NCBI GenBank assembly: GCA_022616275.1
Contig: JAKEFB010000034.1
Location: forward strand, 1 to 64,000
Source: Chloroflexota bacterium
Lineage (GTDB): Bacteria; Chloroflexota; Anaerolineae; Promineifilales; Promineifilaceae
Length of the DNA: 64,000 nucleotides
Reading direction: 5' to 3'
This document shows positions 1 through 64,000 of this stretch, in pieces. Under the pieces are notes generated by a model. It did not search any database. It was given only the letters and a program-made list of their open reading frames with translations, and had not been told where the DNA came from. The first letter of the stretch is position 1. Each line of letters opens with the position of its first letter. The translations under genes and the position numbers were made by a program.

Positions 1-70
1 ACTTCAGCCAGCAATTGGAGGCGGGCCTTGAGGCCGGCTTTGGCGGCATCTTTAAACTTGTCAGCCACGA

Positions 71-418
71 TCAGCACCAACAAATCCAACACCTCATCTT
101 GGGATCGGCGATAAAGCCTACGACACTATCCGGGAAGCACGCTCGTATGCCTAAAATTGCAGTTTCAGCAATGTTGGCGGCAATGGTGATGCAGAGAGTC
201 CCGGGCTCCCATAACTTACTTTGAGCCAGACCTTTCTCATTGTAGGTTTGGTTGTAGTCCTGAAGGTAAAGGTTTGCTGCCTTAATGTCACCGGTTTGGA
301 AAAGCGGATAGGGGCCACCATACAAAGAGGGTTCATTTCTTGGGCGATGCTTTGATTTGCCACGCCCAACGAAGCCCAGTTCGTTCAATTTATGCGGCTT
401 CCATGCCTCCAAGCTCAT
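71..418 (-). pseudogene. hsdS: Type I restriction specificity subunit HsdS, N-terminal fragment
   Basis: This frame encodes about 105 residues that look like the start of a type I specificity subunit, including the features YPLFQTGDIKAAN and PGTLCITIAANIAETAI found in the first target-recognition domain. Homology stops after VVGFIADP, and ten residues later the frame ends at 71, so only about a quarter of a normal 400-residue HsdS remains. The start ATG overlaps the hsdM stop in an ATGA, so the two genes were co-translated. From about 101 down to base 1 another frame is open and encodes an unrelated-looking segment (VLDLLVLIVADKFKDAAKAG), which suggests a deletion or rearrangement junction near 105. 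Without an intact HsdS the locus should not recognise a target, unless another specificity gene lies outside the window. Confidence 0.75.
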
Positions 419-2124
419 CCTAATTCGCTTTCCAGTATTTGAGAGACATTCACGGCAATTCTTGCTTCTAACTCATTTGCTTCGTTATTGAGTAGCTCCA
501 GTTCCTCATTCAATTCTTCCAGCCGCTCGAAAAAATCAAAATCGTCCGCTTCCCGCTCGGCCACACCTACGTACCGGCCGGGATTCAGACTCCAGCCTTG
601 CACTTCAATCTCGGCTAGCGTGGCCACTTTGCACAGGCCGGGCACGTCGCGGTAGGCGTCGCCGGGGAAGAGGTCGTCCCAGGCCGGCAGGGCCACGCCG
701 CCTTCGTTTTCGCCGCTGTGGCGATGCTCCGGCGGCTCGCCCCGGTAGAGGCGGACGACGTTGGCCAGGAACTCGATCTGGGCCGGGGTAAAGTCGCGGT
801 GGGCGCGGCTGAGCTGGCGGTAGAGGCGGCGGGCGTCGAGGAAGAGGACGGTGTCACGTGAGCGGGGGGGCGGGGGAGCAGAGGAGCTGGGGGGTAGGGG
901 AGCGGCGACCTCCGGTCGCTGGGAGAGGTGGGATTTGGCGCGGTCGAGGAACCAGAGGGTGCAGGGGAGGGTGACGGTGTAGAAGAAGTTGGAGCCGATG
1001 GCGATCATCACGTCTACGGCGCCGGTCTGGATGAGCTGGCGGCGGATGTCTTGCTCGGAGTGGCGGGCGTCGCTGGCGGAGTTGGCCATGACGAAGCCGG
1101 CCCGGCCGCGGTCGTTGAGGGCGCTGTAGAAGAGCTGGATCCAGAGGTAGTTGGCGTTGTCTACGCGGGGCGGGCCGAAGGGGAAGCGGGGGTCTTTCTC
1201 CAGCCGCTCGCGGTCCACGTTGTTGACGTTGAAGGGCGGATTGGCCATGACGAAGTCGAAGCGGCCGAGGGCGTGGTGGGGGTCGTCGTAGTAGGAGTTG
1301 GCCTGGCGGACGTCGCCGGCCAGGCCGTGGACGGCCAGGTTCATTTTGCAGAGGCGGATGGTCTGCTCGAGGCGCTCCTGGCCGTAGATGCTTAACGTAG
1401 GTGAAGTGCCAGGCACTTCCGAAGTGCCTGGCACTTGGGGGGCCTGGTGCTCGGCGATGAAGCGGGCGCTCTGGACGAACATGCCGCCGGAGCCGGCGGC
1501 GGGATCGAGGATGCGGCCGTGGAAGGGCTCGATGACTTCGACGATGAGGCGGACGATGGCGGTGGGGGTGAAGAATTCGCCGCCGCGCTGGCCCTCGCTC
1601 ATGGCGAAGTTGCCGAGGAAGTATTCGTAGATGCGGCCGAAGGCGTCGCCTTCGATGGCGTCGGGCAGGTTGAGGGTGCGCAGCAGGGTGGCCAGGGTGC
1701 GGTTTTCAAAGCGGGTGTAGGTCTGGGGCAGGACGCCGGCCAGGTCGTCGTTTTCGCGCTCAATGGCTTTCATGGCCTCGTTGATGGCCCGGCCGAGGTC
1801 GCTGCCTTCGGGCAGGTTGAGGAGGTAGCTGTAGCGGGCTTCGGGGGGGACGTAGAGGACGCCACGGGCCTGGTAGTCGAGCTTGCCGGCCGGGCGGCGG
1901 CGGGAGGGGGCGCCGGGCGCTTGAGAAGAGGTGACTGGCACTTGGGAAGTGCCAGTCACCCCGGCGGTGACGAATTTGTGCTCGGCGTAGCGGAGGAAGA
2001 TGAGGCCCAGGACAGGGACGGAGTATTCCTGGGCGCTGAGGCGGGAGTTGGCGCGCAGCTCGTCGGCCGCGCGCCAGAGGCGTTGTTCGATGTCTTGAAT
2101 GCGGGTCGGCGTCTGGTTGATCAT
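415..2124 (-). CDS. hsdM: Type I restriction-modification methyltransferase subunit HsdM
   Basis: HsdM is the adenine-N6 methyltransferase subunit of a type I restriction-modification complex and works with HsdS. The N-terminal helical domain is followed by the SAM-binding motif DPAAGSGGM (residues 207-215) and the catalytic NPPF motif (295-298). The frame is open upstream to 2217, but I chose the ATG at 2124 because GAGGGA lies about 10 bases before it and family homology starts there. At 569 aa the protein is longer than usual because of three non-family inserts: residues about 55-75 and 228-243, each encoded by a palindromic repeat, and a proline/serine-rich stretch near 405-430. These fall between conserved blocks, so the enzyme may still fold. 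No hsdR is present in the window and hsdS is broken. Confidence 0.88.
1404..1436. repeat. Palindromic GTGCCAGGCAC-type repeat inside hsdM
   Basis: Two adjacent 15-base palindromes, AAGTGCCAGGCACTT and AAGTGCCTGGCACTT, are separated by CCG. They are read in frame in hsdM as [11 protein letters not shown]. The same element occurs between genes at 4875 and 8321. Confidence 0.85.
1931..1959. repeat. GTGACTGGCAC hairpin inside hsdM
   Basis: A 13-base inverted repeat, GTGACTGGCACTT, has a 3-base loop and is read in frame in hsdM as [12 protein letters not shown]. It resembles the intergenic hairpin at 30549-30580, which has GTGACTGTCAC. Confidence 0.85.
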
Positions 2125-2209
2125 CAGTGGCTTTTCCCTCGTCGTGGCATCCACGCAGGTTGGCTTCTGGGAGAATTGTAGTGCTTTGGGGGCGGGGAGG
2201 CAAAGCGGC

Positions 2210-2690
2210 CGGCGCACCGCGCACCTCCCTCAATGCGCCCGGAGGTGCGGCAGCGCCGTCTGCACGAACCACGGCGTCTGGGTCGAGCACCGCTAGAAGC
2301 GCGTCGAACTCTCCGTCGCGGGCCGCAGCCAGGAAGGCGGCGACTATTTCTCGTTGGCGGGCGAGATCGGAGTCGGGAGCCGCGGCCCCTCCCTGCACCC
2401 GGCGGCGGGCGCGGCTCGCGAGCTGCCTTGCTGCGGTCGGAGAGCGGCCCACGATGGGAGCGATCTCGTCGAAGGGCACGGCGAACATGTCGTGCAGTAC
2501 GAACGCGAGCCGCTCGTCAGGAGCCAGCGTTTCGAGTACCACGAGCAGCGCGAGACCGACCGAGTCGGCCAATAGCGCTTCGTGCTCGGGGTCGATCCCG
2601 TCCTCGCAGCTCACAATCGGCTCCGGCAGGTGCGCGACCAGGGGCTCCTCACGCCGCGACTTGCGCGAGCGCAGCATGTCGAGGCACACT
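2210..2690 (-). pseudogene. ECF41 (SigJ-like) sigma factor gene, truncated at both ends
   Basis: The frame encodes the end of sigma region 2 (CLDMLRSRKSRREEP), all of region 4 (APDERLAFVLHDMF...VGRSPTAARQLASRARRRV) and the start of the SnoaL-like C-terminal domain (LLAVLDPDAVVRADG). ECF41 proteins are about 290-330 residues. Here about 75 N-terminal residues and most of the SnoaL domain are missing. The 5' break sits where the neighbouring nitroreductase leader begins, and the 3' break is near 2213, just upstream of hsdM. Past that point the frame runs on into hsdM DNA in the wrong phase. This is a remnant rather than a working gene. ECF41 genes often sit next to small oxidoreductases, so it may have accompanied the nitroreductase. 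Confidence 0.8.
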
Positions 2691-2710
2691 ATATCAGGAG
2701 GTTTTACATC

Positions 2711-3166
2711 ATGGCACCACAGGTCAGATCTACCCGTGTTCCGTCGTGGGTTCCATTCTTCAACCCTATCGCCCGGCTCCTCTTGACCGCTGGCGTCCCA
2801 ATGGGTCCCAATGTGCTCGTCACCATTCGCGGCCGTAAGAGCGGCATGTCTCGCACCACACCCCTGTCACTAGTCGAGAACTCAGGCAGGCGGGGGCTGA
2901 TCAGCCCCTTCGGCGAAGTCAACTGGGTGCGTAACCTGCGTGCTGCCGGCCGGGCAACCATCACCGTGGGACGGCGGAAAGAAGAGGTGACTGCGGTCGA
3001 GTTGGGGCCTGCGGAAGCAGTTGAATTCATTCGTGATGTCCTTGCTCCACATGCACGGCGGTCGTGGTTCGGCTCGTGGTTCGTTCGAAATATCGACAAG
3101 ATCGATTTCGACAACCCCATAGAAGCGGCCAAGGGCCGACCTGTCTTCGAGCTTCACCCTCGTTGA
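2711..3166 (+). CDS. F420-dependent nitroreductase-family protein (DDN-like)
   Basis: This 151-aa protein belongs to the split beta-barrel nitroreductase/quinone reductase family, whose best known members (mycobacterial Ddn) use the deazaflavin F420. Family features are the N-terminal PNVLVTIRGRKSGMSRTTPL block, followed by GEVNWVRNLRAAGRATI and the C-terminal PVFEL. I chose ATG 2711 because TCAGGAGG lies nine bases upstream. The same frame stays open further upstream, but that part is antisense to the sigma remnant. The substrate cannot be told from sequence. Whether the host makes F420 cannot be seen here. Confidence 0.85.
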   Translation: MAPQVRSTRVPSWVPFFNPIARLLLTAGVPMGPNVLVTIRGRKSGMSRTTPLSLVENSGRRGLISPFGEVNWVRNLRAAGRATITVGRRKEEVTAVELGPAEAVEFIRDVLAPHARRSWFGSWFVRNIDKIDFDNPIEAAKGRPVFELHPR

Positions 3167-3443
3167 AGCCGAAAAGCTAACGAGCTGGTGTCACAGCTCC
3201 AGATAAAACCGCGCCATACACTTTAAGAAGTTATGTTAAGATTGACAAAGCCATTGACGATATGTAATATTTGCCTGTCGCGTCTAATATGCTTTTTTGC
3301 AGTGCTGCAAAGTAGATAAGGAGTTCCAGTAATCGTGGGCTACGAGCGTATCCGCTCAGCCTCTGTTTGCTATTCTTCCCTGGTGTAAGGGCAGGCATTT
3401 TGGCGCCGGCCAATATGATGAGGGAGCTAAAGGAGAAAACACG

Positions 3444-4838
3444 ATGAAAACCATTTTAGGAAACGAGACGGACGATATGAAGGCCAATGAAATCGAGGCC
3501 GACGTGATCGTCACGGCTGTCGCGCTGGGCTTTGTGGGCACGCGCTGGTACCTGGACCAACCGTGCCGGTTTGACGTCGAGCATCCTTCGCCAAAAGAGT
3601 ATGATGTGTGGCATCCCACCGACGTTGGCCAGCGAAGAATGAAGCCTGATAAAGAGGAGGAGTTCCTGAAAGATTATCAGGCGTTTCTGCACGTGATGAG
3701 CGCCATGTCTTACGTTCTTGACAAGAACGATCCGGGGCTGGGCGCTTTCTTGAAAGCCGCACAATCGGCCGAATGGGCGCCGGGGGCGCTGATAACCGGC
3801 CGGGCAGGCGGCGAGATGCTGGAGGCTGACGAGCGCCACAAGAGAATGCGGGGCAGGTGGTCCAGACATTTTGCAGGGCTGGTAACCGAGAGGCCAACCT
3901 GGACGGAGGTATATGAGGGAAGAGGCGCCTATACCGGTATGATAGATGACCCGGTTAACGATGACATCATGATTCAACCAACAAAGCGGGTCATAGATAA
4001 CGACACAAATCGCTGGCACCCTGGTCTGGACTATGTCAATTGGGGGCTTATCAAGGGACCTGCGGAGAAGGGCCTGGCAGACATCAATCTGCGTGCGGAC
4101 CGCAAGTTAGGGATGGGTCCTTTGCCGGGAGACGTGAGAGCGCCAGAAAGAATTGGCTATATTCATGGCATGAGTTCAGCCATTAACAGGTGCGTCAGCA
4201 GCGGCGCCTGGTGTACCCCGTACGAACTGGCCACGGGTGAAGTGACGACGAAAATGGCCTCCTGTTTTGCCTGCACCACCTACATGTACGCGGCCGGTTT
4301 TCCGCCCTCTTCGATACATCTCGGCCGTGGGGAATCGTGGATCCCGCCAGCGCCGCATTTAGTGAGCGGAGAAAAAGACGATATGGCCATGCCAATCCAT
4401 TATGAGAATGCGATTACTCAATCGCTGGCCACTCGCTGGCATTGGGAAATTTACCATTACCTGCGCCTGGGAAGCCGGTATCTGTACCGGGCCATGGAGG
4501 TTCAGGAGGAGGACCAACGGGCGCTCGATAGCGCCGGCATTGAAAAGACAGTTATCAAGTACGTAAATCCTACGCACGTTGTTCCGGTTATCGCATTGAA
4601 AACGGCACTGGAGCAATTGTGGAGGAAGCATTTGGATCAGGCGGCCGATATCGGCAGCGTGGGAGGCAATCTGTTTCTGGATGCCCTGACGATGCACGAT
4701 TCAGACTGGAAGCGTGTCGGCCGGACGTTGCAGCCGGTCAACGACTATTATGTCAATGAAGCAGCGGCCGCCTTGACCAAGACCGAGCAGGAGCGACTGG
4801 CCATGAAGATAGCGGCCGGCGACATACTGGTTGGCTGA
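3444..4838 (+). CDS. Conserved-looking protein of unknown function, 464 aa
   Basis: I do not recognise this protein. It has no signal peptide or membrane segment, so it should be cytoplasmic. It is rich in tryptophan, tyrosine and acidic residues. A Cys-Phe-Ala-Cys pair sits in the middle (MASCFACTTYMYAAG), followed by HLGRGESW, and two more histidines lie in IHYENAITQ and RWHWEIYHYL. The start is well supported: AAAGGAG is nine bases before the ATG at 3444. It stands alone, about 280 bases downstream of the nitroreductase, with a GTGCCAGGCAC hairpin after its stop. The codon pattern and even spread of hydrophobic residues indicate a real, folded product. An enzyme or toxin-like domain is possible but not supported. 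Confidence 0.7.
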   Translation: MKTILGNETDDMKANEIEADVIVTAVALGFVGTRWYLDQPCRFDVEHPSPKEYDVWHPTDVGQRRMKPDKEEEFLKDYQAFLHVMSAMSYVLDKNDPGLGAFLKAAQSAEWAPGALITGRAGGEMLEADERHKRMRGRWSRHFAGLVTERPTWTEVYEGRGAYTGMIDDPVNDDIMIQPTKRVIDNDTNRWHPGLDYVNWGLIKGPAEKGLADINLRADRKLGMGPLPGDVRAPERIGYIHGMSSAINRCVSSGAWCTPYELATGEVTTKMASCFACTTYMYAAGFPPSSIHLGRGESWIPPAPHLVSGEKDDMAMPIHYENAITQSLATRWHWEIYHYLRLGSRYLYRAMEVQEEDQRALDSAGIEKTVIKYVNPTHVVPVIALKTALEQLWRKHLDQAADIGSVGGNLFLDALTMHDSDWKRVGRTLQPVNDYYVNEAAAALTKTEQERLAMKIAAGDILVG

Positions 4839-4874
4839 CTTAGTCGTGGCTAGAAGCCGCGCAGCGGCTCAAGT

Positions 4875-4937
4875 CGTGCCTGGCACAGGGCGGCAGGCGT
4901 TTATTTGTTGAGGCTATTTTGCCCCGTGCCAGGCACG
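4875..4937. repeat. Long-loop GTGCCAGGCAC hairpin after the 464-aa gene
   Basis: CGTGCCTGGCAC at 4875 pairs with GTGCCAGGCACG ending at 4937 across a loop of about 35 bases. It belongs to the same family as the element inside hsdM. It lies between two convergent genes and may act as a transcription barrier, although there is no T-run. Confidence 0.7.
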
Positions 4938-5013
4938 GCCGGTTCGCGGGCGGAGTTGAGAGTTGGGATAGCCAACTCCGCCAACTCAATGCTCGCGGTC
5001 CCAGGGGCGGGGC

Positions 5014-5859
5014 CTAGGTGGGTTGGTAAACGCGGACGTAGTCAACAAGCATGACTTGGGGGAAAACGGTGGTGTCGTCGGGGTAGCCGGGCCAGTAGCC
5101 ACCGACGGCGACGTTGAGGAGGAGGAAGAAGGGGTGGTCGAAGACCCACTCGCCGGGCAGGTCGGCCGGGGTGATGGTGTGGTAGAGGTGACCGTCCATG
5201 AACCAGCGGATCCGTTCGGATTCCCATTCGACGGCCAGGACGTGGAAGTCGTCGCTGAAACGGCCGGCGGGGAGGGTGTAGTGGCTGCTGAGGCCGGCCG
5301 AGCCGGAATAGCCGGGGCCGTGGACGGTGCCGTAGACGTTGGGCGGTTCTTTGCCGATGTGTTCCATGATGTCAATCTCGCCGCAGACGGGCCAGCCGGC
5401 CTGGGGGAAGTTGTTGCCCAGGGCCCAGAAGGCGGGCCAGATGCCCTGGCCGTAGGGGGCTTTGAGGCGGGCTTCGATGCGGCCGTAGGTAAATTCCTGT
5501 AGCCCCAGGGTCTTGAGCCGGGCGGAGGTGTAGGGCCAGCCACGGTACGATTCCTGGCGGGCCTCGATGACTAACAGGCCGTTTTCAATGCGGGCGTTCT
5601 CCGGCCGGTTGGTGTAGTATTGCCGCTCGTTGTTGCCCCAGCCACCGCCGCCGAGGTCGTAGGTCCAGTTAGCGGGGTTGATGTCTGGCCCGTCAAATTC
5701 GTCGTGCCAGATTAGCTCCCAGCCCTGGCGGTAGCCAATAGGGGTTGGGGTTGGGACCGGGGTGGGAGTGGCGGCCGGGGTGGGGGTAACGTTCATTGTT
5801 GCCTCACATGCTGTTAGTAATAAGAGAGTGGCCAGTAAGATCAGTGGTTGTTTCGCCAT
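5014..5859 (-). CDS. GH16 family lipoprotein endo-beta-glucanase (laminarinase-like)
   Basis: The protein begins with a lipoprotein signal (lipobox LTAC, Cys18), then a Thr/Pro linker (residues 24-40) and one glycoside hydrolase family 16 domain from about residue 45 to the end. The retaining-enzyme motif EIDIMEH is intact, with Glu161 as nucleophile, Asp163 as helper and Glu166 as acid/base. Other family blocks are LIWHDEFDG and the C-terminal MLVDYVRVYQ. The form EIDIMEH is typical of beta-1,3- or mixed-linkage glucanases, so laminarin-like polymers are the likely substrate. The enzyme would be anchored on the outer face of the membrane. It lies just downstream of the sugar importer genes on the same strand, which suggests it could feed oligosaccharides to that transporter. 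Confidence 0.93.
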   Translation of the reverse strand: MAKQPLILLATLLLLTACEATMNVTPTPAATPTPVPTPTPIGYRQGWELIWHDEFDGPDINPANWTYDLGGGGWGNNERQYYTNRPENARIENGLLVIEARQESYRGWPYTSARLKTLGLQEFTYGRIEARLKAPYGQGIWPAFWALGNNFPQAGWPVCGEIDIMEHIGKEPPNVYGTVHGPGYSGSAGLSSHYTLPAGRFSDDFHVLAVEWESERIRWFMDGHLYHTITPADLPGEWVFDHPFFLLLNVAVGGYWPGYPDDTTVFPQVMLVDYVRVYQPT

Positions 5860-6149
5860 AGGAACAGGTTAATGTGCTGAATAGCGGGTTTCGGGGATCC
5901 TTCGCTCCGAAGACTCCGCTACTCAGAAACTGAGTGTTCTCATTGATGCAAGTCGTCGGGATGCTTCGCCTGGTCCAGGCTACGCCCTGGACACGAGACT
6001 CCGCTCAGCATGACGGATGCGGTGTTTCTTTGCTCATGGAACGGCGCCCGCGCCGTGAGGACTCTCAGAATGACGCATTCGAGATTGAATTCGTAAAGAA
6101 GATTCCCCGTTTTATGAACCATGCCGAAAATCGTTTTACAGGGGTAGCA
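5860..6149. other. Gene-free stretch with GGATGCTTCG...CTCAGCATGACG repeat units
   Basis: Between the GH16 gene and the permease there is no credible gene. The stretch holds three diverged units of the type GGATCCTTCGCTCCG, GGGATGCTTCGCCTGG and ACTCCGCTCAGCATGACG, ending with GACTCTCAGAATGACG. Repeats of this wording occur in spacers of many bacterial genomes. A short inner palindrome, TGGTCCAGG...CCTGGACA, could form a hairpin. Confidence 0.6.
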
Positions 6150-7298
6150 TTATTTGTCAACGCCGGTAAAGACGATGCCTTGCAGGAAGATGCGCTGGGC
6201 GAAGAAGAAGATGAGCAGGGGGAGGACGGCCGAGATGAGGGAGGCGGCCTGAATGAGGTTGGTCTGTTGGGAGTAGAGGTTGTTGAAGGCGGTCAGACCA
6301 ACGGAGATGGGGAACTTCTCGCGGTTGCCGGTCAGGTAGACGAGCGGTTCAAAGAAATGGTTCCAGGCGAAGAAGAAGTGGAACATGGCAGCGGCCGTCA
6401 GCGCCGGCACGGCCTGGGGCAGGATGATGGAGACAAATACCCGTAATGGCCCGGCGCCGTCAATGGTGGCCGCCTCGTCCAGCTCGGCCGGGATGGTCAG
6501 GAAGAACTGGCGGAGCAGAAAAATGTTGTAGCCGTTGGAAAAAAAGGCCGGCACGATGAGGGGCAGCCAGGTGCCTACCCAGCCGATACGGTTGAAGACG
6601 GCATAGGTGGGGATCAGGGTGACCGCGCCCGGTAAAATGATGGTGGCGATGACGATCATAAAAATGAGCTTTTTCCTGGGTATGGGAAAGCGAGCAAAGC
6701 CATAGGCGGCCAGCGCGCCGGCGCCGACCACGCCAATGGTGCTCAGCACGGCATAAGTGAGTGTGTTGGCCAGCAACTGGACAAAATTAATCGTTTGCCA
6801 GGCTTCGGGATAGTTGCCCCAGCGGGCATCAAATTGCCAATGGCGTTCAAGGGTGCGCCAGCGCCCCTGCCAGTAAATGAGGCCGGCCTCGGGATCTTGC
6901 GGGTCAATAAACTCGGCGTACTCGCGGCGGGCGACGGCCAGGGCCCAGGCGTATTCCCGGCCGCCCCGGCTGCAATCGGGCACGGCCAGATTGTCCTGGC
7001 CATAGCCCCAGGGAATGGGATTGCCGGCCGGGTCACACTCGACGACGCGGTAGACTTCGTAACTCTGGCCTTCGTAGGTGAAGGTTTGTTCGGAGGCCGG
7101 CCACCAGGGGGCGCCGCGATTGGAGATCTGGTTGTTGGTCTTGAGGGAGGTGACGATGCCGTAGACCAGGGGCATGAGGAAGAAAAATAGAACACCCAGC
7201 GCCAAGCTGGTCAGAAGCAACGTGTTGGCGCTTTCGCGGGTTTTTCTGGACGCTTGCAGACGGCCGGGGGGAATGATACGGCGGGCGATCATGATCAT
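6150..7298 (-). CDS. Sugar ABC transporter permease, MalG type
   Basis: This is one of the two membrane subunits of a carbohydrate ABC importer. It has an N-terminal membrane helix (LLLTSLALGVLFFFLMPLVYG) and five helices in the C-terminal half. The cytoplasmic EAA loop that contacts the ATPase reads ELDEAATIDGAGPLRVFVSIILP. Unusually, a hydrophilic stretch of about 110 residues (roughly 60-165, with two cysteines) separates the first and second helices, making a large outer loop. At 382 aa it is about 100 residues longer than a standard MalG. Its ATG overlaps the stop of the upstream permease in an ATGA, so the two are translationally coupled. Confidence 0.92.
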   Translation of the reverse strand: MIMIARRIIPPGRLQASRKTRESANTLLLTSLALGVLFFFLMPLVYGIVTSLKTNNQISNRGAPWWPASEQTFTYEGQSYEVYRVVECDPAGNPIPWGYGQDNLAVPDCSRGGREYAWALAVARREYAEFIDPQDPEAGLIYWQGRWRTLERHWQFDARWGNYPEAWQTINFVQLLANTLTYAVLSTIGVVGAGALAAYGFARFPIPRKKLIFMIVIATIILPGAVTLIPTYAVFNRIGWVGTWLPLIVPAFFSNGYNIFLLRQFFLTIPAELDEAATIDGAGPLRVFVSIILPQAVPALTAAAMFHFFFAWNHFFEPLVYLTGNREKFPISVGLTAFNNLYSQQTNLIQAASLISAVLPLLIFFFAQRIFLQGIVFTGVDK

Positions 7299-8269
7299 TC
7301 CTCGGTGGCGTAGTAGACCCAGTAACGGGCTGAACCAAAGAGGGCGACGGTCAGCAATAGGGCGACCATGAAGATGAGCCAGGCAATCGTCGCCCCGTAG
7401 CCCATGTTGAAAAAGGAGAAGGACTGCTTGTAAAACCAGACGGCAATGAAGCGGGTGGTTCCCTGGGGAGAGCCGTCGCCGCCATTGAGAACAAAGGGCA
7501 CGAGGAAGTATTGCATGAGGCCGATGAGGCCAATGATGACGTTGTAGAAAATGACGGGGGAGATCAGGGGCAGGGTAATGGTGACCAGCTTTTGCAGGTA
7601 GCTGGCGCCATCAATTTCGGCCGCCTCGTACAACTCGGTGGGCACGCTTTGCAGCCCGGCCAACATGATAATCATGGCGTTACCGATCCCCCACAAGCCG
7701 ATTAAGGTGTAGGTGTAATAAATGAAGCGGGGATCGTTCAACCAGCGCAGGCCCTCGACGCCAACGGCCTGGACGCCGGGTATATTCTCGAGGAAGAGGT
7801 TGATCCAGCCGGTGTGCTCGTTTAAAACGCCGCTCCAGATGAGGGTGGTAGCCACGCCCGGAATGACAATGGGGGCGTAAAAGAGGGTGCGCATGATGAT
7901 TTTGCCTTTCACGTGCCGGGAGTTTAAGAGCAGGGCCAGGAAGAGGGCGAAAATCAGGCCGGCCGGAAGGGTGATGGCCGAGAATTTGAAGGTCTTGATA
8001 AAAGAATCAATGACCTCAGTGTCTTCGACGAGGGCGCGACGCCAGTTGGTCAGGGCGATGAAACGGGTTTCGGCCGGGGTGGCCAGGTTGAAGTCGGTGA
8101 GGGAGAAGCCAAAGGAGGCGATCATGGGCAAGAGGTAAAAGAGGAGAAAGCCGATGACCCAGGGGCTGATGAATAGCAGCCCCCAACGCTGCTTGTAGCG
8201 CACCAGGCCGGTTCGTTTTTCAGGCTTTGTTTCTGGCCGGGGGACGGCCGTGTTGGTCAGGGTGGTCAT
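7295..8269 (-). CDS. Sugar ABC transporter permease, MalF/UgpA type
   Basis: This partner permease of the importer has six membrane helices. The first is around WGLLFISPWVIGFLLFYLLP, and the EAA loop is ELYEAAEIDGASYLQKLVTITLP. The frame is open to 8383, but that extension is encoded by the repeat hairpin between this gene and the binding-protein gene, so I start at ATG 8269, giving 324 aa, the normal family length. No clear Shine-Dalgarno is seen at this start. It is the second gene of the operon, with the binding protein upstream and the MalG-type permease overlapping downstream. No ATPase gene is nearby, so a shared MsmK/UgpC-type ATPase encoded elsewhere is likely. Confidence 0.9.
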   Translation of the reverse strand: MTTLTNTAVPRPETKPEKRTGLVRYKQRWGLLFISPWVIGFLLFYLLPMIASFGFSLTDFNLATPAETRFIALTNWRRALVEDTEVIDSFIKTFKFSAITLPAGLIFALFLALLLNSRHVKGKIIMRTLFYAPIVIPGVATTLIWSGVLNEHTGWINLFLENIPGVQAVGVEGLRWLNDPRFIYYTYTLIGLWGIGNAMIIMLAGLQSVPTELYEAAEIDGASYLQKLVTITLPLISPVIFYNVIIGLIGLMQYFLVPFVLNGGDGSPQGTTRFIAVWFYKQSFSFFNMGYGATIAWLIFMVALLLTVALFGSARYWVYYATEE

Positions 8270-8320
8270 ATTAACTAATGAACGACAGACGACGGACGAT
8301 GGACGACAAATGATGAATGA

Positions 8321-8384
8321 AGTGCCTGGCACGGGGCGGGATGATTCGGGGTTATCTGAGATGGTTCGCCCCGTGCCAGGCACT
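8321..8384. repeat. GTGCCAGGCAC hairpin between binding-protein and permease genes
   Basis: AGTGCCTGGCACGGGGCG (8321-8338) pairs with its complement at 8368-8384, starting six bases after the binding-protein stop codon. A stable stem here can protect the upstream mRNA and reduce read-through, which would give more binding protein than permease, as REP elements do after malE. The sequence belongs to the same family as the element inside hsdM. Confidence 0.8.
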
Positions 8385-8390
8385 GTAGAG

Positions 8391-9929
8391 CTATTCTTCG
8401 GCGGCGGCGAAGATGGCGTTCAGGTCAACGAGGAGCTGGTCTACCTCGGCCTGGAAGTCCAGGTCCGGCTCGTTGGCCAGCCTGTTCCAGAACTCGTTGT
8501 AACGGTCCGTGGTCTCCAGGAAGCTGGGCATCCAGCTCTCGTGGTTAGGGTTGTCGGCGTAGACGATGCTGTCGAGCACGACCTGCTTGTCAATGTTCTG
8601 GCCGGGGAAGTTGGTCTCGAAGTAGTTGGCCAGCCATTCTTCTTGAAGTTCGAGACGAGCCGGCATGCCACCGTAGATGTTGAGAAGCTCAGTGGCAATC
8701 TCTGGGCTGAGGAGGTAGGTCATGACCTGGAAGGCCTCTTCGGGATGCTGGCTGTTCTTGAGAATGCCAAAGGTGTCGGCGTGCATCTTGGAGGTGATGT
8801 GCCCATTATAGGAGGGAGTGGCCGCCAGGTCAAAGGCAAAGTCAGCCTCGCCAAGGGCCCAGGTAGCCACGTACCAGAGGTGCAAATGGACCATGGCCAG
8901 ATTGCCAGAGGAGAAGGGGCCACCAGGACCTTGCAGGAATTCGGCGCCACCGTAGGGGCCGTTGGGAGTAAACCAACTCGTCCACCAGCCGTCGTAGGTC
9001 CACTCCCAGGCAGCCAGCCACTCTTCGGGAATTTGGGCACTGCCGTCGGCGGCCACGAATGAACCAGGCCCAAAGAAGGTGCCGATGCCACGGGGGTCGG
9101 TCCACTGGTTTTGCCAGCCAAATTGGACGATGTTGGTGGGATCGAAGTCGGGGCTGGTGGCGTCGTTGCCGTCGGCGTCTACGGTCAACTGTAGGGCCAG
9201 ATCGGTGAGCGTGTCTATGTTCCACTCGTGCTCATTGCCGTCGGCGTCAATGTAGGGCGCGCCATACTCGTGCGGCGGGTAGGCCAGCCCGGCCTCGTCG
9301 AAGAGGTCTATGTTGTATATGACAAAAGAGGGGAAGATGGCGAAGGGGATGCCCAACTGGCCTTCTTCTTGCACGTGGTAGAACTGGACCATCTCCGGGT
9401 CGAAGACGCTCAAATCGTAACCGTTGGTGTCAATGAGGGGCTGCAAGTCGAGCCAGGCGCCTTTGAAGCTGTCGCGGCCTCTGATACCGACCGGGCCGAC
9501 AATGTCGGGCGCATTGCCACCGGCGATCTGGGTGGCCAGGGTATCGTAGGCGACGTCGTTATCTACAATCTCCAGCACCAGTTCGATTTCGTTCTGAGAA
9601 GCATTGAATTTGTCCACGACGGCTTGCTGAGGTTCGATGGTGGGGGCGTCGGACCCGGCGCCCAGGCCGACAAACCAGCGGATCTGAACTTTGTCGCTTT
9701 CGGCCGGTTCCTGGTCGGCGGCGGTGGTAGGCTCAGGCTCTTCGGCGGCCGGCGCTTCAGTGGGAGTGTCTTCGGCAGCCGGTTCTTCGGCAGCCGGTTC
9801 TTCGGCGGCGGGTTCTTCGGCGGCCGGTTCCTCGGCCGTGGGCGTTGGCCCGGCGCCGCCACCGCAAGCCACCAGCAGCAGAGCCAGGACGATCAGAAGG
9901 GCAACCAATAAAAATCTTGTTTTTCTCAT
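8391..9929 (-). CDS. Sugar-binding lipoprotein of an ABC importer (family 1 solute-binding protein)
   Basis: This is the extracellular substrate-binding subunit. The chosen start, ATG 9929, has GGAGGAG seven bases upstream. A lipoprotein signal ends at the lipobox LVAC (Cys22). Next is a disordered anchor made of near-perfect EEPAA repeats (about residues 33-55), then the family 1 binding domain starting near VQIRWFVGLG. Typical family parts include APDIVGPVG and the EAFQVMTYLLSPE helix. It is the first gene of the importer operon and is divergent from a LacI-type regulator. The substrate is unknown, but the neighbouring GH16 glucanase and regulator suggest a plant or algal glucan oligosaccharide. 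The 15-base repeats in the linker may vary in number between strains. Confidence 0.93.
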   Translation of the reverse strand: MRKTRFLLVALLIVLALLLVACGGGAGPTPTAEEPAAEEPAAEEPAAEEPAAEDTPTEAPAAEEPEPTTAADQEPAESDKVQIRWFVGLGAGSDAPTIEPQQAVVDKFNASQNEIELVLEIVDNDVAYDTLATQIAGGNAPDIVGPVGIRGRDSFKGAWLDLQPLIDTNGYDLSVFDPEMVQFYHVQEEGQLGIPFAIFPSFVIYNIDLFDEAGLAYPPHEYGAPYIDADGNEHEWNIDTLTDLALQLTVDADGNDATSPDFDPTNIVQFGWQNQWTDPRGIGTFFGPGSFVAADGSAQIPEEWLAAWEWTYDGWWTSWFTPNGPYGGAEFLQGPGGPFSSGNLAMVHLHLWYVATWALGEADFAFDLAATPSYNGHITSKMHADTFGILKNSQHPEEAFQVMTYLLSPEIATELLNIYGGMPARLELQEEWLANYFETNFPGQNIDKQVVLDSIVYADNPNHESWMPSFLETTDRYNEFWNRLANEPDLDFQAEVDQLLVDLNAIFAAAEE

Positions 9930-9969
9930 CTCATCTCCTCCATTGATCAGGTTTAGGTGATTGATTGGT

Positions 9970-9986
9970 CTGAAACCGATTTCCCG
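9970..9986. promoter_or_regulatory. LacI-type operator O1
   Basis: CTGAAACCGATTTCCCG contains the core GAAACCGATTTC, the same core as the stronger operator at 10073. It lies in the leader of the binding-protein gene, about 45 bases before its ATG, so repressor bound here would block transcription of the importer. Confidence 0.7.
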
Positions 9987-10013
9987 CACCAGGCCGGTTT
10001 TGCTCAATACCTG

Positions 10014-10027
10014 GGAGCGGTTTCATA
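10014..10027. promoter_or_regulatory. LacI-type operator O2 (imperfect)
   Basis: GGAGCGGTTTCATA carries one good half-site, CGGTTTCAT, immediately downstream of the -10 box of the binding-protein promoter. The other half is weak. The position fits direct repression. Confidence 0.55.
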
Positions 10028-10028
10028 A

Positions 10029-10057
10029 AAGATAGCATATTGGTATGATTTTGTCAA
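10029..10057 (-). promoter_or_regulatory. Sigma-70-type promoter of the sugar importer operon
   Basis: Reading down the minus strand there is TTGACA (10057-10052), a 17-base spacer and TATCTT (10034-10029). Two LacI-type operators lie just downstream and one just upstream, so this promoter should be under the control of the divergent regulator. Confidence 0.75.
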
Positions 10058-10072
10058 TAATCGGGGCTTTTT

Positions 10073-10096
10073 ATGAAACCGATTTCATGATATAAT
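10073..10096 (+). promoter_or_regulatory. Operator O3 and -10 box of the lacI-type gene
   Basis: ATGAAACCGATTTCAT (10073-10088) is a nearly perfect LacI-family palindrome (ATGAAA...TTTCAT around a CG centre). It ends two bases before TATAAT (10091-10096), the likely -10 box of the regulator gene. Repressor bound here would also shut off its own gene, giving autoregulation. Confidence 0.75.
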
Positions 10097-10122
10097 CTCT
10101 ACCAAACCGGTGAGGAGAGAGG

Positions 10123-11130
10123 ATGTTATCGAAAAATAAGGTCACAATTCAAGATATTGCCGAGAAGGCCAACGTTTCCAAGAGCACGGTTTCCCGGGTG
10201 CTGACGGAAAGCGCCTACGTAACGGAGGACAAAAGGGAGGCGGTCTTGCGGGCTATAGCCGAGCTGGAATACCAGCCGAATATATTTGCCCGAGGGTTAG
10301 CCGGCGGCCAATCACTGGCGATTGGCGTCCTGACACAAATCTTTGGCAGCCCATTTTACGACGCCATCTTACGTGGTATTTTGCAAGGGCTTCAGGTTAG
10401 CGATTACTCTCCTATCTTTGCCGATGGGCAGTGGCGGCCAGAAATAGAACAGGGAGCCTTGCAGACGCTCTTAGCCCGCCGGGTGGACGGCCTGATTGTC
10501 GTCGGGGGGGCTACGCCTGACCAAACGCTGTGCCAGATTGGCGAAGAGGTCCCGCTTATTGTCGTGGGGCGGAGGATCAGCGGATTAGAGAGCCAGTCTG
10601 TTTACGTGGACAATTTTGAGGCTGCTTACCAGGCAACGCACTATTTGATCCAGGCCGGGCACCAACAGATCGCCTATATTGCCGGCATTTTGTCGCACCA
10701 GGATGCGTTTGACAGACGAGAAGGGTACGTTCAGGCGCTCAAGGACGCCGGGAACGTGGCCAACCAGGACCTCATTGTCGGAGGCGATTTTAGAAGACAT
10801 TCGGGTGTTTTAGCAGTGGAGATGTTGTTGACGCGTGGCCAGACGTTTAGCGCGATCTTTGCGGCCAACGACCAGATGGCCTTCGGAGCGCGCCTGGCGT
10901 TGTTCCGGCGGGGCATTCGGGTGCCCGACGACGTGTCTATTATCGGCTTTGACGATCAACCGGATTCGGCGTACATGATCCCGCCGTTGACGACGGTGCG
11001 GCAGCCGGCCGTGGAGATGGGCGAGGCGGCCGCGCAGGCGATACTGGATCTGCTCAAGGGTAAGCCGGTTGACGTGCCGGTATTTCCCACGCAGTTGATT
11101 ATGCGGGAATCTGTGGCAAGGTTTCGGTAG
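10123..11130 (+). CDS. LacI-family transcriptional regulator
   Basis: This is a 335-aa repressor. The N-terminal helix-turn-helix (TIQDIAEKANVSKSTVSRVL, about residues 8-27) is followed by the hinge and a periplasmic-binding-protein-like effector domain to the end (IAYIAG, GFDDQPDSAYMIPPLTTVRQ). The start ATG has GAGGAGAGAGG just upstream. It is divergent from the sugar importer operon, and three copies of a GAAACCG-type palindrome lie between the two, so it most likely represses the importer and itself until an oligosaccharide binds. The effector is unknown. Confidence 0.93.
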   Translation: MLSKNKVTIQDIAEKANVSKSTVSRVLTESAYVTEDKREAVLRAIAELEYQPNIFARGLAGGQSLAIGVLTQIFGSPFYDAILRGILQGLQVSDYSPIFADGQWRPEIEQGALQTLLARRVDGLIVVGGATPDQTLCQIGEEVPLIVVGRRISGLESQSVYVDNFEAAYQATHYLIQAGHQQIAYIAGILSHQDAFDRREGYVQALKDAGNVANQDLIVGGDFRRHSGVLAVEMLLTRGQTFSAIFAANDQMAFGARLALFRRGIRVPDDVSIIGFDDQPDSAYMIPPLTTVRQPAVEMGEAAAQAILDLLKGKPVDVPVFPTQLIMRESVARFR

Positions 11131-11131
11131 G

Positions 11132-11164
11132 ATGGTTGGGCGGCCGGGGGTAGGCCAACCATCT
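11132..11164. terminator. Stem-loop between convergent lacI-type gene and rex
   Basis: GATGGTTGG and CCAACCATC form a 9-bp stem around a 15-base loop that fills the whole gap between the two stop codons. There is no strong T-run, so this is a possible bidirectional terminator. Confidence 0.5.
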
Positions 11165-11838
11165 TACGGCTCGAGGTAGTAGGTCATCCGTTGGAGCTGG
11201 ATGACGGGATCGCTGTAGCGGACCTGGACGGTTTCGGGGACGGTCAGGTTGATAGGGGCGTAGCTGAGGATAGCTGTGACGCCGGCCTTGACGACCCGGT
11301 CGGCCATTTCCTGGGCGGCGGCGGCCGGCACCGCCAGGATGACGATCCGGATCTTTTCCCGCCGGATGGTTGCCTCCAGCCGGGCCACGTCCTGGATGGG
11401 CAGGCCGTTCATCTCCTGGCCGACCTTGTCCGAATCCTTGTCGAAAATCCACCGGATGCGAAAACCGCGCGGCTGGAAACCGGGGTAATGGGCCAGGGCG
11501 TGGCCAATCGAGCCGGCGCCGATCAGGGCCACCGGCCACTCCTGCTCCAGGTGCAAGATCTGGCGCAACTGGCCGATCAGATAGTTGATGTGGTAGCCGG
11601 TGCCTTGTTTGCCGAACTCCCCGAAGTGGGACAGGTCTTTGCGGATCTGGGCTGAGCTGATGCCCAGTTTGCGGCCCAGCTCGTGGGAGGAGGTGGTGAC
11701 CTTGTTACTCTCCTCGGCCATGTGGGTCAGGGCGCGCAAGTAAACGGGTAAACGGCCAATTACAATGTCAGGGATTTCTTCATCCTCAGGAATTTCTTCA
11801 GCCACGGCCGGCCGTCCTCTGTTTTGCAGTTCGCTCAT
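11164..11838 (-). CDS. rex: Redox-sensing transcriptional repressor Rex
   Basis: Rex senses the NADH/NAD+ ratio and represses fermentation and respiration genes when NADH is low. The N-terminal winged helix (about residues 28-85) contains GRKLGISSAQIRKDLSHFGEFGKQGTGY with the typical recognition helix. The C-terminal Rossmann domain begins at ALIGAGSIGHAL (glycines 107, 109, 112), and the C-terminal swapped helix ends in YLEP. The first 25 residues are an acidic extension. The start at 11838 is supported by family length (224 aa). A Rex-like operator overlaps its own promoter, so autoregulation is expected. Confidence 0.95.
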   Translation of the reverse strand: MSELQNRGRPAVAEEIPEDEEIPDIVIGRLPVYLRALTHMAEESNKVTTSSHELGRKLGISSAQIRKDLSHFGEFGKQGTGYHINYLIGQLRQILHLEQEWPVALIGAGSIGHALAHYPGFQPRGFRIRWIFDKDSDKVGQEMNGLPIQDVARLEATIRREKIRIVILAVPAAAAQEMADRVVKAGVTAILSYAPINLTVPETVQVRYSDPVIQLQRMTYYLEP

Positions 11839-11862
11839 AGGATGGGAATCGTCGTTACCTGT

Positions 11863-11908
11863 TCGTGCGAGTTTTCACAATTTTAGCATAAGGGGGGAGG
11901 GGGGGCAA
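11863..11908 (-). promoter_or_regulatory. rex promoter with overlapping Rex-like operator
   Basis: On the minus strand TTGCCC (11908-11903), a 17-base spacer and TAAAAT (11885-11880) form a promoter. TTGTGA starts at 11880, followed after six bases by GCACGA, which resembles the Rex site TTGTGA-N6-TCACAA with two mismatches. The overlap with the -10 box suits repression. Confidence 0.65.
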
Positions 11909-11924
11909 GCGGGGGAGCGGGTAG

Positions 11925-11974
11925 GCGAGTGGGCGAGTCTGCGAGTGACTCGCAAACTCGCAGACTCGCAAACT
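11925..11974. repeat. GCGAGT-type tandem repeat with inverted arm
   Basis: Degenerate units GGCGAGT, GGCGAGT, TGCGAGT are followed by the inverse CTCGCAAACTCGCAGACTCGC. The sequence is of the same family as 36393-36425 and 45607-45645. Confidence 0.75.
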
Positions 11975-11977
11975 TAC

Positions 11978-12781
11978 TCAGTCCTCAGCCCTGAAGCACT
12001 TCGGTGAGGCGGCGTTCGAGGAAGGTGCGTTCGACATCAGCGCCAGCAGCCCCAACGCCTCCGGCGCTTCGGGCAGGTGGCGCTCGCGGGCTAGGAGGGT
12101 GGTCAGCACCCGCCCCAACCGGATAGCCTCGGCCGACAACTCCTGGCGGATGAGGCAGTCGCCGGCCGTGGCGGCGTAGCCCTCGTTGAAGATCAGGTAC
12201 AGGACGGCCAGCACCGGCTGGATGCGCTCGGCCAGCATCTCGGCCGGGGGGATGCGGTAAGGGATGCCGGCGTCGCGTATTTTGCGCTTGGCCCGCACCA
12301 GCCGTTGGGCCATCGTCGGCAAGGGCACCAGGAAAGCGCTGGCGACTTCGGCCGTGGCCAGACCGCCCAGCGTGTGGAGGGTCAGGGCAACCTGGGCCTC
12401 CAGGGATAGCGCCGGGTGGCAGCAGGTGAAAATCAGCTTTAAGCGCTCGTCGGGAATGGCGTTGGGGGTAGCGTCCATAAGCGTTTCCTCCTGGCTGCCT
12501 TGCTCCAGCTCGGACAGGGCTTGCAGGATAGCTTTTTTCTGGGTCAGCGTCTTGTCTCGCCGCAGCCGGTCAATGGCCCTGTGTTTGGCGGTGGTCGTCA
12601 GCCAGGCGGCGGGGTTGCGCGGCCGGCCATCGGCCGGCCAGCGCTCCAGGGCAGTGGCAAACGCTTCCTGCAAGGCGTCTTCGGCCAGGTCAAAATCGCC
12701 CAGGGCGCCAATGAGCGTGGCCAGCACGCGGCCTGCTTCTTCGCGAAAGACCTGTTCGATGACTTGGTGGGTTTTGTCCAT
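11978..12781 (-). pseudogene. ECF42-type sigma factor gene with an internal deletion
   Basis: The first 245 residues are a normal ECF42 sigma factor: region 2 ([21 protein letters not shown]), the linker [19 protein letters not shown], region 4 with [23 protein letters not shown], and the start of the DUF6596 domain ([16 protein letters not shown]). ECF42 proteins normally continue to about 410 residues with a TPR-like tail. Here homology stops at EALGLLALM. The next DNA, in another frame, encodes [16 protein letters not shown] and a stop at 11985, which looks like the authentic ECF42 C-terminus. So about 450 bp was deleted, fusing the two parts out of frame. The 267-aa product lacks the tail that such sigma factors use for regulation, and may be inactive or unregulated. 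Confidence 0.85.
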
Positions 12782-13060
12782 GAAGGAGATTGGAGATTAG
12801 AGATTGGTCCAACCTCCGGGCAGAATGGCCAGTTATCCAGGGATGGTTATAAGGGATATAGGTGTTCTTTCAACCTTTCTACTATAACGACGAACGAAAA
12901 AGCCAATTTCGACAATGGCCGTTTGTTATTGGTCATTGAATTCAATAACCAATAACCTCTTTATATGTGACATTTTTCACCTGTTCAAAGCGGCCGAGTG
13001 GCCTATAATACCAGGCTTTGTTAGTAACTTTTAGCTGAAGTTTAGCGTAGAGGAAGTCAA
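12782..13060. other. Gene-free upstream region of the efflux operon
   Basis: No gene is visible. The stretch begins with GGAGATT/AGAGATT tandem units (12785-12808). A near-perfect 32-base palindrome centred on GAATTC lies at 12925-12956 (GTTATTGGT...ACCAATAAC). TATAAT at 13004-13009 is a possible -10 box for the efflux operon, but its -35 (TGTTCA, 16 bases away) is weak. Confidence 0.55.
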
Positions 13061-13062
13061 AA

Positions 13063-13160
13063 CTCTGGCTCTAATCGGTGGCGCGGTCGTGAGACTGGTT
13101 TTCGCCAGCGAAAACACGCCACAGCCAGAGAGGGTTCGCATCTGAGGATGCGAACTCCTC
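13063..13160 (+). promoter_or_regulatory. Structured leader before the efflux operon
   Basis: CTCTGGCT (13063-13070) pairs with AGCCAGAG (13123-13130), and directly inside it GTGGCG (13078-13083) pairs with CGCCAC (13117-13122). A small inner hairpin is CTGG...CCAG (13095-13107). A second hairpin follows, GTTCGCATC/GATGCGAAC (about 13134-13153). All of this lies upstream of the ATG at 13185. It could be a regulatory leader RNA or a pair of repeat-type palindromes. Confidence 0.5.
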
Positions 13161-13184
13161 CCTAGTTCAATACGGGAGCGGTTT

Positions 13185-14737
13185 ATGCGGCGAGTTGTTA
13201 CGATTATTATTGTGGTTGTTGTCCTGGCCGGCGGCGGTTACCTGGTCTATCGCCAGCAGCAGGCCCGGCAAAACCAGGAAGTTGAAATTTTACGGGAGGC
13301 GACCGTCGAGCGGGGTAAGCTGGCGGCGACGGTGAGCGCTACCGGCTCGATTGAGCCGGAGGCGATGGTCTCCTTGAGCTTTGGTGTGGCCGGCACGGTG
13401 CGGCAGCTTAACGTCGTGCGCGGCCAGGCAGTGGCGGCCGGGGACGTGCTGGCGACGCTGGACACGGAGGAGCTGGCCCTGGCCGTGCAGCAGGCCGAGG
13501 ACGCCCTGCGCATCCAGCAGTTGACGCTGGAGCAGCTCCTTAACGCCGGACCCAGCCCGGCCACGCTGGCCGCCGCCCAGGCCGATAGTGACGCCGCCGC
13601 CGGGAACCTGCTGGTCGCCCAGGCCAACCTGTCGGCCGCGGAGGCGGCGGTGGCCCAGGCCGTGGCCCAAAAGGCGCTGCTGCAAGCCGGCCCAACGCCC
13701 GGCCAGGTGGCCGCGGCCGAGGCCAACGTGGCCACCGCCCGCCTGGAGCAGCAAAACGCCGAGGAACTCCACAATCGCACGCTGGAATGTTTTGATGTTA
13801 CCTTGCCCAGCGGGGAGGAACGAGAGCAGTGCCCCGGCCTGGGCGAGCCCGAAGAGCAGGCCCGCGCCGCCCTGGAGAACGCCAACAGCGCCCTGGCCGC
13901 GGCCGAGGCCCAACTGGCCGATGTGCTGGCCGGCGCCCGCCCGGCCGATGTGCAGGTGGCCAACGCCACCATTGCCGCCGCCCAGGCCCAGGTGGCGGCG
14001 GCCGAGGGGAACGTGGCCGTGGCCGAGGCCAACGTGGCCCGCGCCCAGGCCGCTTACGACCGGCTGCTGGAGGGGCCGACGGACGAGGAAATTGCTATCC
14101 TGGAAGCCCAGGTGGCGGCGGCCGGGACCAACCTGGCCCTGGCCCAACTGCGCCTGGAGCAGTCCATTATCGTCGCGCCCATGGACGGCACAGTGGCCAA
14201 CATCCTGGCCAACGCCGGCGAGCAGGTGGCCCCCGGCGCGCCGGCCGTGGCCGTGGTCAACGAGACCGGCTACCACATTGAGGTCAACGTAGACGAAATT
14301 GACATTGACCGGGTGGCCGTCGGCCAGGAGGTAGATATTACCCTCGACGCCCTGCCCGACACCACCGTGACCGGCGTGATTGCCGACATTGCCCCCACGG
14401 CTATCGGCGGCGGGGCCGGCGTGGTCACTTACCTGGTGACGATTAACATCCAGGCCGAGGAGGTACCCCTGCGGCCGGGCATGACCGCCAACGCTTCCAT
14501 CGTCGTGGACGAAGTGGACGGCGTCCTCGTCGTGCCCAACTGGGCCATTCGCCTGGACCGGGAGACGGGCCAGGCCTTTGTCAACCGCCTGCAGGCCGGT
14601 GGCACCATTGAAGAGGTCGTGGTCGAGACCGGCCTGCGCAACGAGCAATTCAGCGAAGTCGTCAGCGGCCTGCGCGAAGGCGACCAGGTGGTCGTGACCA
14701 ACGAGCGCGAGGGACTGAATTTGTTTGGGGGTGAGTC

Positions 14738-14741
<4 letters not shown>
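13185..14741 (+). CDS. Membrane-fusion (periplasmic adaptor) protein, MacA/HlyD family
   Basis: The 518-aa protein starts with a membrane anchor ([19 protein letters not shown]). Then come half of a barrel-sandwich domain ([29 protein letters not shown]), a very long alanine-rich coiled coil (about residues 95-325) and the second half ([20 protein letters not shown]). Beta-barrel and membrane-proximal domains follow ([25 protein letters not shown]). The hairpin holds several near-copies of [13 protein letters not shown], and one loop carries two cysteines ([18 protein letters not shown]). It is the first gene of a four-gene export operon and its stop overlaps the ATPase start. The exported compound is unknown; MacAB-type systems export lipids, peptides or drugs. 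In a monoderm-like Chloroflexota cell the adaptor would project outward without an outer-membrane partner. Confidence 0.9.
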
Positions 14742-15501
<760 letters not shown>

Positions 15502-15505
<4 letters not shown>

Positions 15506-16743
15506 CGCTGCTGGAAAACATTCGTCTGGCCCTGCGGGGGTTGGCGGCCAACAAGCTGCGGGCTTTTCTGACCATGCTGGGCATTATTATCGGCGTGGCC
15601 GCCGTCATTACCCTGCTGTCTGTCGGCCGGGGGGTGGAAACCTTTGTCGTGGCCGAGTTCCAGGGACTGGGCAACAACCTGTTGTTTGTCATTCCCGGCC
15701 AGTTGGGGCCGGACCAGGGGCCGCGCCGGGCCGGCGGCGGGGGGCTGACCAACAATGACTGGCTGGCCCTGGCCGACCCGCTGCGGGTGCCGGACGTGGT
15801 GGCCGTGGTGCCCGAGTATGGCCGGCCGGCCACAGTGACGCGCGGCCGGTACGAAGCCCGGACGGCTGTGACCGGCACCTCCCCGGATTTTCCCCAGGTG
15901 CGCAACTTTTACCCCATCGCCGGCGCCTTCTTCAGCGAGCACGACGTGGCCGGCAGCACCCGCGTGGCCGTCCTGGGCCAGAGCGTGTACGAGGAGCTGT
16001 TTCCCAACGGCGAACTGCCCATTGGGGAAAGCATCAAAATTAATAACACGACGTTCCAGGTGATTGGCCTGCTGGAAGAGAAAGGCGGCTCCGGCTTTAA
16101 CGATCAGGACGACGTGGTCCTGGTTCCCCTGAGCACGGCCCAGCGCCGCCTCTTCCCGGCCCGCCGCCCAGACGGCAAATTCCGCCTGGACATCATTTAC
16201 GCCCAGGCCATCAGCGAGGAGCGGCAGGAAACGGCAATTACCGAAATCACCCTGACCATCCGGGAAATGCACAACGTCACCTTCCGCGACGAGGACGACT
16301 TTACCGTGGTCAGCCAGGCCGAGCTGGTCAGCGCCTTCAGCGAGGTGACCGGCATATTGACTATTTTCCTGGGCGTCATTGCCGGTATTTCCCTGCTGGT
16401 CGGCGGTATCGGCATCATGAATATCATGCTGGTCTCGGTTCGGGAGCGGACGCGGGAGATCGGGCTGCGCAAGGCGGTGGGGGCCAAGCGGCAGGACATT
16501 TTGTGGCAATTCCTGGTGGAGGCCCTGGTGCTGGCCATGGTCGGCGGGCTGATTGGGCTGGGCGTGGGTACGGCCGGGGCGCTGGTGATTGCCAATCTCT
16601 CAGACAGCCTCCAGCCGACGCTGGCCTGGGACTCGGTGGCGCTGGCGCTGTTCTTTTCGGCCGCGGTCGGCCTCTTTTTCGGCATCTACCCTGCCTTCCG
16701 CGCCGCCGCGTTGAACCCGATTGATGCTTTGAGATATGAGTAA
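15502..16743 (+). CDS. ABC transporter permease, MacB/FtsX type (first)
   Basis: This 413-aa permease has the MacB topology. The N-terminal helix is in [26 protein letters not shown], followed by a large extracellular MacB_PCD domain (about residues 50-270). Three C-terminal helices carry [32 protein letters not shown], the coupling region typical of the family, and the end reads PIDALRYE. It is coupled to the ATPase. A second permease of the same type follows after a repeat-filled gap, so the exporter may be a heterodimer. Confidence 0.95.
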
Positions 16744-16749
16744 CCGTAT

Positions 16750-16874
16750 CAAGTGCCAAGTGGCAAGTGTCAAGTGGCAAGTGTTGCAAGTGGCAGATGG
16801 CAAGTGGCAAGTAGGGCGTAGCACCTGACACCTGACACGTGATACCTGACACCTGACACGTGACACCTGACACC
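16750..16874. repeat. AAGTGGC and CACCTGA 7-bp tandem repeats between the two permease genes
   Basis: The gap between the permeases is filled by about seven AAGTGGC-like units and then about eight CACCTGA-like units, which end at the second permease's ATG. The two halves are roughly inverse to each other. The second half is the same family found inside the gene at 53657. Confidence 0.85.
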
Positions 16875-16875
16875 T

Positions 16876-18102
16876 ATGAACCTCAGAGAAAACGTTCGGA
16901 TTGCCTGGCATAGCCTGGCGGCGAATAAGTTGCGGGCGGCCTTGACGATGCTGGGGATTATGATTGGCGTGGCGGCCGTCATCACCCTGTTGTCTATTGG
17001 CGACGGCGTCAACCGCTACGTGGCCGACCAGTTCATTGGCCTGGGCACTAACCTGGTCTTTGTTTTCCCCAACGACGACCCCAGCCAGACCGAGTCGTCG
17101 CTGACGATCAACGACGCCGAAGCGCTGGCCGACGTGACGCTGGTGCCCGGCGCTGTCGCCGTGGCCCCGGTTTACTTCCGGGGGGCCGATCTTCAGTACG
17201 GCGGCCGGCTCTACCGGACGACGCTGCGGGCCTCGACGCCGGAATTAGGCCCCTTGCGCGGCTACGAGGCGGCCCGCGGCCGGTTCCTGAACGACAGCGA
17301 CTATAACGGCCGCTCCCGGGTGGTGGTCCTGGGGCCGGAAGTGGTTAAAAGCCTTTTCCCGGAGGACGTTGACCCGCTGGGGGCCGACATCAAAATTCGG
17401 GGGATTACCTTTCGCGTGGTCGGCATCCTGGCCGAGAAGGGCGCCGGCGTCTTTGGCAGCCAGGATGACCTGGCGGTCGTTCCTTTGACCACGGCCCAGG
17501 AACGGCTGTTTAACACCCGCAGCCAGCGGACCGGCCGGTTTCTGGTAGACATGATCCTGGTCCAGGCGGTGAATAGCCGGGCGGTCGAGGACGTAGTCAT
17601 TGACACCAGCAACGTGCTGCGCCAGACGCACGGCATCACCTTCCGCGACGAGGACGATTTTCTCATCCTGACCCAGCAAGATTTCCTGAGCACGTTTGGC
17701 GAAGTGACGGGGGTGCTGACGCTGTTCCTGGGAGCAATTGCCAGCATTTCTCTGCTGGTGGGTGGCATCGGCATTATGAACATTATGTTGGTGTCGGTCA
17801 CCGAGCGAACGCGCGAGATTGGGCTGCGCAAAGCGGTAGGAGCCAGGCGGCGGGACATCTTGAGCCAGTTTCTGACCGAGGCGGTGGTCCTGGCCCTGCT
17901 CGGCGGTTTCCTGGGGATTGTCCTGGGGTTCCTGGGGGCGGCCGCCGTTCACCTGGCCGTGCCTGACCTGGACACGTCGGTGACGGCCGATTCGGTGCTG
18001 CTGGCGGTAGGCTTTTCGGCCGTGGTCGGCCTGTTTTTTGGGATTTATCCCGCCTCGCGCGCGGCCGGTCTCCATCCTATTGACGCCTTGCGCTTTGAGT
18101 AA
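16876..18102 (+). CDS. ABC transporter permease, MacB/FtsX type (second)
   Basis: A 408-aa paralogue of the preceding gene. It has the same start ([30 protein letters not shown]), the same extracellular domain size and the same C-terminal helices ([33 protein letters not shown]), ending PIDALRFE. The ectodomains differ, so a pair with distinct contacts is more likely than a spare copy. No Shine-Dalgarno is visible, because the DNA before the ATG is the CACCTGA repeat. Translation may therefore depend on read-through or a leaderless start. Confidence 0.94.
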   Translation: MNLRENVRIAWHSLAANKLRAALTMLGIMIGVAAVITLLSIGDGVNRYVADQFIGLGTNLVFVFPNDDPSQTESSLTINDAEALADVTLVPGAVAVAPVYFRGADLQYGGRLYRTTLRASTPELGPLRGYEAARGRFLNDSDYNGRSRVVVLGPEVVKSLFPEDVDPLGADIKIRGITFRVVGILAEKGAGVFGSQDDLAVVPLTTAQERLFNTRSQRTGRFLVDMILVQAVNSRAVEDVVIDTSNVLRQTHGITFRDEDDFLILTQQDFLSTFGEVTGVLTLFLGAIASISLLVGGIGIMNIMLVSVTERTREIGLRKAVGARRRDILSQFLTEAVVLALLGGFLGIVLGFLGAAAVHLAVPDLDTSVTADSVLLAVGFSAVVGLFFGIYPASRAAGLHPIDALRFE

Positions 18103-18156
18103 AGTGGACTGTTAGTCTGCACCGGAGCGCACGAACCAGACAGTCTGGGCTACATT

Positions 18157-18750
18157 TTAACTGCCGGCGCGAGCGCGGTTCAGCTCTTCGTTGGCGTCCA
18201 GGTTTGTTTCCGGGTCGTAGCCGGCCCAGCCTTCTTCGCGCCAGAACGTCACTCGCTCGTCCAGGTCAACCGGGTCGTGCTGTTCCAGGATAGACATCGC
18301 TTCGTCAATGCGCTCGTCGGGCGTGTGGACGCTGACGAGCGTTCCGCCCCGGCGGATGCCTTCCAGGTAAGTTTCAGCCTCATCCCTGGTAAAACCCAGG
18401 TCCATTAGAGCGCCAATTAACCCACCGGTGACGGCCCCGGCGGCCGCGCCAAGCAGAGCCGCGGCGATAGGTCCGGCGGCCAGCACCGGGCCAACCCCGG
18501 GAATGGCCACCACCGCCAGTCCGATGACAAAGCCGCCCAGGCCGCCCACCAGCGCGCTGGTAGCGACTCCTTCGGCGGCGTTGTCGGCCGGTTCGGCCGG
18601 CGGCGCAGGCTCACTAACGGCTTTGTCGCCGGTCGTATCGCTGGCCACCACGCTGATGTCCTCACGAGGAAAGCCATTCTCCGACAGGTCCTCGACGACC
18701 TCGTGGACCTCGTCCGTATCTTCAAAAAGGGCGCTTGCGGTAATAGTCAT
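18157..18750 (-). CDS. General stress protein with glycine-rich membrane-like middle (YflT-type)
   Basis: The N-terminal 60 residues (ITASALFEDTDEVHEVVEDLSENGFPREDISVV) look like the heat-induced stress protein YflT domain. The middle is a glycine/alanine-rich hydrophobic stretch (about residues 65-120, ALVGGLGGFVIGLAVVAIPG), and the C-terminal part ends in FTRDEAETYLEGIRRGGTLVSV. Proteins of this build are common near stress genes, but their biochemical role is not known. It is followed at once by a ChaB-like gene on the same strand, with a palindrome between them. Confidence 0.8.
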   Translation of the reverse strand: MTITASALFEDTDEVHEVVEDLSENGFPREDISVVASDTTGDKAVSEPAPPAEPADNAAEGVATSALVGGLGGFVIGLAVVAIPGVGPVLAAGPIAAALLGAAAGAVTGGLIGALMDLGFTRDEAETYLEGIRRGGTLVSVHTPDERIDEAMSILEQHDPVDLDERVTFWREEGWAGYDPETNLDANEELNRARAGS

Positions 18751-18773
18751 GGGTTAACCTTTAAAAACCTTTA

Positions 18774-18806
18774 AAACCCCGTAGGTCTTGAAGACCTACG
18801 GGGTTT
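18774..18806. repeat. AAACCCCGTAGGTCT palindrome
   Basis: A 16-base arm, AAACCCCGTAGGTCTT, pairs with its complement across one base between the ChaB-like and stress-protein genes. It is of the same family as 28712, 35760 and 48984. The T-run after the GGGG arm could make it a terminator. Confidence 0.8.
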
Positions 18807-18816
18807 GACGGTAGCT

Positions 18817-19047
18817 TCAATCTTTAGCGTGCCACTTGCCGTCGTCGCCTTTTTCATACTTCTTCTTGACGGCCGCCCAGGCCACACGGTGGGCTGTTTC
18901 CTCGCGCGAAGCGCCGCCCCGCCGCTCCTCGGGCTCGTCATACTGTTCCCAGGCGCTGTTGTAAGCTTCCCTGTAAATTTCCTGGGCATGTTTCGGCAGG
19001 TTGTCCTTGACGCTTTCGGGTAAGTCTCTAACTCTTTCGTAAGGCAT
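18817..19047 (-). CDS. chaB: ChaB-family protein
   Basis: A 76-aa protein with the ChaB domain: LPESVKDNLPKHAQEIYREAYNSAWEQY and then HRVAWAAVKKKYEKGDDGKWH. ChaB was named as a putative regulator of the ChaA cation antiporter in E. coli. In most bacteria it is a small stress-associated protein of uncertain role. AGGAGGTG lies just before the ATG. It precedes the YflT-type stress protein on the same strand, so the two probably form a stress operon. Confidence 0.92.
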   Translation of the reverse strand: MPYERVRDLPESVKDNLPKHAQEIYREAYNSAWEQYDEPEERRGGASREETAHRVAWAAVKKKYEKGDDGKWHAKD

Positions 19048-19066
19048 TGATCACCTCCTCAAAAAG

Positions 19067-19198
19067 CAATGAGCGATGAGTGATGAGTGATAAACAATGA
19101 GTTTAGTCCAGGGCCAGACAGTGTCCTGTGTCCTGGTATAAAATGAGGGCACAAATTTAGATATAGCTTGACACCTGACACCTGACACTTGATACTTG
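19067..19198. repeat. TGAGCGA and CACCTGA tandem repeats
   Basis: Units of ATGAGCG/ATGAGTG lie at about 19067-19098, and CACCTGACACCTGACACTTG lies at about 19169-19190, just before the glycosyltransferase start. In between are bases with no evident feature. Confidence 0.7.
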
Positions 19199-19202
19199 CT
19201 TT

Positions 19203-20339
19203 ATGCATCTGGCCCTCAACGCTTACTTCTGGAACCGGCCGAATAGCGGCAGCGGCCAGTATACGCGCCAGCTTGTCTATCACCTGAACCGCCTCGTTGC
19301 TGACCTGGAGATTACCCTCGTCTACCCCCAGGCCCCCGGCGACCCAGGACCGGAGGAGGTCCCGCCCAGCGTCCGGGTCAAGATCGTTCCGCTGCGGCCG
19401 GGCCACCTGGGCAAGGTTCTCTTTGAGCAAATCACCTTCCCCCGCGCCTGCCGGGAGATAGAGGCGACAGTGGCCCACGTGCCCTACTGGGGCGCGCCGC
19501 TGCAATCCCCGGTGCCGTTGGTGGTGACGATTCACGACCTGACGACGCTGTTGGTACGGGAATACCGGCGCGGGCTGAGGGCCAGGCTGTACACAGCCCT
19601 GGTCACGGCCGGCGCCCGCGAGGCTCGGCACGTGTTGACCGATTCACGGGCCAGCCAGGCCGACATCGTCCAGCACCTGGGCCTGCCGGCCGGAAAGGTA
19701 ACGCCCATTTACCTGGCGGCCGGCTCCACCTACCGGCCGCAGAGCGACTTGCTGCTGGACATAGCTATCTGGAAGAAGTACGACCTGCCGGACAGTTACG
19801 TTCTCTACCTGGGGGGGTACGAGATTCACAAAAACGTCACCACTCTGCTGCTGGCCTATAGCTACGTGGCCCAGGCCCTGGGCGACGAGTATCCCCTGGT
19901 GCTGGCCGGCCGCCGGCCGGAGCGTCCCTCAGCCCACTTTCCCGATTACGACGACTACATTGCCCGGCTGGGCCTGGAGGAGGTTGTGCGGTGGGCCGGC
20001 ACCATTGAGGAAGCGGACAAGCCGGCCGTTTACCGGGGGGCCAGCAGTTTTGCCTTCGTCAGCCGCCACGAAGGCTTTGGCCTGCCACCGCTGGAGGCAA
20101 TGGCCTGTGGCGTGCCGGTGGTGACCAGCAATTGCAGTTCGCTGCCGGAAGTGGTCGGCGAGGCCGGCTTTGCCCTGGCCCCCGACGACGAGCGGCAAAT
20201 TGCCGGCTCAATTATCGCCACCCTCATCCAGGAAGAGCTGGCGGCCGAGATGAAGCAAAAGGGACTGGCGCAGGCGGCCAAATTCTCCTGGGAAAAAACG
20301 GCTACGGAAACGTTGCTCGTTTATGATGGCCTGGTGTAG
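19203..20339 (+). CDS. Glycosyltransferase family 4 (GT-B fold)
   Basis: The 378-aa protein has the two Rossmann-like domains of GT4 enzymes. The N-terminal part has [16 protein letters not shown] (donor/acceptor loop). The C-terminal part has [21 protein letters not shown] and the nucleotide-sugar motif [40 protein letters not shown], with the E-x7-E pair. It should transfer a sugar from an activated donor, likely to a glycolipid or exopolysaccharide. No pathway partners are adjacent. The ATG lies directly after a tandem repeat and no strong ribosome site is visible. Confidence 0.92.
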
Positions 20340-20386
20340 GGGCACGATGGGAGTTCGGCTGCCGAACTCACGTGCCCCTACACCAG
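20331..20386. terminator. Long palindrome containing both convergent stop codons
   Basis: CTGGTGTAGGGGCACG (20331-20346) pairs perfectly with its complement at 20371-20386, and inside it GAGTTCGGC pairs with GCCGAACTC around one base. The TAG of the glycosyltransferase gene and the TAG of the uvrA fusion (read as CTA) occupy mirror positions in the outer stem. It could terminate transcription in both directions, though no T-run follows. Confidence 0.75.
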
Positions 20387-23300
20387 GACCGGGCGGAGGA
20401 AGCGGCCGGTGTGGCTGGTTTCGATCTGGGCGACGGCTTCGGGGGGGCCTTCGGCGACGATGTAGCCGCCGGCCGCGCCGCCTTCCGGGCCGAGGTCTAT
20501 CAGCCAGTCGGCGGTCTTGATCACGTCCAGGTTGTGCTCGATGACGATGACGGTGTTGCCGGCGTCTACTAACCTGTGTAGCACGTCGAGCAGCCTCTGG
20601 ATGTCGGCGAAGTGCAGCCCGGTCGTCGGCTCGTCCAGGATGTAAATCGTCCGGCCGGTGGCTACCCGGCACAGTTCCCGGGCCAGCTTCACCCGCTGCG
20701 CCTCGCCGCCGCTCAACGTCGTTGCGCTCTGGCCCAACTTGACGTAGTCCAGACCCACGTCGTGGACCGTCTGCAGGATGCGCTCAATCCGTGGGTAGCC
20801 GGCAAAGAAGGCCAGGGCCTCCTGCACGTCCATCTCCAGCACCTCGGCAATGTTCCTGCCCCGGACAGTGATCTCCAGCGTGTGCCGGTTGAAACGCTGC
20901 CCCTTGCAGTCCTGGCAGAGCACCCAGACGTCGGGCAGAAAGTGCATCTCAATCTTCTTCTGGCCGTGGCCCTGGCAGGCTTCGCAGCGGCCGCCTTTGG
21001 CGTTGAAGCTGAAGCGGCCGGCGGTGTAGCCGCACGCCCTGGCTTCCGGCGTCCCGGCAAAGAGCTGGCGGATGTCGTCGAAGACGCCGACGTAGGTGGC
21101 TGGGTTGGAGCGCGGGGTGCGGCCGATGGGGTCCTGGGTGATGTTGATGACTTTGTCCAACTGCTCCAGCCCCTCTACCCGGTCGTGCGGGCCGGGCGTG
21201 GCCTGGGCGCCGTGCAGGGAACGGACCAGGGCCGGGTAGAGCGTCTCGGCCACCAGGCTGCTCTTGCCGCTGCCGCTGACGCCGGTGACGCAGGTCAGCA
21301 CGCCAAGGGGGAAGCGGGCGTTTATCTGCTTCAGGTTGAACAGCCGCGCGCCGTAGATAGCCAGCCAGCCGGCCGGTTCTCGTCGCTGCCCCTCGTTTGG
21401 GGCGGTGATGGCCAGCTCGCCGCTCAGGTAGCGGCCGGTTAGCGAGCCCGGGTTGGCGGCGATGTCGGCCGGCGTCCCGGCGGCGACCACCTGCCCGCCC
21501 AAGACACCCGCTCCCGGCCCGAAGTCAATCAACCAGTCGGCGGCGCGCATCGTCTCGGCGTCGTGCTCGACTACCAACACAGTGTTGCCTATGTCGCGCA
21601 GTTGCAGGAGCGTATCCAGCAGGTTGCGCTGGTCGCGGGCGTGCAGGCCAATAGACGGCTCGTCCAGGATGTAGAGGACGCCGACCAGGCCGCAGCCGAG
21701 CTGGCTGGCCAGGCGGATGCGCTGCCCTTCACCGCCGGAGAGGGTCGGGGCCGGCCGGTCCAGGGTCAGGTAGTGCAGGCCGACGTTGCAGGTGAAGCCC
21801 AACCGGTCGCGCAACTCCTTGAGCACTTCCCCGGCGATGGCCAGCTTCTCGGCCGGCAACACTCCGCCGAGCGACTCTACCCAGCCCAATGCCTGCTCGA
21901 TGGTCTGGGCCATAACCTGGGGGAAGGTCTTGTCGCCAATGGTGACGGCCCGGGCCTCGGCCGTCAGCCGCTCGCCATGACAGGTCGGGCAGGGCTGCTT
22001 GCTCATAAAGCTGGCATACCAGCGCCGGGTGCCGTCCGACTTGGTCTGGCGGAAGAGCCGGTTGACGTGGTAGACAATGCCCTGGACCACCTGCCGGCTC
22101 TCCACCGACCAGGCGCCGCTGTCCGATTCGGCCGCGTGCCTGAAGTGGATCTTCTCCTCGCCGGAGCCATAGAGCAGCACGTCACGGAACTTCTGCGGCA
22201 ACTCTTGCCAGGGCAACTCCAGGTCTACGCCGTAATGGGCAGCAATGGACTGGACATTTTCCAACCAGTTGACACCCTTCTTCTTGCGCAGGTTACCGTA
22301 CCAGCGCACTGCCCCGTCCATGATCGAGATGGTTGGGTCCTGGACAATGAGGTCCGGGTCAATCTGCAACTGCGTGCCCAGGCCGTGGCAATCGGGACAC
22401 ATGCCGATGGGGGAGTTGGCGCTGAAGAGGGCGGCCGTCAATGGCGGCAGAATGGCCTCGCACTGAGGGCAGGCGTTGTGCTGGCTGAGTAACACCTCCT
22501 CGCCACCCAGTTCGACCACCAGCCTGCCCTGGCCGGCCTGCAAGGCCGCTTCGACGGCGTTAATGAGCCGGCCGGCAAACGCTTTCCGGCCCTCGCCGCC
22601 ACCAGCCGGCACTTCTAGTACCACAGGTTTGTAGTCGCTAACTTTAGTTGGCACACCAACTTTAGTGGGCTGGCCAGCCCCCGGAGCCAGCAGCCCGAAG
22701 CGCGCCCCACCCGGCAACAGGGCCAGTTGATCGGCAATCTGCTGGGCGCTCATTGGCTCGATGGCCTGGCCACACTGGGGGCAATGCTGCATGCCGATCC
22801 GGGAGAAGAGCACCCGCAGGTAGTCTACCACTTCCGTTACCGTGCCGACGGTCGAGCGGGGGTTCTTGCTGACCGTCTTCTGCTCGATGGCCACGGCCGG
22901 GCTGAGGCCGCCGATGAACTCTACTTTGGGCTTCTCCATCTGCTCCAGGTAGCGGCGGACGAAGGGCGACAGGCTCTCCACGTAGCGACGCTGCCCCTCG
23001 GCGTAGAGGGTATCGAAAGCCAGTGAAGACTTGCCACTGCCGCTGACGCCGGTGAGCACCACCAGCTTGTAACGGGGAATGTGGACGTCAATGTGCTTAA
23101 GGTTGTGCTGGGCCGCGCCACGAACGACGATGGCGGCCGGATCAATAGATTTTTGATGCTTGATTTTTGATTTTAGATTAGCAAAGGGGGTGCTGGTGTG
23201 GTGGCCATTGCTGGCCTGGAAGGCAGCCAGGCGGGTACGGGGGCCGGGCAGGAAGCGGGCCGGTTGGAAGGGGCGGGCGGGCTGGTCGCCGGTCGGAAGC

Positions 23301-24172
23301 AGGTTCATTAGCTTTAGCTTTGACCGGACAGGCATGCTGAGCTGAGGGGTCTCTTCGTAAATGGCGCGTAGCTCGACGAAGGTGGCGTTGCCGCCCTCCA
23401 TCAGCGCCGCCAGCCGGTCCAATAGGGCGCGCTCCTCCAGTGTGACCTGATCTTCCTTCTTGACGCCCAACTCCCACCACATATCCCACGGCCCGACCTC
23501 GACCTTATTCAGCGAAGCCAGGTCCTGGAGCAGGCAGGCACGAATCATCGGGAGTCCCCGCCGCCGGACGCTATAGCCAAAGCGCCCCGACCTCATCTCG
23601 CCGGACCGAACCAACTGCCAGGCCCGGCCGGCGGTAATATACTGCTCCGGCCCCATGTCGTACGTGTCAAATGTAATCTTGTGTTTGGCCCGTTGCCTGT
23701 CGTCCAGTTGTGGGTCCACCAGCACCCAGCGCGCCTGGGCCGCCGACCAGTACTCGGCCACCCAGTGGCCGGCGTGCATCGGCCCAAAATAGCGGGCGAA
23801 GCCCATCCGCACCCGCGCCGGCAAGCCCTGGTGGCGCAGCAGGGCGCAAAACAATATGGCGAACTCACGACAGTTGCCGCCCATCCGCTCGTCCGGCGGC
23901 CGGGCCACTGTCAGCGGCCGGTCGTCCACTTCGTGTAGCCGGGCTAACATCTGCCACACCGGCCGGAGGTTCGCTTCTCGCCGCTGGACAGTGCTGAGTT
24001 CCACGTCGAAGAGCCGCGCGTCGTAAACGTGCATGACCAATCCCTGCACTACCCGGCACAGCCCCGGGATGTCGGCCGGCAACCCATCCAAGAACTCCGC
24101 GTACTCCCGTGGGTCCGTCATCACCCCCTGCTGTGCGTAATACACCAACGGATCTCTCTGAAAATCAGACAT
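20378..24172 (-). CDS. uvrA: Transglutaminase-like domain fused to UvrA
   Basis: The start ATG 24172 has AGGAGG eight bases upstream. Residues about 1-290 form a transglutaminase-like cysteine-protease-fold domain with an intact triad (Cys101 in GGNCREF, His136 in GHWVAEYW, Asp153 in VDPQLD). A low-complexity linker (about 320-345) follows, encoded by a TTGATTTTTGATTTT-type repeat. Residues about 346-1264 are a full UvrA, the damage-sensing ATPase of nucleotide excision repair. It has Walker A GVSGSGKS (375-382), a second GVSGSGKSS, two LSGGE signatures, two DEP Walker B sites and CxxC zinc modules. The region where UvrB normally binds is diverged and holds another repeat-like insert ([10 protein letters not shown]). 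UvrA is usually about 940 aa, so this gene looks like a fusion of two neighbours. It ends inside a palindrome shared with the convergent gene. Confidence 0.88.
23146..23200. repeat. TTGATTTTTGATTTT repeat read as the linker of the fusion
   Basis: The DNA between the transglutaminase and UvrA parts is A/T-rich tandem DNA of the form TTTTTGATGC TTGATTTTTG ATTTTAG, unlike the GC-rich gene around it. It reads through in frame as [12 protein letters not shown]. Such sequence would normally be intergenic, which suggests that the two genes were joined across a former spacer. Confidence 0.7.
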
Positions 24173-24185
24173 ATCTACCTCCTGA

Positions 24186-24262
24186 AAGCAATGAGCAATG
24201 AGCGATGAGGTCTGCAAGTTTGCAAGTATGCGAATGACCTGCCACTTGCATACTTGCCCCTT
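24186..24262. repeat. GCAATGAGC and CTTGCA tandem repeats
   Basis: GCAATGAGCAATGAGCGATGAG is followed by GCAAGTTTGCAAGTATGCG and an inverse CACTTGCATACTTGCCCC block. They fill the gap between the divergent uvrA fusion and WYL-regulator genes. Confidence 0.7.
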
Positions 24263-24338
24263 GCCCCCTGCCCGAACCTGCATTCTAACCTCCCATACCT
24301 GACACCTTTTGTCAGGTTCTGTGGTATCATTGCCTGTT

Positions 24339-25325
24339 ATGCGGGCCGATCGGTTGCTGTCAATTTTGCTACTCCTGCAAGCCAGGGGCCGGATGACGGC
24401 CGGAGAACTGGCGCAGCGGCTGGAGGTTTCGGAGCGGACGATTTACCGTGACCTGGACGCCCTGAGCACGGCCGGCGTTCCCGTCTATACCGAGCGAGGG
24501 CCAAACGGCGGCTGCGTCCTGGATGAAGGCTACCGGACCGATCTGACCGGCCTGACGGAAAGCGAAGCTGGTTCGCTGCTGGCTTCCCGCTCGGCCGACC
24601 CGCTGGCCGACCTGGGGCTGGGCAAGTCATTAGAAGGGGCTGTCTTAAAGCTGGCCGCGGCCCTGCCCCGGATGCAGCGCGAGGGGGTGGAGCGGATGCG
24701 GCAGCGCATTCACCTGGACGCGGCTGGCTGGTTCCAGTTCGAGGAGCCAACGCCGTACCTGCCGACTATTCAGGAAGCGCTGTGGCAGGAGCGCCGGCTG
24801 CGGCTGATCTACCGCCGGGCCGATGGGGCCTGGGTCAAGCGGCTGGTGGACCCCTACGGGCTGGTGGCCAAGGCCAGCGTCTGGTACCTGGTGGGGGCAA
24901 TGAACCGCAAGGTGGCCATTTACCGCATTTCCCGGGTGCAGGAGGCCGAGATGACGGAGAGTCACTTCCAGCGCCCGGCCGACTTCGACCTGGCGACGTT
25001 CTGGCAGGGAACGTTCCGCCAGTTCGAGGCCAGCCTGGGCGAGTACCGGGCCACGCTGCGCATTGCGCCTGGCTCTGAACCAGCCCTGCAGGCGGCTTTT
25101 GGCGAACGCGTCCACGAGCTGCTGGCCCAGGCCGGCCGGCCGGGCGACCAGGGTCGCTATACCCTATCCGTCACCTTCCAATCGTTCGAGCAGGCCCGCA
25201 GCATCCTCCTGGGCCTGGGGAGCCAGGTGGAAGTGCTGGCCCCGCCAGAGCTGCGCGAGAGCATCGTAGCCCTGGCGGCCGAGGTGGTTGCCTTTTACAG
25301 GTTAGGAGTGGAGAGTGGAGATTAG
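24339..25325 (+). CDS. WYL-domain transcriptional regulator (YafY type)
   Basis: An N-terminal winged helix-turn-helix (MTAGELAQRLEVSERTIYRDLDALSTAGVPVYTERGPNGG, about residues 20-60) is followed by a WYL domain. The ligand-sensing part reads LRLIYRRADGA...VDPYGLVAKASVWYLVGA and the WCX-type C-terminus has ALAAEVVAFY. WYL regulators sense nucleic acids or nucleotides and often control DNA repair, defence or metabolism genes. I start at ATG 24339, where family homology begins. A -10-like TATCAT lies only eight bases upstream, suggesting a leaderless transcript. It is divergent from the uvrA fusion. Its last residues and stop codon (GVESGD) come from a GTGGAGATTAG repeat, so the 3' end has been rewritten by the repeat. 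Confidence 0.9.
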   Translation: MRADRLLSILLLLQARGRMTAGELAQRLEVSERTIYRDLDALSTAGVPVYTERGPNGGCVLDEGYRTDLTGLTESEAGSLLASRSADPLADLGLGKSLEGAVLKLAAALPRMQREGVERMRQRIHLDAAGWFQFEEPTPYLPTIQEALWQERRLRLIYRRADGAWVKRLVDPYGLVAKASVWYLVGAMNRKVAIYRISRVQEAEMTESHFQRPADFDLATFWQGTFRQFEASLGEYRATLRIAPGSEPALQAAFGERVHELLAQAGRPGDQGRYTLSVTFQSFEQARSILLGLGSQVEVLAPPELRESIVALAAEVVAFYRLGVESGD

Positions 25326-25375
25326 AGATTGGAGATTGGTTAATCTCTAATCTCCAATCTCTAATCTCTGAAAAG
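25308..25375. repeat. GGAGATTAGAGATT tandem repeat supplying a stop codon
   Basis: GAGTGGAGATTAGAGATTGG and further units are followed by the inverse AATCTCTAATCTCC. The first TAG (after GAGATT) is the in-frame stop of the WYL regulator. Related units are at 12785 and 44728. Confidence 0.8.
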
Positions 25376-25381
25376 GTCGCT

Positions 25382-26083
25382 ATGGACACGAAAATCGCCG
25401 TCGTCACCGGGGGGAACCGGGGCATTGGGCTGGAGATTTGCCGCCAATTGGGACGGCTGGGCATTCAGGTGATCCTGACGGCGCGGAGTGTGGGCAGGGG
25501 GACGGCCGCGGCCGGGGCATTGCAGGCTGAAGGGTTGCCGGTGCATTTCCACCCCCTGGACGTGGCCGATCAGATGGCCGTGCGCCGGCTGGCCAAAACG
25601 CTGGCCGACGACTACGGCCGGACCGACATCCTGGTCAACAACGCCGCCGTGTACCTGGATCCAGGACTCTCTATAGCGGAGATGGACCTGGCCCTGGTCC
25701 GCCAGACGATGGAGACGAACTTTTACGGACCATTGCGCCTGTGCCAGATAATCGCGCCCTTAATGCGGCGCAACAGCTACGGCCGGATCGTCAACCTGTC
25801 CAGCCAGATGGGCTCCCTGCGCCACATGGGCGCTGGGGCGCTGGCCTACCGTGTTTCCAAGACTGCCCTGAACGCCCTGACGCGGGTGCTGGCGGCCGAA
25901 CTGCGGGGCAACAATATCCTGGTCAATTCGGTAGACCCGGGCTGGGTGCGGACGGAGATGGGCGGCGACCACGCGCCGCGTTCGGTGGAAGAGGGAGCGG
26001 AGACGGCCGTGTGGCTGGCCACGCTGCCGGACGGCGGGCCGACGGGGAGTTTCTTTAGAGATCGGCGGCCGGTGGAATGGTAA
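25382..26083 (+). CDS. Short-chain dehydrogenase/reductase (carbonyl-reductase-like)
   Basis: A 233-aa classical SDR. The NAD(P)-binding motif is TGGNRGIG (about residues 9-16), the NNAAV motif follows LVNNAAVY, the catalytic serine is in NLSSQMGS, and the Tyr/Lys pair is in AYRVSKTALNAL. The order and the long-loop form around SIAEMDLALVRQTMETNFYG recall eukaryotic-type carbonyl reductases, which are NADPH-dependent. The substrate is not predictable. The gene stands alone after a repeat. A hairpin at 26136-26169 follows it. Confidence 0.92.
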   Translation: MDTKIAVVTGGNRGIGLEICRQLGRLGIQVILTARSVGRGTAAAGALQAEGLPVHFHPLDVADQMAVRRLAKTLADDYGRTDILVNNAAVYLDPGLSIAEMDLALVRQTMETNFYGPLRLCQIIAPLMRRNSYGRIVNLSSQMGSLRHMGAGALAYRVSKTALNALTRVLAAELRGNNILVNSVDPGWVRTEMGGDHAPRSVEEGAETAVWLATLPDGGPTGSFFRDRRPVEW

Positions 26084-26135
26084 GCCTTGCTCCTATCAGC
26101 GATTACACGTATTCGATTTGCCGGGCATGCGCAAT

Positions 26136-26169
26136 CTCGCGCTTGCAGCGCAATCGCTCCAAGCGCGAG
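26136..26169. terminator. Hairpin between SDR and toxin genes
   Basis: CTCGCGCTTG (26136-26145) pairs with CAAGCGCGAG (26160-26169), with an inner AGCG/CGCT stem. It sits between convergent genes and has no T-run, so it is either a terminator or a structural repeat. Confidence 0.5.
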
Positions 26170-26183
26170 GTAGCTGTTTCCAC

Positions 26184-26542
26184 TCATTTTCCAGGAAGAG
26201 GTGTTATCCGAATGCGCCTGTCTTCAACAACGGCAAAGTGGCCAGCCCAATTGGTCTGGCTCTCCAGGGCAGTTACGGCCACACGGGCGACATGGACAGC
26301 CGACGGCGCGGAGATTCTGAAAAGGACAACTCATTCACGGCCGGCAGCCGCGAGTGGAAGGCTAACTCGCCAAAATCCTTGTCAAAAGTGATGAGGATTT
26401 GGTTCTCCCGTTGCGCCCATTCAAGAACTTCTCTATCGCTTCTGCCAGGCGCCTCGGTGCGTACCCAAGCCACATCGTGCCCCCGGGCCCGTAATGCGGC
26501 AACCGCTGCTTCAGGGAAGTTTTCATTCGCCAACAGCAGCAC
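26184..26542 (-). pseudogene. DUF5615 PIN-like toxin, frameshifted
   Basis: The frame begins MLLLANENFPEAAVAALRARGHDVAWVRTEAPGRSD (written here only to fix the family) and reaches LITFDKDFGELAF, which is the DUF5615 PIN-like nuclease fold with acidic residues Glu7, Asp and Asp. After about 70 residues it continues with unrelated residues to a stop at 26273. A neighbouring frame picks up the expected C-terminus (VLFRISAPSAVHVARVAV, then WAGHFAVVEDRRIRI) and stops at 26184. A one-base-type shift near 26325 explains both. Full length would be about 118 aa, the usual size. The toxin is therefore probably inactive, unless this is a sequencing error or a phase-shift switch. It lies four bases after its antitoxin gene. 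Confidence 0.85.
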
Positions 26543-26546
26543 GGAC

Positions 26547-26786
26547 TTAAACCCCTGTTAACTCCAGAGGATAAACTCTCTCAGCCCGCAAGATGGCGCT
26601 AGCATAACCCAGGCAAGCCTGAATGTCTTCTGGCGTCAGGCCGGGATAATTTTGTAGGATTTCCATCTCGCTCCACCCCTGAGCCAACAAATCAACGATA
26701 AACTCAACGGCCAGCCGCGTGCCTTTAATAACAGGTTTGCCCACCAGGATGTTTGGATCAATTACAATACGCTCTTGCCAGTTCAT
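26547..26786 (-). CDS. DUF433 antitoxin
   Basis: A 79-aa DUF433 protein: RIVIDPNILVGKPVIKGTRLAVEFIVDLLAQGWS and then ILQNYPGLTPEDIQACLGYA, a winged helix-turn-helix-like fold. DUF433 proteins are antitoxins for DUF5615 PIN-like toxins (VapBC-like pairs) and usually also repress their own operon. The toxin gene starts five bases after this stop. Because the toxin is frameshifted, the antitoxin may survive as an orphan. Confidence 0.9.
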   Translation of the reverse strand: MNWQERIVIDPNILVGKPVIKGTRLAVEFIVDLLAQGWSEMEILQNYPGLTPEDIQACLGYASAILRAERVYPLELTGV

Positions 26787-27031
26787 CCAGAAACTCCTTA
26801 CACCAGCAGATCATATAACCCATGTGCTGGCCTCTAATGTTTTCGCTGAGTCTACCTGATAATGCTCTACCTTCACAACCAACATTGCTCTTTCCTTGTC
26901 AGGCTTATTGTACAGGATTGCCGTCCAACAACAATTGGCTGCTGTCAACTCCGGCAATCGTTCGAAAGCGTCAAGTCTTTTGACAAAAATTGGAGAGATT
27001 AAAGCGGTTTGTTCCCCTCTACCAGGCGTGC

Positions 27032-27037
27032 TACAAT
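27032..27037 (+). promoter_or_regulatory. -10 box of argS, leaderless-type spacing
   Basis: TACAAT lies 11 bases before the argS ATG. Transcription would start at or within a few bases of the start codon, and no Shine-Dalgarno is present, which fits a leaderless mRNA. The 245 bases before it, back to the antitoxin gene, hold no gene I can support. Confidence 0.55.
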
Positions 27038-27048
27038 GCCGGCCGGTT

Positions 27049-28710
27049 ATGAGAACACGTCACGATTTGGGGCTGCAAGTCCAGGCAGCCATTGCCAACG
27101 CACAGACAGCCGGCGATTTGCCGGCTTTTGAAATTCCACCGGTGGTTATCGAGCGGCCGCGCGACGCCGGCTACGGCGACTATGCCACCCCGTCGGCCAT
27201 GCCCCTGGCCCGGCTGGCCCGACTGGCCCCGCTGAAGATCGCCGAGGCCATCGCCGGCCACCTCGACCGGCCGGCCTACCTGAGCGAAGTGACCGTTTCG
27301 CCACCGGGGTTCATTAATTTCCGCCTGGCGCCCGGCTTCTTGCAGCAGCAGGTGGCAGAGATTGTCCGCCGGGGGGAGGCGTACGGCGCCTTTGACCTGG
27401 GCCAGGGCCGGCGAGTCCAGGTGGAGTTTGTCAGCGCCAACCCGACCGGGCCGTTGACCATCGGCCGCGGCCGGGGCGGTGTGATGGGTGATACGCTGGC
27501 CCGGGCTTTCGCCGCCGCCGGGTACGACGTGACCCGCGAGTATTACTTCAACAACGCCGGCCGGCAGATTGAGATGTTGGGCGAATCGCTCAAGATTCGT
27601 TACCAGCAGCTCCTGGGCCAGCCGGCGGTGCTGGGCGAGGACCATTACCAGGGCGATTACCTGTATTGGATCGCCGCCGTGCTGGTCAGCCAGTACGGCG
27701 ACACGCTGCAGGAATCGCCGGCGATGGAGTTCGCCCGAATTGCCGAGAAGAGTATCTTTACCAGTATTCGGACTACGCTCCAGCGGCTGAATATCCGCTT
27801 TGACGTGTACTACAATGAGAATGATCTCTACACTACCGGCCGGGTTTGGGAGGCGCTGGAGGCGCTGAACGAGCGGGGTTACGCCTACCAGCAGGATGGC
27901 GCACACTGGTTCCGCTCGAGCGCCTTTGGCGACGAGAAAGACCGGGTGCTGATCAAGTCCAGCGGCGAGCCGACGTACCGGATGGCCGACATTGCCTACC
28001 ACTGGCACAAGGCCGAACGAGGCTTTGACCGGGTGGTGGACATTTTTGGCGCCGACCACCACGCCACCGCGCCGACGGTGTTGATGGGCGTGAAGGCCCT
28101 GGGTTACGATCCTGACTTTGTCCACGTCCTCATCCACCAATTTGTCACCCTTATCCGCGACGGTGAGCAGGTACGGATGAGTACCCGGCGCGGCCATTAC
28201 GTGACGCTGGACGAGCTGATGGACGAAGTCGGAGCGGACGCGGTGCGCTACTTTATGCTTTCCCGCTCCGGCAACAGCACCATTGACTTTGATATGGATC
28301 TGGCCGTGGAGCAATCGGACAAAAACCCTGTCTATTACATTCAAAACGCCCACGTCCGCTGCGCCGGCATCTTCCGCAAGTGGACCGAGGCCGGGCTGCC
28401 GCCCAACGCCGACGAGGCGGCCGATTTGAGCCTGCTGACTCACGAGAGCGAGCTGGCTTTCCTGCGCAAAGCGCTGGAACTGCCCGAAGTGCTGGAGTTG
28501 ATGGTCACCCAGTACGAGCCACATCACATTGCCTTCTATGCCTACGAGCTGGCGTCCATTTTCCACCCCACCTACGAAACGTGCCGGGTGCTGCACAGCG
28601 AAGTGCCGGAGCCGCTGCGGCTGGCCCGGCTGCGCTTTTATCGGGCGGCCAAGCAACTCTTCGGCCGGGTGCTGGACCTGATGGGGATGAGCGCCCTGGA
28701 GACGATGTAA
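27049..28710 (+). CDS. argS: Arginine-tRNA ligase
   Basis: This is a 553-aa class I aminoacyl-tRNA synthetase that charges tRNA-Arg. Visible are the N-terminal Add1 domain, the catalytic domain with EFVSANPTGPL, the KMSKS equivalent RMSTRRGHYVTLDEL, and a C-terminal DALR anticodon-binding domain (YELASIFHPTYETCRVL). The frame is open further upstream, but homology and the -10 box support ATG 27049. One oddity is that the HIGH motif, usually HVGH, reads TIGR at residues 137-140 (27457-27468), so both histidines are replaced. The rest of the active site is standard. It is followed by a palindrome and dcd. Confidence 0.93.
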   Translation: MRTRHDLGLQVQAAIANAQTAGDLPAFEIPPVVIERPRDAGYGDYATPSAMPLARLARLAPLKIAEAIAGHLDRPAYLSEVTVSPPGFINFRLAPGFLQQQVAEIVRRGEAYGAFDLGQGRRVQVEFVSANPTGPLTIGRGRGGVMGDTLARAFAAAGYDVTREYYFNNAGRQIEMLGESLKIRYQQLLGQPAVLGEDHYQGDYLYWIAAVLVSQYGDTLQESPAMEFARIAEKSIFTSIRTTLQRLNIRFDVYYNENDLYTTGRVWEALEALNERGYAYQQDGAHWFRSSAFGDEKDRVLIKSSGEPTYRMADIAYHWHKAERGFDRVVDIFGADHHATAPTVLMGVKALGYDPDFVHVLIHQFVTLIRDGEQVRMSTRRGHYVTLDELMDEVGADAVRYFMLSRSGNSTIDFDMDLAVEQSDKNPVYYIQNAHVRCAGIFRKWTEAGLPPNADEAADLSLLTHESELAFLRKALELPEVLELMVTQYEPHHIAFYAYELASIFHPTYETCRVLHSEVPEPLRLARLRFYRAAKQLFGRVLDLMGMSALETM

Positions 28711-28711
28711 T

Positions 28712-28744
28712 AAACCCCGCAGGTCTTGGAGACCTGCGGGGTTT
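28712..28744. repeat. AAACCCCGCAGGTCT palindrome between argS and dcd
   Basis: A perfect 15-base arm with a 3-base loop begins two bases after the argS stop codon and ends in GGGGTTT. It could terminate argS transcription, though dcd starts only 15 bases later. Confidence 0.8.
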
Positions 28745-28759
28745 GCTGGAGATTATTGA

Positions 28760-29314
28760 ATGGGTTTGAAAAACGATGCCTGGATTCACCGTATGGCTCG
28801 CGAATACAAAATGATCGAGCCTTTTGTCGAAAACCAGGTACGTGAAGGGGTCATTTCTTACGGCCTGTCGTCCTACGGCTATGACATCCGGGTGACGGAC
28901 GAGTTTAAGATTTTTACCAACGTTCATTCGGCCATTGTGGACCCCAAGCACTTTAACCCTAATTCGTTTGTTGATTTCAAAGGCGAGGTGTGTGTCATTC
29001 CGCCCAATTCCTTTGTCCTGGCCCGGACGGTGGAGTATTTCCGCATTCCCCGCAACGTCCTGACGATGTGTATCGGCAAGAGCACCTACGCCCGCTGTGG
29101 CCTCATCGTCAACGTCACCCCTTTCGAGCCAGAATGGGAAGGATACGTTACCCTGGAAATCTCCAATACCACGCCGCTGCCGGCCCGCATTTATGCCAAC
29201 GAGGGGATTGCCCAGGTGATCTTTTTCGAGGCCGACGAGGTGTGTGAGGTCTCTTACGCCGACCGCAAGGGGAAATACCAGGCGCAACAATCTATTGTCC
29301 TGCCGCGTATATAA
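28760..29314 (+). CDS. dcd: dCTP deaminase
   Basis: This 184-aa enzyme converts dCTP to dUTP for dTMP synthesis. Family landmarks are [27 protein letters not shown], the [33 protein letters not shown] block with catalytic Glu133, and the C-terminal [12 protein letters not shown]. The enzyme is normally a trimer. The type that releases dUTP rather than dUMP is more likely by length, but this is not decided from sequence. The GGAGATTATTGAATG context gives a ribosome site at the ATG. Confidence 0.96.
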
Positions 29315-29406
29315 GAGTTAGAGTTGGGAGTTAGAGTTAGAGTGTTTGCAAACTGGTTCCTCCTCTAGCTCTTGCTCTCGCGTTATCCTTCAGCAGAAAT
29401 AAGTTT

Positions 29407-30540
29407 ATGCAGGGTTATTACACCATTTCGACACCGGATCCTCTTCAGCAGACGACGAACGTGCTGCGGGCGGAGTTGATGGGACTGTTTCAAGTGAATA
29501 ACGTGGCCACCAGGGGGCGCGGCCGGGTCATTTCCTTTGGCGGCCGGTTGCTCTATGACGCCGACGCCAGCTACGACGAGATCCAGCGCCGCTTCCGGGC
29601 CCACGGCTACACGCCGATGCTGCGCCGCGAAAAAGGCGAAGACGTGCTCCTGGCTATGGAAGGCCTGATTAGCCGCGCTCGAACAGGAAATCCCCTGGTC
29701 AATTTACTGTTGTTTGTGGTCACGGTTTTCACTACCCTGGAGGCCGGGGCTAAGATGGCCGGGGAAAGTGCGCTCCCTCACTTGTTGACCCGCGCGTGGC
29801 CGGAGGTGTTCCAGACGCTGCAGATCGGCGCGCCGTTTGCCGTGGCCTTGCTGGGTATTTTGGGTGTCCACGAGTTGGGCCATTACGTGGCGGCCCGGGC
29901 CCACGGCGTGCGGGCGACGCTGCCTTACTTCATTCCCATGCCTGTTGGCGGCCTGGGCACGATGGGCGCTTTTATTGCCATTAAGTCGCCGATGAAAAAC
30001 CGCAAGGTCCTGTTTGACATTGGCCTGGCCGGCCCTGTTGCCGGCTTTTTGGTGGCGGTTCCCCTGATGATCGTCGGGCTGACCCTGTCCTCTGTCCAGG
30101 TGCCTTTTTTTGCCAGGGGGTTGACCTTAAACAATTTGGGTTCCTCGATCCTGGTAGATGCTCTGGTCAAGACGTTCGCGGAAGTTCCCCCCGGCGGCAC
30201 CTTAAGCCTGCACCCCATCTTTTTCGCCGCCTGGCTGGGCTTTTTCCTGACCGGCATTAATCTGCTGCCGGTGGGACAACTGGACGGCGGGCACGTTTCC
30301 TACGCGCTGCTCGGCCGCTACGCCCACTGGCTGGGTATGGCCGTCTTTGCCCTGCTCCTGGCGGCCGGGTCAGCCCTATCGTACAACTGGTACATCTGGG
30401 CCTTCTTCATCCTGTTTGGCGGCCTGCGCCACCCGCCGCCGATGAACGACATTACCGGCGTCGGCCCGCTACGCGTGCTGATCGGCCTGCTGGCTGTGGT
30501 GCTGTTTTTCTTGATTCTGGTCCCACAGCCGTTTCGCTAG
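29407..30540 (+). CDS. Site-2 protease family (M50) intramembrane metalloprotease
   Basis: A 377-aa protein with an N-terminal cytoplasmic part of about 95 residues and then about seven membrane helices. The zinc motif HELGH (155-159) lies in helix two of the core, and the third ligand motif NLLPVGQLDGGH (about residue 284-295) is intact. The helices ALLGILGVHELGHY and VLFDIGLAGPVAGFL match the group with the DUF-type N-terminal domain found in Chloroflexota and cyanobacteria. Such proteases cut membrane-embedded regulators, for example anti-sigma factors. No substrate gene is adjacent. No clear Shine-Dalgarno is seen at the ATG. Confidence 0.92.
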   Translation: MQGYYTISTPDPLQQTTNVLRAELMGLFQVNNVATRGRGRVISFGGRLLYDADASYDEIQRRFRAHGYTPMLRREKGEDVLLAMEGLISRARTGNPLVNLLLFVVTVFTTLEAGAKMAGESALPHLLTRAWPEVFQTLQIGAPFAVALLGILGVHELGHYVAARAHGVRATLPYFIPMPVGGLGTMGAFIAIKSPMKNRKVLFDIGLAGPVAGFLVAVPLMIVGLTLSSVQVPFFARGLTLNNLGSSILVDALVKTFAEVPPGGTLSLHPIFFAAWLGFFLTGINLLPVGQLDGGHVSYALLGRYAHWLGMAVFALLLAAGSALSYNWYIWAFFILFGGLRHPPPMNDITGVGPLRVLIGLLAVVLFFLILVPQPFR

Positions 30541-30548
30541 ATCCCAAA

Positions 30549-30580
30549 GGTGACTGTCACTTCCGCAAGTGACAGTCACC
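30549..30580. repeat. GTGACTGTCAC hairpin after the site-2 protease gene
   Basis: GGTGACTGTCACTT pairs with AAGTGACAGTCACC around CCGC, nine bases after the stop. It is of the GTGACTGGCAC family seen in hsdM and at 62903. Confidence 0.8.
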
Positions 30581-30807
30581 TGAATAATTAATCGCGAATA
30601 ACGCGAATGAGCGTATAACGCTTCATGAATCACGCGAATATTTTTAGAATTATTCGCGTCATTGGCTTATTCGCGTGATTCGCGTTTCTAAGGGCACAAC
30701 TGGCACTTTTACTTTGACGGGATATAATGGCGACCTACAGAAGTTAGAGATTGGAGTTAGAGTTAGAGTAAGAATACGCTAACTCAGGACTCTAACTCAA
30801 TTGGAGA
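30581..30807. other. CGCGAAT repeats and tRNA upstream region
   Basis: The stretch 30590-30690 is made of CGCGAAT/ATTCGCG units in both directions, such as CGCGAATAACGCGAAT and ATTCGCGTGATTCGCG. TATAAT at 30723-30728 could be the -10 box for the tRNA, with a weak -35 (CTGGCA). GAGTTAG units follow at about 30745-30802. No gene is seen. Confidence 0.55.
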
Positions 30808-30882
30808 GGGCGCTTAGCTCAGTTGGTCAGAGCGCTTCGTTTACACCGAAGAGGCCGGGGGTTCGAGTCCCTCAGCGCCCAT
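30808..30882 (+). tRNA. tRNA-Val (anticodon UAC)
   Basis: The full cloverleaf is readable. The acceptor stem GGGCGCT pairs with AGCGCCC, the D loop contains AGTTGGT, and the anticodon stem CTTCG/CGAAG encloses TTTACAC with anticodon TAC. The T arm is GGGGG-TTCGAGT-CCCTC and the discriminator is A. The CCA end is not encoded. Confidence 0.95.
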
Positions 30883-30890
30883 AAGAGTGG

Positions 30891-30918
30891 TTGCACCCCC
30901 TATCTCGTGTGATATAAT
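30891..30918 (+). promoter_or_regulatory. Promoter of the bc-complex operon
   Basis: TTGCAC (30891-30896), a 16-base spacer and TATAAT (30913-30918) lie just after the tRNA and about 50 bases before the Rieske gene ATG. Confidence 0.7.
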
Positions 30919-30969
30919 TTGAATTTGTGATAAAAAGCACACACTCAAGCTCATAGAGGAGACGAGTTT

Positions 30970-31617
30970 ATGGCAGAAGCGACGACGGCCGGCGCCGGGG
31001 GCATGACGCGGCGCGAGTTTCTGTACTACATTTGGGGCGCCTCATTGGCCCTGTTCACGGCCGAGTTTACCGGCCTGATGGTCTGGTTCATGCTGCCCCG
31101 CTTCCGCGAAGGCGAATTCGGCGGCAGAATCCCCGTGGTTGCCAGCTCACTGCCTGAAGTCAATGACGAGCCGTTGAACGTTCCCGAGGGCCGTTTCTGG
31201 CTGGTCAATCTGGATAGTACCAACCCACAGGGACAGGAGCGCATGTACCAGGCTGAGGACGAGGCAGAACCGATTATCGGGGTGGCTGCCATTTACAAGG
31301 TCTGCACCCACCTGGGCTGCATTTACAACTGGACGCCGACCAACAACCGCTTTGAGTGTCCCTGCCACGGTTCCAAGTATCGCCTGGACGGCCGGCGGAT
31401 TGAGTCCCCGGCCCCGCGCACGCTTGACCGCTTTAAGATATACGCCCTTGATGCCGACGATAATGTCGTTGCGGAATCCCCACAGGATGAGGAGACTGGC
31501 TTCTACCTGCCTCTGGTACTACCCCCAGAGACAGTCAGGTTCAGTGTTGACACCGGCGACAAGAAAGAAGGACCGAAACCGCAGTTGCTTTGTGAGTTCA
31601 CAGGTAATTGCCCGTAG
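30970..31617 (+). CDS. Rieske iron-sulfur protein of a cytochrome bc-type complex
   Basis: A 215-aa protein with an N-terminal signal anchor carrying a twin-arginine-like start (TRREFLYYIWGASLALF) and a C-terminal Rieske fold. The cluster ligands are Cys112 and His114 in CTHLGC, and Cys130 and His133 in CPCHGS. Cys117 and Cys132 would form the disulfide. It passes electrons from quinol to the c-type cytochrome. The promoter and a GAGGAGACGAG ribosome site lie upstream. It is the first of three genes for one complex, followed by cytochrome b and a dihaem cytochrome c. Confidence 0.95.
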   Translation: MAEATTAGAGGMTRREFLYYIWGASLALFTAEFTGLMVWFMLPRFREGEFGGRIPVVASSLPEVNDEPLNVPEGRFWLVNLDSTNPQGQERMYQAEDEAEPIIGVAAIYKVCTHLGCIYNWTPTNNRFECPCHGSKYRLDGRRIESPAPRTLDRFKIYALDADDNVVAESPQDEETGFYLPLVLPPETVRFSVDTGDKKEGPKPQLLCEFTGNCP

Positions 31618-31708
31618 GAATTTAGTGAGGCTGAGTCGTCGTTAGCAGGTGCCAGCGAACAGTTATTCGTAACGACGAGCATTCGGCTATTTAGAAGAAG
31701 AGGTAACG

Positions 31709-33439
31709 ATGGCTACCGACGTTGACCAGGTAAAAGGAATCGTCCCCAGGTTCATGGGATTCCTCAATAGAATGTTTGTCGAGGGGACCTTTATTGAGCA
31801 GGCCAGGGAGATGGGGCTGAAGCAGGCTACCATCGCCAAGCTGGACGAATCGGTGGAGCGGCTGACGGCCGGGATGAACATCGGCGACGTGCGCGCCGCC
31901 CTGCGCGGCGACGAACCGCGCCGCCCCAACCCGCGCCTGCGCCCCCACGCCGACGGCTTCTGGTTCCACATTCGCCCCAGCTTTTACCACACTGAGGTGA
32001 CCCACATCTACCCCACCTTCCGGCTGGGCTGGCTCTCGACCTTCCTGTTCGTATGGGAGACGGTCACCGGTATTTTCCTGATGATCTTCTACACGCCCCG
32101 GCCGGGGGTGGCCTACTCCGACATCTGGAATATGCTGACCAACGTTCCCCTGGGCCAACTGATGCGCGAGCTGCACCGGTTGGGGGCCGAGGTCATGGTC
32201 CTCATCGTCGCTCTGCACATGCTACGGACCTTTATTACCGGCAGCTACAAGTACCCCCGCCAGTTTACCTGGTTTACGGGCATGCTTCTGTTGGTCTTTA
32301 CCCTGGTGTTGAGCTTTAGCGGTTACCTGCTGCCCTGGGACCAGCTCTCTTACTGGGCGGTGACGGTAGCGGTGAGCGCGGCCGAAGCGGCCCCGCCGGC
32401 CGACATCGTCGGCAAGAACGTGAACCTGCTGGTGCGCGGCGCGCCGACTTTTGGCCCCGGCGGGCTGCTGCGCTGGTACCTGTTGCACGTCCTGGTGCTG
32501 CCCCTGCTGCTGGGCATTTTCTTCTTCGTTCACTATTACAAAGTGGTGCTGCACGGCCACTCGCTGCCGCCCGGCCGGGAGGAAATTGGCGAGGACACGG
32601 CCAAGCGGGTGCCCCAGACCGAGCGGACCTACTTTACCCCTGACATTTTGACCAGCGAGCTGATGTGGACGGCGCTGGCGACCCTCATCCTGGTGGCCGG
32701 TTCGCTGTGGTTCTACAGCGCGCCGCTGGAGCGGCAGGCCAACCCCCTGGTCACGCCGCTGCACGTCGTCGCTCCCTGGTACCTGGCCTGGTCGCAGGGT
32801 TGGTTAAAGCTGGCCGACAAGGTCTTTATCGCCTTCATCTTCATCCCTGCCCTGGCCACCGCCTTCTTCGTCATGCCCTACTTTGAAGTGGGCAAGAGCC
32901 GGCGCTACGCCAACCGGCGGATCGGTCTCAGCGTCTCGATGTTCTTCATTGCCTTCATGCTCGTCTCCAACTGGATGGGCTCGCCGGAGTACCGGGTGGA
33001 GAGTTCGCCGGAGCAGGAGGTCAGCCAGGAGCTGATCCCCCAGGAAGGCCCCAGCCGGATCCTGGAGGTGCCGTACGAAGACCTGGTAGAGGGTACCTAC
33101 AATCCAGGCCAGGAGGTTGAGGGCAACATTCACCTGACGCTGGCATTGGAAGAGTTTGAGGCGGCCATGAACCGCCATAGCTGTAACGTGACAGGGGACC
33201 GCTGGGCCGAGGATTGCAGGACTGAGGAGTTAGAAAGCGGCGTCCGTTATTACAACAGCTTTACTGCTGAGGCGATGCCCGATCCCGTGGCTACGCTGAT
33301 CATTGAACAGGAACAGCACAACTTGAAGCGGGTGACGCTCCACTTTGAGGCGGCGGACCTGGAAAATCCCGGCGAACTGCTGGTAGATTTTGACCGGGTT
33401 GCCTATCGCCACGCCGAATCCAACTACGAGGAAGAATAG
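31709..33439 (+). CDS. Cytochrome b subunit with N- and C-terminal extensions
   Basis: This 576-aa protein is the quinol-oxidising membrane subunit. Haem ligands are His156 and His170 (13 residues between) and His260 and His275 (14 residues between), the spacing of cytochrome b6. The C-terminal helix set after about residue 310 is fused to it, as in a full cytochrome b. The PEWY-type Qo motif is replaced by residues around APWYLAWSQG. About 75 hydrophilic residues precede the first helix, and about 150 hydrophilic residues follow the last one (from about 430), with two cysteines (NRHSCNVTGDRWAEDCR). Those tails are not typical. The tail may contact the Rieske or cytochrome c subunit. Confidence 0.92.
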   Translation: MATDVDQVKGIVPRFMGFLNRMFVEGTFIEQAREMGLKQATIAKLDESVERLTAGMNIGDVRAALRGDEPRRPNPRLRPHADGFWFHIRPSFYHTEVTHIYPTFRLGWLSTFLFVWETVTGIFLMIFYTPRPGVAYSDIWNMLTNVPLGQLMRELHRLGAEVMVLIVALHMLRTFITGSYKYPRQFTWFTGMLLLVFTLVLSFSGYLLPWDQLSYWAVTVAVSAAEAAPPADIVGKNVNLLVRGAPTFGPGGLLRWYLLHVLVLPLLLGIFFFVHYYKVVLHGHSLPPGREEIGEDTAKRVPQTERTYFTPDILTSELMWTALATLILVAGSLWFYSAPLERQANPLVTPLHVVAPWYLAWSQGWLKLADKVFIAFIFIPALATAFFVMPYFEVGKSRRYANRRIGLSVSMFFIAFMLVSNWMGSPEYRVESSPEQEVSQELIPQEGPSRILEVPYEDLVEGTYNPGQEVEGNIHLTLALEEFEAAMNRHSCNVTGDRWAEDCRTEELESGVRYYNSFTAEAMPDPVATLIIEQEQHNLKRVTLHFEAADLENPGELLVDFDRVAYRHAESNYEEE

Positions 33440-33442
33440 GCG

Positions 33443-34306
33443 ATGCAAGTAAAAATCGTCATCGGCACCATCGCCTTCATGTTGACCATGATCATCTTCG
33501 GCTTTGCCACCTTGTTGGAGCCGGCCCGGCTGCAGGAAACGACCCAGGCCTTTGAGGCCCGGCAGGTTGAAAATGGGGCGGCCGAATTCCAGGCGCGATG
33601 CGCCAGTTGTCACGGCGTCAACGGCGACGCCCAGGAATGCTTTGACCCGGTCAGCGGGGAACCAACTGGCTGCCAGGGCCGGCCGCTCAATAACGCTGCC
33701 CTGCTGTGCCTCAACGAAGAGAGCAAGTCGCAGCGGATGATTGAAATGAACTGGAACGGCAGCCTGCGCAACCTGATCTTGCAGACTATTTCCGCCGGCC
33801 GGCCGGGGACGTTGATGCCGACCTGGTCGGAGCAGTTTGGCGGCCCGCTGGAAGAGTACCAGGTTGAGCAACTGACCAGCTTTATTTTGAACTGGGAGAA
33901 CGAAGAGCTGTGCGGCGCTCCAGCGGCGACGCCTGTTGGCGGACCCTGGCCTGAAGACGCGACTGAACTACCCGAAGGCAACGCCGAAAATGGAGCGACC
34001 CTGTTTACCAGCGTCGTTCCACCCTGTTCAAGCTGCCACGGCGATCCGGCCGTGCCTGGCTCTAACGCCGTTGGGCCGCACCTGGGGAATATTGGCGCGA
34101 CCGGCGGCGAGCGAATTGAGGGTATATCGGCCGCCCAATACATCTACGACTCGATCCGCAATCCAGCCGACTTTGTCGCCCCCATCTGCGCCAACGACCA
34201 GCCTTGCAGCACACCCAGCGGCATGCCTGACGTCTTTGAGACCTCTCTGACCCAGCAGGATGTAGCCGACCTCGTCGCCTACCTGCTGCAGCAGACGGGT
34301 GAATAG
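33443..34306 (+). CDS. Dihaem cytochrome c of the bc-type complex
   Basis: The N-terminal helix (VIGTIAFMLTMIIFGFATLL) anchors the protein. Two c-type haem motifs follow: CASCH (Cys53, Cys56, His57) and CSSCH (Cys195, Cys198, His199). Met125 in GTLMPTW and the Met in PSGMPDVF are likely axial ligands. Extra cysteines (Cys66, Cys77) may form a disulfide in the first domain. It starts four bases after the cytochrome b stop and would take electrons from the Rieske protein, acting as cytochrome c1. A rho-independent terminator follows. Confidence 0.93.
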   Translation: MQVKIVIGTIAFMLTMIIFGFATLLEPARLQETTQAFEARQVENGAAEFQARCASCHGVNGDAQECFDPVSGEPTGCQGRPLNNAALLCLNEESKSQRMIEMNWNGSLRNLILQTISAGRPGTLMPTWSEQFGGPLEEYQVEQLTSFILNWENEELCGAPAATPVGGPWPEDATELPEGNAENGATLFTSVVPPCSSCHGDPAVPGSNAVGPHLGNIGATGGERIEGISAAQYIYDSIRNPADFVAPICANDQPCSTPSGMPDVFETSLTQQDVADLVAYLLQQTGE

Positions 34307-34333
34307 GAAAGAGCTAGAGCAAGAGCTAGAAGA

Positions 34334-34365
34334 AGCCCGGCTGGTTGTGCCAGCCGGGCTTTTTT
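34334..34365 (+). terminator. Rho-independent terminator of the bc operon
   Basis: AGCCCGGCTGG pairs with CCAGCCGGGCT around TTGTG and is followed by six T residues. Confidence 0.9.
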
Positions 34366-34390
34366 GTGGACGGTGGAGGAAGGACGTAGC

Positions 34391-35371
34391 CTATCGTCCT
34401 TTCAGGGCGGTGCCACAGTTGCGGCAGAAGCGGTCGCCAGTTTCTACCGGCCGGCCACAGTGGTGGCAAAAGTGGACCACGGCCGGTGATTCGCCAGGGA
34501 CCGCGCCGGCCGCCGGCTTGGATGTAGTTGGCAGAGAGATGGGAGTCACAGTTCGGGTGGCAGCACGAGGCGTAGCACGGTGCGGCCGGGGCTTGAGGGT
34601 TCGTTGAGAGGCCGGCCGCCGGGCCAGGAGCTGCCAGGCCAGGGCTGCCACCACCAGCAGGCCACCGGCCGCGGCCAGAAACAGAGGCCAGTTCAGGCTG
34701 GTCTGGCCGGCAACGGGAGGCGGCGGAGTGGCGTTCTCTTCACCGGCCGCCAGCTGGGAAGCAGCCACGACTTCTTCAGAGAGCTGGGCGCCGGTGACGG
34801 TATAGCGGACTTCCAGGGTATAGGGGGCGCCGGCCGGCAGGGAGACGATGGGCAGATTGTGGTAGCGCAAGGTGTCCTGGCCCACGGTGACGCTTTCGGC
34901 GGCTGGCGTGGTGGCCAGCTCGCTGGCTGCGGCCGGCTGCTGGACGCTGGCGGCCAGCTCGGCCACGGCCGGCCCATCTTGCCAGGCAAAAGTAAAGGTG
35001 CGCTGACCCGCCTCTTCGGTATAGGGCAGGTAATACTCCACCCGGAAGCGGAGATCGGGGGTGGTCAGCGTAAGCTGGCCATTAGTGGTATCGTAGCTGA
35101 CGTCGTCCACCATGTTGTTATCGCCCGTAATGCGGGCAACGGCATTCAAGGTGGCCTCGGCCGGGAAGGGGAGCGTCACCGTGGCCGGTAATGGGGTATC
35201 GGCCGGCAACGTACCGGTTAGCAGCACCAACACCGCCGGCCGGTCGTAGTCCGGCCACAGGTCTACAGCCAGTTGGGCCAGTGTACCGGCCGGCGCCTGG
35301 GCCAGGCCCGGCACAGGGGTGGTCAAGAGGAGCACGGTGACGAGGAGGAATGCTAACGGATAGCGGGGCAT
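34391..35371 (-). CDS. Membrane-anchored extracytoplasmic protein with C-terminal zinc ribbon
   Basis: A 326-aa protein with a signal peptide (residues 1-24, ending GLAQA) and an outer beta-rich domain (LPATVTLPFPAEATLN...VEYYLPY). A Pro/Ala stretch and a single membrane helix (WPLFLAAAGGLLVVAALAWQLLA, about residue 230) follow. A basic cytoplasmic linker leads to a C-terminal zinc ribbon (CHHCGRPVETGDRFCRNCG). I cannot name the outer domain with certainty. The overall build suggests a sensor or assembly protein linking outer and inner faces. The gene on its 5' side also encodes a zinc ribbon, six bases away, so they probably form an operon. Confidence 0.75.
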   Translation of the reverse strand: MPRYPLAFLLVTVLLLTTPVPGLAQAPAGTLAQLAVDLWPDYDRPAVLVLLTGTLPADTPLPATVTLPFPAEATLNAVARITGDNNMVDDVSYDTTNGQLTLTTPDLRFRVEYYLPYTEEAGQRTFTFAWQDGPAVAELAASVQQPAAASELATTPAAESVTVGQDTLRYHNLPIVSLPAGAPYTLEVRYTVTGAQLSEEVVAASQLAAGEENATPPPPVAGQTSLNWPLFLAAAGGLLVVAALAWQLLARRPASQRTLKPRPHRATPRAATRTVTPISLPTTSKPAAGAVPGESPAVVHFCHHCGRPVETGDRFCRNCGTALKGR

Positions 35372-35377
35372 TCGACT

Positions 35378-35677
35378 TTACGGCCGGCCGCGCAGGCGAA
35401 TGCGGTTGGCCCGGCAATAGGGGCATTCGACGTCGGTGTAGTCGCGGCCGCAGGTGCGGCAGGTGCGGGTCTCCAGCGGCCGGTCGTCGGCCAGGGAGCC
35501 CAGGATGATGACGATTTCTTCCCCTTCGTGGGCTGCCAGCCAGGCTTCCAAATTGTGGCCGCCAATTTGCCAATGTCCACCAGCGTCGCGAGCCAGCGCG
35601 CCGTTGGTTACGTCCAGTTCCATTTCATAAGCGGCCGAAGCCAGCTTTAAAATTGCAGCTCGTCTTAAGGTGTTCAT
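35378..35677 (-). CDS. Small zinc-ribbon protein of unknown function
   Basis: A 99-aa protein. The N-terminal 65 residues contain helices and a GHNLEAWLAAHEGEEIVIIL segment. The C-terminal part is a zinc ribbon, CRTCGRDYTDVECPYC. I do not recognise a named family. It is followed six bases later by the membrane-anchored zinc-ribbon protein. Confidence 0.65.
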   Translation of the reverse strand: MNTLRRAAILKLASAAYEMELDVTNGALARDAGGHWQIGGHNLEAWLAAHEGEEIVIILGSLADDRPLETRTCRTCGRDYTDVECPYCRANRIRLRGRP

Positions 35678-35759
35678 CCAATACCGTCCTTGCTTGCATT
35701 CGCCGTTTCAAAACCTTATTATACCTGAGAGCAGTATCGTTGACCCGGTTGTCTATGAA

Positions 35760-35792
35760 AAACCCCGCAGGTTTCCGAAACCTGCGGGGTTT
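35760..35792. repeat. AAACCCCGCAGGTTT palindrome
   Basis: A perfect 15-base arm around CCG lies in the gap between divergent genes, a family member like 28712. Confidence 0.8.
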
Positions 35793-35816
35793 GGGTCAGT
35801 GACGAAGAGGTGAACC

Positions 35817-36395
35817 ATGACTGACGGTCAAAACAAACTGGACAGAGACCTGGAAATCCTGGAGGCTATGGCCGCCGAAATGGAGGAGTACCTGCGCAGC
35901 AGCGTCCTCTTCTGGCCCATGGCCAGGGGTGATTTACCCCGGCTGACGCTGGGCGGTTACCTGATGCGCCAGCACCGGCTGACAGCCTTACGCCACCTGT
36001 TGGGCGAGAAGGAGGTGGCCCGGCTAGACGCGGCCGTAGAGAAATTTAATCAGGCCCTGGTGGAGAAAGTGGTGCGCTTTGAAAGCCGGGCGCACGAGGA
36101 GTTACACGCCCGGCTGCGCCAGTGGGGTGAGTATCTCAACGACCTGAACGATACGTCGGGCGCCGCTGGTGATTATTACGAATCGGCCGTGGAGACGCGG
36201 GCCATGATTGCTGCGTTGGTTGAGAAGCTACAAATGCCACCGTACCGGCTGGAGGAGCGGGTGGCCCAACAACTGGGCCTTTTAGATAACAACCTGCGCC
36301 GCCGCTGGCAGCCCGGCGATTTCGTCTGGCCGGAAGCGTGGCAGCCGGCTTACCCCCAGAGTGAGTATTGGTGGTTGTACGGCCGGCCTCGTTAA
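35817..36395 (+). CDS. Helical protein of unknown function, 192 aa
   Basis: I do not recognise it. It is mostly charged helix (MTDGQNKLDRDLEILEAMAAEMEEYL...), consistent with a coiled coil, and ends in a Trp/Tyr-rich tail (WLYGRPR). No membrane helix or signal is seen. GAAGAGGTG precedes the ATG as a ribosome site. The codon use matches neighbours, so the gene is real. A protein-binding or structural role is the most that can be said. Confidence 0.65.
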   Translation: MTDGQNKLDRDLEILEAMAAEMEEYLRSSVLFWPMARGDLPRLTLGGYLMRQHRLTALRHLLGEKEVARLDAAVEKFNQALVEKVVRFESRAHEELHARLRQWGEYLNDLNDTSGAAGDYYESAVETRAMIAALVEKLQMPPYRLEERVAQQLGLLDNNLRRRWQPGDFVWPEAWQPAYPQSEYWWLYGRPR

Positions 36396-36425
36396 AAGTT
36401 TGCGAGTTTGCGAGTGGGCGAGTGG
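36393..36425. repeat. GCGAGT tandem repeat
   Basis: Units TTTGCGAG TTTGCGAG TGGGCGAG follow the 192-aa gene's stop. A GCGACC...GGTCGC hairpin lies just after at about 36425-36439, like the one within hsdM near 905. Confidence 0.65.
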
Positions 36426-36472
36426 CGACCAAGGGTCGCTGCGAATGGGCATGATTTTGATGCGTTGCTGGC

Positions 36473-37657
36473 TCAGGGTTGGGTGGAGCGGCGGCTGAGG
36501 TCGTAGACCACCGGCCGGGGTGGTTCGGCCGGCTCGTAGTCAGGGTTGCGCCAGCGGGTGAAGCGGATGGCCAGACGGGCCACGCGCCACCCCAGGCGTA
36601 CCAGCCAGGGGTAGCCACGCAGGTAAGCCAGGCGGGCCAGCCAGACCCGCATGGGTAGTTGCCGCAGCAGGGGATGGCGAAGAATTCGCTTCCGGTAATC
36701 GGCAAAGCTGAACTCCTGGCGGGCAAAGGCATCTATGATGGCGGCGGCAGCCACGTCGCCGTAACCCAGGGCAAAGGAGATACCCTCGCCCATCAGAGGA
36801 TCGGCCCCGGCCGCGTCCCCGGCCAGGATAATGCGGGGCATAGCAAAGCGGCCGTTCTTGTCGAACCAACGAATAGGGTGGCCTTTCAACTCGTATTCGT
36901 CCAGGTCGCGGCCGCGACCGGCCATTGCCTGGCGTAACTCTCCCACCAGATCGGCCTTGGGTCGCTCCGGCCGGGCCCGGCTGTCAAAAACGCCCCGGTT
37001 CATCATCGGTTTGCCTTTGACCAGGCTGGGAAAGTCCCAGTAGTACCCTTGCAGGCCGGCCGCCATCTGGGTGAAGTCGAAAACGGCCACGCCATCGCGG
37101 AACTCCGGTTGTTTATGAGCCTCCTCCGGCGTCAGCACTTCCAACAGGCGGGCCACGCGGGACTCGTCGTCCCACTTCAATTTCTGGCGCACCGTGCTGC
37201 GCGAGCCGTCGGCAGCCACGACGACTCTGGCGTGAAAGGTGGTCTGGTCGGTTATCACTTCGACGTACTCGTCGTGGGGAATGACTTCCTTGACCTTCTC
37301 GCCCTGGCGGACGCGGACGCCCCACTTTTCGGCCGTCCGGACCAGCCAATGGTCAAATTCGTCGCGGCGGACGATGCGGAAAACGGGGTTGCCCTGGAAG
37401 GTGTAGGACTGGTCCTGGTAGACCAGCTTGACCTGGCGCACCGGGAAGTTGACCGGCTCGAAGGCCAGCCCCAGGCGGGCGAGGACGTTCTGGCCCAGGT
37501 GAGTCACGCCGCCGCCGCACAGCTTCTCCCGGGGGTGGACGGCCTTGTCTACGACGACAATGCGCCCGGCCCAGGCCGGGTCGGCCCAAACCAGGTGCAG
37601 CGCTGTAGACGACCCGGCCGGCCCGGAGCCAACAATCAAAACGTCAACCTCTTCCAT
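36473..37657 (-). CDS. Geranylgeranyl-reductase-family flavoprotein
   Basis: A 394-aa FAD-dependent oxidoreductase with the dinucleotide-binding motif GSGPAG (10-15), the CGGGV motif (48-52) and the second FAD motif ILAGDAAGADPLMGEGI (about 274-290). It matches the digeranylgeranylglycerophospholipid/geranylgeranyl reductase family, which saturates isoprenoid chains of quinones, carotenoids or lipids. Which isoprenoid is reduced here is unknown. It is alone on its strand and convergent with the 192-aa gene. Confidence 0.88.
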   Translation of the reverse strand: MEEVDVLIVGSGPAGSSTALHLVWADPAWAGRIVVVDKAVHPREKLCGGGVTHLGQNVLARLGLAFEPVNFPVRQVKLVYQDQSYTFQGNPVFRIVRRDEFDHWLVRTAEKWGVRVRQGEKVKEVIPHDEYVEVITDQTTFHARVVVAADGSRSTVRQKLKWDDESRVARLLEVLTPEEAHKQPEFRDGVAVFDFTQMAAGLQGYYWDFPSLVKGKPMMNRGVFDSRARPERPKADLVGELRQAMAGRGRDLDEYELKGHPIRWFDKNGRFAMPRIILAGDAAGADPLMGEGISFALGYGDVAAAAIIDAFARQEFSFADYRKRILRHPLLRQLPMRVWLARLAYLRGYPWLVRLGWRVARLAIRFTRWRNPDYEPAEPPRPVVYDLSRRSTQP

Positions 37658-37667
37658 ACGTCTACCT

Positions 37668-37710
37668 TTGTTAGCTATCAGCTATTAGCTGTCAGCTATC
37701 AGCTTTCAGT
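37668..37710. repeat. CAGCTAT 7-bp tandem repeat
   Basis: TAGCTATCAGCTATTAGCTG and CAGCTATCAGCTTTCAG units occur just upstream of the reductase start. Confidence 0.75.
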
Positions 37711-37719
37711 AGAGAATAC

Positions 37720-39945
37720 TCATTGCTTGACGAGCGGTAACATTATAGCATGGGGGAGGAAAAGTGCCTGGTTGGTGCTCAGGTCGCCGCTGGAGTGGGG
37801 CGGCTCGATATTGCCGGCCGCGTCCACCGCCTGGCTGCGAAACCAGTAGACCTGGCCATCCGGCGGGATAAAGAGGGCGCTGGTGGCGGGAGTACCGGTT
37901 AACCAGGGCGTCCAGGCTGTCTCCCCCTGGGCTCGATACTCGACATTGTAAGCCGCCACGCCAGAGAGGGCGTCGCTGCCCTGCCAGGCGACCACGTACC
38001 GGCCGGTGGGCAGCAGATAGATGGCCTGCACGGCCGAGGTGGGCGCCGTGGCGTCCAGGCCAAAAGCCGTGGGTTGCGAGGTGATGGTGTGGTTTTGGGT
38101 GGTCGTCAGCACCACCCGCCAGTAGAGACGGCCGTAATCCTGGGCAAAGGTGTGGTTGTAGCTGGTGGCCACGGCTGGTAAAGAAGCTGTCGCCACCAAG
38201 TTAGTGAAGCCGGCATCGTTGGCTACCTGCCACTGTATGGCGCTAATGGCGGCCGGGTTGGCCAGGCTCCAGTGGAAATTGACCGTCCGGTTATTGAGCC
38301 AGGCCTCGGGTGGTGGCTGCAAGTTGGTGGCCGCGGGGGCCAGGGGACGCAGGCGGATAGCGTCGAACCAGACTCCCAGGCCGGAATCGGTGGTCGTCAG
38401 GTTGGTCAGGCGGATCTTGCCGCTGTTGCCGGCGGCAAATTCAAAGGCGCCCAGGGACATCCAGGCGCCGACGTTGGCGTTGTGGTTGACGACGACCGTG
38501 GTAACGCCATTGAGGTGGCTCACCTGGTAGGTCGCCCCGCCAGTTTCCGGCGCGCCGGTGTAGCAATAAGGAGCGTAAACTTCTACTTCGTACCAGCCGG
38601 CGGCGCTCACGGGCGGCCGCCATTCGCCCCAATAAGTGGCGTTGCCGGGGTCGGTGGTGGACCAGGCGTAGTAGGCGTGGCCGCCAAAGCCACAGCCGCC
38701 GGGCGGGACGAGCCAGTTGCCGTTGCTCTTGGTAAAGGCGCCGCTCAATTCGTCCACGTATTGGTGGGGTGGGACGTAGCCAATGCGCCCGGCGACTTCG
38801 TTCCGCAGCCAGGGCAGCAAGACGTGCATCTGGTCGCCGGGGCAGACGGTCAGGCCGTCCACGTCGCGGTGGCCCATCAGGTAAGGCAGGCCCCAGGCGA
38901 CGTTGGGCAGGTAGCCGGCGTCGTAGACGTTTATGTCCTTCTGGTCCGCTTTCCAGGCTAATAGCTCGGCCAGGGGCGGCAGCATGGTCGGCGGCGGGGG
39001 AATGCCGGGTGGGTCTTCCTCCGGCCTGGTGAAAGTGCCCAGCAGAGCCACGCCCATGCTGCCGGAGTTGGCCGGGCCGGCGTGAACGCCGACCACGTCG
39101 TCGCCGCCCAAATGGCCTTCGTAAATAACGCCGGTGGGGTCCACCAGATAGTGGTAGCCGATGTCTCCCCAGCCCAGGGTGACGGTGTGGTAGAACCAGA
39201 TAGCCCGGACCACGGCCGGCCAGTCGCTGGGGTCGTTGCCGGTAGCGGTGTGGTGGACGATGAGGTGGGTAACCGGCACGTAGACCAGCCCGCCACTGTA
39301 GTTGCAGGCTGGGTCGGTACACCACACGCTGCGGCCGACTACTGGGGGCTTGGGGTATTCGCCAGGCGATTGTGGTGGCTGTTGGGCCAGAGGAGCCAGT
39401 TCGGCGGCGGTGGGACCGTTGGTCGAATCTATAAAAGTCAGGCGTAGTTGCTGGAGAACAGCGGCCGGCCGGCCGGTGTAGCGACTGAAGCTGACGGAAA
39501 ACTGGAATGCGTGGTGGGTAACGTCGGCGGCCGGCACGGTGGTCATCTGGCCGACGGCCGTTTCGCTGCCGGGCAGCGTCCAATCGTCGTTGACTTCGAC
39601 CGTGCGCCATTCGCTCCAGCGGCCGCCGCCTGGACTGGTGCGCAAGCGGATGGTAAGGCTGGCTGCTTCCGGGGCCTGGGTCAGCCACTGAGGAACGACG
39701 GTATTAAACGATTGCGGCGCTTCCAGGACGGGCGAAACGTAGCGGCCGGTAACGGCGTCTCCGGCCAGCGTCAGGCCCCTGGCGGCGACGGCCGTGCCGT
39801 CATGTGTTCCCTGGGCAAAGTCTGGCCCGGCTACGTATACGTCGGTGGCGGTGATGGGCTGTTCGGAAGCTGCACCGGCCGGCAATAGAACGGCCGCCAG
39901 GCAAAAGAAGAGACCCATCAGGGTCCATGTTTTCGTTTTCATCAT
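37720..39945 (-). CDS. Secreted PGRP/amidase-2 protein with golvesin and fibronectin-like domains
   Basis: The 741-aa protein has a signal peptide (residues 1-27, ending AGAASE). A beta-domain follows, then a peptidoglycan-recognition/amidase-2 domain (about 200-395) with zinc ligands in HLIVHHTATGND and GHRDVDGLTVCPGD (His and Cys) and the conserved GWGDIGYHYLVDPTGVIYEG. A C-terminal golvesin-type CBD (about 400-545) has AFTKSNGNWLVP and VWFDAIRLRP. A fibronectin III-like domain ends the protein. The amidase would cut peptidoglycan or a related glycan, and the other parts would bind the surface. The ATG has AGGAACA upstream. It is divergent from the methylase gene across 55 bases. Confidence 0.88.
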   Translation of the reverse strand: MMKTKTWTLMGLFFCLAAVLLPAGAASEQPITATDVYVAGPDFAQGTHDGTAVAARGLTLAGDAVTGRYVSPVLEAPQSFNTVVPQWLTQAPEAASLTIRLRTSPGGGRWSEWRTVEVNDDWTLPGSETAVGQMTTVPAADVTHHAFQFSVSFSRYTGRPAAVLQQLRLTFIDSTNGPTAAELAPLAQQPPQSPGEYPKPPVVGRSVWCTDPACNYSGGLVYVPVTHLIVHHTATGNDPSDWPAVVRAIWFYHTVTLGWGDIGYHYLVDPTGVIYEGHLGGDDVVGVHAGPANSGSMGVALLGTFTRPEEDPPGIPPPPTMLPPLAELLAWKADQKDINVYDAGYLPNVAWGLPYLMGHRDVDGLTVCPGDQMHVLLPWLRNEVAGRIGYVPPHQYVDELSGAFTKSNGNWLVPPGGCGFGGHAYYAWSTTDPGNATYWGEWRPPVSAAGWYEVEVYAPYCYTGAPETGGATYQVSHLNGVTTVVVNHNANVGAWMSLGAFEFAAGNSGKIRLTNLTTTDSGLGVWFDAIRLRPLAPAATNLQPPPEAWLNNRTVNFHWSLANPAAISAIQWQVANDAGFTNLVATASLPAVATSYNHTFAQDYGRLYWRVVLTTTQNHTITSQPTAFGLDATAPTSAVQAIYLLPTGRYVVAWQGSDALSGVAAYNVEYRAQGETAWTPWLTGTPATSALFIPPDGQVYWFRSQAVDAAGNIEPPHSSGDLSTNQALFLPHAIMLPLVKQ

Positions 39946-40000
39946 TGTTCCTGTACAATGCCCGCTATCTTATCCGGCGCTGGAACAAGGTCAAGGCGGA

Positions 40001-42190
40001 ATGCAGAGTATTGAACGGGATTTCCCTATTGAGCCGTTGAGCCAACTCGCCAAACTGGAAAGCTGGCGTAAAGAGATCAACCGGCCGACATACTACGTGC
40101 ATAAATGGTGGGCGCGGCGCCTGGGCTCTGTTTTTCGAGCGATTCTCCTGGGAGCTTTATTGGATGAGTCTGAAGACATCTGGCAGCAGTTTTACTGCCC
40201 GCACAATTTTGAAAACAAAATAATCCTGGATCCGTTTATGGGTGGCGGAACTACCCTGGGCGAGGCGGTGAAGTTGGGGTGCAGGGTAATTGGCAATGAC
40301 ATCAACCCGGTTTCCTGGTACCTGGTGCATTCGGCCTTACAAAGGGTTAACCCGACTGTTTTGAAACGCGCTTTTCGACGGCTGGAGCAAGAGGTAGAGC
40401 CGAAAATTCGTAAGTACTACCGCTCGACCTGGAATGGCGAACCGGCCGATGTTCTGTATGCCTTTTGGGTCAAGCTAATCCGTTGCCCTGGCTGCCAGGG
40501 AGTTAGCCGGCTTTTTCCTAACTGGATTTTTTCCAGTGACGCTTACCCAAAACGGAAACCAAAGGCCCAGACACTTTGCCCCGCATGCGGCCATATTCAC
40601 GTTATTCACTACCAGGCGCAAACAGCCACGTGTCCCAATTGCCGTTACGTTTACAACCCTCAAACCGGCCCAGCCCGGCGCACCACATTTATCTGTGAAT
40701 CTTGTGGCCAGGAACACCCCATTGCCGAAACGTATCGCCTGTCGGATGGCCCGCCTGAGCACCAGCTTTACGCGCTGATGTTGCTCCTGCCGGGCGGCCG
40801 GAAGGTTTACAAGCAGCCAGACACTTCGGACCTGGCGCTGTACGCTCAGGCTGTTACTGATTGGGAACAAGCCCGGCAACAGGGCGCGCTATATCCCGGT
40901 GAAAAGATTCCTCCAGGAGTAAATACAGACCAGGCACGAGGGTATAACTACCATTACTGGCATCAGATGTTCAACCCTCGCCAACTGCTCTGCCTGTCCA
41001 CCTTATTGAAGGGTATTCTAACTGAGTCTGACCAGGCCGTTAAGGAGCAGTTTCTCCTTTTGTTTTCCGGCATTTTAGAATTTAACAATATGTTCTGCTC
41101 TTTCAAGGGTGAAGGGACTGGAGCCGTGCGGCCGCTCTTTTCACACCACATTCTTAAACCTGAGCGGACGCCGCTGGAGAACAACCCCTGGGGAACGTCT
41201 AAAAACAGCGGCTCTTTTGCCACTTTGTTCGAGCGACGTCTTTTGGCGGCGCAAAAGTACGCCAACGAACCATTTGAGCTGGCGCTCACCAGCCAAAATG
41301 GCCACGCTGCCGGACAGAAGGTCTACCACATTAACCACCCTATCTCTGTTCAACCGGGTAAAGCATTTACTGATCTGGCGGCCGGCCGCGCCGAGGCCTT
41401 AATCCTATCGGGTGATTCTGCTTCCCTGCCGCTACCGGATGGCTGCGTTGACGCGGTGATTACCGACCCCCCCTATTTTGATAACGTCCACTATTCAGAG
41501 CTGGCTGACTTCTTTTACGTCTGGCTCAAGCTGGCTCTAGGCGATCAAGTCTCTTATTTTAGTGCTGCCAGCACACGCCACCCGGCCGAAGTGCAGGATA
41601 CGAATGCTAAATCGTTTGAACAAGGACTGGCGGCCGTTTTTGCCGAGTGCCGCCGGGTGCTTAAGCCCGAGGGATTAGTTATCTTTACCTTCCAGCACGC
41701 TCGCGAGGAAGCCTGGTTGGCCTTGATAGGCGCATTGGCCAGGGCCGGCTTACAACTGACGGCCGCCTATCCGATTAAGGCTGAAATGGCAGTCGCTACG
41801 CCTAAAAGCCAGGCCAAAGAGCCGATTAATATTGACATTATTTTTGTCTGCCGGCCGGCCGGGGCCGCTATTAGGCTGGTAAGCGAAACTTCCGTGGACC
41901 AGATATTGGCTAAAACCAGGCAATTGGCTACCCGTTTGTCTGCGGCCGGTATTAAGCTGTCAAAAGGTGATTTATTCGTCATCACTATGAGCCAGTTTGT
42001 CGTGGCGTATGTGCCTGCTGATAGCAAGGGAATAAGCAACACGCTGCTTGATGAACAAATGGCTATTTTGGGTGAGCTACAGTCTGCTCTGGCTCATTTC
42101 TCTGTAGATGACTTGGTAATGGAAAAGGAGCCGTCGCAAATGCGCCAGTTGCGACTGCTAGAAGAAGTACCACCCTATACCGCCTCGTAA
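40001..42190 (+). CDS. Zinc-ribbon DNA methyltransferase (COG1743-like)
   Basis: I start at ATG 40001 (729 aa), the point where family homology begins (FPIEPLSQLAKLESWRKEIN...HKWWARR). The upstream extension is antisense to the amidase gene. The methylase has a SAM motif DPFMGGG (77-83) and catalytic DPPY (489-492), an arrangement of N-terminal motif I and distant C-terminal motif IV. Between them are four CxxC pairs (162/165, 193/196, 211/214, 232/235) that can build two zinc ribbons, probably for DNA binding. This fits COG1743-type adenine or cytosine amino-methylases found in defence islands. Its 3' end overlaps that of a PD-(D/E)XK nuclease on the other strand by 16 bases, suggesting a restriction-modification pair. 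Confidence 0.85.
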   Translation: MQSIERDFPIEPLSQLAKLESWRKEINRPTYYVHKWWARRLGSVFRAILLGALLDESEDIWQQFYCPHNFENKIILDPFMGGGTTLGEAVKLGCRVIGNDINPVSWYLVHSALQRVNPTVLKRAFRRLEQEVEPKIRKYYRSTWNGEPADVLYAFWVKLIRCPGCQGVSRLFPNWIFSSDAYPKRKPKAQTLCPACGHIHVIHYQAQTATCPNCRYVYNPQTGPARRTTFICESCGQEHPIAETYRLSDGPPEHQLYALMLLLPGGRKVYKQPDTSDLALYAQAVTDWEQARQQGALYPGEKIPPGVNTDQARGYNYHYWHQMFNPRQLLCLSTLLKGILTESDQAVKEQFLLLFSGILEFNNMFCSFKGEGTGAVRPLFSHHILKPERTPLENNPWGTSKNSGSFATLFERRLLAAQKYANEPFELALTSQNGHAAGQKVYHINHPISVQPGKAFTDLAAGRAEALILSGDSASLPLPDGCVDAVITDPPYFDNVHYSELADFFYVWLKLALGDQVSYFSAASTRHPAEVQDTNAKSFEQGLAAVFAECRRVLKPEGLVIFTFQHAREEAWLALIGALARAGLQLTAAYPIKAEMAVATPKSQAKEPINIDIIFVCRPAGAAIRLVSETSVDQILAKTRQLATRLSAAGIKLSKGDLFVITMSQFVVAYVPADSKGISNTLLDEQMAILGELQSALAHFSVDDLVMEKEPSQMRQLRLLEEVPPYTAS

Positions 42191-42906
42191 ATGTAAAACG
42201 TCCGCACAATATCGGTTTTCACTTCAATCTTCCTTTTCAGCGAAACCAGACGTAGCTCATCGTTCTGATCCAAAGCAGCATCCTGGGTGACAAATACCGT
42301 TCGATACCGAAAGTCAGGCTCGGTCAATGGATTGGGGAAGCGGTACATTTTGCGGATACGGACAAATGCGTCGCCGTAGCTGCCAAAGTTCCTCTCGGAA
42401 ATGTTAAGATGCCCTTCGGCCAGTTCAAGATCGTTGTTTAAGTAGTCCCCGTCTACCAAAACGAAGGCGACGCCTTGAACGTGCAAATCGTCAACCGGTT
42501 CGTAGAGGGTAAACAGGTAGTAACAGCGCAAGATTGAGTTGTCCGTGACCGCTAGCCCATCCGGCAAGAGATGATTTGGTTTCTTTACCAACCGGCCGCA
42601 AGGTATTCTGCTGTTAAAATCTACGTCGGTCCGGCAGGGTGGATAACGGGGGTCACGGCCGGAACGCACGTTAGCCAGTGCTTTAAGCTCGTACCCTTCA
42701 ATAACTTGCCGGCGCGCCACCAGGTAATCCGGGGTGGAATTTCTCCCCTGTGCCCGCAGGGCATAACCAGCCCCGAGAAGCTGTTCCACAAACCAATCCT
42801 GCAAGAAAAACTCTTTATCTACCGGGCTACGGCGTACCATCGTTGCCTGGTTGACTTCAAAGGAACGAGCGAGCCGCACAAAAATGTCTGGAGCCAGAGT
42901 GGTCAT
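42175..42906 (-). CDS. PD-(D/E)XK-type restriction endonuclease candidate
   Basis: A 243-aa protein. Residues 57-75 contain TPDYL and 13 residues later YELKA, matching PD...ExK (Asp60, Glu73, Lys75) of the PD-(D/E)XK nuclease fold. A possible extra acidic residue is Glu32 in an N-terminal helix. I did not recognise a named REase family, so the label is inference from the motif plus context. It lies tail-to-tail with a DNA methylase (16 bp overlap) and starts within the stop of the ASCH gene (ATGA). Methylase and nuclease convergent with overlapping ends is a common layout of type II systems. The function could be restriction of unmethylated DNA. Confidence 0.65.
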   Translation of the reverse strand: MTTLAPDIFVRLARSFEVNQATMVRRSPVDKEFFLQDWFVEQLLGAGYALRAQGRNSTPDYLVARRQVIEGYELKALANVRSGRDPRYPPCRTDVDFNSRIPCGRLVKKPNHLLPDGLAVTDNSILRCYYLFTLYEPVDDLHVQGVAFVLVDGDYLNNDLELAEGHLNISERNFGSYGDAFVRIRKMYRFPNPLTEPDFRYRTVFVTQDAALDQNDELRLVSLKRKIEVKTDIVRTFYIYEAV

Positions 42907-43229
42907 ACCACCTCCTTTTCAATTTCCAGAGCAACCACACCCAGGGCTTCCTTCTCCAGCGGATAAATGGCCCGGATGCGTTCTAACAATTCGCCGGCCG
43001 GCACGTTGGGAGCAATGGCTGCCGGCTTTTCGTGGGCCAGTAGCTCGGCAAAGGAGGCGTAGCGGCCGATGCGGCGAATGCGGTAGAGGTGCCGGCCGTT
43101 CAGCAGTAGCCGGTCACCAGGCTGTAGGCGAGTGATATTACTGTAGCCAACGCGAACCTCGACGGTCTTGTGGCCGGCCAAGATCTCTTCTAGGTACTCG
43201 TCCTTAATCCACAGCGTCTTCGTTGGCAT
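42903..43229 (-). CDS. ASCH-domain protein
   Basis: A 108-aa protein with the ASCH fold: LWIKDEYLEEILAGHKTVEVRVGYSN, then LQPGDRLLLNG and RRIGRYASFAELL. The GxKxxE motif (GHKTVE) is intact. ASCH proteins are PUA-like and bind RNA or modified nucleic acids. The start ATG 43229 lies five bases after the preceding membrane-protein gene's stop; a longer frame exists, but homology starts here. Its stop overlaps the nuclease start by four bases, so the two are co-expressed. It might recognise a modified base for the nuclease, but that is a hypothesis. Confidence 0.82.
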   Translation of the reverse strand: MPTKTLWIKDEYLEEILAGHKTVEVRVGYSNITRLQPGDRLLLNGRHLYRIRRIGRYASFAELLAHEKPAAIAPNVPAGELLERIRAIYPLEKEALGVVALEIEKEVV

Positions 43230-43233
43230 GGCA

Positions 43234-44724
43234 TTAATCCAGGAAAGGTTGATAGTAAACGGGAATGGCCTTGGCCAGCCATAGGTAAACGTTGAGGCCA
43301 AGCAGAACAACCAAAACCAGTTGAGGCAAATAGCCGGCCGCCCGCCGGGGCAACAGGACGTACCAGCCGGCCGTCATGAGCAGGGAGAGCGGGCCAAGGG
43401 TGGGGAAGAGGAAGCGGCCCTGGTACTGGGGCGTGGTCAGCGTGTTGCGGATGATCATCAATAGGGCCAGCCCGGCCGCCAGCCAGAGCATCGTCCAGGC
43501 GTCCCGGTTCAGCGGCAAGAGTTGGGCCGGGTCGGCCTGGCGCTGCCGGACCCAGGCCAGGGCCAGCAGCAGCAGGAAGCCGACCACCACCGGCAGAGGA
43601 ACGCGCCACCACTCATTCTGGCGAACGGCCAGCCAGCCGGCCGCCAGGAGCAGCCCGACCAGGAACAGCAACCCGACCCACAGGCGGGATAGAGGGACGC
43701 CGGCCAGCAGCAGGCGCAGGCTGGCCAACCAGCCCAGCCCGGCCAGGCCGGTGAGGATGAGGACCAGATTACCCGGCAGCCCCACCGCGCCCCAGGCCAA
43801 CCGGCCCCAATAGCCGTTCAGGTAGGTGGTAACCATCCACCACAGCGGCCGCCGGGTGAAAAAATCTTCGCGGACGTGGACCAGGCGCGACCAGAGGGAG
43901 CGCCAGGCGACGTTCTCCGGCGAGGGGGCCAGGAGGGCCAGGGCTACTACTATACCCAGGCCCAGCAGCAGCCCGCCGGCCAGCAGCCAGGCCCAGCGCG
44001 GCCGCCAGAAATGGCGTGCCTGCCAGGCGACGGCGGCCAGCATGGTCAGGGCCATTGGCAATATCGTAAGCTTGACCAGGAACGGCGCCGCCAGGGCCAG
44101 GGCCATCAGCCCGACCAGTTGCCAGCCGGCCAGCGGCCGGAAACAGACCAGGCCGAGCAGCCAAAAGAGCAAGGCCCCGACCAGGTTGGCCAGGGAGTCG
44201 TTGCTGATAGCGGCGGTGTTGTGCAGGAACTGGGGCAGCAGGCCGACGAGAGCGGCCGTGGCCAGGGGAATCGGCGTCTGGCGCGGCCGGGCAAAGCGGT
44301 CCACGGCCGCTGTAAAACGGCCGGCCCCATAATAAGTCAGGAGAATGGTCAGGCCGCCCAGGGGAATGTTGAGCCAGCGGAGGAGGTGGGCACCCCATAG
44401 AAAACGGTAGTTTTCGGGCTGCCAGTCATAGCGTGTTGGTGCGTCTCGCGACGAGAGAGGCGGCCGGTAGGGCTGGATAAGCGAGCGATCCACCTGGTCC
44501 AGGACGCGGAAAAGCGGGCTGACCAGCCAGTAGTAGGTGGGTGGTTGAATGGCCTCGTACGTCTCGTCGTACGTTGGCGGGCGTCCCTCGCGGGCCAGGC
44601 TGACGACGTACAGGTAGTGGGCCGTCTCGTCCGGCGCTTCCCAGGCGGGCATCAGCAAGCTATAGCCCAGGGCCAGCAGGGTGTAGAGAAGGAGAATCAG
44701 CCAGAGCCAGCGACGCTCGCTCAT
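43234..44724 (-). CDS. Multi-helix membrane protein, GT39/DUF2142-like
   Basis: A 496-aa protein with about 12 membrane helices. Near the N-terminus EAPDETAHYLYV places an acidic pair (Asp-Glu) after the first helix, as in lipid-linked-sugar GT39-like transferases and DUF2142 proteins. The rest is hydrophobic (ALVGLLPQFLHNTAAISND). It would use a polyprenyl-phosphate sugar at the outer face, but no acceptor is known. It is followed five bases later by the ASCH gene on the same strand, which is an unexpected neighbour. Confidence 0.8.
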   Translation of the reverse strand: MSERRWLWLILLLYTLLALGYSLLMPAWEAPDETAHYLYVVSLAREGRPPTYDETYEAIQPPTYYWLVSPLFRVLDQVDRSLIQPYRPPLSSRDAPTRYDWQPENYRFLWGAHLLRWLNIPLGGLTILLTYYGAGRFTAAVDRFARPRQTPIPLATAALVGLLPQFLHNTAAISNDSLANLVGALLFWLLGLVCFRPLAGWQLVGLMALALAAPFLVKLTILPMALTMLAAVAWQARHFWRPRWAWLLAGGLLLGLGIVVALALLAPSPENVAWRSLWSRLVHVREDFFTRRPLWWMVTTYLNGYWGRLAWGAVGLPGNLVLILTGLAGLGWLASLRLLLAGVPLSRLWVGLLFLVGLLLAAGWLAVRQNEWWRVPLPVVVGFLLLLALAWVRQRQADPAQLLPLNRDAWTMLWLAAGLALLMIIRNTLTTPQYQGRFLFPTLGPLSLLMTAGWYVLLPRRAAGYLPQLVLVVLLGLNVYLWLAKAIPVYYQPFLD

Positions 44725-44727
44725 CTA

Positions 44728-44808
44728 AAGGGGAGATTAGAGATTGGAGATTGGAGATTGTAAGCAATCCCTGGTTGCCAATCTCTAATCTCTATTCTCC
44801 AATCTCCT
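44728..44808. repeat. GGAGATTAGAGATTGG repeat with inverted arm
   Basis: GGAGATTAGAGATTGGAGATT and the inverse AATCTCTAATCTCT fill the gap between the membrane-protein and crotonase genes. Confidence 0.8.
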
Positions 44809-44809
44809 C

Positions 44810-45595
44810 TTACTTACCCTTCCAGACCGGCGGCCGCTTGTTGATGAAGGCGTCCATGCCCTCTTTCTGGTCTTCGGTGGCAAAGAGCATGTAAAAGAGG
44901 CGGCGCTCGTGGGCCAGACCGGATTGCAGGGTGGTCTCAAAGGCGGCGTTGACCGCTTCTTTGCCCAGGCGCACGGCAACGGGGGCACGGGCGGCAATTT
45001 CGGCGGCCAGCCTGACGGCCTCTTCCAGGTACAGCTCGACCGGCACGACCCGGTTGACCAGCCCGTGGCGCAGGGCTTCTTCGGCCGTCAGAAAGCGGCC
45101 GTTGATAACAATTTCCATGGCCAGGGCCTTGCCCACGGCGCGGGTCATACGCTGCGTGCCGCCGGCGCCGGGAATGACGCCGATGTTAATCTCCGGCTGG
45201 CCGAAACGGGCCGTCTCGCTGGCGACGATCATGTCGCAGGCCATGGCCAGTTCGCAGCCGCCACCCAGGGCATAGCCGGACACGGCGGCAACGATCGGCT
45301 TGCCGATCCGCCGCAAGCGGTCCCAGTAATCAATGAAAGGGTTGTCCAACATACTCACCGGGGTGGCTTCGGCCATCTGGGTGATGTCTGCCCCGGCGGC
45401 AAAGGCGCGCTCGTTGCCGGTAATGACCAGGCAACCTGCGTCCGGGTTGCGGTCAAAGAGTTCCAGAGCTTCAGTGACCTCGCCCATCGTCTCTTTGTTC
45501 AAGGCGTTGAGCACCTTGGGCCGGTTCAACTGGACAATACCTACCCGGCCGTCCAGGCGGGTTAAGATGTTCTGGTAAGTCGTCTCGTCGCTCAT
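44810..45595 (-). CDS. Enoyl-CoA hydratase/crotonase family protein
   Basis: A 261-aa crotonase. The oxyanion-hole segments are FAAGADI (65-71) and GYALGGGCELAMACD (107-121). The two catalytic glutamates of enoyl-CoA hydratases are present: Glu115 in GGGCELA and Glu135 in GQPEINIG. The C-terminus ends in KRPPVWKGK. It should hydrate trans-2-enoyl-CoA in beta-oxidation or a related pathway. No other fatty-acid genes are adjacent. Confidence 0.93.
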   Translation of the reverse strand: MSDETTYQNILTRLDGRVGIVQLNRPKVLNALNKETMGEVTEALELFDRNPDAGCLVITGNERAFAAGADITQMAEATPVSMLDNPFIDYWDRLRRIGKPIVAAVSGYALGGGCELAMACDMIVASETARFGQPEINIGVIPGAGGTQRMTRAVGKALAMEIVINGRFLTAEEALRHGLVNRVVPVELYLEEAVRLAAEIAARAPVAVRLGKEAVNAAFETTLQSGLAHERRLFYMLFATEDQKEGMDAFINKRPPVWKGK

Positions 45596-45606
45596 TTTCT
45601 ATCCTT

Positions 45607-45645
45607 TCTTAGTTTGCGAGTATGCGAGTATGCGAGTATGCGAGT
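45607..45645. repeat. GCGAGTAT 8-bp tandem repeat
   Basis: TTGCGAGTATGCGAGTATGCG and so on, at least four units, immediately upstream of the crotonase gene. Confidence 0.8.
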
Positions 45646-45666
45646 GGACTCAGTCTCTGTGGTTGC

Positions 45667-46563
45667 CTAAGTAACCGACGTTCTCAGCACTTCCCTAAGT
45701 TTTTTGCCGCCTGGTTGGTGCAGATAATGGCGTAACGTTTCGACGGTAGCCGGCAACTGGGGCAATTGGTGTTGTTTTTTGCTGCGCACCAGGTAGGCCA
45801 GGGCTTCCTCCTCGCCGCCGGCTGTTTCCAGAAACAGGGTTACGGCGGCGTGGCGTAACAGCGCCACCCGGCCGGCGTCCAGGTGGACCAGGGTATCGGC
45901 CAGGAGAAAATCGCTTAACTTCCGGCAGCTTTCGGCCAGCACCCAACCGGCATCCTCCCGGTAGGGCCAGGGCGGCGATTCGCCCACGGCGCGCGGCGGC
46001 GGCAGGATCAGGTACAGGTTGTCCTGGGTGGCCGCCACCAGCGTCTCCAGCGCCGGGTAGACCAGGTTAGGGACCACGACCACGTTGTGGGACAGTGGCT
46101 CACCGCGCAGCCGGCCGAGAAAAGAGGCCAGGGCATTGTTGCGGAAGATTCGCCGTAACTCGCCGGCCGCTTCCTGCCAGACGTTTTCGTGGTCGGCCCA
46201 GAAAAAGGCGGCCACGGCCGAATCGGTGTAAAAGTCGTCCAACTCCCTGGGCCAATCGCCCGGCCATTGGCCATTGGCGTAGACGGGGGGTAGTTCCTCC
46301 AGCGGCTCAAAAGTAGCCCAGGTACAACGCAAGGCTGCGGCAAACAGATCGCTCAGGACCAACTGCTGGTCGGCCAACGCCTGGTTAACGCTCTGCACGG
46401 CCGGGTGGTCGGCAAAGTCGCTGACGTAGTGGCGGGTCAGCTTGGCGTGGGGGTGGACGGCGTGCGGCTCCTGAACCTGTTCGTACTCCGGCCACTGGCT
46501 GGCGGCCAGCACGGCTGCCACCAGCCGCACGCGATTGTCTATGGCGACGGTGACATCAGACAC
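45667..46563 (-). CDS. Protein of unknown function, 298 aa
   Basis: I do not recognise a family. No signal or membrane segment is seen. It is a mixed alpha/beta sequence with short motifs such as AKLTRHYVSDFADHPAVQSV and VVVPNLVYPALETLV, and may be an enzyme. Its first bases overlap the end of the CPBP-like gene by 8, so the two are co-transcribed and perhaps translationally coupled. Context gives no further clue. Confidence 0.65.
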   Translation of the reverse strand: MSDVTVAIDNRVRLVAAVLAASQWPEYEQVQEPHAVHPHAKLTRHYVSDFADHPAVQSVNQALADQQLVLSDLFAAALRCTWATFEPLEELPPVYANGQWPGDWPRELDDFYTDSAVAAFFWADHENVWQEAAGELRRIFRNNALASFLGRLRGEPLSHNVVVVPNLVYPALETLVAATQDNLYLILPPPRAVGESPPWPYREDAGWVLAESCRKLSDFLLADTLVHLDAGRVALLRHAAVTLFLETAGGEEEALAYLVRSKKQHQLPQLPATVETLRHYLHQPGGKKLREVLRTSVT

Positions 46564-47308
46564 GATAATCTTCCTCTTTCTTGGGCCATAGACGCCAGGT
46601 TAGAATGGCATAGACGGCGATGGCAACCAAGTACAGGTTGGTCAACTGGGCAGGCGCCAGAGATTCTGGCGGGCGCATCAAGTGCCAGGCGGTCAGGCTG
46701 TGCATGGCCTGGACGATGACCATGCCTAAAATGCTGCCGGTGCGCAGGCGGACCAGGCCATAGAAGATCCCCCAGGCGACAAAGTAGAGCAGGCTGAAGA
46801 GGGAAGAGACAAATGCTTCCTGGAAAAAAAGGAAGGCAACCAGGCCAAAGAGCACGCCACTGGCCACCGCGGCCGTCAGGGGGCCACGCCATTCGGCCGC
46901 ACTGCGGAAAAAGAGGCCAAAGATCCACAACTGGCTACAAAAGGCTTCAAAGAGCAGCAGGTAGATAAACGTCCGGCCGGTCTCGGCGCGGTTAAATTCG
47001 CTGACTTCCACGGTGACGAAGCGGGCCAGTAGAAAAGCCAGCCAGCCGAGCGCGGCAAAGCCAATGCCGGCGTACAGGGGCCGGTGGCCGCGCAGCCCCA
47101 GACCGCGCAGCCCATACCAGGCCAGACCCACAAACCAGGCCACCAGCCCTGCCCCGGCCAGTTGTAGCGCCGTGGCGTTTTGCTGGCTGTCGCCTTCCAC
47201 CGGCCGGCCAGCCATCAAGGGCAGGAGCAGCAAGCCAATCACCGGTAAGACAAGGGAAAAGAGAGTGCGAGTTCCGGCCGGGAGGGCGGTACGGCTACTT
47301 ACTGGCAT
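46556..47308 (-). CDS. CPBP/ABI-like intramembrane protein with degenerate active site
   Basis: A 250-aa protein with about seven membrane helices. The CPBP motif 1 (EExxxR) is replaced by EAFCSQLW, which keeps one Glu but loses the Arg. Motif 2 is FGLVAF without the usual His, and motif 3 ends in MHSL with a His. This resembles the CPBP glutamic protease fold but may be catalytically dead. It starts 3' of a promoter-containing region divergent from greA, and its end overlaps the 298-aa gene. Confidence 0.65.
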   Translation of the reverse strand: MPVSSRTALPAGTRTLFSLVLPVIGLLLLPLMAGRPVEGDSQQNATALQLAGAGLVAWFVGLAWYGLRGLGLRGHRPLYAGIGFAALGWLAFLLARFVTVEVSEFNRAETGRTFIYLLLFEAFCSQLWIFGLFFRSAAEWRGPLTAAVASGVLFGLVAFLFFQEAFVSSLFSLLYFVAWGIFYGLVRLRTGSILGMVIVQAMHSLTAWHLMRPPESLAPAQLTNLYLVAIAVYAILTWRLWPKKEEDYRV

Positions 47309-47340
47309 GACGGCCGGATTTTAGCACACATTCATCTGGC

Positions 47341-47369
47341 TAGACAGAAATGGGGGGGTGGGGTATACT
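47341..47369 (+). promoter_or_regulatory. greA promoter
   Basis: TAGACA (47341-47346), a 17-base spacer and TATACT (47364-47369) lie about 175 bases upstream of greA. Confidence 0.7.
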
Positions 47370-47392
47370 AAAAATCGTACTCCACTTTTGTT

Positions 47393-47528
47393 GAGACCCC
47401 GCCAGCGCGGGGTTATTTCATTGGTAAGACGACAGTGTGATAGCCCTGCCTGGAGTGGCCGTGACTGTAAACCAGCCATAGCCAGAGACTGGTCACAGCC
47501 GGGGAGGTAAGTCATTACGGCAGGGCAG
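47393..47528 (+). promoter_or_regulatory. Structured leader of greA
   Basis: Downstream of the promoter is a strong hairpin, ACCCCGCCAGCGCGGGGT followed by TATTTC, a possible attenuator. A larger fold follows, with GCCCTGCC near 47441 pairing with GGCAGGGC near 47520 and an inner GTGAC/GTCAC. The leader could be a regulatory RNA. No known riboswitch class is recognised. Confidence 0.5.
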
Positions 47529-47543
47529 CGTGAAGTGATAGCG

Positions 47544-48017
47544 ATGAACGAAGAAAATGCCATTTATCTGACCAAAGAAGGGTTAGAAAAGATAAAAGAA
47601 GAGTTAGAATATTTGAAGAACGAAAAGCGGGAGGAGATCGCGCAGCGGTTGGAGCAGGCTATCTCTCATGGTGATCTGACCGAGAACGCCGATTACGACT
47701 ACGCCAAGCAGGAGCAGGCCTTCGTCGAAGGGCGGATCAAAGACCTGGAAGATTCGTTGCGCCGGGCCAAAATCATTGACCACGACGGCCGGGTAGACAA
47801 GGTCCGTATTGGCAGCACGGTTACGGTCGTGGAAGTCGGTGAGGACGATCCGGAAACGTACCTCATCGTCGGCATCCACGAAGCCGACCCGGCCAACGGC
47901 CGTATCTCCAACGAGTCCCCCATCGGCCGGGCGCTGTTGGGAGCCAAAGTTGGCCAGACAGTGGTCGCCTTAGTTCCGGCCGGCGAGATCCGGCTGAAGG
48001 TAACCGGTATCCAGTAA
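47544..48017 (+). CDS. greA: Transcription elongation factor GreA
   Basis: GreA rescues backtracked RNA polymerase by stimulating transcript cleavage. The N-terminal coiled coil contains LTKEGLEKIKEELEYLKNEKR and the catalytic acidic tip ENADYDYA (Asp/Glu pair). The C-terminal FKBP-like domain has the GRISNESPIGRALLGAKVGQ block. The 157-aa length is normal. I use ATG 47544; a GTG three codons upstream is possible. A strong terminator follows. Confidence 0.96.
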   Translation: MNEENAIYLTKEGLEKIKEELEYLKNEKREEIAQRLEQAISHGDLTENADYDYAKQEQAFVEGRIKDLEDSLRRAKIIDHDGRVDKVRIGSTVTVVEVGEDDPETYLIVGIHEADPANGRISNESPIGRALLGAKVGQTVVALVPAGEIRLKVTGIQ

Positions 48018-48183
48018 GCACGCTTTATACACCTGACAAGGTGACAGGCTAACCGAAGCGGTTAGCCGTGTCCAGGGCGGAGCCTGGACCAGTGACAAGG
48101 TGAAGGCGTGAAATTCACGGGTGGAATTCACTTCTCACTTTATGGCCGTGTTGAGAAGAGTGGGCTTCCAACATAGAAAAGCA
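48018..48183. other. Hairpin-rich spacer after greA
   Basis: Several short inverted repeats are stacked here: TAACCG AAG CGGTTA, TCCAGG...CCTGGA and GTGAAATTCAC-like arms. No gene is seen. They may be repeat elements of the kinds found elsewhere in the window. Confidence 0.5.
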
Positions 48184-48210
48184 ACGGGCGCTCCAGAGCG
48201 CCCGTTTTTT
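48184..48210. terminator. Rho-independent terminator of greA
   Basis: ACGGGCGCTC pairs with GAGCGCCCGT around CA, followed by six T residues. On the other strand the run is weaker, but it may also serve the membrane-protein gene ending at 48217. Confidence 0.9.
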
Positions 48211-48216
48211 ATTCGC

Positions 48217-50238
48217 TCACGGGAAGAGCGTGACAAATTCCTGGCCGCCGGCCGTTAGCAGCCGCTGCTCTGTAACCGGGTTGTAAACGCCCAGGCGCAG
48301 AGAGAATGTCCCACCTGCCGGCGGGGACAGGGTATGGCGCTGGATGATTAGATCGCCTGGCCGCCAATGTTCGGCCGGCGCGGCCAGGCGATCGTCCTGG
48401 GCCAGGGGGTGGCCGCCGTCGTCTACCAGGTGGAGAAAGAAGCGGCGCGGGCCGGCGGCCGGCGCCGTCACTCGCCAGTAGGTGAGCAGTTGCGGGGGAT
48501 CGGCGGTCAGGAGGTCGTGCCCCAGGAAGGTTAGCTCGTTGCCAAAGGTGGTTTCGGCCGGAAATTGGGGCTGGACCGGCGGCGAGGTGTTTAGCTCGTA
48601 GAGAACAAAGGAATCTATGAATTGCGGCGGCGCCCCCGACTCTATTAACAGGGCTTCCAGGGCCGGGTCCAGGGGCAGAATGGCCGGGCGAACCAGGCGC
48701 GCCGGCTGTCCGGCCGGGAGAATGAGGCCCTGGGTGGGGTTAAAGTGGCGCAGGGTCAGGTCTTCGCGGCGCAGGGTCAGGAGCATCGTCGGCGGGTCCA
48801 TCGTTTCCGGCGTCCAGCCACCCACCGCCACCGGCCCGTTGCTATCGGAAGCGTCCAGATAGGCCGCTGCTTCGGTCAGCGCCTGCTGCCAGACAAACTG
48901 GACCTCCTCGGCCGCTGGCCAGGTGCGGAACAGGGCGTTGGCGGTCCGGCCGGCGTGGAAGAGCAACAGGCCGGCCAGCAGTAAAACCCCGCAGGTCTCC
49001 AAGGGCACGGAACGTGCCCCGGGCACGCTTCGTGCCCCGACCTGCGGGGTTTGGCGGCTGAAACCCACTTTTTGGCCCATACCTGTGGATAACTTGGTGT
49101 AAACTGTGGATAACTGCCCCCAAAAGTGAATAAGTTGCGCGCCCAAGACCGGAAAGAAAGTTAAAACGGCCAGCGCATTGCTAATGCGAATCGTACTCGG
49201 CGCGTCTATAGTGACAATACTGGGTATAGTTGCCGTAAATAGCCAAAGTATCAGGAATAGATGGCGTTGTTTGCGCCATTGCCACAGGCTCACCAGCAGG
49301 CCAAGGTAAAAGAATAGGGCAATGAGGGGATCAAATACCGGTAGATTAGCCACGTTTTGCCGCCATAAGGGATCACCCCGAAAGCCAAACATGCCTATAA
49401 TCTTCAGACTGTTTTCCAGGGCCGGCCGCCAGTTACCGGCCCACAAAGCGCGTAGGGGAGCATCCACTTCGCCGATGCGAAATTCCGCGCCTGAGTGCGT
49501 CACTAAATAGATAACCAGTGGCGCGGCGACGACGGCGTAGACCAGAAAGAAGAGGGCCACCCCCCGCCAGCGCGCCCGGAGAGCCGGCCGGTGAAAGAGA
49601 AAGAGATAAACGATAAACAGCCCGTAAAAGATAGGCACAGCCCGGCCGGCCGTGTAGGTGTGCAGGCTGAGGCCGGCGAATAGCCCTCCCAAGAGGTAGG
49701 GGTGTAGGGGTGTAGGAGTGTGGAGGTGTCTCCTTGTCTCCTTGTCACCTTGTCTCCTTGTCTCCTTGTCACCCCCTCCCAGCCAGCCGCGCCACCAAAA
49801 GTAGGCGGAGAGGCCGGAGAGGAGAGGTAGGGAGATGGCGCGGAGGGCCAGGCGGCTATAGAAGACGGGCCAGAAGAGGACGGCCAGCAGCCCGGCTGCC
49901 CACAGCGCCGCTGTCCGGCCGAACAATAATCGGGCCAGGGCAAAGGTAACCGCCACCCCCAGGAGACCGGTAAAGGCGGCCGGCAGCCGCAAGGCCAGAA
50001 CGTTATCCCCTAGCAGCGCCATGAACCCCGCCTGCCAGTAGTGGAAGCCGGCCTCGTGGCCGTAGGCTTCGGTGAAGTAAACGGCGTGATGGCCGGCCAG
50101 GATGTCACGGTTAATCAGCCAATGGGCGACCTCGTCGTGTTCCAGCCCTGGGGGTGACACGTTGTTGATGCCAATCAGGCGGAAGGCGGCAGCGATCAGT
50201 AGGATAAGCAGGACGGCCGGCTTTTTACCAATGACCAA
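48217..50238 (-). CDS. GT39-like membrane protein with repeat-encoded inserts
   Basis: A 673-aa protein with about ten membrane helices in the first 430 residues and a beta-rich soluble C-terminal part. GLEHDEVAHWLINRDILAG carries the acidic pair typical of GT39 lipid-linked glycosyltransferases. The start is TTG (50238), directly after the stop of the preceding gene. Three inserts come from repeats: an 8-residue repeat GDKETRRQ/GDKETRRH (near residue 155), a TGTGGATAACT-type segment (near 375), and a nested palindrome (near 400). All are read without stops and sit in loops between helices, so the fold may survive. It likely acts with the upstream flippase fusion in cell-surface glycan assembly. 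Confidence 0.82.
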   Translation of the reverse strand: MVIGKKPAVLLILLIAAAFRLIGINNVSPPGLEHDEVAHWLINRDILAGHHAVYFTEAYGHEAGFHYWQAGFMALLGDNVLALRLPAAFTGLLGVAVTFALARLLFGRTAALWAAGLLAVLFWPVFYSRLALRAISLPLLSGLSAYFWWRGWLGGGDKETRRQGDKETRRHLHTPTPLHPYLLGGLFAGLSLHTYTAGRAVPIFYGLFIVYLFLFHRPALRARWRGVALFFLVYAVVAAPLVIYLVTHSGAEFRIGEVDAPLRALWAGNWRPALENSLKIIGMFGFRGDPLWRQNVANLPVFDPLIALFFYLGLLVSLWQWRKQRHLFLILWLFTATIPSIVTIDAPSTIRISNALAVLTFFPVLGAQLIHFWGQLSTVYTKLSTGMGQKVGFSRQTPQVGARSVPGARSVPLETCGVLLLAGLLLFHAGRTANALFRTWPAAEEVQFVWQQALTEAAAYLDASDSNGPVAVGGWTPETMDPPTMLLTLRREDLTLRHFNPTQGLILPAGQPARLVRPAILPLDPALEALLIESGAPPQFIDSFVLYELNTSPPVQPQFPAETTFGNELTFLGHDLLTADPPQLLTYWRVTAPAAGPRRFFLHLVDDGGHPLAQDDRLAAPAEHWRPGDLIIQRHTLSPPAGGTFSLRLGVYNPVTEQRLLTAGGQEFVTLFP
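48984..49052. repeat. Nested palindrome inside a membrane-protein gene
   Basis: The outer arm AAACCCCGCAGGTC matches the 28712-type palindrome. Its loop contains two inserted hairpins, GGCACGGAACGTGCC and GGGCACGCTTCGTGCCC, so one repeat appears to have been inserted into another. The whole is read in frame. Confidence 0.8.
49722..49786. repeat. TCTCCTTG 8-bp tandem repeat inside a membrane-protein gene
   Basis: TGTCTCCTTGTCTCCTTGTC and related units are read as GDKETRRQ and GDKETRRH. Three 8-base units equal 24 bases, so the peptide repeats every eight residues. Confidence 0.85.
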
Positions 50239-53200
50239 TTACTGAATTACCTCTTTGATCCGGCCGGCCAGCCGCTTGGGCAGCAGGGATTGGAGAATGC
50301 GCCGCTCCTCCTCGCCGAAGACGCGCAGCAGCCAGAGGCCCAACGGGTAGACCAGCAGCCCCAGAAGCAGCCCAAGCGCCAGGTGGACTTGGCTGCCCAG
50401 CCACATGGCCCAGACCATGCCGGCCGTCACCGCCAGCGGCCGCTTGAGCAGGGCCGGCCAGCCCACCCCCGGCATAGCCGGCCGCAGGTAGTAGGTAAAC
50501 AGGGCCAGCAGGACGACCTCAGACAGGATGGTAATGACTGAGGCGGCCAGGTAACTGAAACGCGGCAGAAAAATGAGGTTGGCGACCACGTTAAAGGCCA
50601 CCCCCAGGATAAAGGCTGTGGTCAGCCGCCGTTCGACGCCCAGGGCGATGAGGACGTAATTGGTGACGCTGTTCATCCAGCCGATGGGAATAGACCAGAC
50701 CACCAACTGCAGGGCCACCGCACCATGCGGCAGGAATTCTGCGCCGCCCAGAACCCCAATCAGCAAGGGGGCCAGCAGCATCGTGACGGCCGCCAGAGGG
50801 AAGGCGACCAGGAGCAGCAGCTTAATGGCCATGCGGAAGGTGCGCCGGGCGTCAGGCAGGCTGCTCACGACCTGGCGAGAAATAACCGGGAAAAGGGCAA
50901 AGGTGAAGAAGGAGGGAATCACGTTAAAGGCGTTGATCCATTTGTAAGCGCTGTTATACCAGCCGACCACGGCGTCGCCGTTGAACTGGCGCAGCAGCGG
51001 CACGTCTACCTGAAAGAAGATGACGGCAAAGAAATGGTTGAGCATCAGGGGATAACTGCGGCCGATCATTTGCCGTTGCAGGCGGAAGTCCACCTGCCAG
51101 GGGCCGGACAGGTGAAAGTGGCGAAAGGCGGCGACGGTCAGGATAGCCAGGGTGATGGCGCTGGCCAGGATGGAGACGGCTGCCAGGCCGACAAAGCCAT
51201 AGCCCAACAGCAGGGCCATGACACCGAAGCCGACTTTCAAGATAGTGGTTACTGTGGTCACGGCCGCCGGGAATTCGGCCGTTTCATAAGCGTAGTAGAG
51301 ACCGGAGAAGCCCTGACCCAGCCCGGAGAGAATCATCCCCAGCATAAACAGCAGCACGGCCAGGGTCGTGTCGTCGTCCAGCGGATTCCCGGCCAGGCGG
51401 ATGCCGGCCAGGTAGACAAACACTGGCAGACCGCCGAGCAAGGCTGTGCCCAGGCGCAGGATGCCGGTATTGAGCAGGTAACGGCTGGCCTGGCGCCGAT
51501 CCTTGGAAACCTCACGAATGACCAGGGTGTTCAGGCCAAAATTGGAAACGATCTCAAACCAGCCGGCAATGATGATGGCCGTGGCAAATTTCCCAGCGTC
51601 GGCCGGGCCCAAGAGCCGCAGGTAAAAAGCGGCGTAAGCAAAATCAATGGCCCGGTTAAAGAGGTTCAGAGCCATCGGAGCCAGACTGTTTTTGGCAATG
51701 CTGCGGATGTTGGTCAGCTCACCCTGCGGGTTATAGAGTCGCCGCCAGGCCCACACAGCCAGGGCAAACAAGACGAGGATGCCGCCCATGAAGCTGGCCA
51801 GGCCGCCGAGTTTGAAGGAGAGGGGACTGTAGCGGAAGCGGACCGTCCACAGCCCTGGTCCCAGCCCCAGGGCCTGGGGGTCCAGGTATACGCCCCGAAA
51901 GTTGCCGTTGACGCGGACCAACGGCGCATCCCGTTCGGCGCTTTCCTCGGCCCCGGCCGGGCGGACGAAGGCCCGCCAGCCGGCGAAGGCCGTGTCGTTG
52001 AGCACCAGCCAGGCCGGCTCGCCAACGGCGGCGTTGACGACCACTTCGACGTTGCCGTAAGCGACAATGTCGGCCGGAACCGGGGCGCCAGGCGCGGCGT
52101 TGGCCGGCCCCGGCAGGCCAACGTCCGGGGGCAGGTCGGCCGGCTCGATCAGGAGGACATAGCGCGGGTCCAGGGAGGTCATGGCCGCCAGGGCGTCGTC
52201 CACAACCATGGCGCTGCCGGCCGGCAGGGTGTAGGCGCGGGGCATGGCGGCCAGGTTTTCGTAAACGCGTAGCCCCTCGCCTTCCCAGGCCAGGCGCAGC
52301 TTGGGCAGCTCCACCGTTTCGGCGGTAATAATGTACTTGACTCCCAGCAGGTCGAGCAGCGGCGAATTAAGGGATTCCCAGTTGGCCACCGGCTGGACGC
52401 GGTTATATTGGAGCTCGTTTTGCGGCTCGATGGTGGCCATGTAGTCGGTATACTGTTTGAGAATAATGGAATCGTAGCCGCGCACGTCCTGGAAGCCGTA
52501 CAGCCAGGGGGTGTTGGCGTTGAGGGGCTTGTCGCCGTGGGGGGCGAAGGTGGTCAACCGCCAGAAGCCGGGCTGTTGGGCCAGCCACTCGACCAGTTCC
52601 GGCCGGTACGCTAACAGGTCTGGATCTACGGCCGGGTGAAAACCATAGCCGGCCACGAAGAGGTCCAGGCCAATGGCCACGACGGCCATGAACTCCCAGA
52701 TCGGCCGGCGGCGCAGGTAGATGGGACAGCGGCTGACACGCAAGACGCAGCCGGCGGCCACCAGCATCAGCCCCAGGATGAATAGTTGCCGGAATTCGTA
52801 GCTGTAGAAGGCGCGGGCGCCGGGGAAGGCGTCCGGGGCCTGGGCCAGCCCCAGAAATAGCCGCTCCACGGTCGGGGCCAGCGCCGGGTAAAAGGCGCGG
52901 GACAGAAACAAGCCCAACAGCAGCCCCAGGCCACTCCAGAAAGCCAGGCCGGCCAGGATAGTGATGGCCGAGGCCCTGGACTGCAATGTGAAAAGTGTTT
53001 GGAGGCGGGCGAGTGGCGCTGGCCAGACGCGCCGGTCGCCCTGTTCCTGTCGCCAGGCCCGCGACTCGGCCAGGATGTCCATGCCGTAGCCGGCCAGGAC
53101 GGCCAGGCTAAGGGAGAAGGGGAAAACCCAGCGGAAAGGGGAGTGAAGCTGGTTAATGCCCGGCAGGCCGTAGTAGAGGAGGGCGTAGAGCGGTGTGCCG

Positions 53201-54423
53201 AAGATGAAAGCCAGGGAGAAAAAAGCCAGCAGAGCAAAAAAGCCAATGATTCCCCGCCGTTCCCGCCACCGCCCGGCCGACCACAGCCCCAGGGCGGCCA
53301 GGAACAGCGGTAAAATGCCCAGGTAAATACCCCCTTCGACGTAATTCTTGATACCCCAGTCGCTGCTATAGGCCCCATGCGGGTTGGTCTGGCCGTAGAA
53401 ATTGGTGGTGAAGGGGGCGCTCCGGCCGGTAAACACGTCCGCGTAGCGGTGGTCGGCCGGGTTGCCAAAAAAGTCAGGCGCGGCCAGGGTCAGGATGCGG
53501 CGGGGCGGAAAGGCCCAACCGCGCACCTCGGCCAGCGTGGCTGCCCCCTCGCGGAAGTTGGCCTGGCCGACCTCGACGAAGGGGATGAACTGCACCCCCC
53601 CCAGCATCAGCCCCACGCCAATCAGCCCTACCAGCCAGGCGACCGGCCGGACGCCACTTGACACTTGATACCTGACACTTGACACTATTCTCCAGACGGC
53701 GTAGGCCCCCATCACTAACAAAGTGTAATAGGTGATTTCGATGTGGCCGGCCAGCACCTGGCCGCCCAGGGCAATGGCTCCCAGGGCGGCCCAGGGCAGG
53801 GTCGCGCCACGGCCGCCATTCGGCTGGGTGGTCAGGCGGATGATCTTCTCCAGGCAGGCCAGCAATAGGGGCAGCCAGACGGCCGCGCCCAGGATCATGG
53901 GGAAGACGGCCGCGCTAACCAGCATAAAGCCGCAACCCTGGTACACCAGCCCGGCTACGGCCGCGCTGGCCCGGCGCAGCCCCAGAACCCGGCCGAAAAA
54001 ATAGGCCAGAGCGCCGGCCAGCCATAACTGGCTGACCGCGTACCAGCCATAGGCCTTGGCCAGCGGCAGGGCCAGGAACAAGAGGGTGAATGGATAATAG
54101 GCTGAGTGCTGGCCGGTGGCCAGGAACGGTGTGCCAGCGAAGAGGTATGGGTTCCACAGCGGAATTTCGCCGTTTTGTAGGCTGTTCCGCAGAAATTGTT
54201 TCCAGGCGTAATTTTCCAGCAGCAGGTCGCTGAGCAGGCTGTTGTGGGGTACGGCAGCGTTAAAATCGGCCGCCGCCGGGGCCCAGGGCTGCCATTGGAA
54301 GAGGTTATCGGCCGGGACCATGGTCCGGCCGCCCAGAGTGACGTTGCCGAACAGCAGCAGCGGCAAAATCAGGTAGCCGGCCAGGATGAGAAACTCTGCC
54401 TGGTATTGTTTGAGTCGGTTCAT
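50239..54423 (-). CDS. YfhO-like membrane protein fused to a polysaccharide flippase
   Basis: A 1394-aa protein. The first ~900 residues look like a YfhO/GT39-type membrane protein: about 12 helices starting [17 protein letters not shown], a soluble domain and a further helix ([14 protein letters not shown]). From about residue 930 the sequence is a Wzx-like flippase with about 12-14 helices ([35 protein letters not shown] and [20 protein letters not shown]). YfhO and flippases are usually separate proteins. I use ATG 54423; a longer frame would overlap the upstream gene. One loop has a repeat-encoded [12 protein letters not shown] insert (about residue 250). Together with its neighbours it should act in lipid-linked glycan assembly. 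Confidence 0.85.
   Translation of the reverse strand: [1394 protein letters not shown]
53657..53692. repeat. CACTTGA 7-bp tandem repeat inside the fusion gene
   Basis: CACTTGACACTTGATACCTG and so on is the same family as 16750-16874. It is read as [13 protein letters not shown], a 7-residue peptide repeat, because three 7-base units equal 21 bases. Confidence 0.85.
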
Positions 54424-54466
54424 GGCCGGGCGCCCGGCGCGCTCGACATTCTCGCGCCGGTTGGTT

Positions 54467-55237
54467 TCAAGCGTCCTGGTGGCCCACCGCCGCATCCGGC
54501 TGGCGCATGGCCGGCGTAAATTTCCGGTAACGCCAGAGGATTTCCCAGGCCCGCAGGGCGGCCTCGATCTTGATGGGGATAGTCAGCTTGGAGTGGCCAA
54601 TGCGCCGGTCCTCAAAGTAGATCGGGATTTCACTGATTTTATACCCTAGCTTTTCGGTGACGTAGGCCATCTCAAACTGGAAACTATAGCCGTTGGAGGT
54701 CAGCATGTCCAGGTTAATGCCGCGCAGGGCGTTGGCCCGCCAGCATTTGAAGCCGGCCGTAGCGTCTTTGACCCTGAGGTTCAAAATGAGGCGGGTATAG
54801 ATGCTATTGGCCCACCAGCTTAACAGGTAGCGGCCGGTCCCCCACCGTTCGTCCAGCTTGCCGCCGGATACGTAGCGTGAGCCGACGACCACGTCCGACT
54901 CACGCAGTTTTTCCAGCATTTCCGGAATGTAGTCGGGCGAGTGGGAAAAGTCGCAGTCCATCTGGATAACGGCGTCAGCGCCGTAAGCGAGGGCCCACTT
55001 AAAGCCGGCAACATAGGCCCGGCCCAGGCCACCTTTGCCGGGGTGGTGGAGGGCATACAACTGGCCCGGCCGCTGGGCCGATAGCTCGTCGGCGATCCGG
55101 CCGGTACCGTCAGGGGAATTGTCGTCTACCACCAGGACGGAAAGTCCAGGGATTTGCAGCGCCCACAATTCAGCCACCAGCACCGGCAGGTTATCGGCCT
55201 CGTTATATGTAGGGACGACGACAACGATTCTCTGCAT
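54467..55237 (-). CDS. Dolichyl/polyprenyl-phosphate mannosyltransferase-like GT2
   Basis: A 256-aa GT2 enzyme. [13 protein letters not shown] (residues 9-21), [16 protein letters not shown] and the metal-binding [16 protein letters not shown] are the polyprenol-phosphate-mannose synthase landmarks. It would load mannose or glucose from a nucleotide sugar onto polyprenyl phosphate, providing the donor that GT39-type neighbours need. It lies just before the YfhO-flippase gene and shares its direction. A terminator of the gene upstream lies nine bases 5' of its start. Confidence 0.92.
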
Positions 55238-55245
55238 ACAAATAA

Positions 55246-55271
55246 AATCAGGGCTAACAATAGCCCTGATT
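55246..55271 (-). terminator. Rho-independent terminator of the response-regulator gene
   Basis: On the minus strand AATCAGGGCTA pairs with TAGCCCTGATT around a 4-base loop, followed by TTTATTTG. Confidence 0.8.
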
Positions 55272-55338
55272 CCGTTTCTCCAATTCCTTTGTCATGTTAG
55301 GTTTTAAGGCCAGGCTGCAACTTGGCCGGGCCAGGCCT

Positions 55339-56190
55339 TTAATTTTCTTTCAATGCTACACGCAGGTCGTCAACCGTGGCAAATTGGCCATTCTTTGACG
55401 ACAGGTTAGTTACCTGCACGCGCAGCCGTTCCGATTCGAGCATCTCGGTGATGTGCGGCCGGTCTACGGCCGGGTAGAAATATTGGATGGAGGGCTGCAA
55501 GCGCAGCACGCAATTGTCGGACAGCTTCTTGCACCGCTCTGGCGTGGTAATTATCACAAAATCTACCGCGTCAATGTGGCCGACAAATTCTTCGTCGGCG
55601 CCGCTGTCCTGCATGGCGTTGGTAATCATCAGGCTGACGGCCCGGGCTACGTCGTCGGCGGCGACAAAACCATATTTATCGCGGAATTTGCTCAGGCCGC
55701 GGATGCCGGCAAAGACCAGTCCCCACTCTGGTTGGGTGAGCATCTGCTCCAGTCGCTCCTGGACCAATCGCCCCTCCGGCAGGCCGGTAACTGCATTTAC
55801 CAGGGTGTGCATCCGCGAGCGGCGCAAGGCGTTGCGGACTCGCAGGCGTAGCTCCTGGATATCAAACGGCTTGGTGATGTAGTCAACTGCTCCCAGCTCC
55901 AGGCCGGCCAGCTTGTCATCACGTTCCCGCTTTTCGGTCAGGAAGATAACGGGGATATGTTGGGCGCGCCGTATCTTGCGAATGCGGCGGCAGACCTCGT
56001 AGCCGTCTATGTCTGGCAGCCTGATGTCCAGCACGGCAATGTCGGGCACGTCGTCTTCAACCGAGCGAACAGCGTCCTCTCCCCAGGCGGCTACCGACAC
56101 TGCATAACCTTGAACTCGGAAGTAAGCGCTTAGCATCTCGGCTAAGTCTACGTCATCTTCAACGATGAGGATTTTCTTCTGCTCGGCCAC
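55339..56190 (-). CDS. Response regulator with degenerate GGDEF-type output domain
   Basis: A 283-aa protein. The receiver domain (residues 1-125) has Asp12-Asp13, phosphoacceptor Asp55 in VLDIRLPD, Thr85 and Lys107 in ITKPF. After it, VNAVTGLPEGRLVQERLEQML resembles the N-terminal part of GGDEF domains, but the catalytic loop reads GHIDAVDFVI instead of GGDEF, so it should not make cyclic di-GMP. Such degenerate outputs often serve as binding modules. The V4R-domain gene lies upstream on the same strand. A terminator follows its stop. Confidence 0.87.
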   Translation of the reverse strand: MAEQKKILIVEDDVDLAEMLSAYFRVQGYAVSVAAWGEDAVRSVEDDVPDIAVLDIRLPDIDGYEVCRRIRKIRRAQHIPVIFLTEKRERDDKLAGLELGAVDYITKPFDIQELRLRVRNALRRSRMHTLVNAVTGLPEGRLVQERLEQMLTQPEWGLVFAGIRGLSKFRDKYGFVAADDVARAVSLMITNAMQDSGADEEFVGHIDAVDFVIITTPERCKKLSDNCVLRLQPSIQYFYPAVDRPHITEMLESERLRVQVTNLSSKNGQFATVDDLRVALKEN

Positions 56191-56298
56191 GCCTTTTCTA
56201 CCTTATTGGCAACTACTTAGCCTCTCAAGCTGTGGCCGGTCCCGGACCGTGCCACCCCAGGCGCGGTCAGGAGGCCGGCCTGAGCTTTACCCCTATTG

Positions 56299-56934
56299 TT
56301 ACTTAATAGGCTCCTTATCAATCTTGAACGTGCAGGCCGGGGCGCCGGCGGCAATGCACTCAAGTTCCTCAACGCGGAACTCAAGGCCGCCGCTAACCCA
56401 GCGTAGCCCTTCTTGCAATAAACCAACGGCGACGTAGCAAATCTGCCGGTCGCTCTCCCGCCCCCAACAGACCGGGCAGCGGTCAATGTAGTAAAGGTGG
56501 TGATCGTCAAACGACTCGACCCGGGTGACCTGATCGCTGAACTGAGAAAAGACGCGGGCCATAGCCGGCAGGCCAATCTTGACCTTGGTCGCCAGAGGAA
56601 GCACCTTGAAGGCCAGGTCGCCAACGCCAGCCAGCGCGCCGAAACCTTTCAAGCCCCGGGCAAAAGTCGCCCGGCCCCCGCGCAACGCCAGCCCACGGCC
56701 GCCACGCGGCCCGTAGATGTCGTCCAGGCCTTTGTTCAGGTTAGAGAAGTCGGAAAAATCAAATTCACGCTCAAGATTATCTGGAGGGAACTCCTGGATG
56801 TATTGCCGCAGACCTGTCAGGTTCAAGAGAGCATTGAGACCATTGCGTCCCATTACCTCTTCCATTGCCTGCAGATAAATGCGGCCGATCTTGTTAGGGT
56901 AATAGTAACCACTCTTGGGAACTATATTTCTCAC
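56299..56934 (-). CDS. V4R-domain protein
   Basis: A 211-aa protein with a C-terminal V4R domain. Family marks are HLYYIDRCPVCWGRESD and the closing EELECIAAGAPACTFKI, in which the two cysteines and CPVC may bind a metal or ligand. V4R domains sense small hydrophobic molecules or act with signalling proteins, and also occur in BchJ-like proteins. The N-terminal half is helical and unassigned. It precedes the response-regulator gene by about 110 bases, which suggests that it is a sensor partner. Confidence 0.83.
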   Translation of the reverse strand: MRNIVPKSGYYYPNKIGRIYLQAMEEVMGRNGLNALLNLTGLRQYIQEFPPDNLEREFDFSDFSNLNKGLDDIYGPRGGRGLALRGGRATFARGLKGFGALAGVGDLAFKVLPLATKVKIGLPAMARVFSQFSDQVTRVESFDDHHLYYIDRCPVCWGRESDRQICYVAVGLLQEGLRWVSGGLEFRVEELECIAAGAPACTFKIDKEPIK

Positions 56935-56971
56935 AATGCCCTCCAGCAGTATCTGTTGGCGTTCGTTGATT

Positions 56972-57000
56972 TAGTCACTTCTGGTAGAAAACAATATAAT
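56972..57000 (+). promoter_or_regulatory. Promoter candidate for the GH1 gene
   Basis: TAGTCA (56972-56977), a 17-base spacer and TATAAT (56995-57000) lie about 205 bases before the GH1 start. The space between holds no gene I can support. Confidence 0.5.
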
Positions 57001-57205
57001 GGCACAGGTCAACCAAGTATAACAGGGGGATTTTATTTACACAAAAGTCAGAACCGTCTTGTCGTATTGCTTGAAGTTTGCTCGCGGAGAAAGTAAGCGA
57101 CCACCTGTCTACACTGCTGCGGTAGATTACCACACGCTCTACCCCTTGTCAAAAGTTTATGTAAATTCTCCGGGCGACCACCCAGGTGAATAGTCATAAA
57201 AGGCT

Positions 57206-58603
57206 ATGCCGATGGCACAGGCAACAATGCATTTTCCACCCGATTTCCTCTGGGGCACGGCCACGGCCGCGCACCAGGTGGAAGGGTATAACCGCAACAA
57301 CGACTGGTGGCAGTGGGAACAGGAGGGCCATATCCTGCACGGCCACCAGTCAGGCGCAGCCTGCAACTGGTGGGAGAACGCCGAAGCCGACCTGGAACGG
57401 GCGGCCGAAATGGGGACCAATGCCCATCGCCTGTCGGTAGAGTGGAGCCGGATCGAGCCGGAACCGAGCGTCTTTGACGACCAGGCCCTAAGCCGTTACC
57501 GAGAGATTCTCCAGGCCATGCATACCCTGGGGATCGAACCGATGGTGACGCTCCATCACTTTACCAACCCGTTGTGGCTGGTGGAAAAAGGGGATTTTGA
57601 CACCGACATCGTCGTAGATTATTTCCAGCGCTACACGGCCAAAGCGGTGGCGGCCCTGGGCGACCTGGTCCCCAAGTGGGTGACGATCAATGAGCCGATG
57701 GTTTACGTCTTGTTCCGCTACCTGGGGGGAGTGTTCCCCGCGCCGCAACGGGCGGGTTGGGACGCTGCCATGCGGGCCGTCCGCCACCTGCTGCGCTGCC
57801 ACGCGGCCGCCTACCAGGCCATCAAGGCGGCCTATCCCGAAGCGCTGGTGGGCGTTGGCAAGCATTTCCGGCCGATTGAGCCGTGGCCGGCCGGCAATCA
57901 GGCCAGCAACCGACTAAACACCTGGTGGGCCAGACGGCTCTCCTGGGTATTTAACGATATATGGATGGAAAGTATGCACACCGGCCGGTTATATTGGCCG
58001 GTGGGGCGGGGGAAAGTGCCGGGGCTGGCCGGCTCGTTCGACTTTACCGGCGTCAATTATTACTCGCGTTCCTACGTTCGCTTTCCGCCCAGGCCCGGCC
58101 GGCTCTATGAAATGGATGCGCTCCCCGGGGCGATTATGAGCGACGCCAACTTCGTCGAATTGTACCCGGCCGGCCTGTTCCGGGTCTTGAAGGGCATGTT
58201 GCGCTACAAGAAGCCGATTTATATTACTGAGAACGGACTGCCGGACCAGAACGATACACTCCGGCCGCGCTACCTGCTGACCCACCTGCGCGAGGTGTGG
58301 CGGGCGATTAACTTTGCCTACCCGGTGATGGGCTACTACCACTGGAGCCTGGTAGACAACTTTGAGTGGGACCGGGGCTGGACGCAGCGTTTTGGCCTGA
58401 TTGAGATGGACCCGGAAACCCAGGAGCGCCGGCCGCGGCCGAGCGCCCAGTTGTACAGCGAAATTTGCCACAGCCGCAGCATCAGCAGCGACATGGCTGC
58501 CCGTTACGCCCCGGTGTTGCTGGAGACGATGTTCCCGGGCCGGCCGCCAGACCAGACAGCCCCAGTCCAAAATAACAACAATGCTGAGCTAAGATCGGCT
58601 TAA
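57206..58603 (+). CDS. GH1 family beta-glucosidase-like enzyme
   Basis: A 465-aa single-domain glycoside hydrolase family 1 enzyme. The N-terminal signature is FLWGTATAAHQVEG. Catalytic acid/base Glu163 lies in TINEP and nucleophile Glu342 in ITENG. WSLVDNFEW is also present. GH1 enzymes cleave terminal beta-glucosyl or beta-galactosyl residues; no signal peptide is seen, so it acts inside the cell. It could finish breakdown of glucan oligosaccharides released by the GH16 enzyme and taken up by the importer 50 kb away, but this is inference. Several ATG codons sit close together at the start. Confidence 0.92.
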   Translation: MPMAQATMHFPPDFLWGTATAAHQVEGYNRNNDWWQWEQEGHILHGHQSGAACNWWENAEADLERAAEMGTNAHRLSVEWSRIEPEPSVFDDQALSRYREILQAMHTLGIEPMVTLHHFTNPLWLVEKGDFDTDIVVDYFQRYTAKAVAALGDLVPKWVTINEPMVYVLFRYLGGVFPAPQRAGWDAAMRAVRHLLRCHAAAYQAIKAAYPEALVGVGKHFRPIEPWPAGNQASNRLNTWWARRLSWVFNDIWMESMHTGRLYWPVGRGKVPGLAGSFDFTGVNYYSRSYVRFPPRPGRLYEMDALPGAIMSDANFVELYPAGLFRVLKGMLRYKKPIYITENGLPDQNDTLRPRYLLTHLREVWRAINFAYPVMGYYHWSLVDNFEWDRGWTQRFGLIEMDPETQERRPRPSAQLYSEICHSRSISSDMAARYAPVLLETMFPGRPPDQTAPVQNNNNAELRSA

Positions 58604-58626
58604 GAGAAGAGAAATTCCGCACAGAA

Positions 58627-60870
58627 TTACTTGATGCGTGTTCTACTTTGCATTGCGCAACCCTGACAGGGAGTGAGGAGTGTTGGAAAGAAAAGAGCGC
58701 GACGCAAGTCGCGCTCAGTAGATAGAGGCGGAGAGGGCGTTACAATATGGGCTGCAAGCACGCCCCAGTGTGGGAGCAGGTAGAGGGTACGGCCGGTGAC
58801 GCGCCGTCCCAGTTCTTTGGACAGCTTCACGCGCTGCGCCTCGCCGCCGGAAAGTGTGGTGGCTGGCTGGCCGAGCTGCAAATAACCCAATCCGACATCA
58901 ACCATCACTTGCAGGCGAGACGCGGCAGCAGGGACATCCTTGAAAAGCGCTAACGCTTCCTCGATAGTCAGCTCAAGCACCTGAGCAATATCTTGATCGC
59001 GGTATTTAACCGCCAGCGTTTCCGGCTTGAAGCGGCGACCTCGGCAGGCCGGGCAGGTTACTTCCACATCGGGCAGGAAGTGCATTTTCACCGTCAATGT
59101 TCCCGCTCCCTGGCAGCGTTCGCAGCGCCCGCCAGGCACATTGAACGAGAAATGGCGGGCCGCCATCTTGCGCCGGCGCGCATCGGGTGTTGCGGCGAAG
59201 GCTTCACGGATAGCGGTGAAAGTGTCGGAGTAGGTGGCGGCATTGGAGCGCGGAATACGTCTGATGTGCTCCTGGTTGATAGTGATGATTTTGTCGAAGT
59301 TTTCCCAGCCCTCAATCGTCTCATGCAAGCCGGGCATCTCGCTTGCTCCGTAGAAGTGCTGGCGGCCTGCTTTGTCAAGAATGTCGAAGACCAGCGAAGA
59401 TTTCCCTGATCCCGATACCCCCGTCACCGCCACCAGCAGGCCCAGCGGCAGGTGTACTGTGACGTTTTGGAGGTTGTGTTCACGAGCGCCATGGATCGTG
59501 AGCGTTTTCCCGTTGGGCGTTCGGCGCTGGTGTGGCAGGGGTATACTCATCCGGCCAGCAAGAAAGGCGCCGGTAAGCGTAACCGGCATTTGAGCGATTT
59601 CGGCAGGTGTCCCAGTGGCGACAATCTGCCCGCCCTGTTTCCCGGCTCCGGGGCCAAAATCCACCACGTAATCCGCAGCGCCGATCAATTCAAGATCGTG
59701 TTCAACAACGAGAATGGTATTACCCAGGTCACGCAGGCGGCGCAAAAAGCCAATCAAGCGGTGGGTATCGCGTGTGTGCAAGCCAATCGTCGGCTCATCG
59801 AAAACATACAGCACCCCACTCAGACCCGATCCGAGCAGAGAGGCCATCCGCAGCCGCTGCGCTTCCCCGGCGGACAGCGTTGGTGAGGCCCGGTCAAGCG
59901 TCAGGTAGTCCACACCAACCTCGATCACACGCCTGACCCGCTCTTGCAGATCGTCCAGAATGGGTCTGGCGATGATCATCTCCTCGTCATTCAATGCAGT
60001 GGGCAGTTTGTCCAGCCAGTCCGCCAGATCATTTAACGGCCGTTGTGAGATCGCGATGATGGTCCGCCCCGCCACCGTCACCGCGCGGCTTTCGGCCCGC
60101 AGGCGTGTTCCGCCGCAGTCGGGGCAGGTTTGCTTCACGAGGAACTCGTCAAGTTTCTGGAGGTAGTCTGCATCGTGAATGTGCTCAGCGTAGCGGCGCA
60201 GCAGGGTACTGGCAATGCCCTCAAAACGGCCCTGACGGACGGTGGTGGGTGGCTCAATCTGCGGAAAATGCTGCCGGAACTGCGGACTATCCACACCGAA
60301 AAAGAGCAGGTCGCGCTGGACTGGCGTATAGTCCTTGACAGGCAGCGCCGGATCGAAGTCGAAACCGTAACGAAGTCCAGCCGTTCGCAGGGTTTCTGTG
60401 TGGCGCCGTATGGTGTAGGGGTCCCACCCGTAAACGGCCCCATCTACAATGCTCATTTCTTCATTCACGAGGCGCTTCAGGTTGGCACGGTGAACCGTGC
60501 CCAAGCCGGTACAGGTTGGGCAAGCGCCCGCCGGTTTGTTGAACGAAAAGTTTGCCATGCCGATCTCTGGCATTGACGCACCGCAGTGCGGGCAATGGAC
60601 AGAGGATTCCGTTCCAGGGAAATCGCTGCCGTTGCCACTGGCCCAATCAATGGGAGAGTCATCATATGGCGGTGGAACATCCTTTCCACAAGCAGGACAC
60701 AAACGGTATCCCAGGCGGGCGAAAAGCACACGCAAGTAGGTGTAGATCTCCGTCGCCGTTCCCACCGTCGAGCGCGGGCTGTGATTGGTTAGTTGTTGAT
60801 CGATGCTGATAGAGGGTGATAACCCTGTAATGGAATCGACGGGCGGTTTGGTGAGGCCAAACGTTACCAA
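58627..60870 (-). pseudogene. UvrA2-type excinuclease/ABC protein, truncated at both ends
   Basis: The 747-aa frame matches UvrA2/DrrC-type paralogues (ABC proteins with zinc modules linked to drug resistance). It starts late: the first ATPase Walker A and about 100 residues are missing, and homology begins at PPVDSITGLSPSISIDQ. The first signature reads LSAGEAQR, the second LSGGEAQR, and a single Walker A (GVSGSGKS) is left. It ends early: after GRTLYLL the second Walker B and the H-loop are absent and unrelated residues follow to a stop. A hairpin, GAGCGCGAC/GTCGCGCTC, lies at about 58696-58717 within that tail. A MerR gene lies directly upstream, also cut short, so one deletion probably removed both ends. 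The product cannot hydrolyse ATP at both sites. Confidence 0.85.
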
Positions 60871-61422
60871 TTAGCGCAGATACAGTTTCATTGTACAACC
60901 CTGGTGTGCTCTGGGAGGGTTTCTTAGATGGAGGGAGTTTTGCGGGTCGTCCTGTTTTTGAGGAATGGTGATTAAGCCATTGCGTTCCCAGTTTCGCAGC
61001 ATGTCAATGGAAATGCCGAGCAAGTGCGCCACTTGCCCGATTTGCAGCGGCTGCTCTGTTGCATCGGCGGCCGTGCCTGTGGCCCACCGTTCGAGCAGCA
61101 TCGCCGCCGTTTCCGCCTGCACCCGCTCAGATTGTACGAATGCCAGATGGGCGTAGCTACGCTCCAACGCCCCGCCCCAATCGTCTGCCACCGCACTTTG
61201 GATGATCTGACTCCCGGACAGGCGAATGGCTTTGCTCGGATAGGTGGTTGCGTAAATCATGCGGGCGACACGCAGACAGTCCAGGTGCTTCCGGGTAAAG
61301 AGGCGGTAACCGTTGGGACCGCGCTGCACCGGTGGCAGCAAGCCCCACTCCACGTAACGACGGACGGTGTTTGGGTGAACGCCGACAACCCGGTCGAGAT
61401 CAGAGGTGCGCAAATAGTTCAT
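60871..61422 (-). CDS. MerR-family regulator, C-terminally truncated
   Basis: A 183-aa protein from ATG 61422 (an upstream frame exists, but homology starts here). The N-terminal MerR helix-turn-helix is LRTSDLDRVVGVHPNTVRRYVEWGLLP with a wing in GPNGYRLFTRKHL. A second HTH-like segment (IGQVAHLLGISIDMLRNWERNGLI) near the end stops being homologous after TIPQ, and the next 25 residues are not family-like. MerR-type regulators are often next to UvrA2-type drug-resistance genes. Since that neighbour is broken as well, the pair looks like a degraded cassette. Confidence 0.75.
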   Translation of the reverse strand: MNYLRTSDLDRVVGVHPNTVRRYVEWGLLPPVQRGPNGYRLFTRKHLDCLRVARMIYATTYPSKAIRLSGSQIIQSAVADDWGGALERSYAHLAFVQSERVQAETAAMLLERWATGTAADATEQPLQIGQVAHLLGISIDMLRNWERNGLITIPQKQDDPQNSLHLRNPPRAHQGCTMKLYLR

Positions 61423-61457
61423 CTTAGCCCGGCTTCCTGGATGGGTAGTGTTTTTCC

Positions 61458-61814
61458 CTATGTGTGCTCCATCCACCATTCGGTAAACTCAGTACAGCGG
61501 TCCTGGTTGTCGAGCTTAATCGCCCACAAGTTGCTATAAGCGCGTGGTGGATCGGTGTATTGTGTCCAGCCCCGGACGAACCCGGTATCGCTTGTAACCT
61601 CGAGAATTTGATAGCGAAAGGAAAACGTGCCTGGCTCATCCTGCCGGTTCAACCACTCGTCAACAATCATATCGCGGCCGCGCCACGGTTCGCGGAAGGG
61701 CGCGGTATAGTAGCGGGCATCGCCAGCGAAGAGTTGGCCAATATCCTGGGGGTCGTTTGTATTCCAGGCCCGGATATAACCCTGCATCCATGTTTCAAGC
61801 TGTTGTAAGTTCAT
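61458..61814 (-). CDS. SnoaL-like (NTF2-fold) small protein
   Basis: A 118-aa protein with the NTF2-like fold: WMQGYIRAWNTNDPQDIGQLFAGDARYYTAPF, then WRGRDMIVDEWL and WAIKLDNQDRCTEFTEWW. Such proteins act as isomerases, cyclases or dehydratases, or have no known activity. AAAGGAG lies eight bases before ATG 61814, which fixes the start. It is the downstream neighbour of the aldo/keto reductase gene on the same strand. Confidence 0.85.
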   Translation of the reverse strand: MNLQQLETWMQGYIRAWNTNDPQDIGQLFAGDARYYTAPFREPWRGRDMIVDEWLNRQDEPGTFSFRYQILEVTSDTGFVRGWTQYTDPPRAYSNLWAIKLDNQDRCTEFTEWWMEHT

Positions 61815-61839
61815 CACTAACTCCTTTGGCCTATTTGCG

Positions 61840-62847
61840 TTATTGGGGATTATTCCCGGCCAGAATAGCTTCAATAGCCTGCAATTCCTCGTCGGTGAAG
61901 TGGAGGTTCTGTTGGGCGGCGACGGCTTCCTCGATTTGGGCGGGGCGGCTGGCACCGATGAGGGCCGAGGTCATGCCGGGATGGCGCAGCACCCAGGCAA
62001 TGGCCATCTGGGCCATCGTCTGGCCCCGGGCCTGGGCGATCTCGTTGAGCTGGCGGACCTTGGCCACAATGGCCTGGGTGGCGCTATCACCCCAGTCGAG
62101 CTGCTCGCCTGATTTGCCGATGCGAGAATCGGCCGGGACGCCGCGCAGGTACTTGTCGGTCAAAAGCCCCTGGGACAACGGCGAAAAGGCGATGCAGCCA
62201 ATGTCCTCCTCGGCCAGCACGCCCAGCAGCCCGTCTTCGATCCAGCGATGGAGCATACTGTACTTGGGCTGGTGAATGAGGCAGGGCGTTCCCAGGGCGC
62301 GCAAAATTTGGGCTGCCTGGCGCGTCTGTTCGAGGGAGTAGCTGGAAATGCCGGCATAGAGGGCTTTACCGCTGCGCACCATGTGGTCCAGCGCGCCCAT
62401 CGTTTCTTCCAGCGGCGTCTCCGGGTCGGGACGGTGGCTATAGAAGATGTCCACGTACTCCAGCCCCATCCGTTTTAAGCTCTGGTCCAGGCTGGCAATG
62501 AGATATTTGCGCGAGCCCCATTCGCCGTAGGGGCCGGGCCACATCCAGTAACCAGCTTTGCTGGAGATAACCAGCTCGTCCCGGTAGGCGGCCAGGTCCT
62601 GGCTCAGAATCCGGCCGAAGTTTTCCTCGGCCGAGCCCGGCGGCGGGCCGTAGTTGTTGGCCAGATCGAAATGGGTAATGCCCAGGTCGAAGGCCCGGCG
62701 GATCATGGCCCGGGCGTTTTCGAGCGAGTCTACCCCACTAAAGTTGTACCATAGCCCCAGCGAAATAGCCGGCAGCTTCAAGCCGCTGCGGCCGCAGCGG
62801 TTGTAGCGCATGGCGTCGTAACGGGTATCGGCCGGTAGATAGGACAT
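61840..62847 (-). CDS. Aldo/keto reductase, YghZ/L-glyceraldehyde-3-phosphate reductase type
   Basis: A 335-aa protein. The NADPH-dependent AKR catalytic set is visible: Asp and Tyr in DLANNYGPPPGSAEENFG, Lys in ISSKAGY, and the GSRKYLIASLDQSLKRMGLEYVDIFYSHRPD block. LGLWYNF at the N-terminus and IGASRPAQIEEAV at the C-terminus match YghZ-type enzymes, which detoxify reactive aldehydes. It could instead act on other sugars or aldehydes. It lies upstream of the SnoaL-like gene and is divergent from yebC. Confidence 0.93.
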   Translation of the reverse strand: MSYLPADTRYDAMRYNRCGRSGLKLPAISLGLWYNFSGVDSLENARAMIRRAFDLGITHFDLANNYGPPPGSAEENFGRILSQDLAAYRDELVISSKAGYWMWPGPYGEWGSRKYLIASLDQSLKRMGLEYVDIFYSHRPDPETPLEETMGALDHMVRSGKALYAGISSYSLEQTRQAAQILRALGTPCLIHQPKYSMLHRWIEDGLLGVLAEEDIGCIAFSPLSQGLLTDKYLRGVPADSRIGKSGEQLDWGDSATQAIVAKVRQLNEIAQARGQTMAQMAIAWVLRHPGMTSALIGASRPAQIEEAVAAQQNLHFTDEELQAIEAILAGNNPQ

Positions 62848-63114
62848 GAGTTCCTCCCTTTACGGCCCTATGGGCCGGTGATATAATTCAGGATGGTAAG
62901 AGATGACAGTCACTGAAAGTGACGGCGTCACTGAAGGTGACGGGGTCACTTTTTGAAGCGACTGTTACCTGATAATTGTACCTCACAATTTATTTATGAC
63001 CTGGACGTAAAGAACGCGGAGAAATCGGTAAGAGCTACGCGTTTTTTGTGTCTTGGTAACTGCTCAGGCCGGCGAAGCTGAGCAGTTACGAAAAACAAAT
63101 TTTGGAGATGGAGT
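62848..63114. other. Spacer with GTGAC hairpins before yebC
   Basis: TATAAT at 62882-62887 is a possible -10 box. GATGACAGTCACTGAAAGTGACG, written in part here, and further GTGAC/GTCAC units (62903-62969) can form hairpins of the 30549 type. GGAGATGGAGT before ATG 63115 is the yebC ribosome site. No gene is seen. Confidence 0.55.
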
Positions 63115-63861
63115 ATGTCTGGACATTCAAAATGGTCCACCATTAAGCATAAGAAGGCGGCCGCCGACGCCAAGCGGGGCAAGATTTTCACCCGGCTGGC
63201 CAAGGAAATTACGGTAGCCGCCCGCGCGGGCGGCAGCGACACGAGTTCCAACGTCCGCCTGCGCCTGGCTGTGGACAAGGCCCGGGGGGCCAACATGCCC
63301 AAGGACAACATTGAGCGGGCCATCAAGCGCGGCACCGGCGAGCTGGACGGCGGCGAATTGGAAGAGGCCATGTACGAGGCTTATGCCCCACACGGCATCG
63401 GCGTCATCGTCGAAATTGTCACCGACAACCGCAACCGGGCGGTGGCCGAGGTGCGCCACGTGCTCAACAAGTACGGCGGGGCCATGGCCGAGGCTGGCGC
63501 TGTCGCCTGGCAATTCACCCGCAAGGGTTACATCGAGGTGGAAAGTGACTTTGACCAGGACGATTTATTCCTGGTGGCGGCCGACGCCGGGGCTGACGAC
63601 GTCCGCTTTGAGGATGGCCTGGCCGAAGTGTACGCCGGCCTGGACAACCTGCAATCCGTCCGCCAGGCGTTGGAAGACGCCGGCTACAAGCTCAGCGAGG
63701 TGAGCGTTTTCTTCGACGCCAATAACCCGGTCGAGCTGGAGCCGCAGCAGGCCAAACAAATCGTCAACCTGGTCGAGGTGCTGGAAGAGCTGGACGACGT
63801 CCAGGACGTCTACACCACCCTCGACTACGACGAAGAAGCCCTGGCAGCGCTGGAAGTTTAA
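63115..63861 (+). CDS. yebC: YebC/PmpR family translation or transcription regulator
   Basis: A 248-aa protein of the YebC/TACO1 family. The start MSGHSKWSTIKHKKAAADAKR and the block AGGSDTSSNVRLRLAVDKARGANMPKDNIERAIKRG are diagnostic, and YEAYAPHGIGVIVEIVTDNRNR follows. YebC proteins help ribosomes pass difficult motifs and have also been described as regulators. It lies two bases upstream of ruvC, the usual yebC-ruvC arrangement. Confidence 0.97.
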   Translation: MSGHSKWSTIKHKKAAADAKRGKIFTRLAKEITVAARAGGSDTSSNVRLRLAVDKARGANMPKDNIERAIKRGTGELDGGELEEAMYEAYAPHGIGVIVEIVTDNRNRAVAEVRHVLNKYGGAMAEAGAVAWQFTRKGYIEVESDFDQDDLFLVAADAGADDVRFEDGLAEVYAGLDNLQSVRQALEDAGYKLSEVSVFFDANNPVELEPQQAKQIVNLVEVLEELDDVQDVYTTLDYDEEALAALEV

Positions 63862-63863
63862 GG

Positions 63864-64000
63864 TTGCGCATCTTAGGGCTTGATCCCGGCACCGCCACAG
63901 TTGGTTACGGTATCGTCGAGGAGGACAACGGCCAGGTTGTAGCCGTTGGCTTTGGCGTTATTACCACGTCGCCTGAGGATGCAACCGGCCGTCGCCTGCA
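63864..64000 (+). CDS. ruvC: Crossover junction endonuclease RuvC, N-terminal part
   Basis: The frame runs off the window end after about 45 residues. It begins with TTG at 63864, two bases after the yebC stop, and reads LRILGLDPGTATVGYGIVEE, the RuvC N-terminus with the first catalytic Asp (Asp7). RuvC resolves Holliday junctions with RuvAB. The start codon is TTG; no in-frame ATG is nearby. Confidence 0.93.
   Translation, partial: MRILGLDPGTATVGYGIVEEDNGQVVAVGFGVITTSPEDATGRRL

What the first reader, a model, noticed from the sequence alone, without database searches (positions are those of the whole stretch)
40001..43229. Compact candidate defence module: zinc-ribbon methylase, PD-(D/E)XK nuclease and ASCH protein
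A COG1743-like DNA methylase (SAM motif DPFMGGG, DPPY, four CxxC pairs) is tail-to-tail with a 243-aa protein carrying PD...ExK (Asp60, Glu73, Lys75). That gene starts within the stop of an ASCH gene. The first two have the layout of a restriction-modification system with 16 bp of overlapping 3' ends. The third gene is unusual: ASCH domains belong to the PUA-like superfamily, some members of which read modified nucleic acids. I know of larger COG1743 systems with helicases, but not of this three-gene form.
Basis: partly seen in the sequence, partly recalled or inferred. Interest (0 to 1): 0.75.

Follow-up and report, generated by a model that had tools for sequence, protein, structure and literature searches.

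The report
Two-gene restriction system, uncatalogued nuclease family
Two neighbouring bacterial genes, a DNA-marking enzyme and a DNA-cutting enzyme of a family that the searched protein catalogues do not name, very probably form a restriction-modification defence system also found in many other bacteria, while the third gene beside them looks like an unrelated resident gene.

Summary
Methylase (40001-42190 +) and 243-aa nuclease (42175-42906 -) very probably form a two-gene Type II restriction-modification (RM) pair: 79 of 82 loci fetched by profile scans for the nuclease have a homologous methylase within 150 bp. The nuclease models as an EcoRV/HincII/SwaI-like PD-(D/E)XK enzyme; D60, E73 and K75 are invariant in 49 of 49 aligned sequences. 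No Pfam, NCBIfam or PADLOC model names the family (PHROGs not searched).

The ASCH gene (42903-43229 -) is not a conserved third part: no relative of it lies in 101 loci fetched for nuclease hits, and in another genus of the family it keeps its gene neighbourhood without the pair. The pair's base composition is atypical; that of ASCH is intermediate.

Nuclease and methylase trees disagree: deeply diverged nuclease lineages, the window's being one of its own, sit beside methylases of one clade. Nucleases seem to be exchanged around a conserved methylase, suggesting, not showing, a shared DNA target. The recognition sequence is unknown and no activity was tested.

The parts
40001..42190 (+). DNA amino-methyltransferase (COG1743/DUF1156-like; cysteine-rich insert between motif I and the DPPY motif), modification half of the pair
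Evidence: Pfam N6_N4_Mtase 8.6e-12 and DUF1156 3.5e-5; NF042963 140 bits against a cut-off of 1000; 39-50% identical to the methylases beside nuclease relatives on four plasmids.
42175..42906 (-). PD-(D/E)XK restriction endonuclease candidate of a family not named by Pfam, NCBIfam or PADLOC; tail-to-tail with the methylase
42175..42190 (.). 16-bp overlap of the 3' ends of methylase and nuclease genes
42903..42906 (-). ATGA: stop of the ASCH gene overlapping the start of the nuclease gene, AAGGAGG upstream; translational coupling is inferred
42903..43229 (-). ASCH-domain gene; judged a resident neighbour, not a conserved part of the restriction system
   Evidence: Pfam ASCH 8.6e-8; 0 relatives in 101 loci; similar gene neighbourhood without the pair in G031/L105

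Best explanation
The methylase and the 243-aa protein are the modification and restriction halves of a two-gene Type II-like RM system. The methylase marks an adenine (or a cytosine at N4) in a short DNA sequence of the host; the nuclease, with the EcoRV/HincII/SwaI fold and probably a dimer, cuts the same sequence when it is unmarked, so incoming phage or plasmid DNA is cleaved. The pair was probably acquired horizontally as a unit and lies next to a resident ASCH gene, whose 3' end carries the likely ribosome-binding site of the nuclease gene. Shown here: gene pairing, catalytic motif, modelled fold, phyletic spread, atypical composition, no conserved link to ASCH. Inferred: cleavage, methylation, shared target, dimer, the modified base, acquisition as a unit, defence role.
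Against: No activity tested; no recognition site found (inconclusive). The window nuclease is an outlier: it keeps 45 of 83 columns conserved in 75 relatives, against 130 of 137 for its methylase, and lacks the C-terminal region of the main clade, so it could be altered or inactive. Foldseek alone gave no PDB match at E 0.001 for the window model (not run for L084, busy). The 80 genome loci are the best 80 of 178 and were found by motif, so divergent members are under-represented. Methylases without the nuclease exist inside or near the clade: viral L243, 48% identical, and Streptomyces L101, which falls inside the paired clade with no nuclease annotated beside it. Viral L090 has a nuclease and no methylase in the stretch held.
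Confidence: 0.87

Rival explanations
1. Three-gene module: the ASCH protein reads modified bases and steers or gates the nuclease.
For: ATGA overlap of ASCH stop and nuclease start with AAGGAGG inside the ASCH gene; ASCH/PUA domains are discussed as readers beside RM and BREX-related systems (passages of PMC7641849, and PMC12839542).
Against: 0 relatives of this ASCH protein in 101 loci fetched for nuclease hits; 8 orthologues in other genomes lie without the pair; similar neighbourhood without the pair in G031; ASCH composition intermediate, not that of the pair.
Confidence: 0.06
2. The pair is a remnant: the methylase works and the nuclease is decaying.
Against: Open frame with D30, E32, D60, E73, K75, D96 and N98 kept; residues outside the catalytic core shared with L127, such as PCRT, DFNS, PCG and FPNPLT; the tree gives it a deep branch of its own outside the main clade, though that branch is long and its place unsure.
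Confidence: 0.12
3. Methylase left over from a larger DUF499/helicase (BREX-related) system, with an unrelated nuclease beside it by chance.
For: The methylase matches DUF1156, and some of its plasmid homologues sit beside DUF499 and SNF2 genes.
Against: Same nuclease family beside the same methylase clade across phyla; the five methylases taken from DUF499 loci fall outside the branch that holds the window's.
Confidence: 0.03

Closest known systems
Type II RM systems with EcoRV/HincII/SwaI-fold endonucleases
   Same: Two-gene endonuclease plus amino-methylase layout; PD-(D/E)XK core; best structural matches of both models.
   Different: No sequence match to a PDB endonuclease (none at E 10; one at E 0.16, a methyltransferase); methylase of the DUF1156 type; target unknown.
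BREX-related systems with DUF1156 methylase (PMC12839542, passages read)
   Same: Homologous methylase with DUF1156.
   Different: No DUF499 or helicase among the five proteins scanned around the window methylase; NF042963 140 bits against a cut-off of 1000; methylases from DUF499 loci lie elsewhere in the tree.
COG1743-DUF499-SWI2/SNF2-nuclease-EVE systems (PMC7641849, passages read)
   Same: COG1743 methylase; a PUA/ASCH-superfamily protein nearby.
   Different: Nuclease is a small stand-alone enzyme; the ASCH gene is not conserved with it.
ASCH protein PF0469 (PDB 1xne)
   Same: The window ASCH protein matches it at 1.9e-12.
   Different: These calls give no link of it to restriction.

Membership tests
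Type II restriction-modification system | Endonuclease and methylase as neighbouring genes, conserved as a pair | tested here: met
   79 of 82 loci, 4 of 4 plasmids
Type II restriction-modification system | Endonuclease fold and catalytic residues | tested here: met
Type II restriction-modification system | Methylase with SAM and catalytic motifs | tested here: met
   DPF 75 of 75, DPP 75 of 75; Pfam N6_N4_Mtase
Type II restriction-modification system | Cleavage and methylation at the same defined site | not testable with these tools
   needs biochemistry; site-avoidance scan inconclusive
DUF1156 anti-phage equivalog NF042963 | Score above the curated cut-off (1000 bits) | tested here: not met
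   140.3 bits
BREX-related system | DUF499 and helicase genes beside the methylase | tested here: not met
   Pfam scan of methylase, nuclease, ASCH, 43234 gene (no family) and amidase found neither; genes further away were not scanned
Three-gene methylase-nuclease-ASCH module | ASCH gene conserved beside the pair | tested here: not met
Family of R.SwaI | Sequence homology to R.SwaI | tested here: inconclusive
   structural match at 9% identity; no sequence hit to it in PDB

The most novel reading that the evidence does not exclude
A conserved DUF1156-type methylase is the fixed part of a widespread restriction system and the nuclease is a replaceable cartridge: deeply diverged nuclease lineages (main clade; window; L127; L129/L130/L145/L146, to which viral L245 and L246 belong by profile score) have been swapped beside methylases of one clade, and in L050 a C5-methylase replaced the amino-methylase. 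This works only if all partners share one DNA target, so one recognition sequence would be conserved across bacterial phyla, and the window holds the only copy of its nuclease lineage met in these searches.
Probability: 0.4. Interest if true: 0.6.

Novelty: new variant of a known kind. Interest (0 to 1): 0.5.

Why it matters
A putative restriction enzyme family spread over many phyla has no naming model in Pfam, NCBIfam or PADLOC, so surveys that rely on those libraries would miss it. The pair offers a small system in which exchange of restriction enzymes around a fixed methylase can be tested directly, and possibly a new restriction specificity.

Tried and rejected
Recognition site by avoidance: maximal-order Markov counts of palindromes in 362 kb of the host genome (G000), 400 kb of G318 (has the pair), 400 kb of G024 (no nuclease found) and 1.05 Mb of nuclease loci. 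G000 has no GTCGAC (63 expected) and no GTGCAC (28 expected), but GAGCTC and other palindromes are scarce in G318 and G024 too, and GTCGAC and GTGCAC are also low in G318 (7 of 62, 2 of 30). No site could be assigned.

Other searches: tblastn of phages found no nuclease relative, nor did a single-sequence scan of viral contigs; profile scans found two viral nuclease loci and four viral methylase loci, one of them on the same contig. Foldseek gave nothing at E 0.001 among viral models or in PDB. One of 49 nuclease sequences matched Pfam PF22380 at 4.3e-5 and none of the others did; I take it as a stray. PHROGs was not searched. Clustering of 731 neighbour ORFs in 87 loci gave no family present in more than 6 loci.

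Frequency: nuclease matches in 2 of 99 relatives and 11 of 397 genomes of the class, the host included in both; one of the 11, G398, is weak, has a stop inside and gave no profile hit. With profile A5, 5 of 400 genomes of the phylum.

Errors of mine: the ASCH column is invalid (query file absent); searches failed; one search replaces them. The ASCH profile took wrong fragments for two rows (L105, L106); the single-sequence search in the same call does not depend on it. The pattern count (0 of 85) used a wrong spacing and is void. In one search, nucleases under 220 aa, methylases under 600 aa, loci without a methylase and L013 were dropped, leaving 75 pairs, plasmid loci and G029 included.

Trees: the methylase tree is a quick one with SH-aLRT support only, long outgroup branches and odd composition in ten rows; window, L127 and L090 nucleases have long branches. 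Exact placements are unsure. REBASE was not available, so predicted entries there may already list this pair. Not-in-print statements rest on searches for DUF1156 with restriction, COG1743, ASCH domain with restriction-modification, new-family terms, SwaI terms, DUF1156 alone (3 papers) and partner exchange. Passages of PMC7641849, PMC12839542 and PMC6471742 were read; all other papers were seen as listings.

Full report
OBSERVATION. The three genes lie as described: methylase 40001-42190 (+, 729 aa), nuclease candidate 42175-42906 (-, 243 aa) and ASCH gene 42903-43229 (-, 108 aa). Methylase and nuclease overlap by 16 bp at their 3' ends; the ASCH stop and the nuclease start share ATGA, with AAGGAGG just before it.

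WHAT THE METHYLASE IS. Pfam finds N6_N4_Mtase and DUF1156; NCBIfam's DUF1156 anti-phage equivalog scores 140 bits against a cut-off of 1000, so the protein is a relative, not a member. The DPF motif (77) comes first, a cysteine-rich insert follows, and DPPY (489) comes last. C193 and C196 are kept in 75 of 75 relatives, all eight cysteines in 52 of 75.

THE PAIR. Of 82 loci fetched with profile A3 (80 genome, 2 viral), 79 have a homologous methylase within 150 bp. It is on the same strand, upstream or downstream, in all but L012 (divergent) and L088 (convergent, like the window). L013 shows an in-frame fusion at a contig end. From the methylase side, the class search listed 56 matches at E 1e-60 and gave loci for 30: of 8 methylases at least 44% identical to the window's, 7 have the nuclease and the eighth, L220 (G305), sits at a contig edge; of 21 at 41% or less, none has it within about 1.5 kb. 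Of four viral methylase loci three have the nuclease and L243 does not. A Streptomyces methylase (L101) falls inside the paired clade without a nuclease annotated beside it.

THE ASCH GENE. Its product matches Pfam ASCH and PDB 1xne. A search for relatives of it in 17,324 ORFs of 101 loci fetched for nuclease hits gave none at E 10; other ASCH families were not sought, and at least three loci repeat others. Orthologues occur in 9 of 60 genomes, the host included; in the stretches fetched around the other 8 neither the methylase nor the nuclease was found. In G031, another genus of the family, the ASCH domain lies near homologues of the window genes at 44810 and 46556, and of that at 34391, without the pair. 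I read the first two as an enoyl-CoA hydratase and a CAAX-type protease; these labels are mine, not from a family search. Composition separates the genes too: GC3 0.58 for methylase and nuclease (third and fourth lowest of 51 ORFs, median 0.75), 0.68-0.69 for the short ASCH gene, 0.79-0.84 for three flanking genes. I conclude that the pair arrived beside a resident gene. Co-translation with ASCH remains likely and its effect unknown.

NUCLEASE LINEAGES. The window nuclease is unusually diverged for its methylase and forms a deep branch of its own between the main clade and L127. A further clade (L129, L130, L145, L146) shares the ExK, DxN and PxG blocks. The methylases of that clade fall in three places of the methylase tree (L129 alone; L130 and L145; L146 inside another group), and starred branches force four changes for the five divergent rows, about what shuffled labels need (mean 4.9), whereas in the nuclease tree the same rows need one. 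Viral L245, whose methylase is 55% identical to the window's, carries a nuclease that scores best with that clade's profile, tail-to-tail as in the window. The simplest reading is exchange of nucleases beside a conserved methylase, which would need a shared target. Long branches, a quick methylase tree and few divergent rows keep this at moderate probability.

MECHANISM. Most likely the methylase protects one short sequence and the nuclease cuts it when unmodified. The modified base (N6-adenine or N4-cytosine fits the DPP motif, recalled), the sequence and the cut are not known. A site-avoidance scan was inconclusive. SwaI, HincII and EcoRV are blunt cutters (recalled), so a blunt cut is a guess.

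NOVELTY. Type II RM systems are old knowledge. The nuclease family and its pairing with a DUF1156-type methylase were not found in the libraries and papers searched, but REBASE was not available. The two papers with passages on COG1743 or DUF1156 systems describe larger systems (PMC7641849, PMC12839542; passages read).

Noticed in passing
L050:7941-9823: A nuclease of this family overlaps by 4 bp a C5-cytosine methylase instead of the usual amino-methylase (record titled Akkermansia muciniphila MAG).
   Followed up: partly
L090:7788-8684: A 166-kb viral contig carries a nuclease of this family with no methylase homologue in the 16 kb held.
   Followed up: partly
L105:7025-8422: In G031 the ASCH domain is in frame with a region that I read as 2-hydroxyacid-dehydrogenase-like (my reading of the translation).
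   Followed up: no
L136:10138-14316: A second methylase homologue of the host genome appears in two pieces with a 443-aa ORF on the other strand between them; a third lies in L137.
   Followed up: no
L005, L012, L033, L043, L089: Two adjacent genes (annotated in L005 as a DUF262 protein and a HEPN-like nuclease) recur near the pair in these five loci.
   Followed up: no
L043:7989-9756: Two tandem nuclease genes precede one methylase.
   Followed up: no
window and 20 other G000 stretches (362 kb): GTCGAC and GTGCAC are absent although 63 and 28 copies are expected, while CGGCCG is over-represented (1750 against 1395).
   Followed up: partly
34365-34460: ARAGORN calls a tRNA-Glu here on the + strand, overlapping the end of a 326-aa ORF on the - strand.
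   Followed up: no
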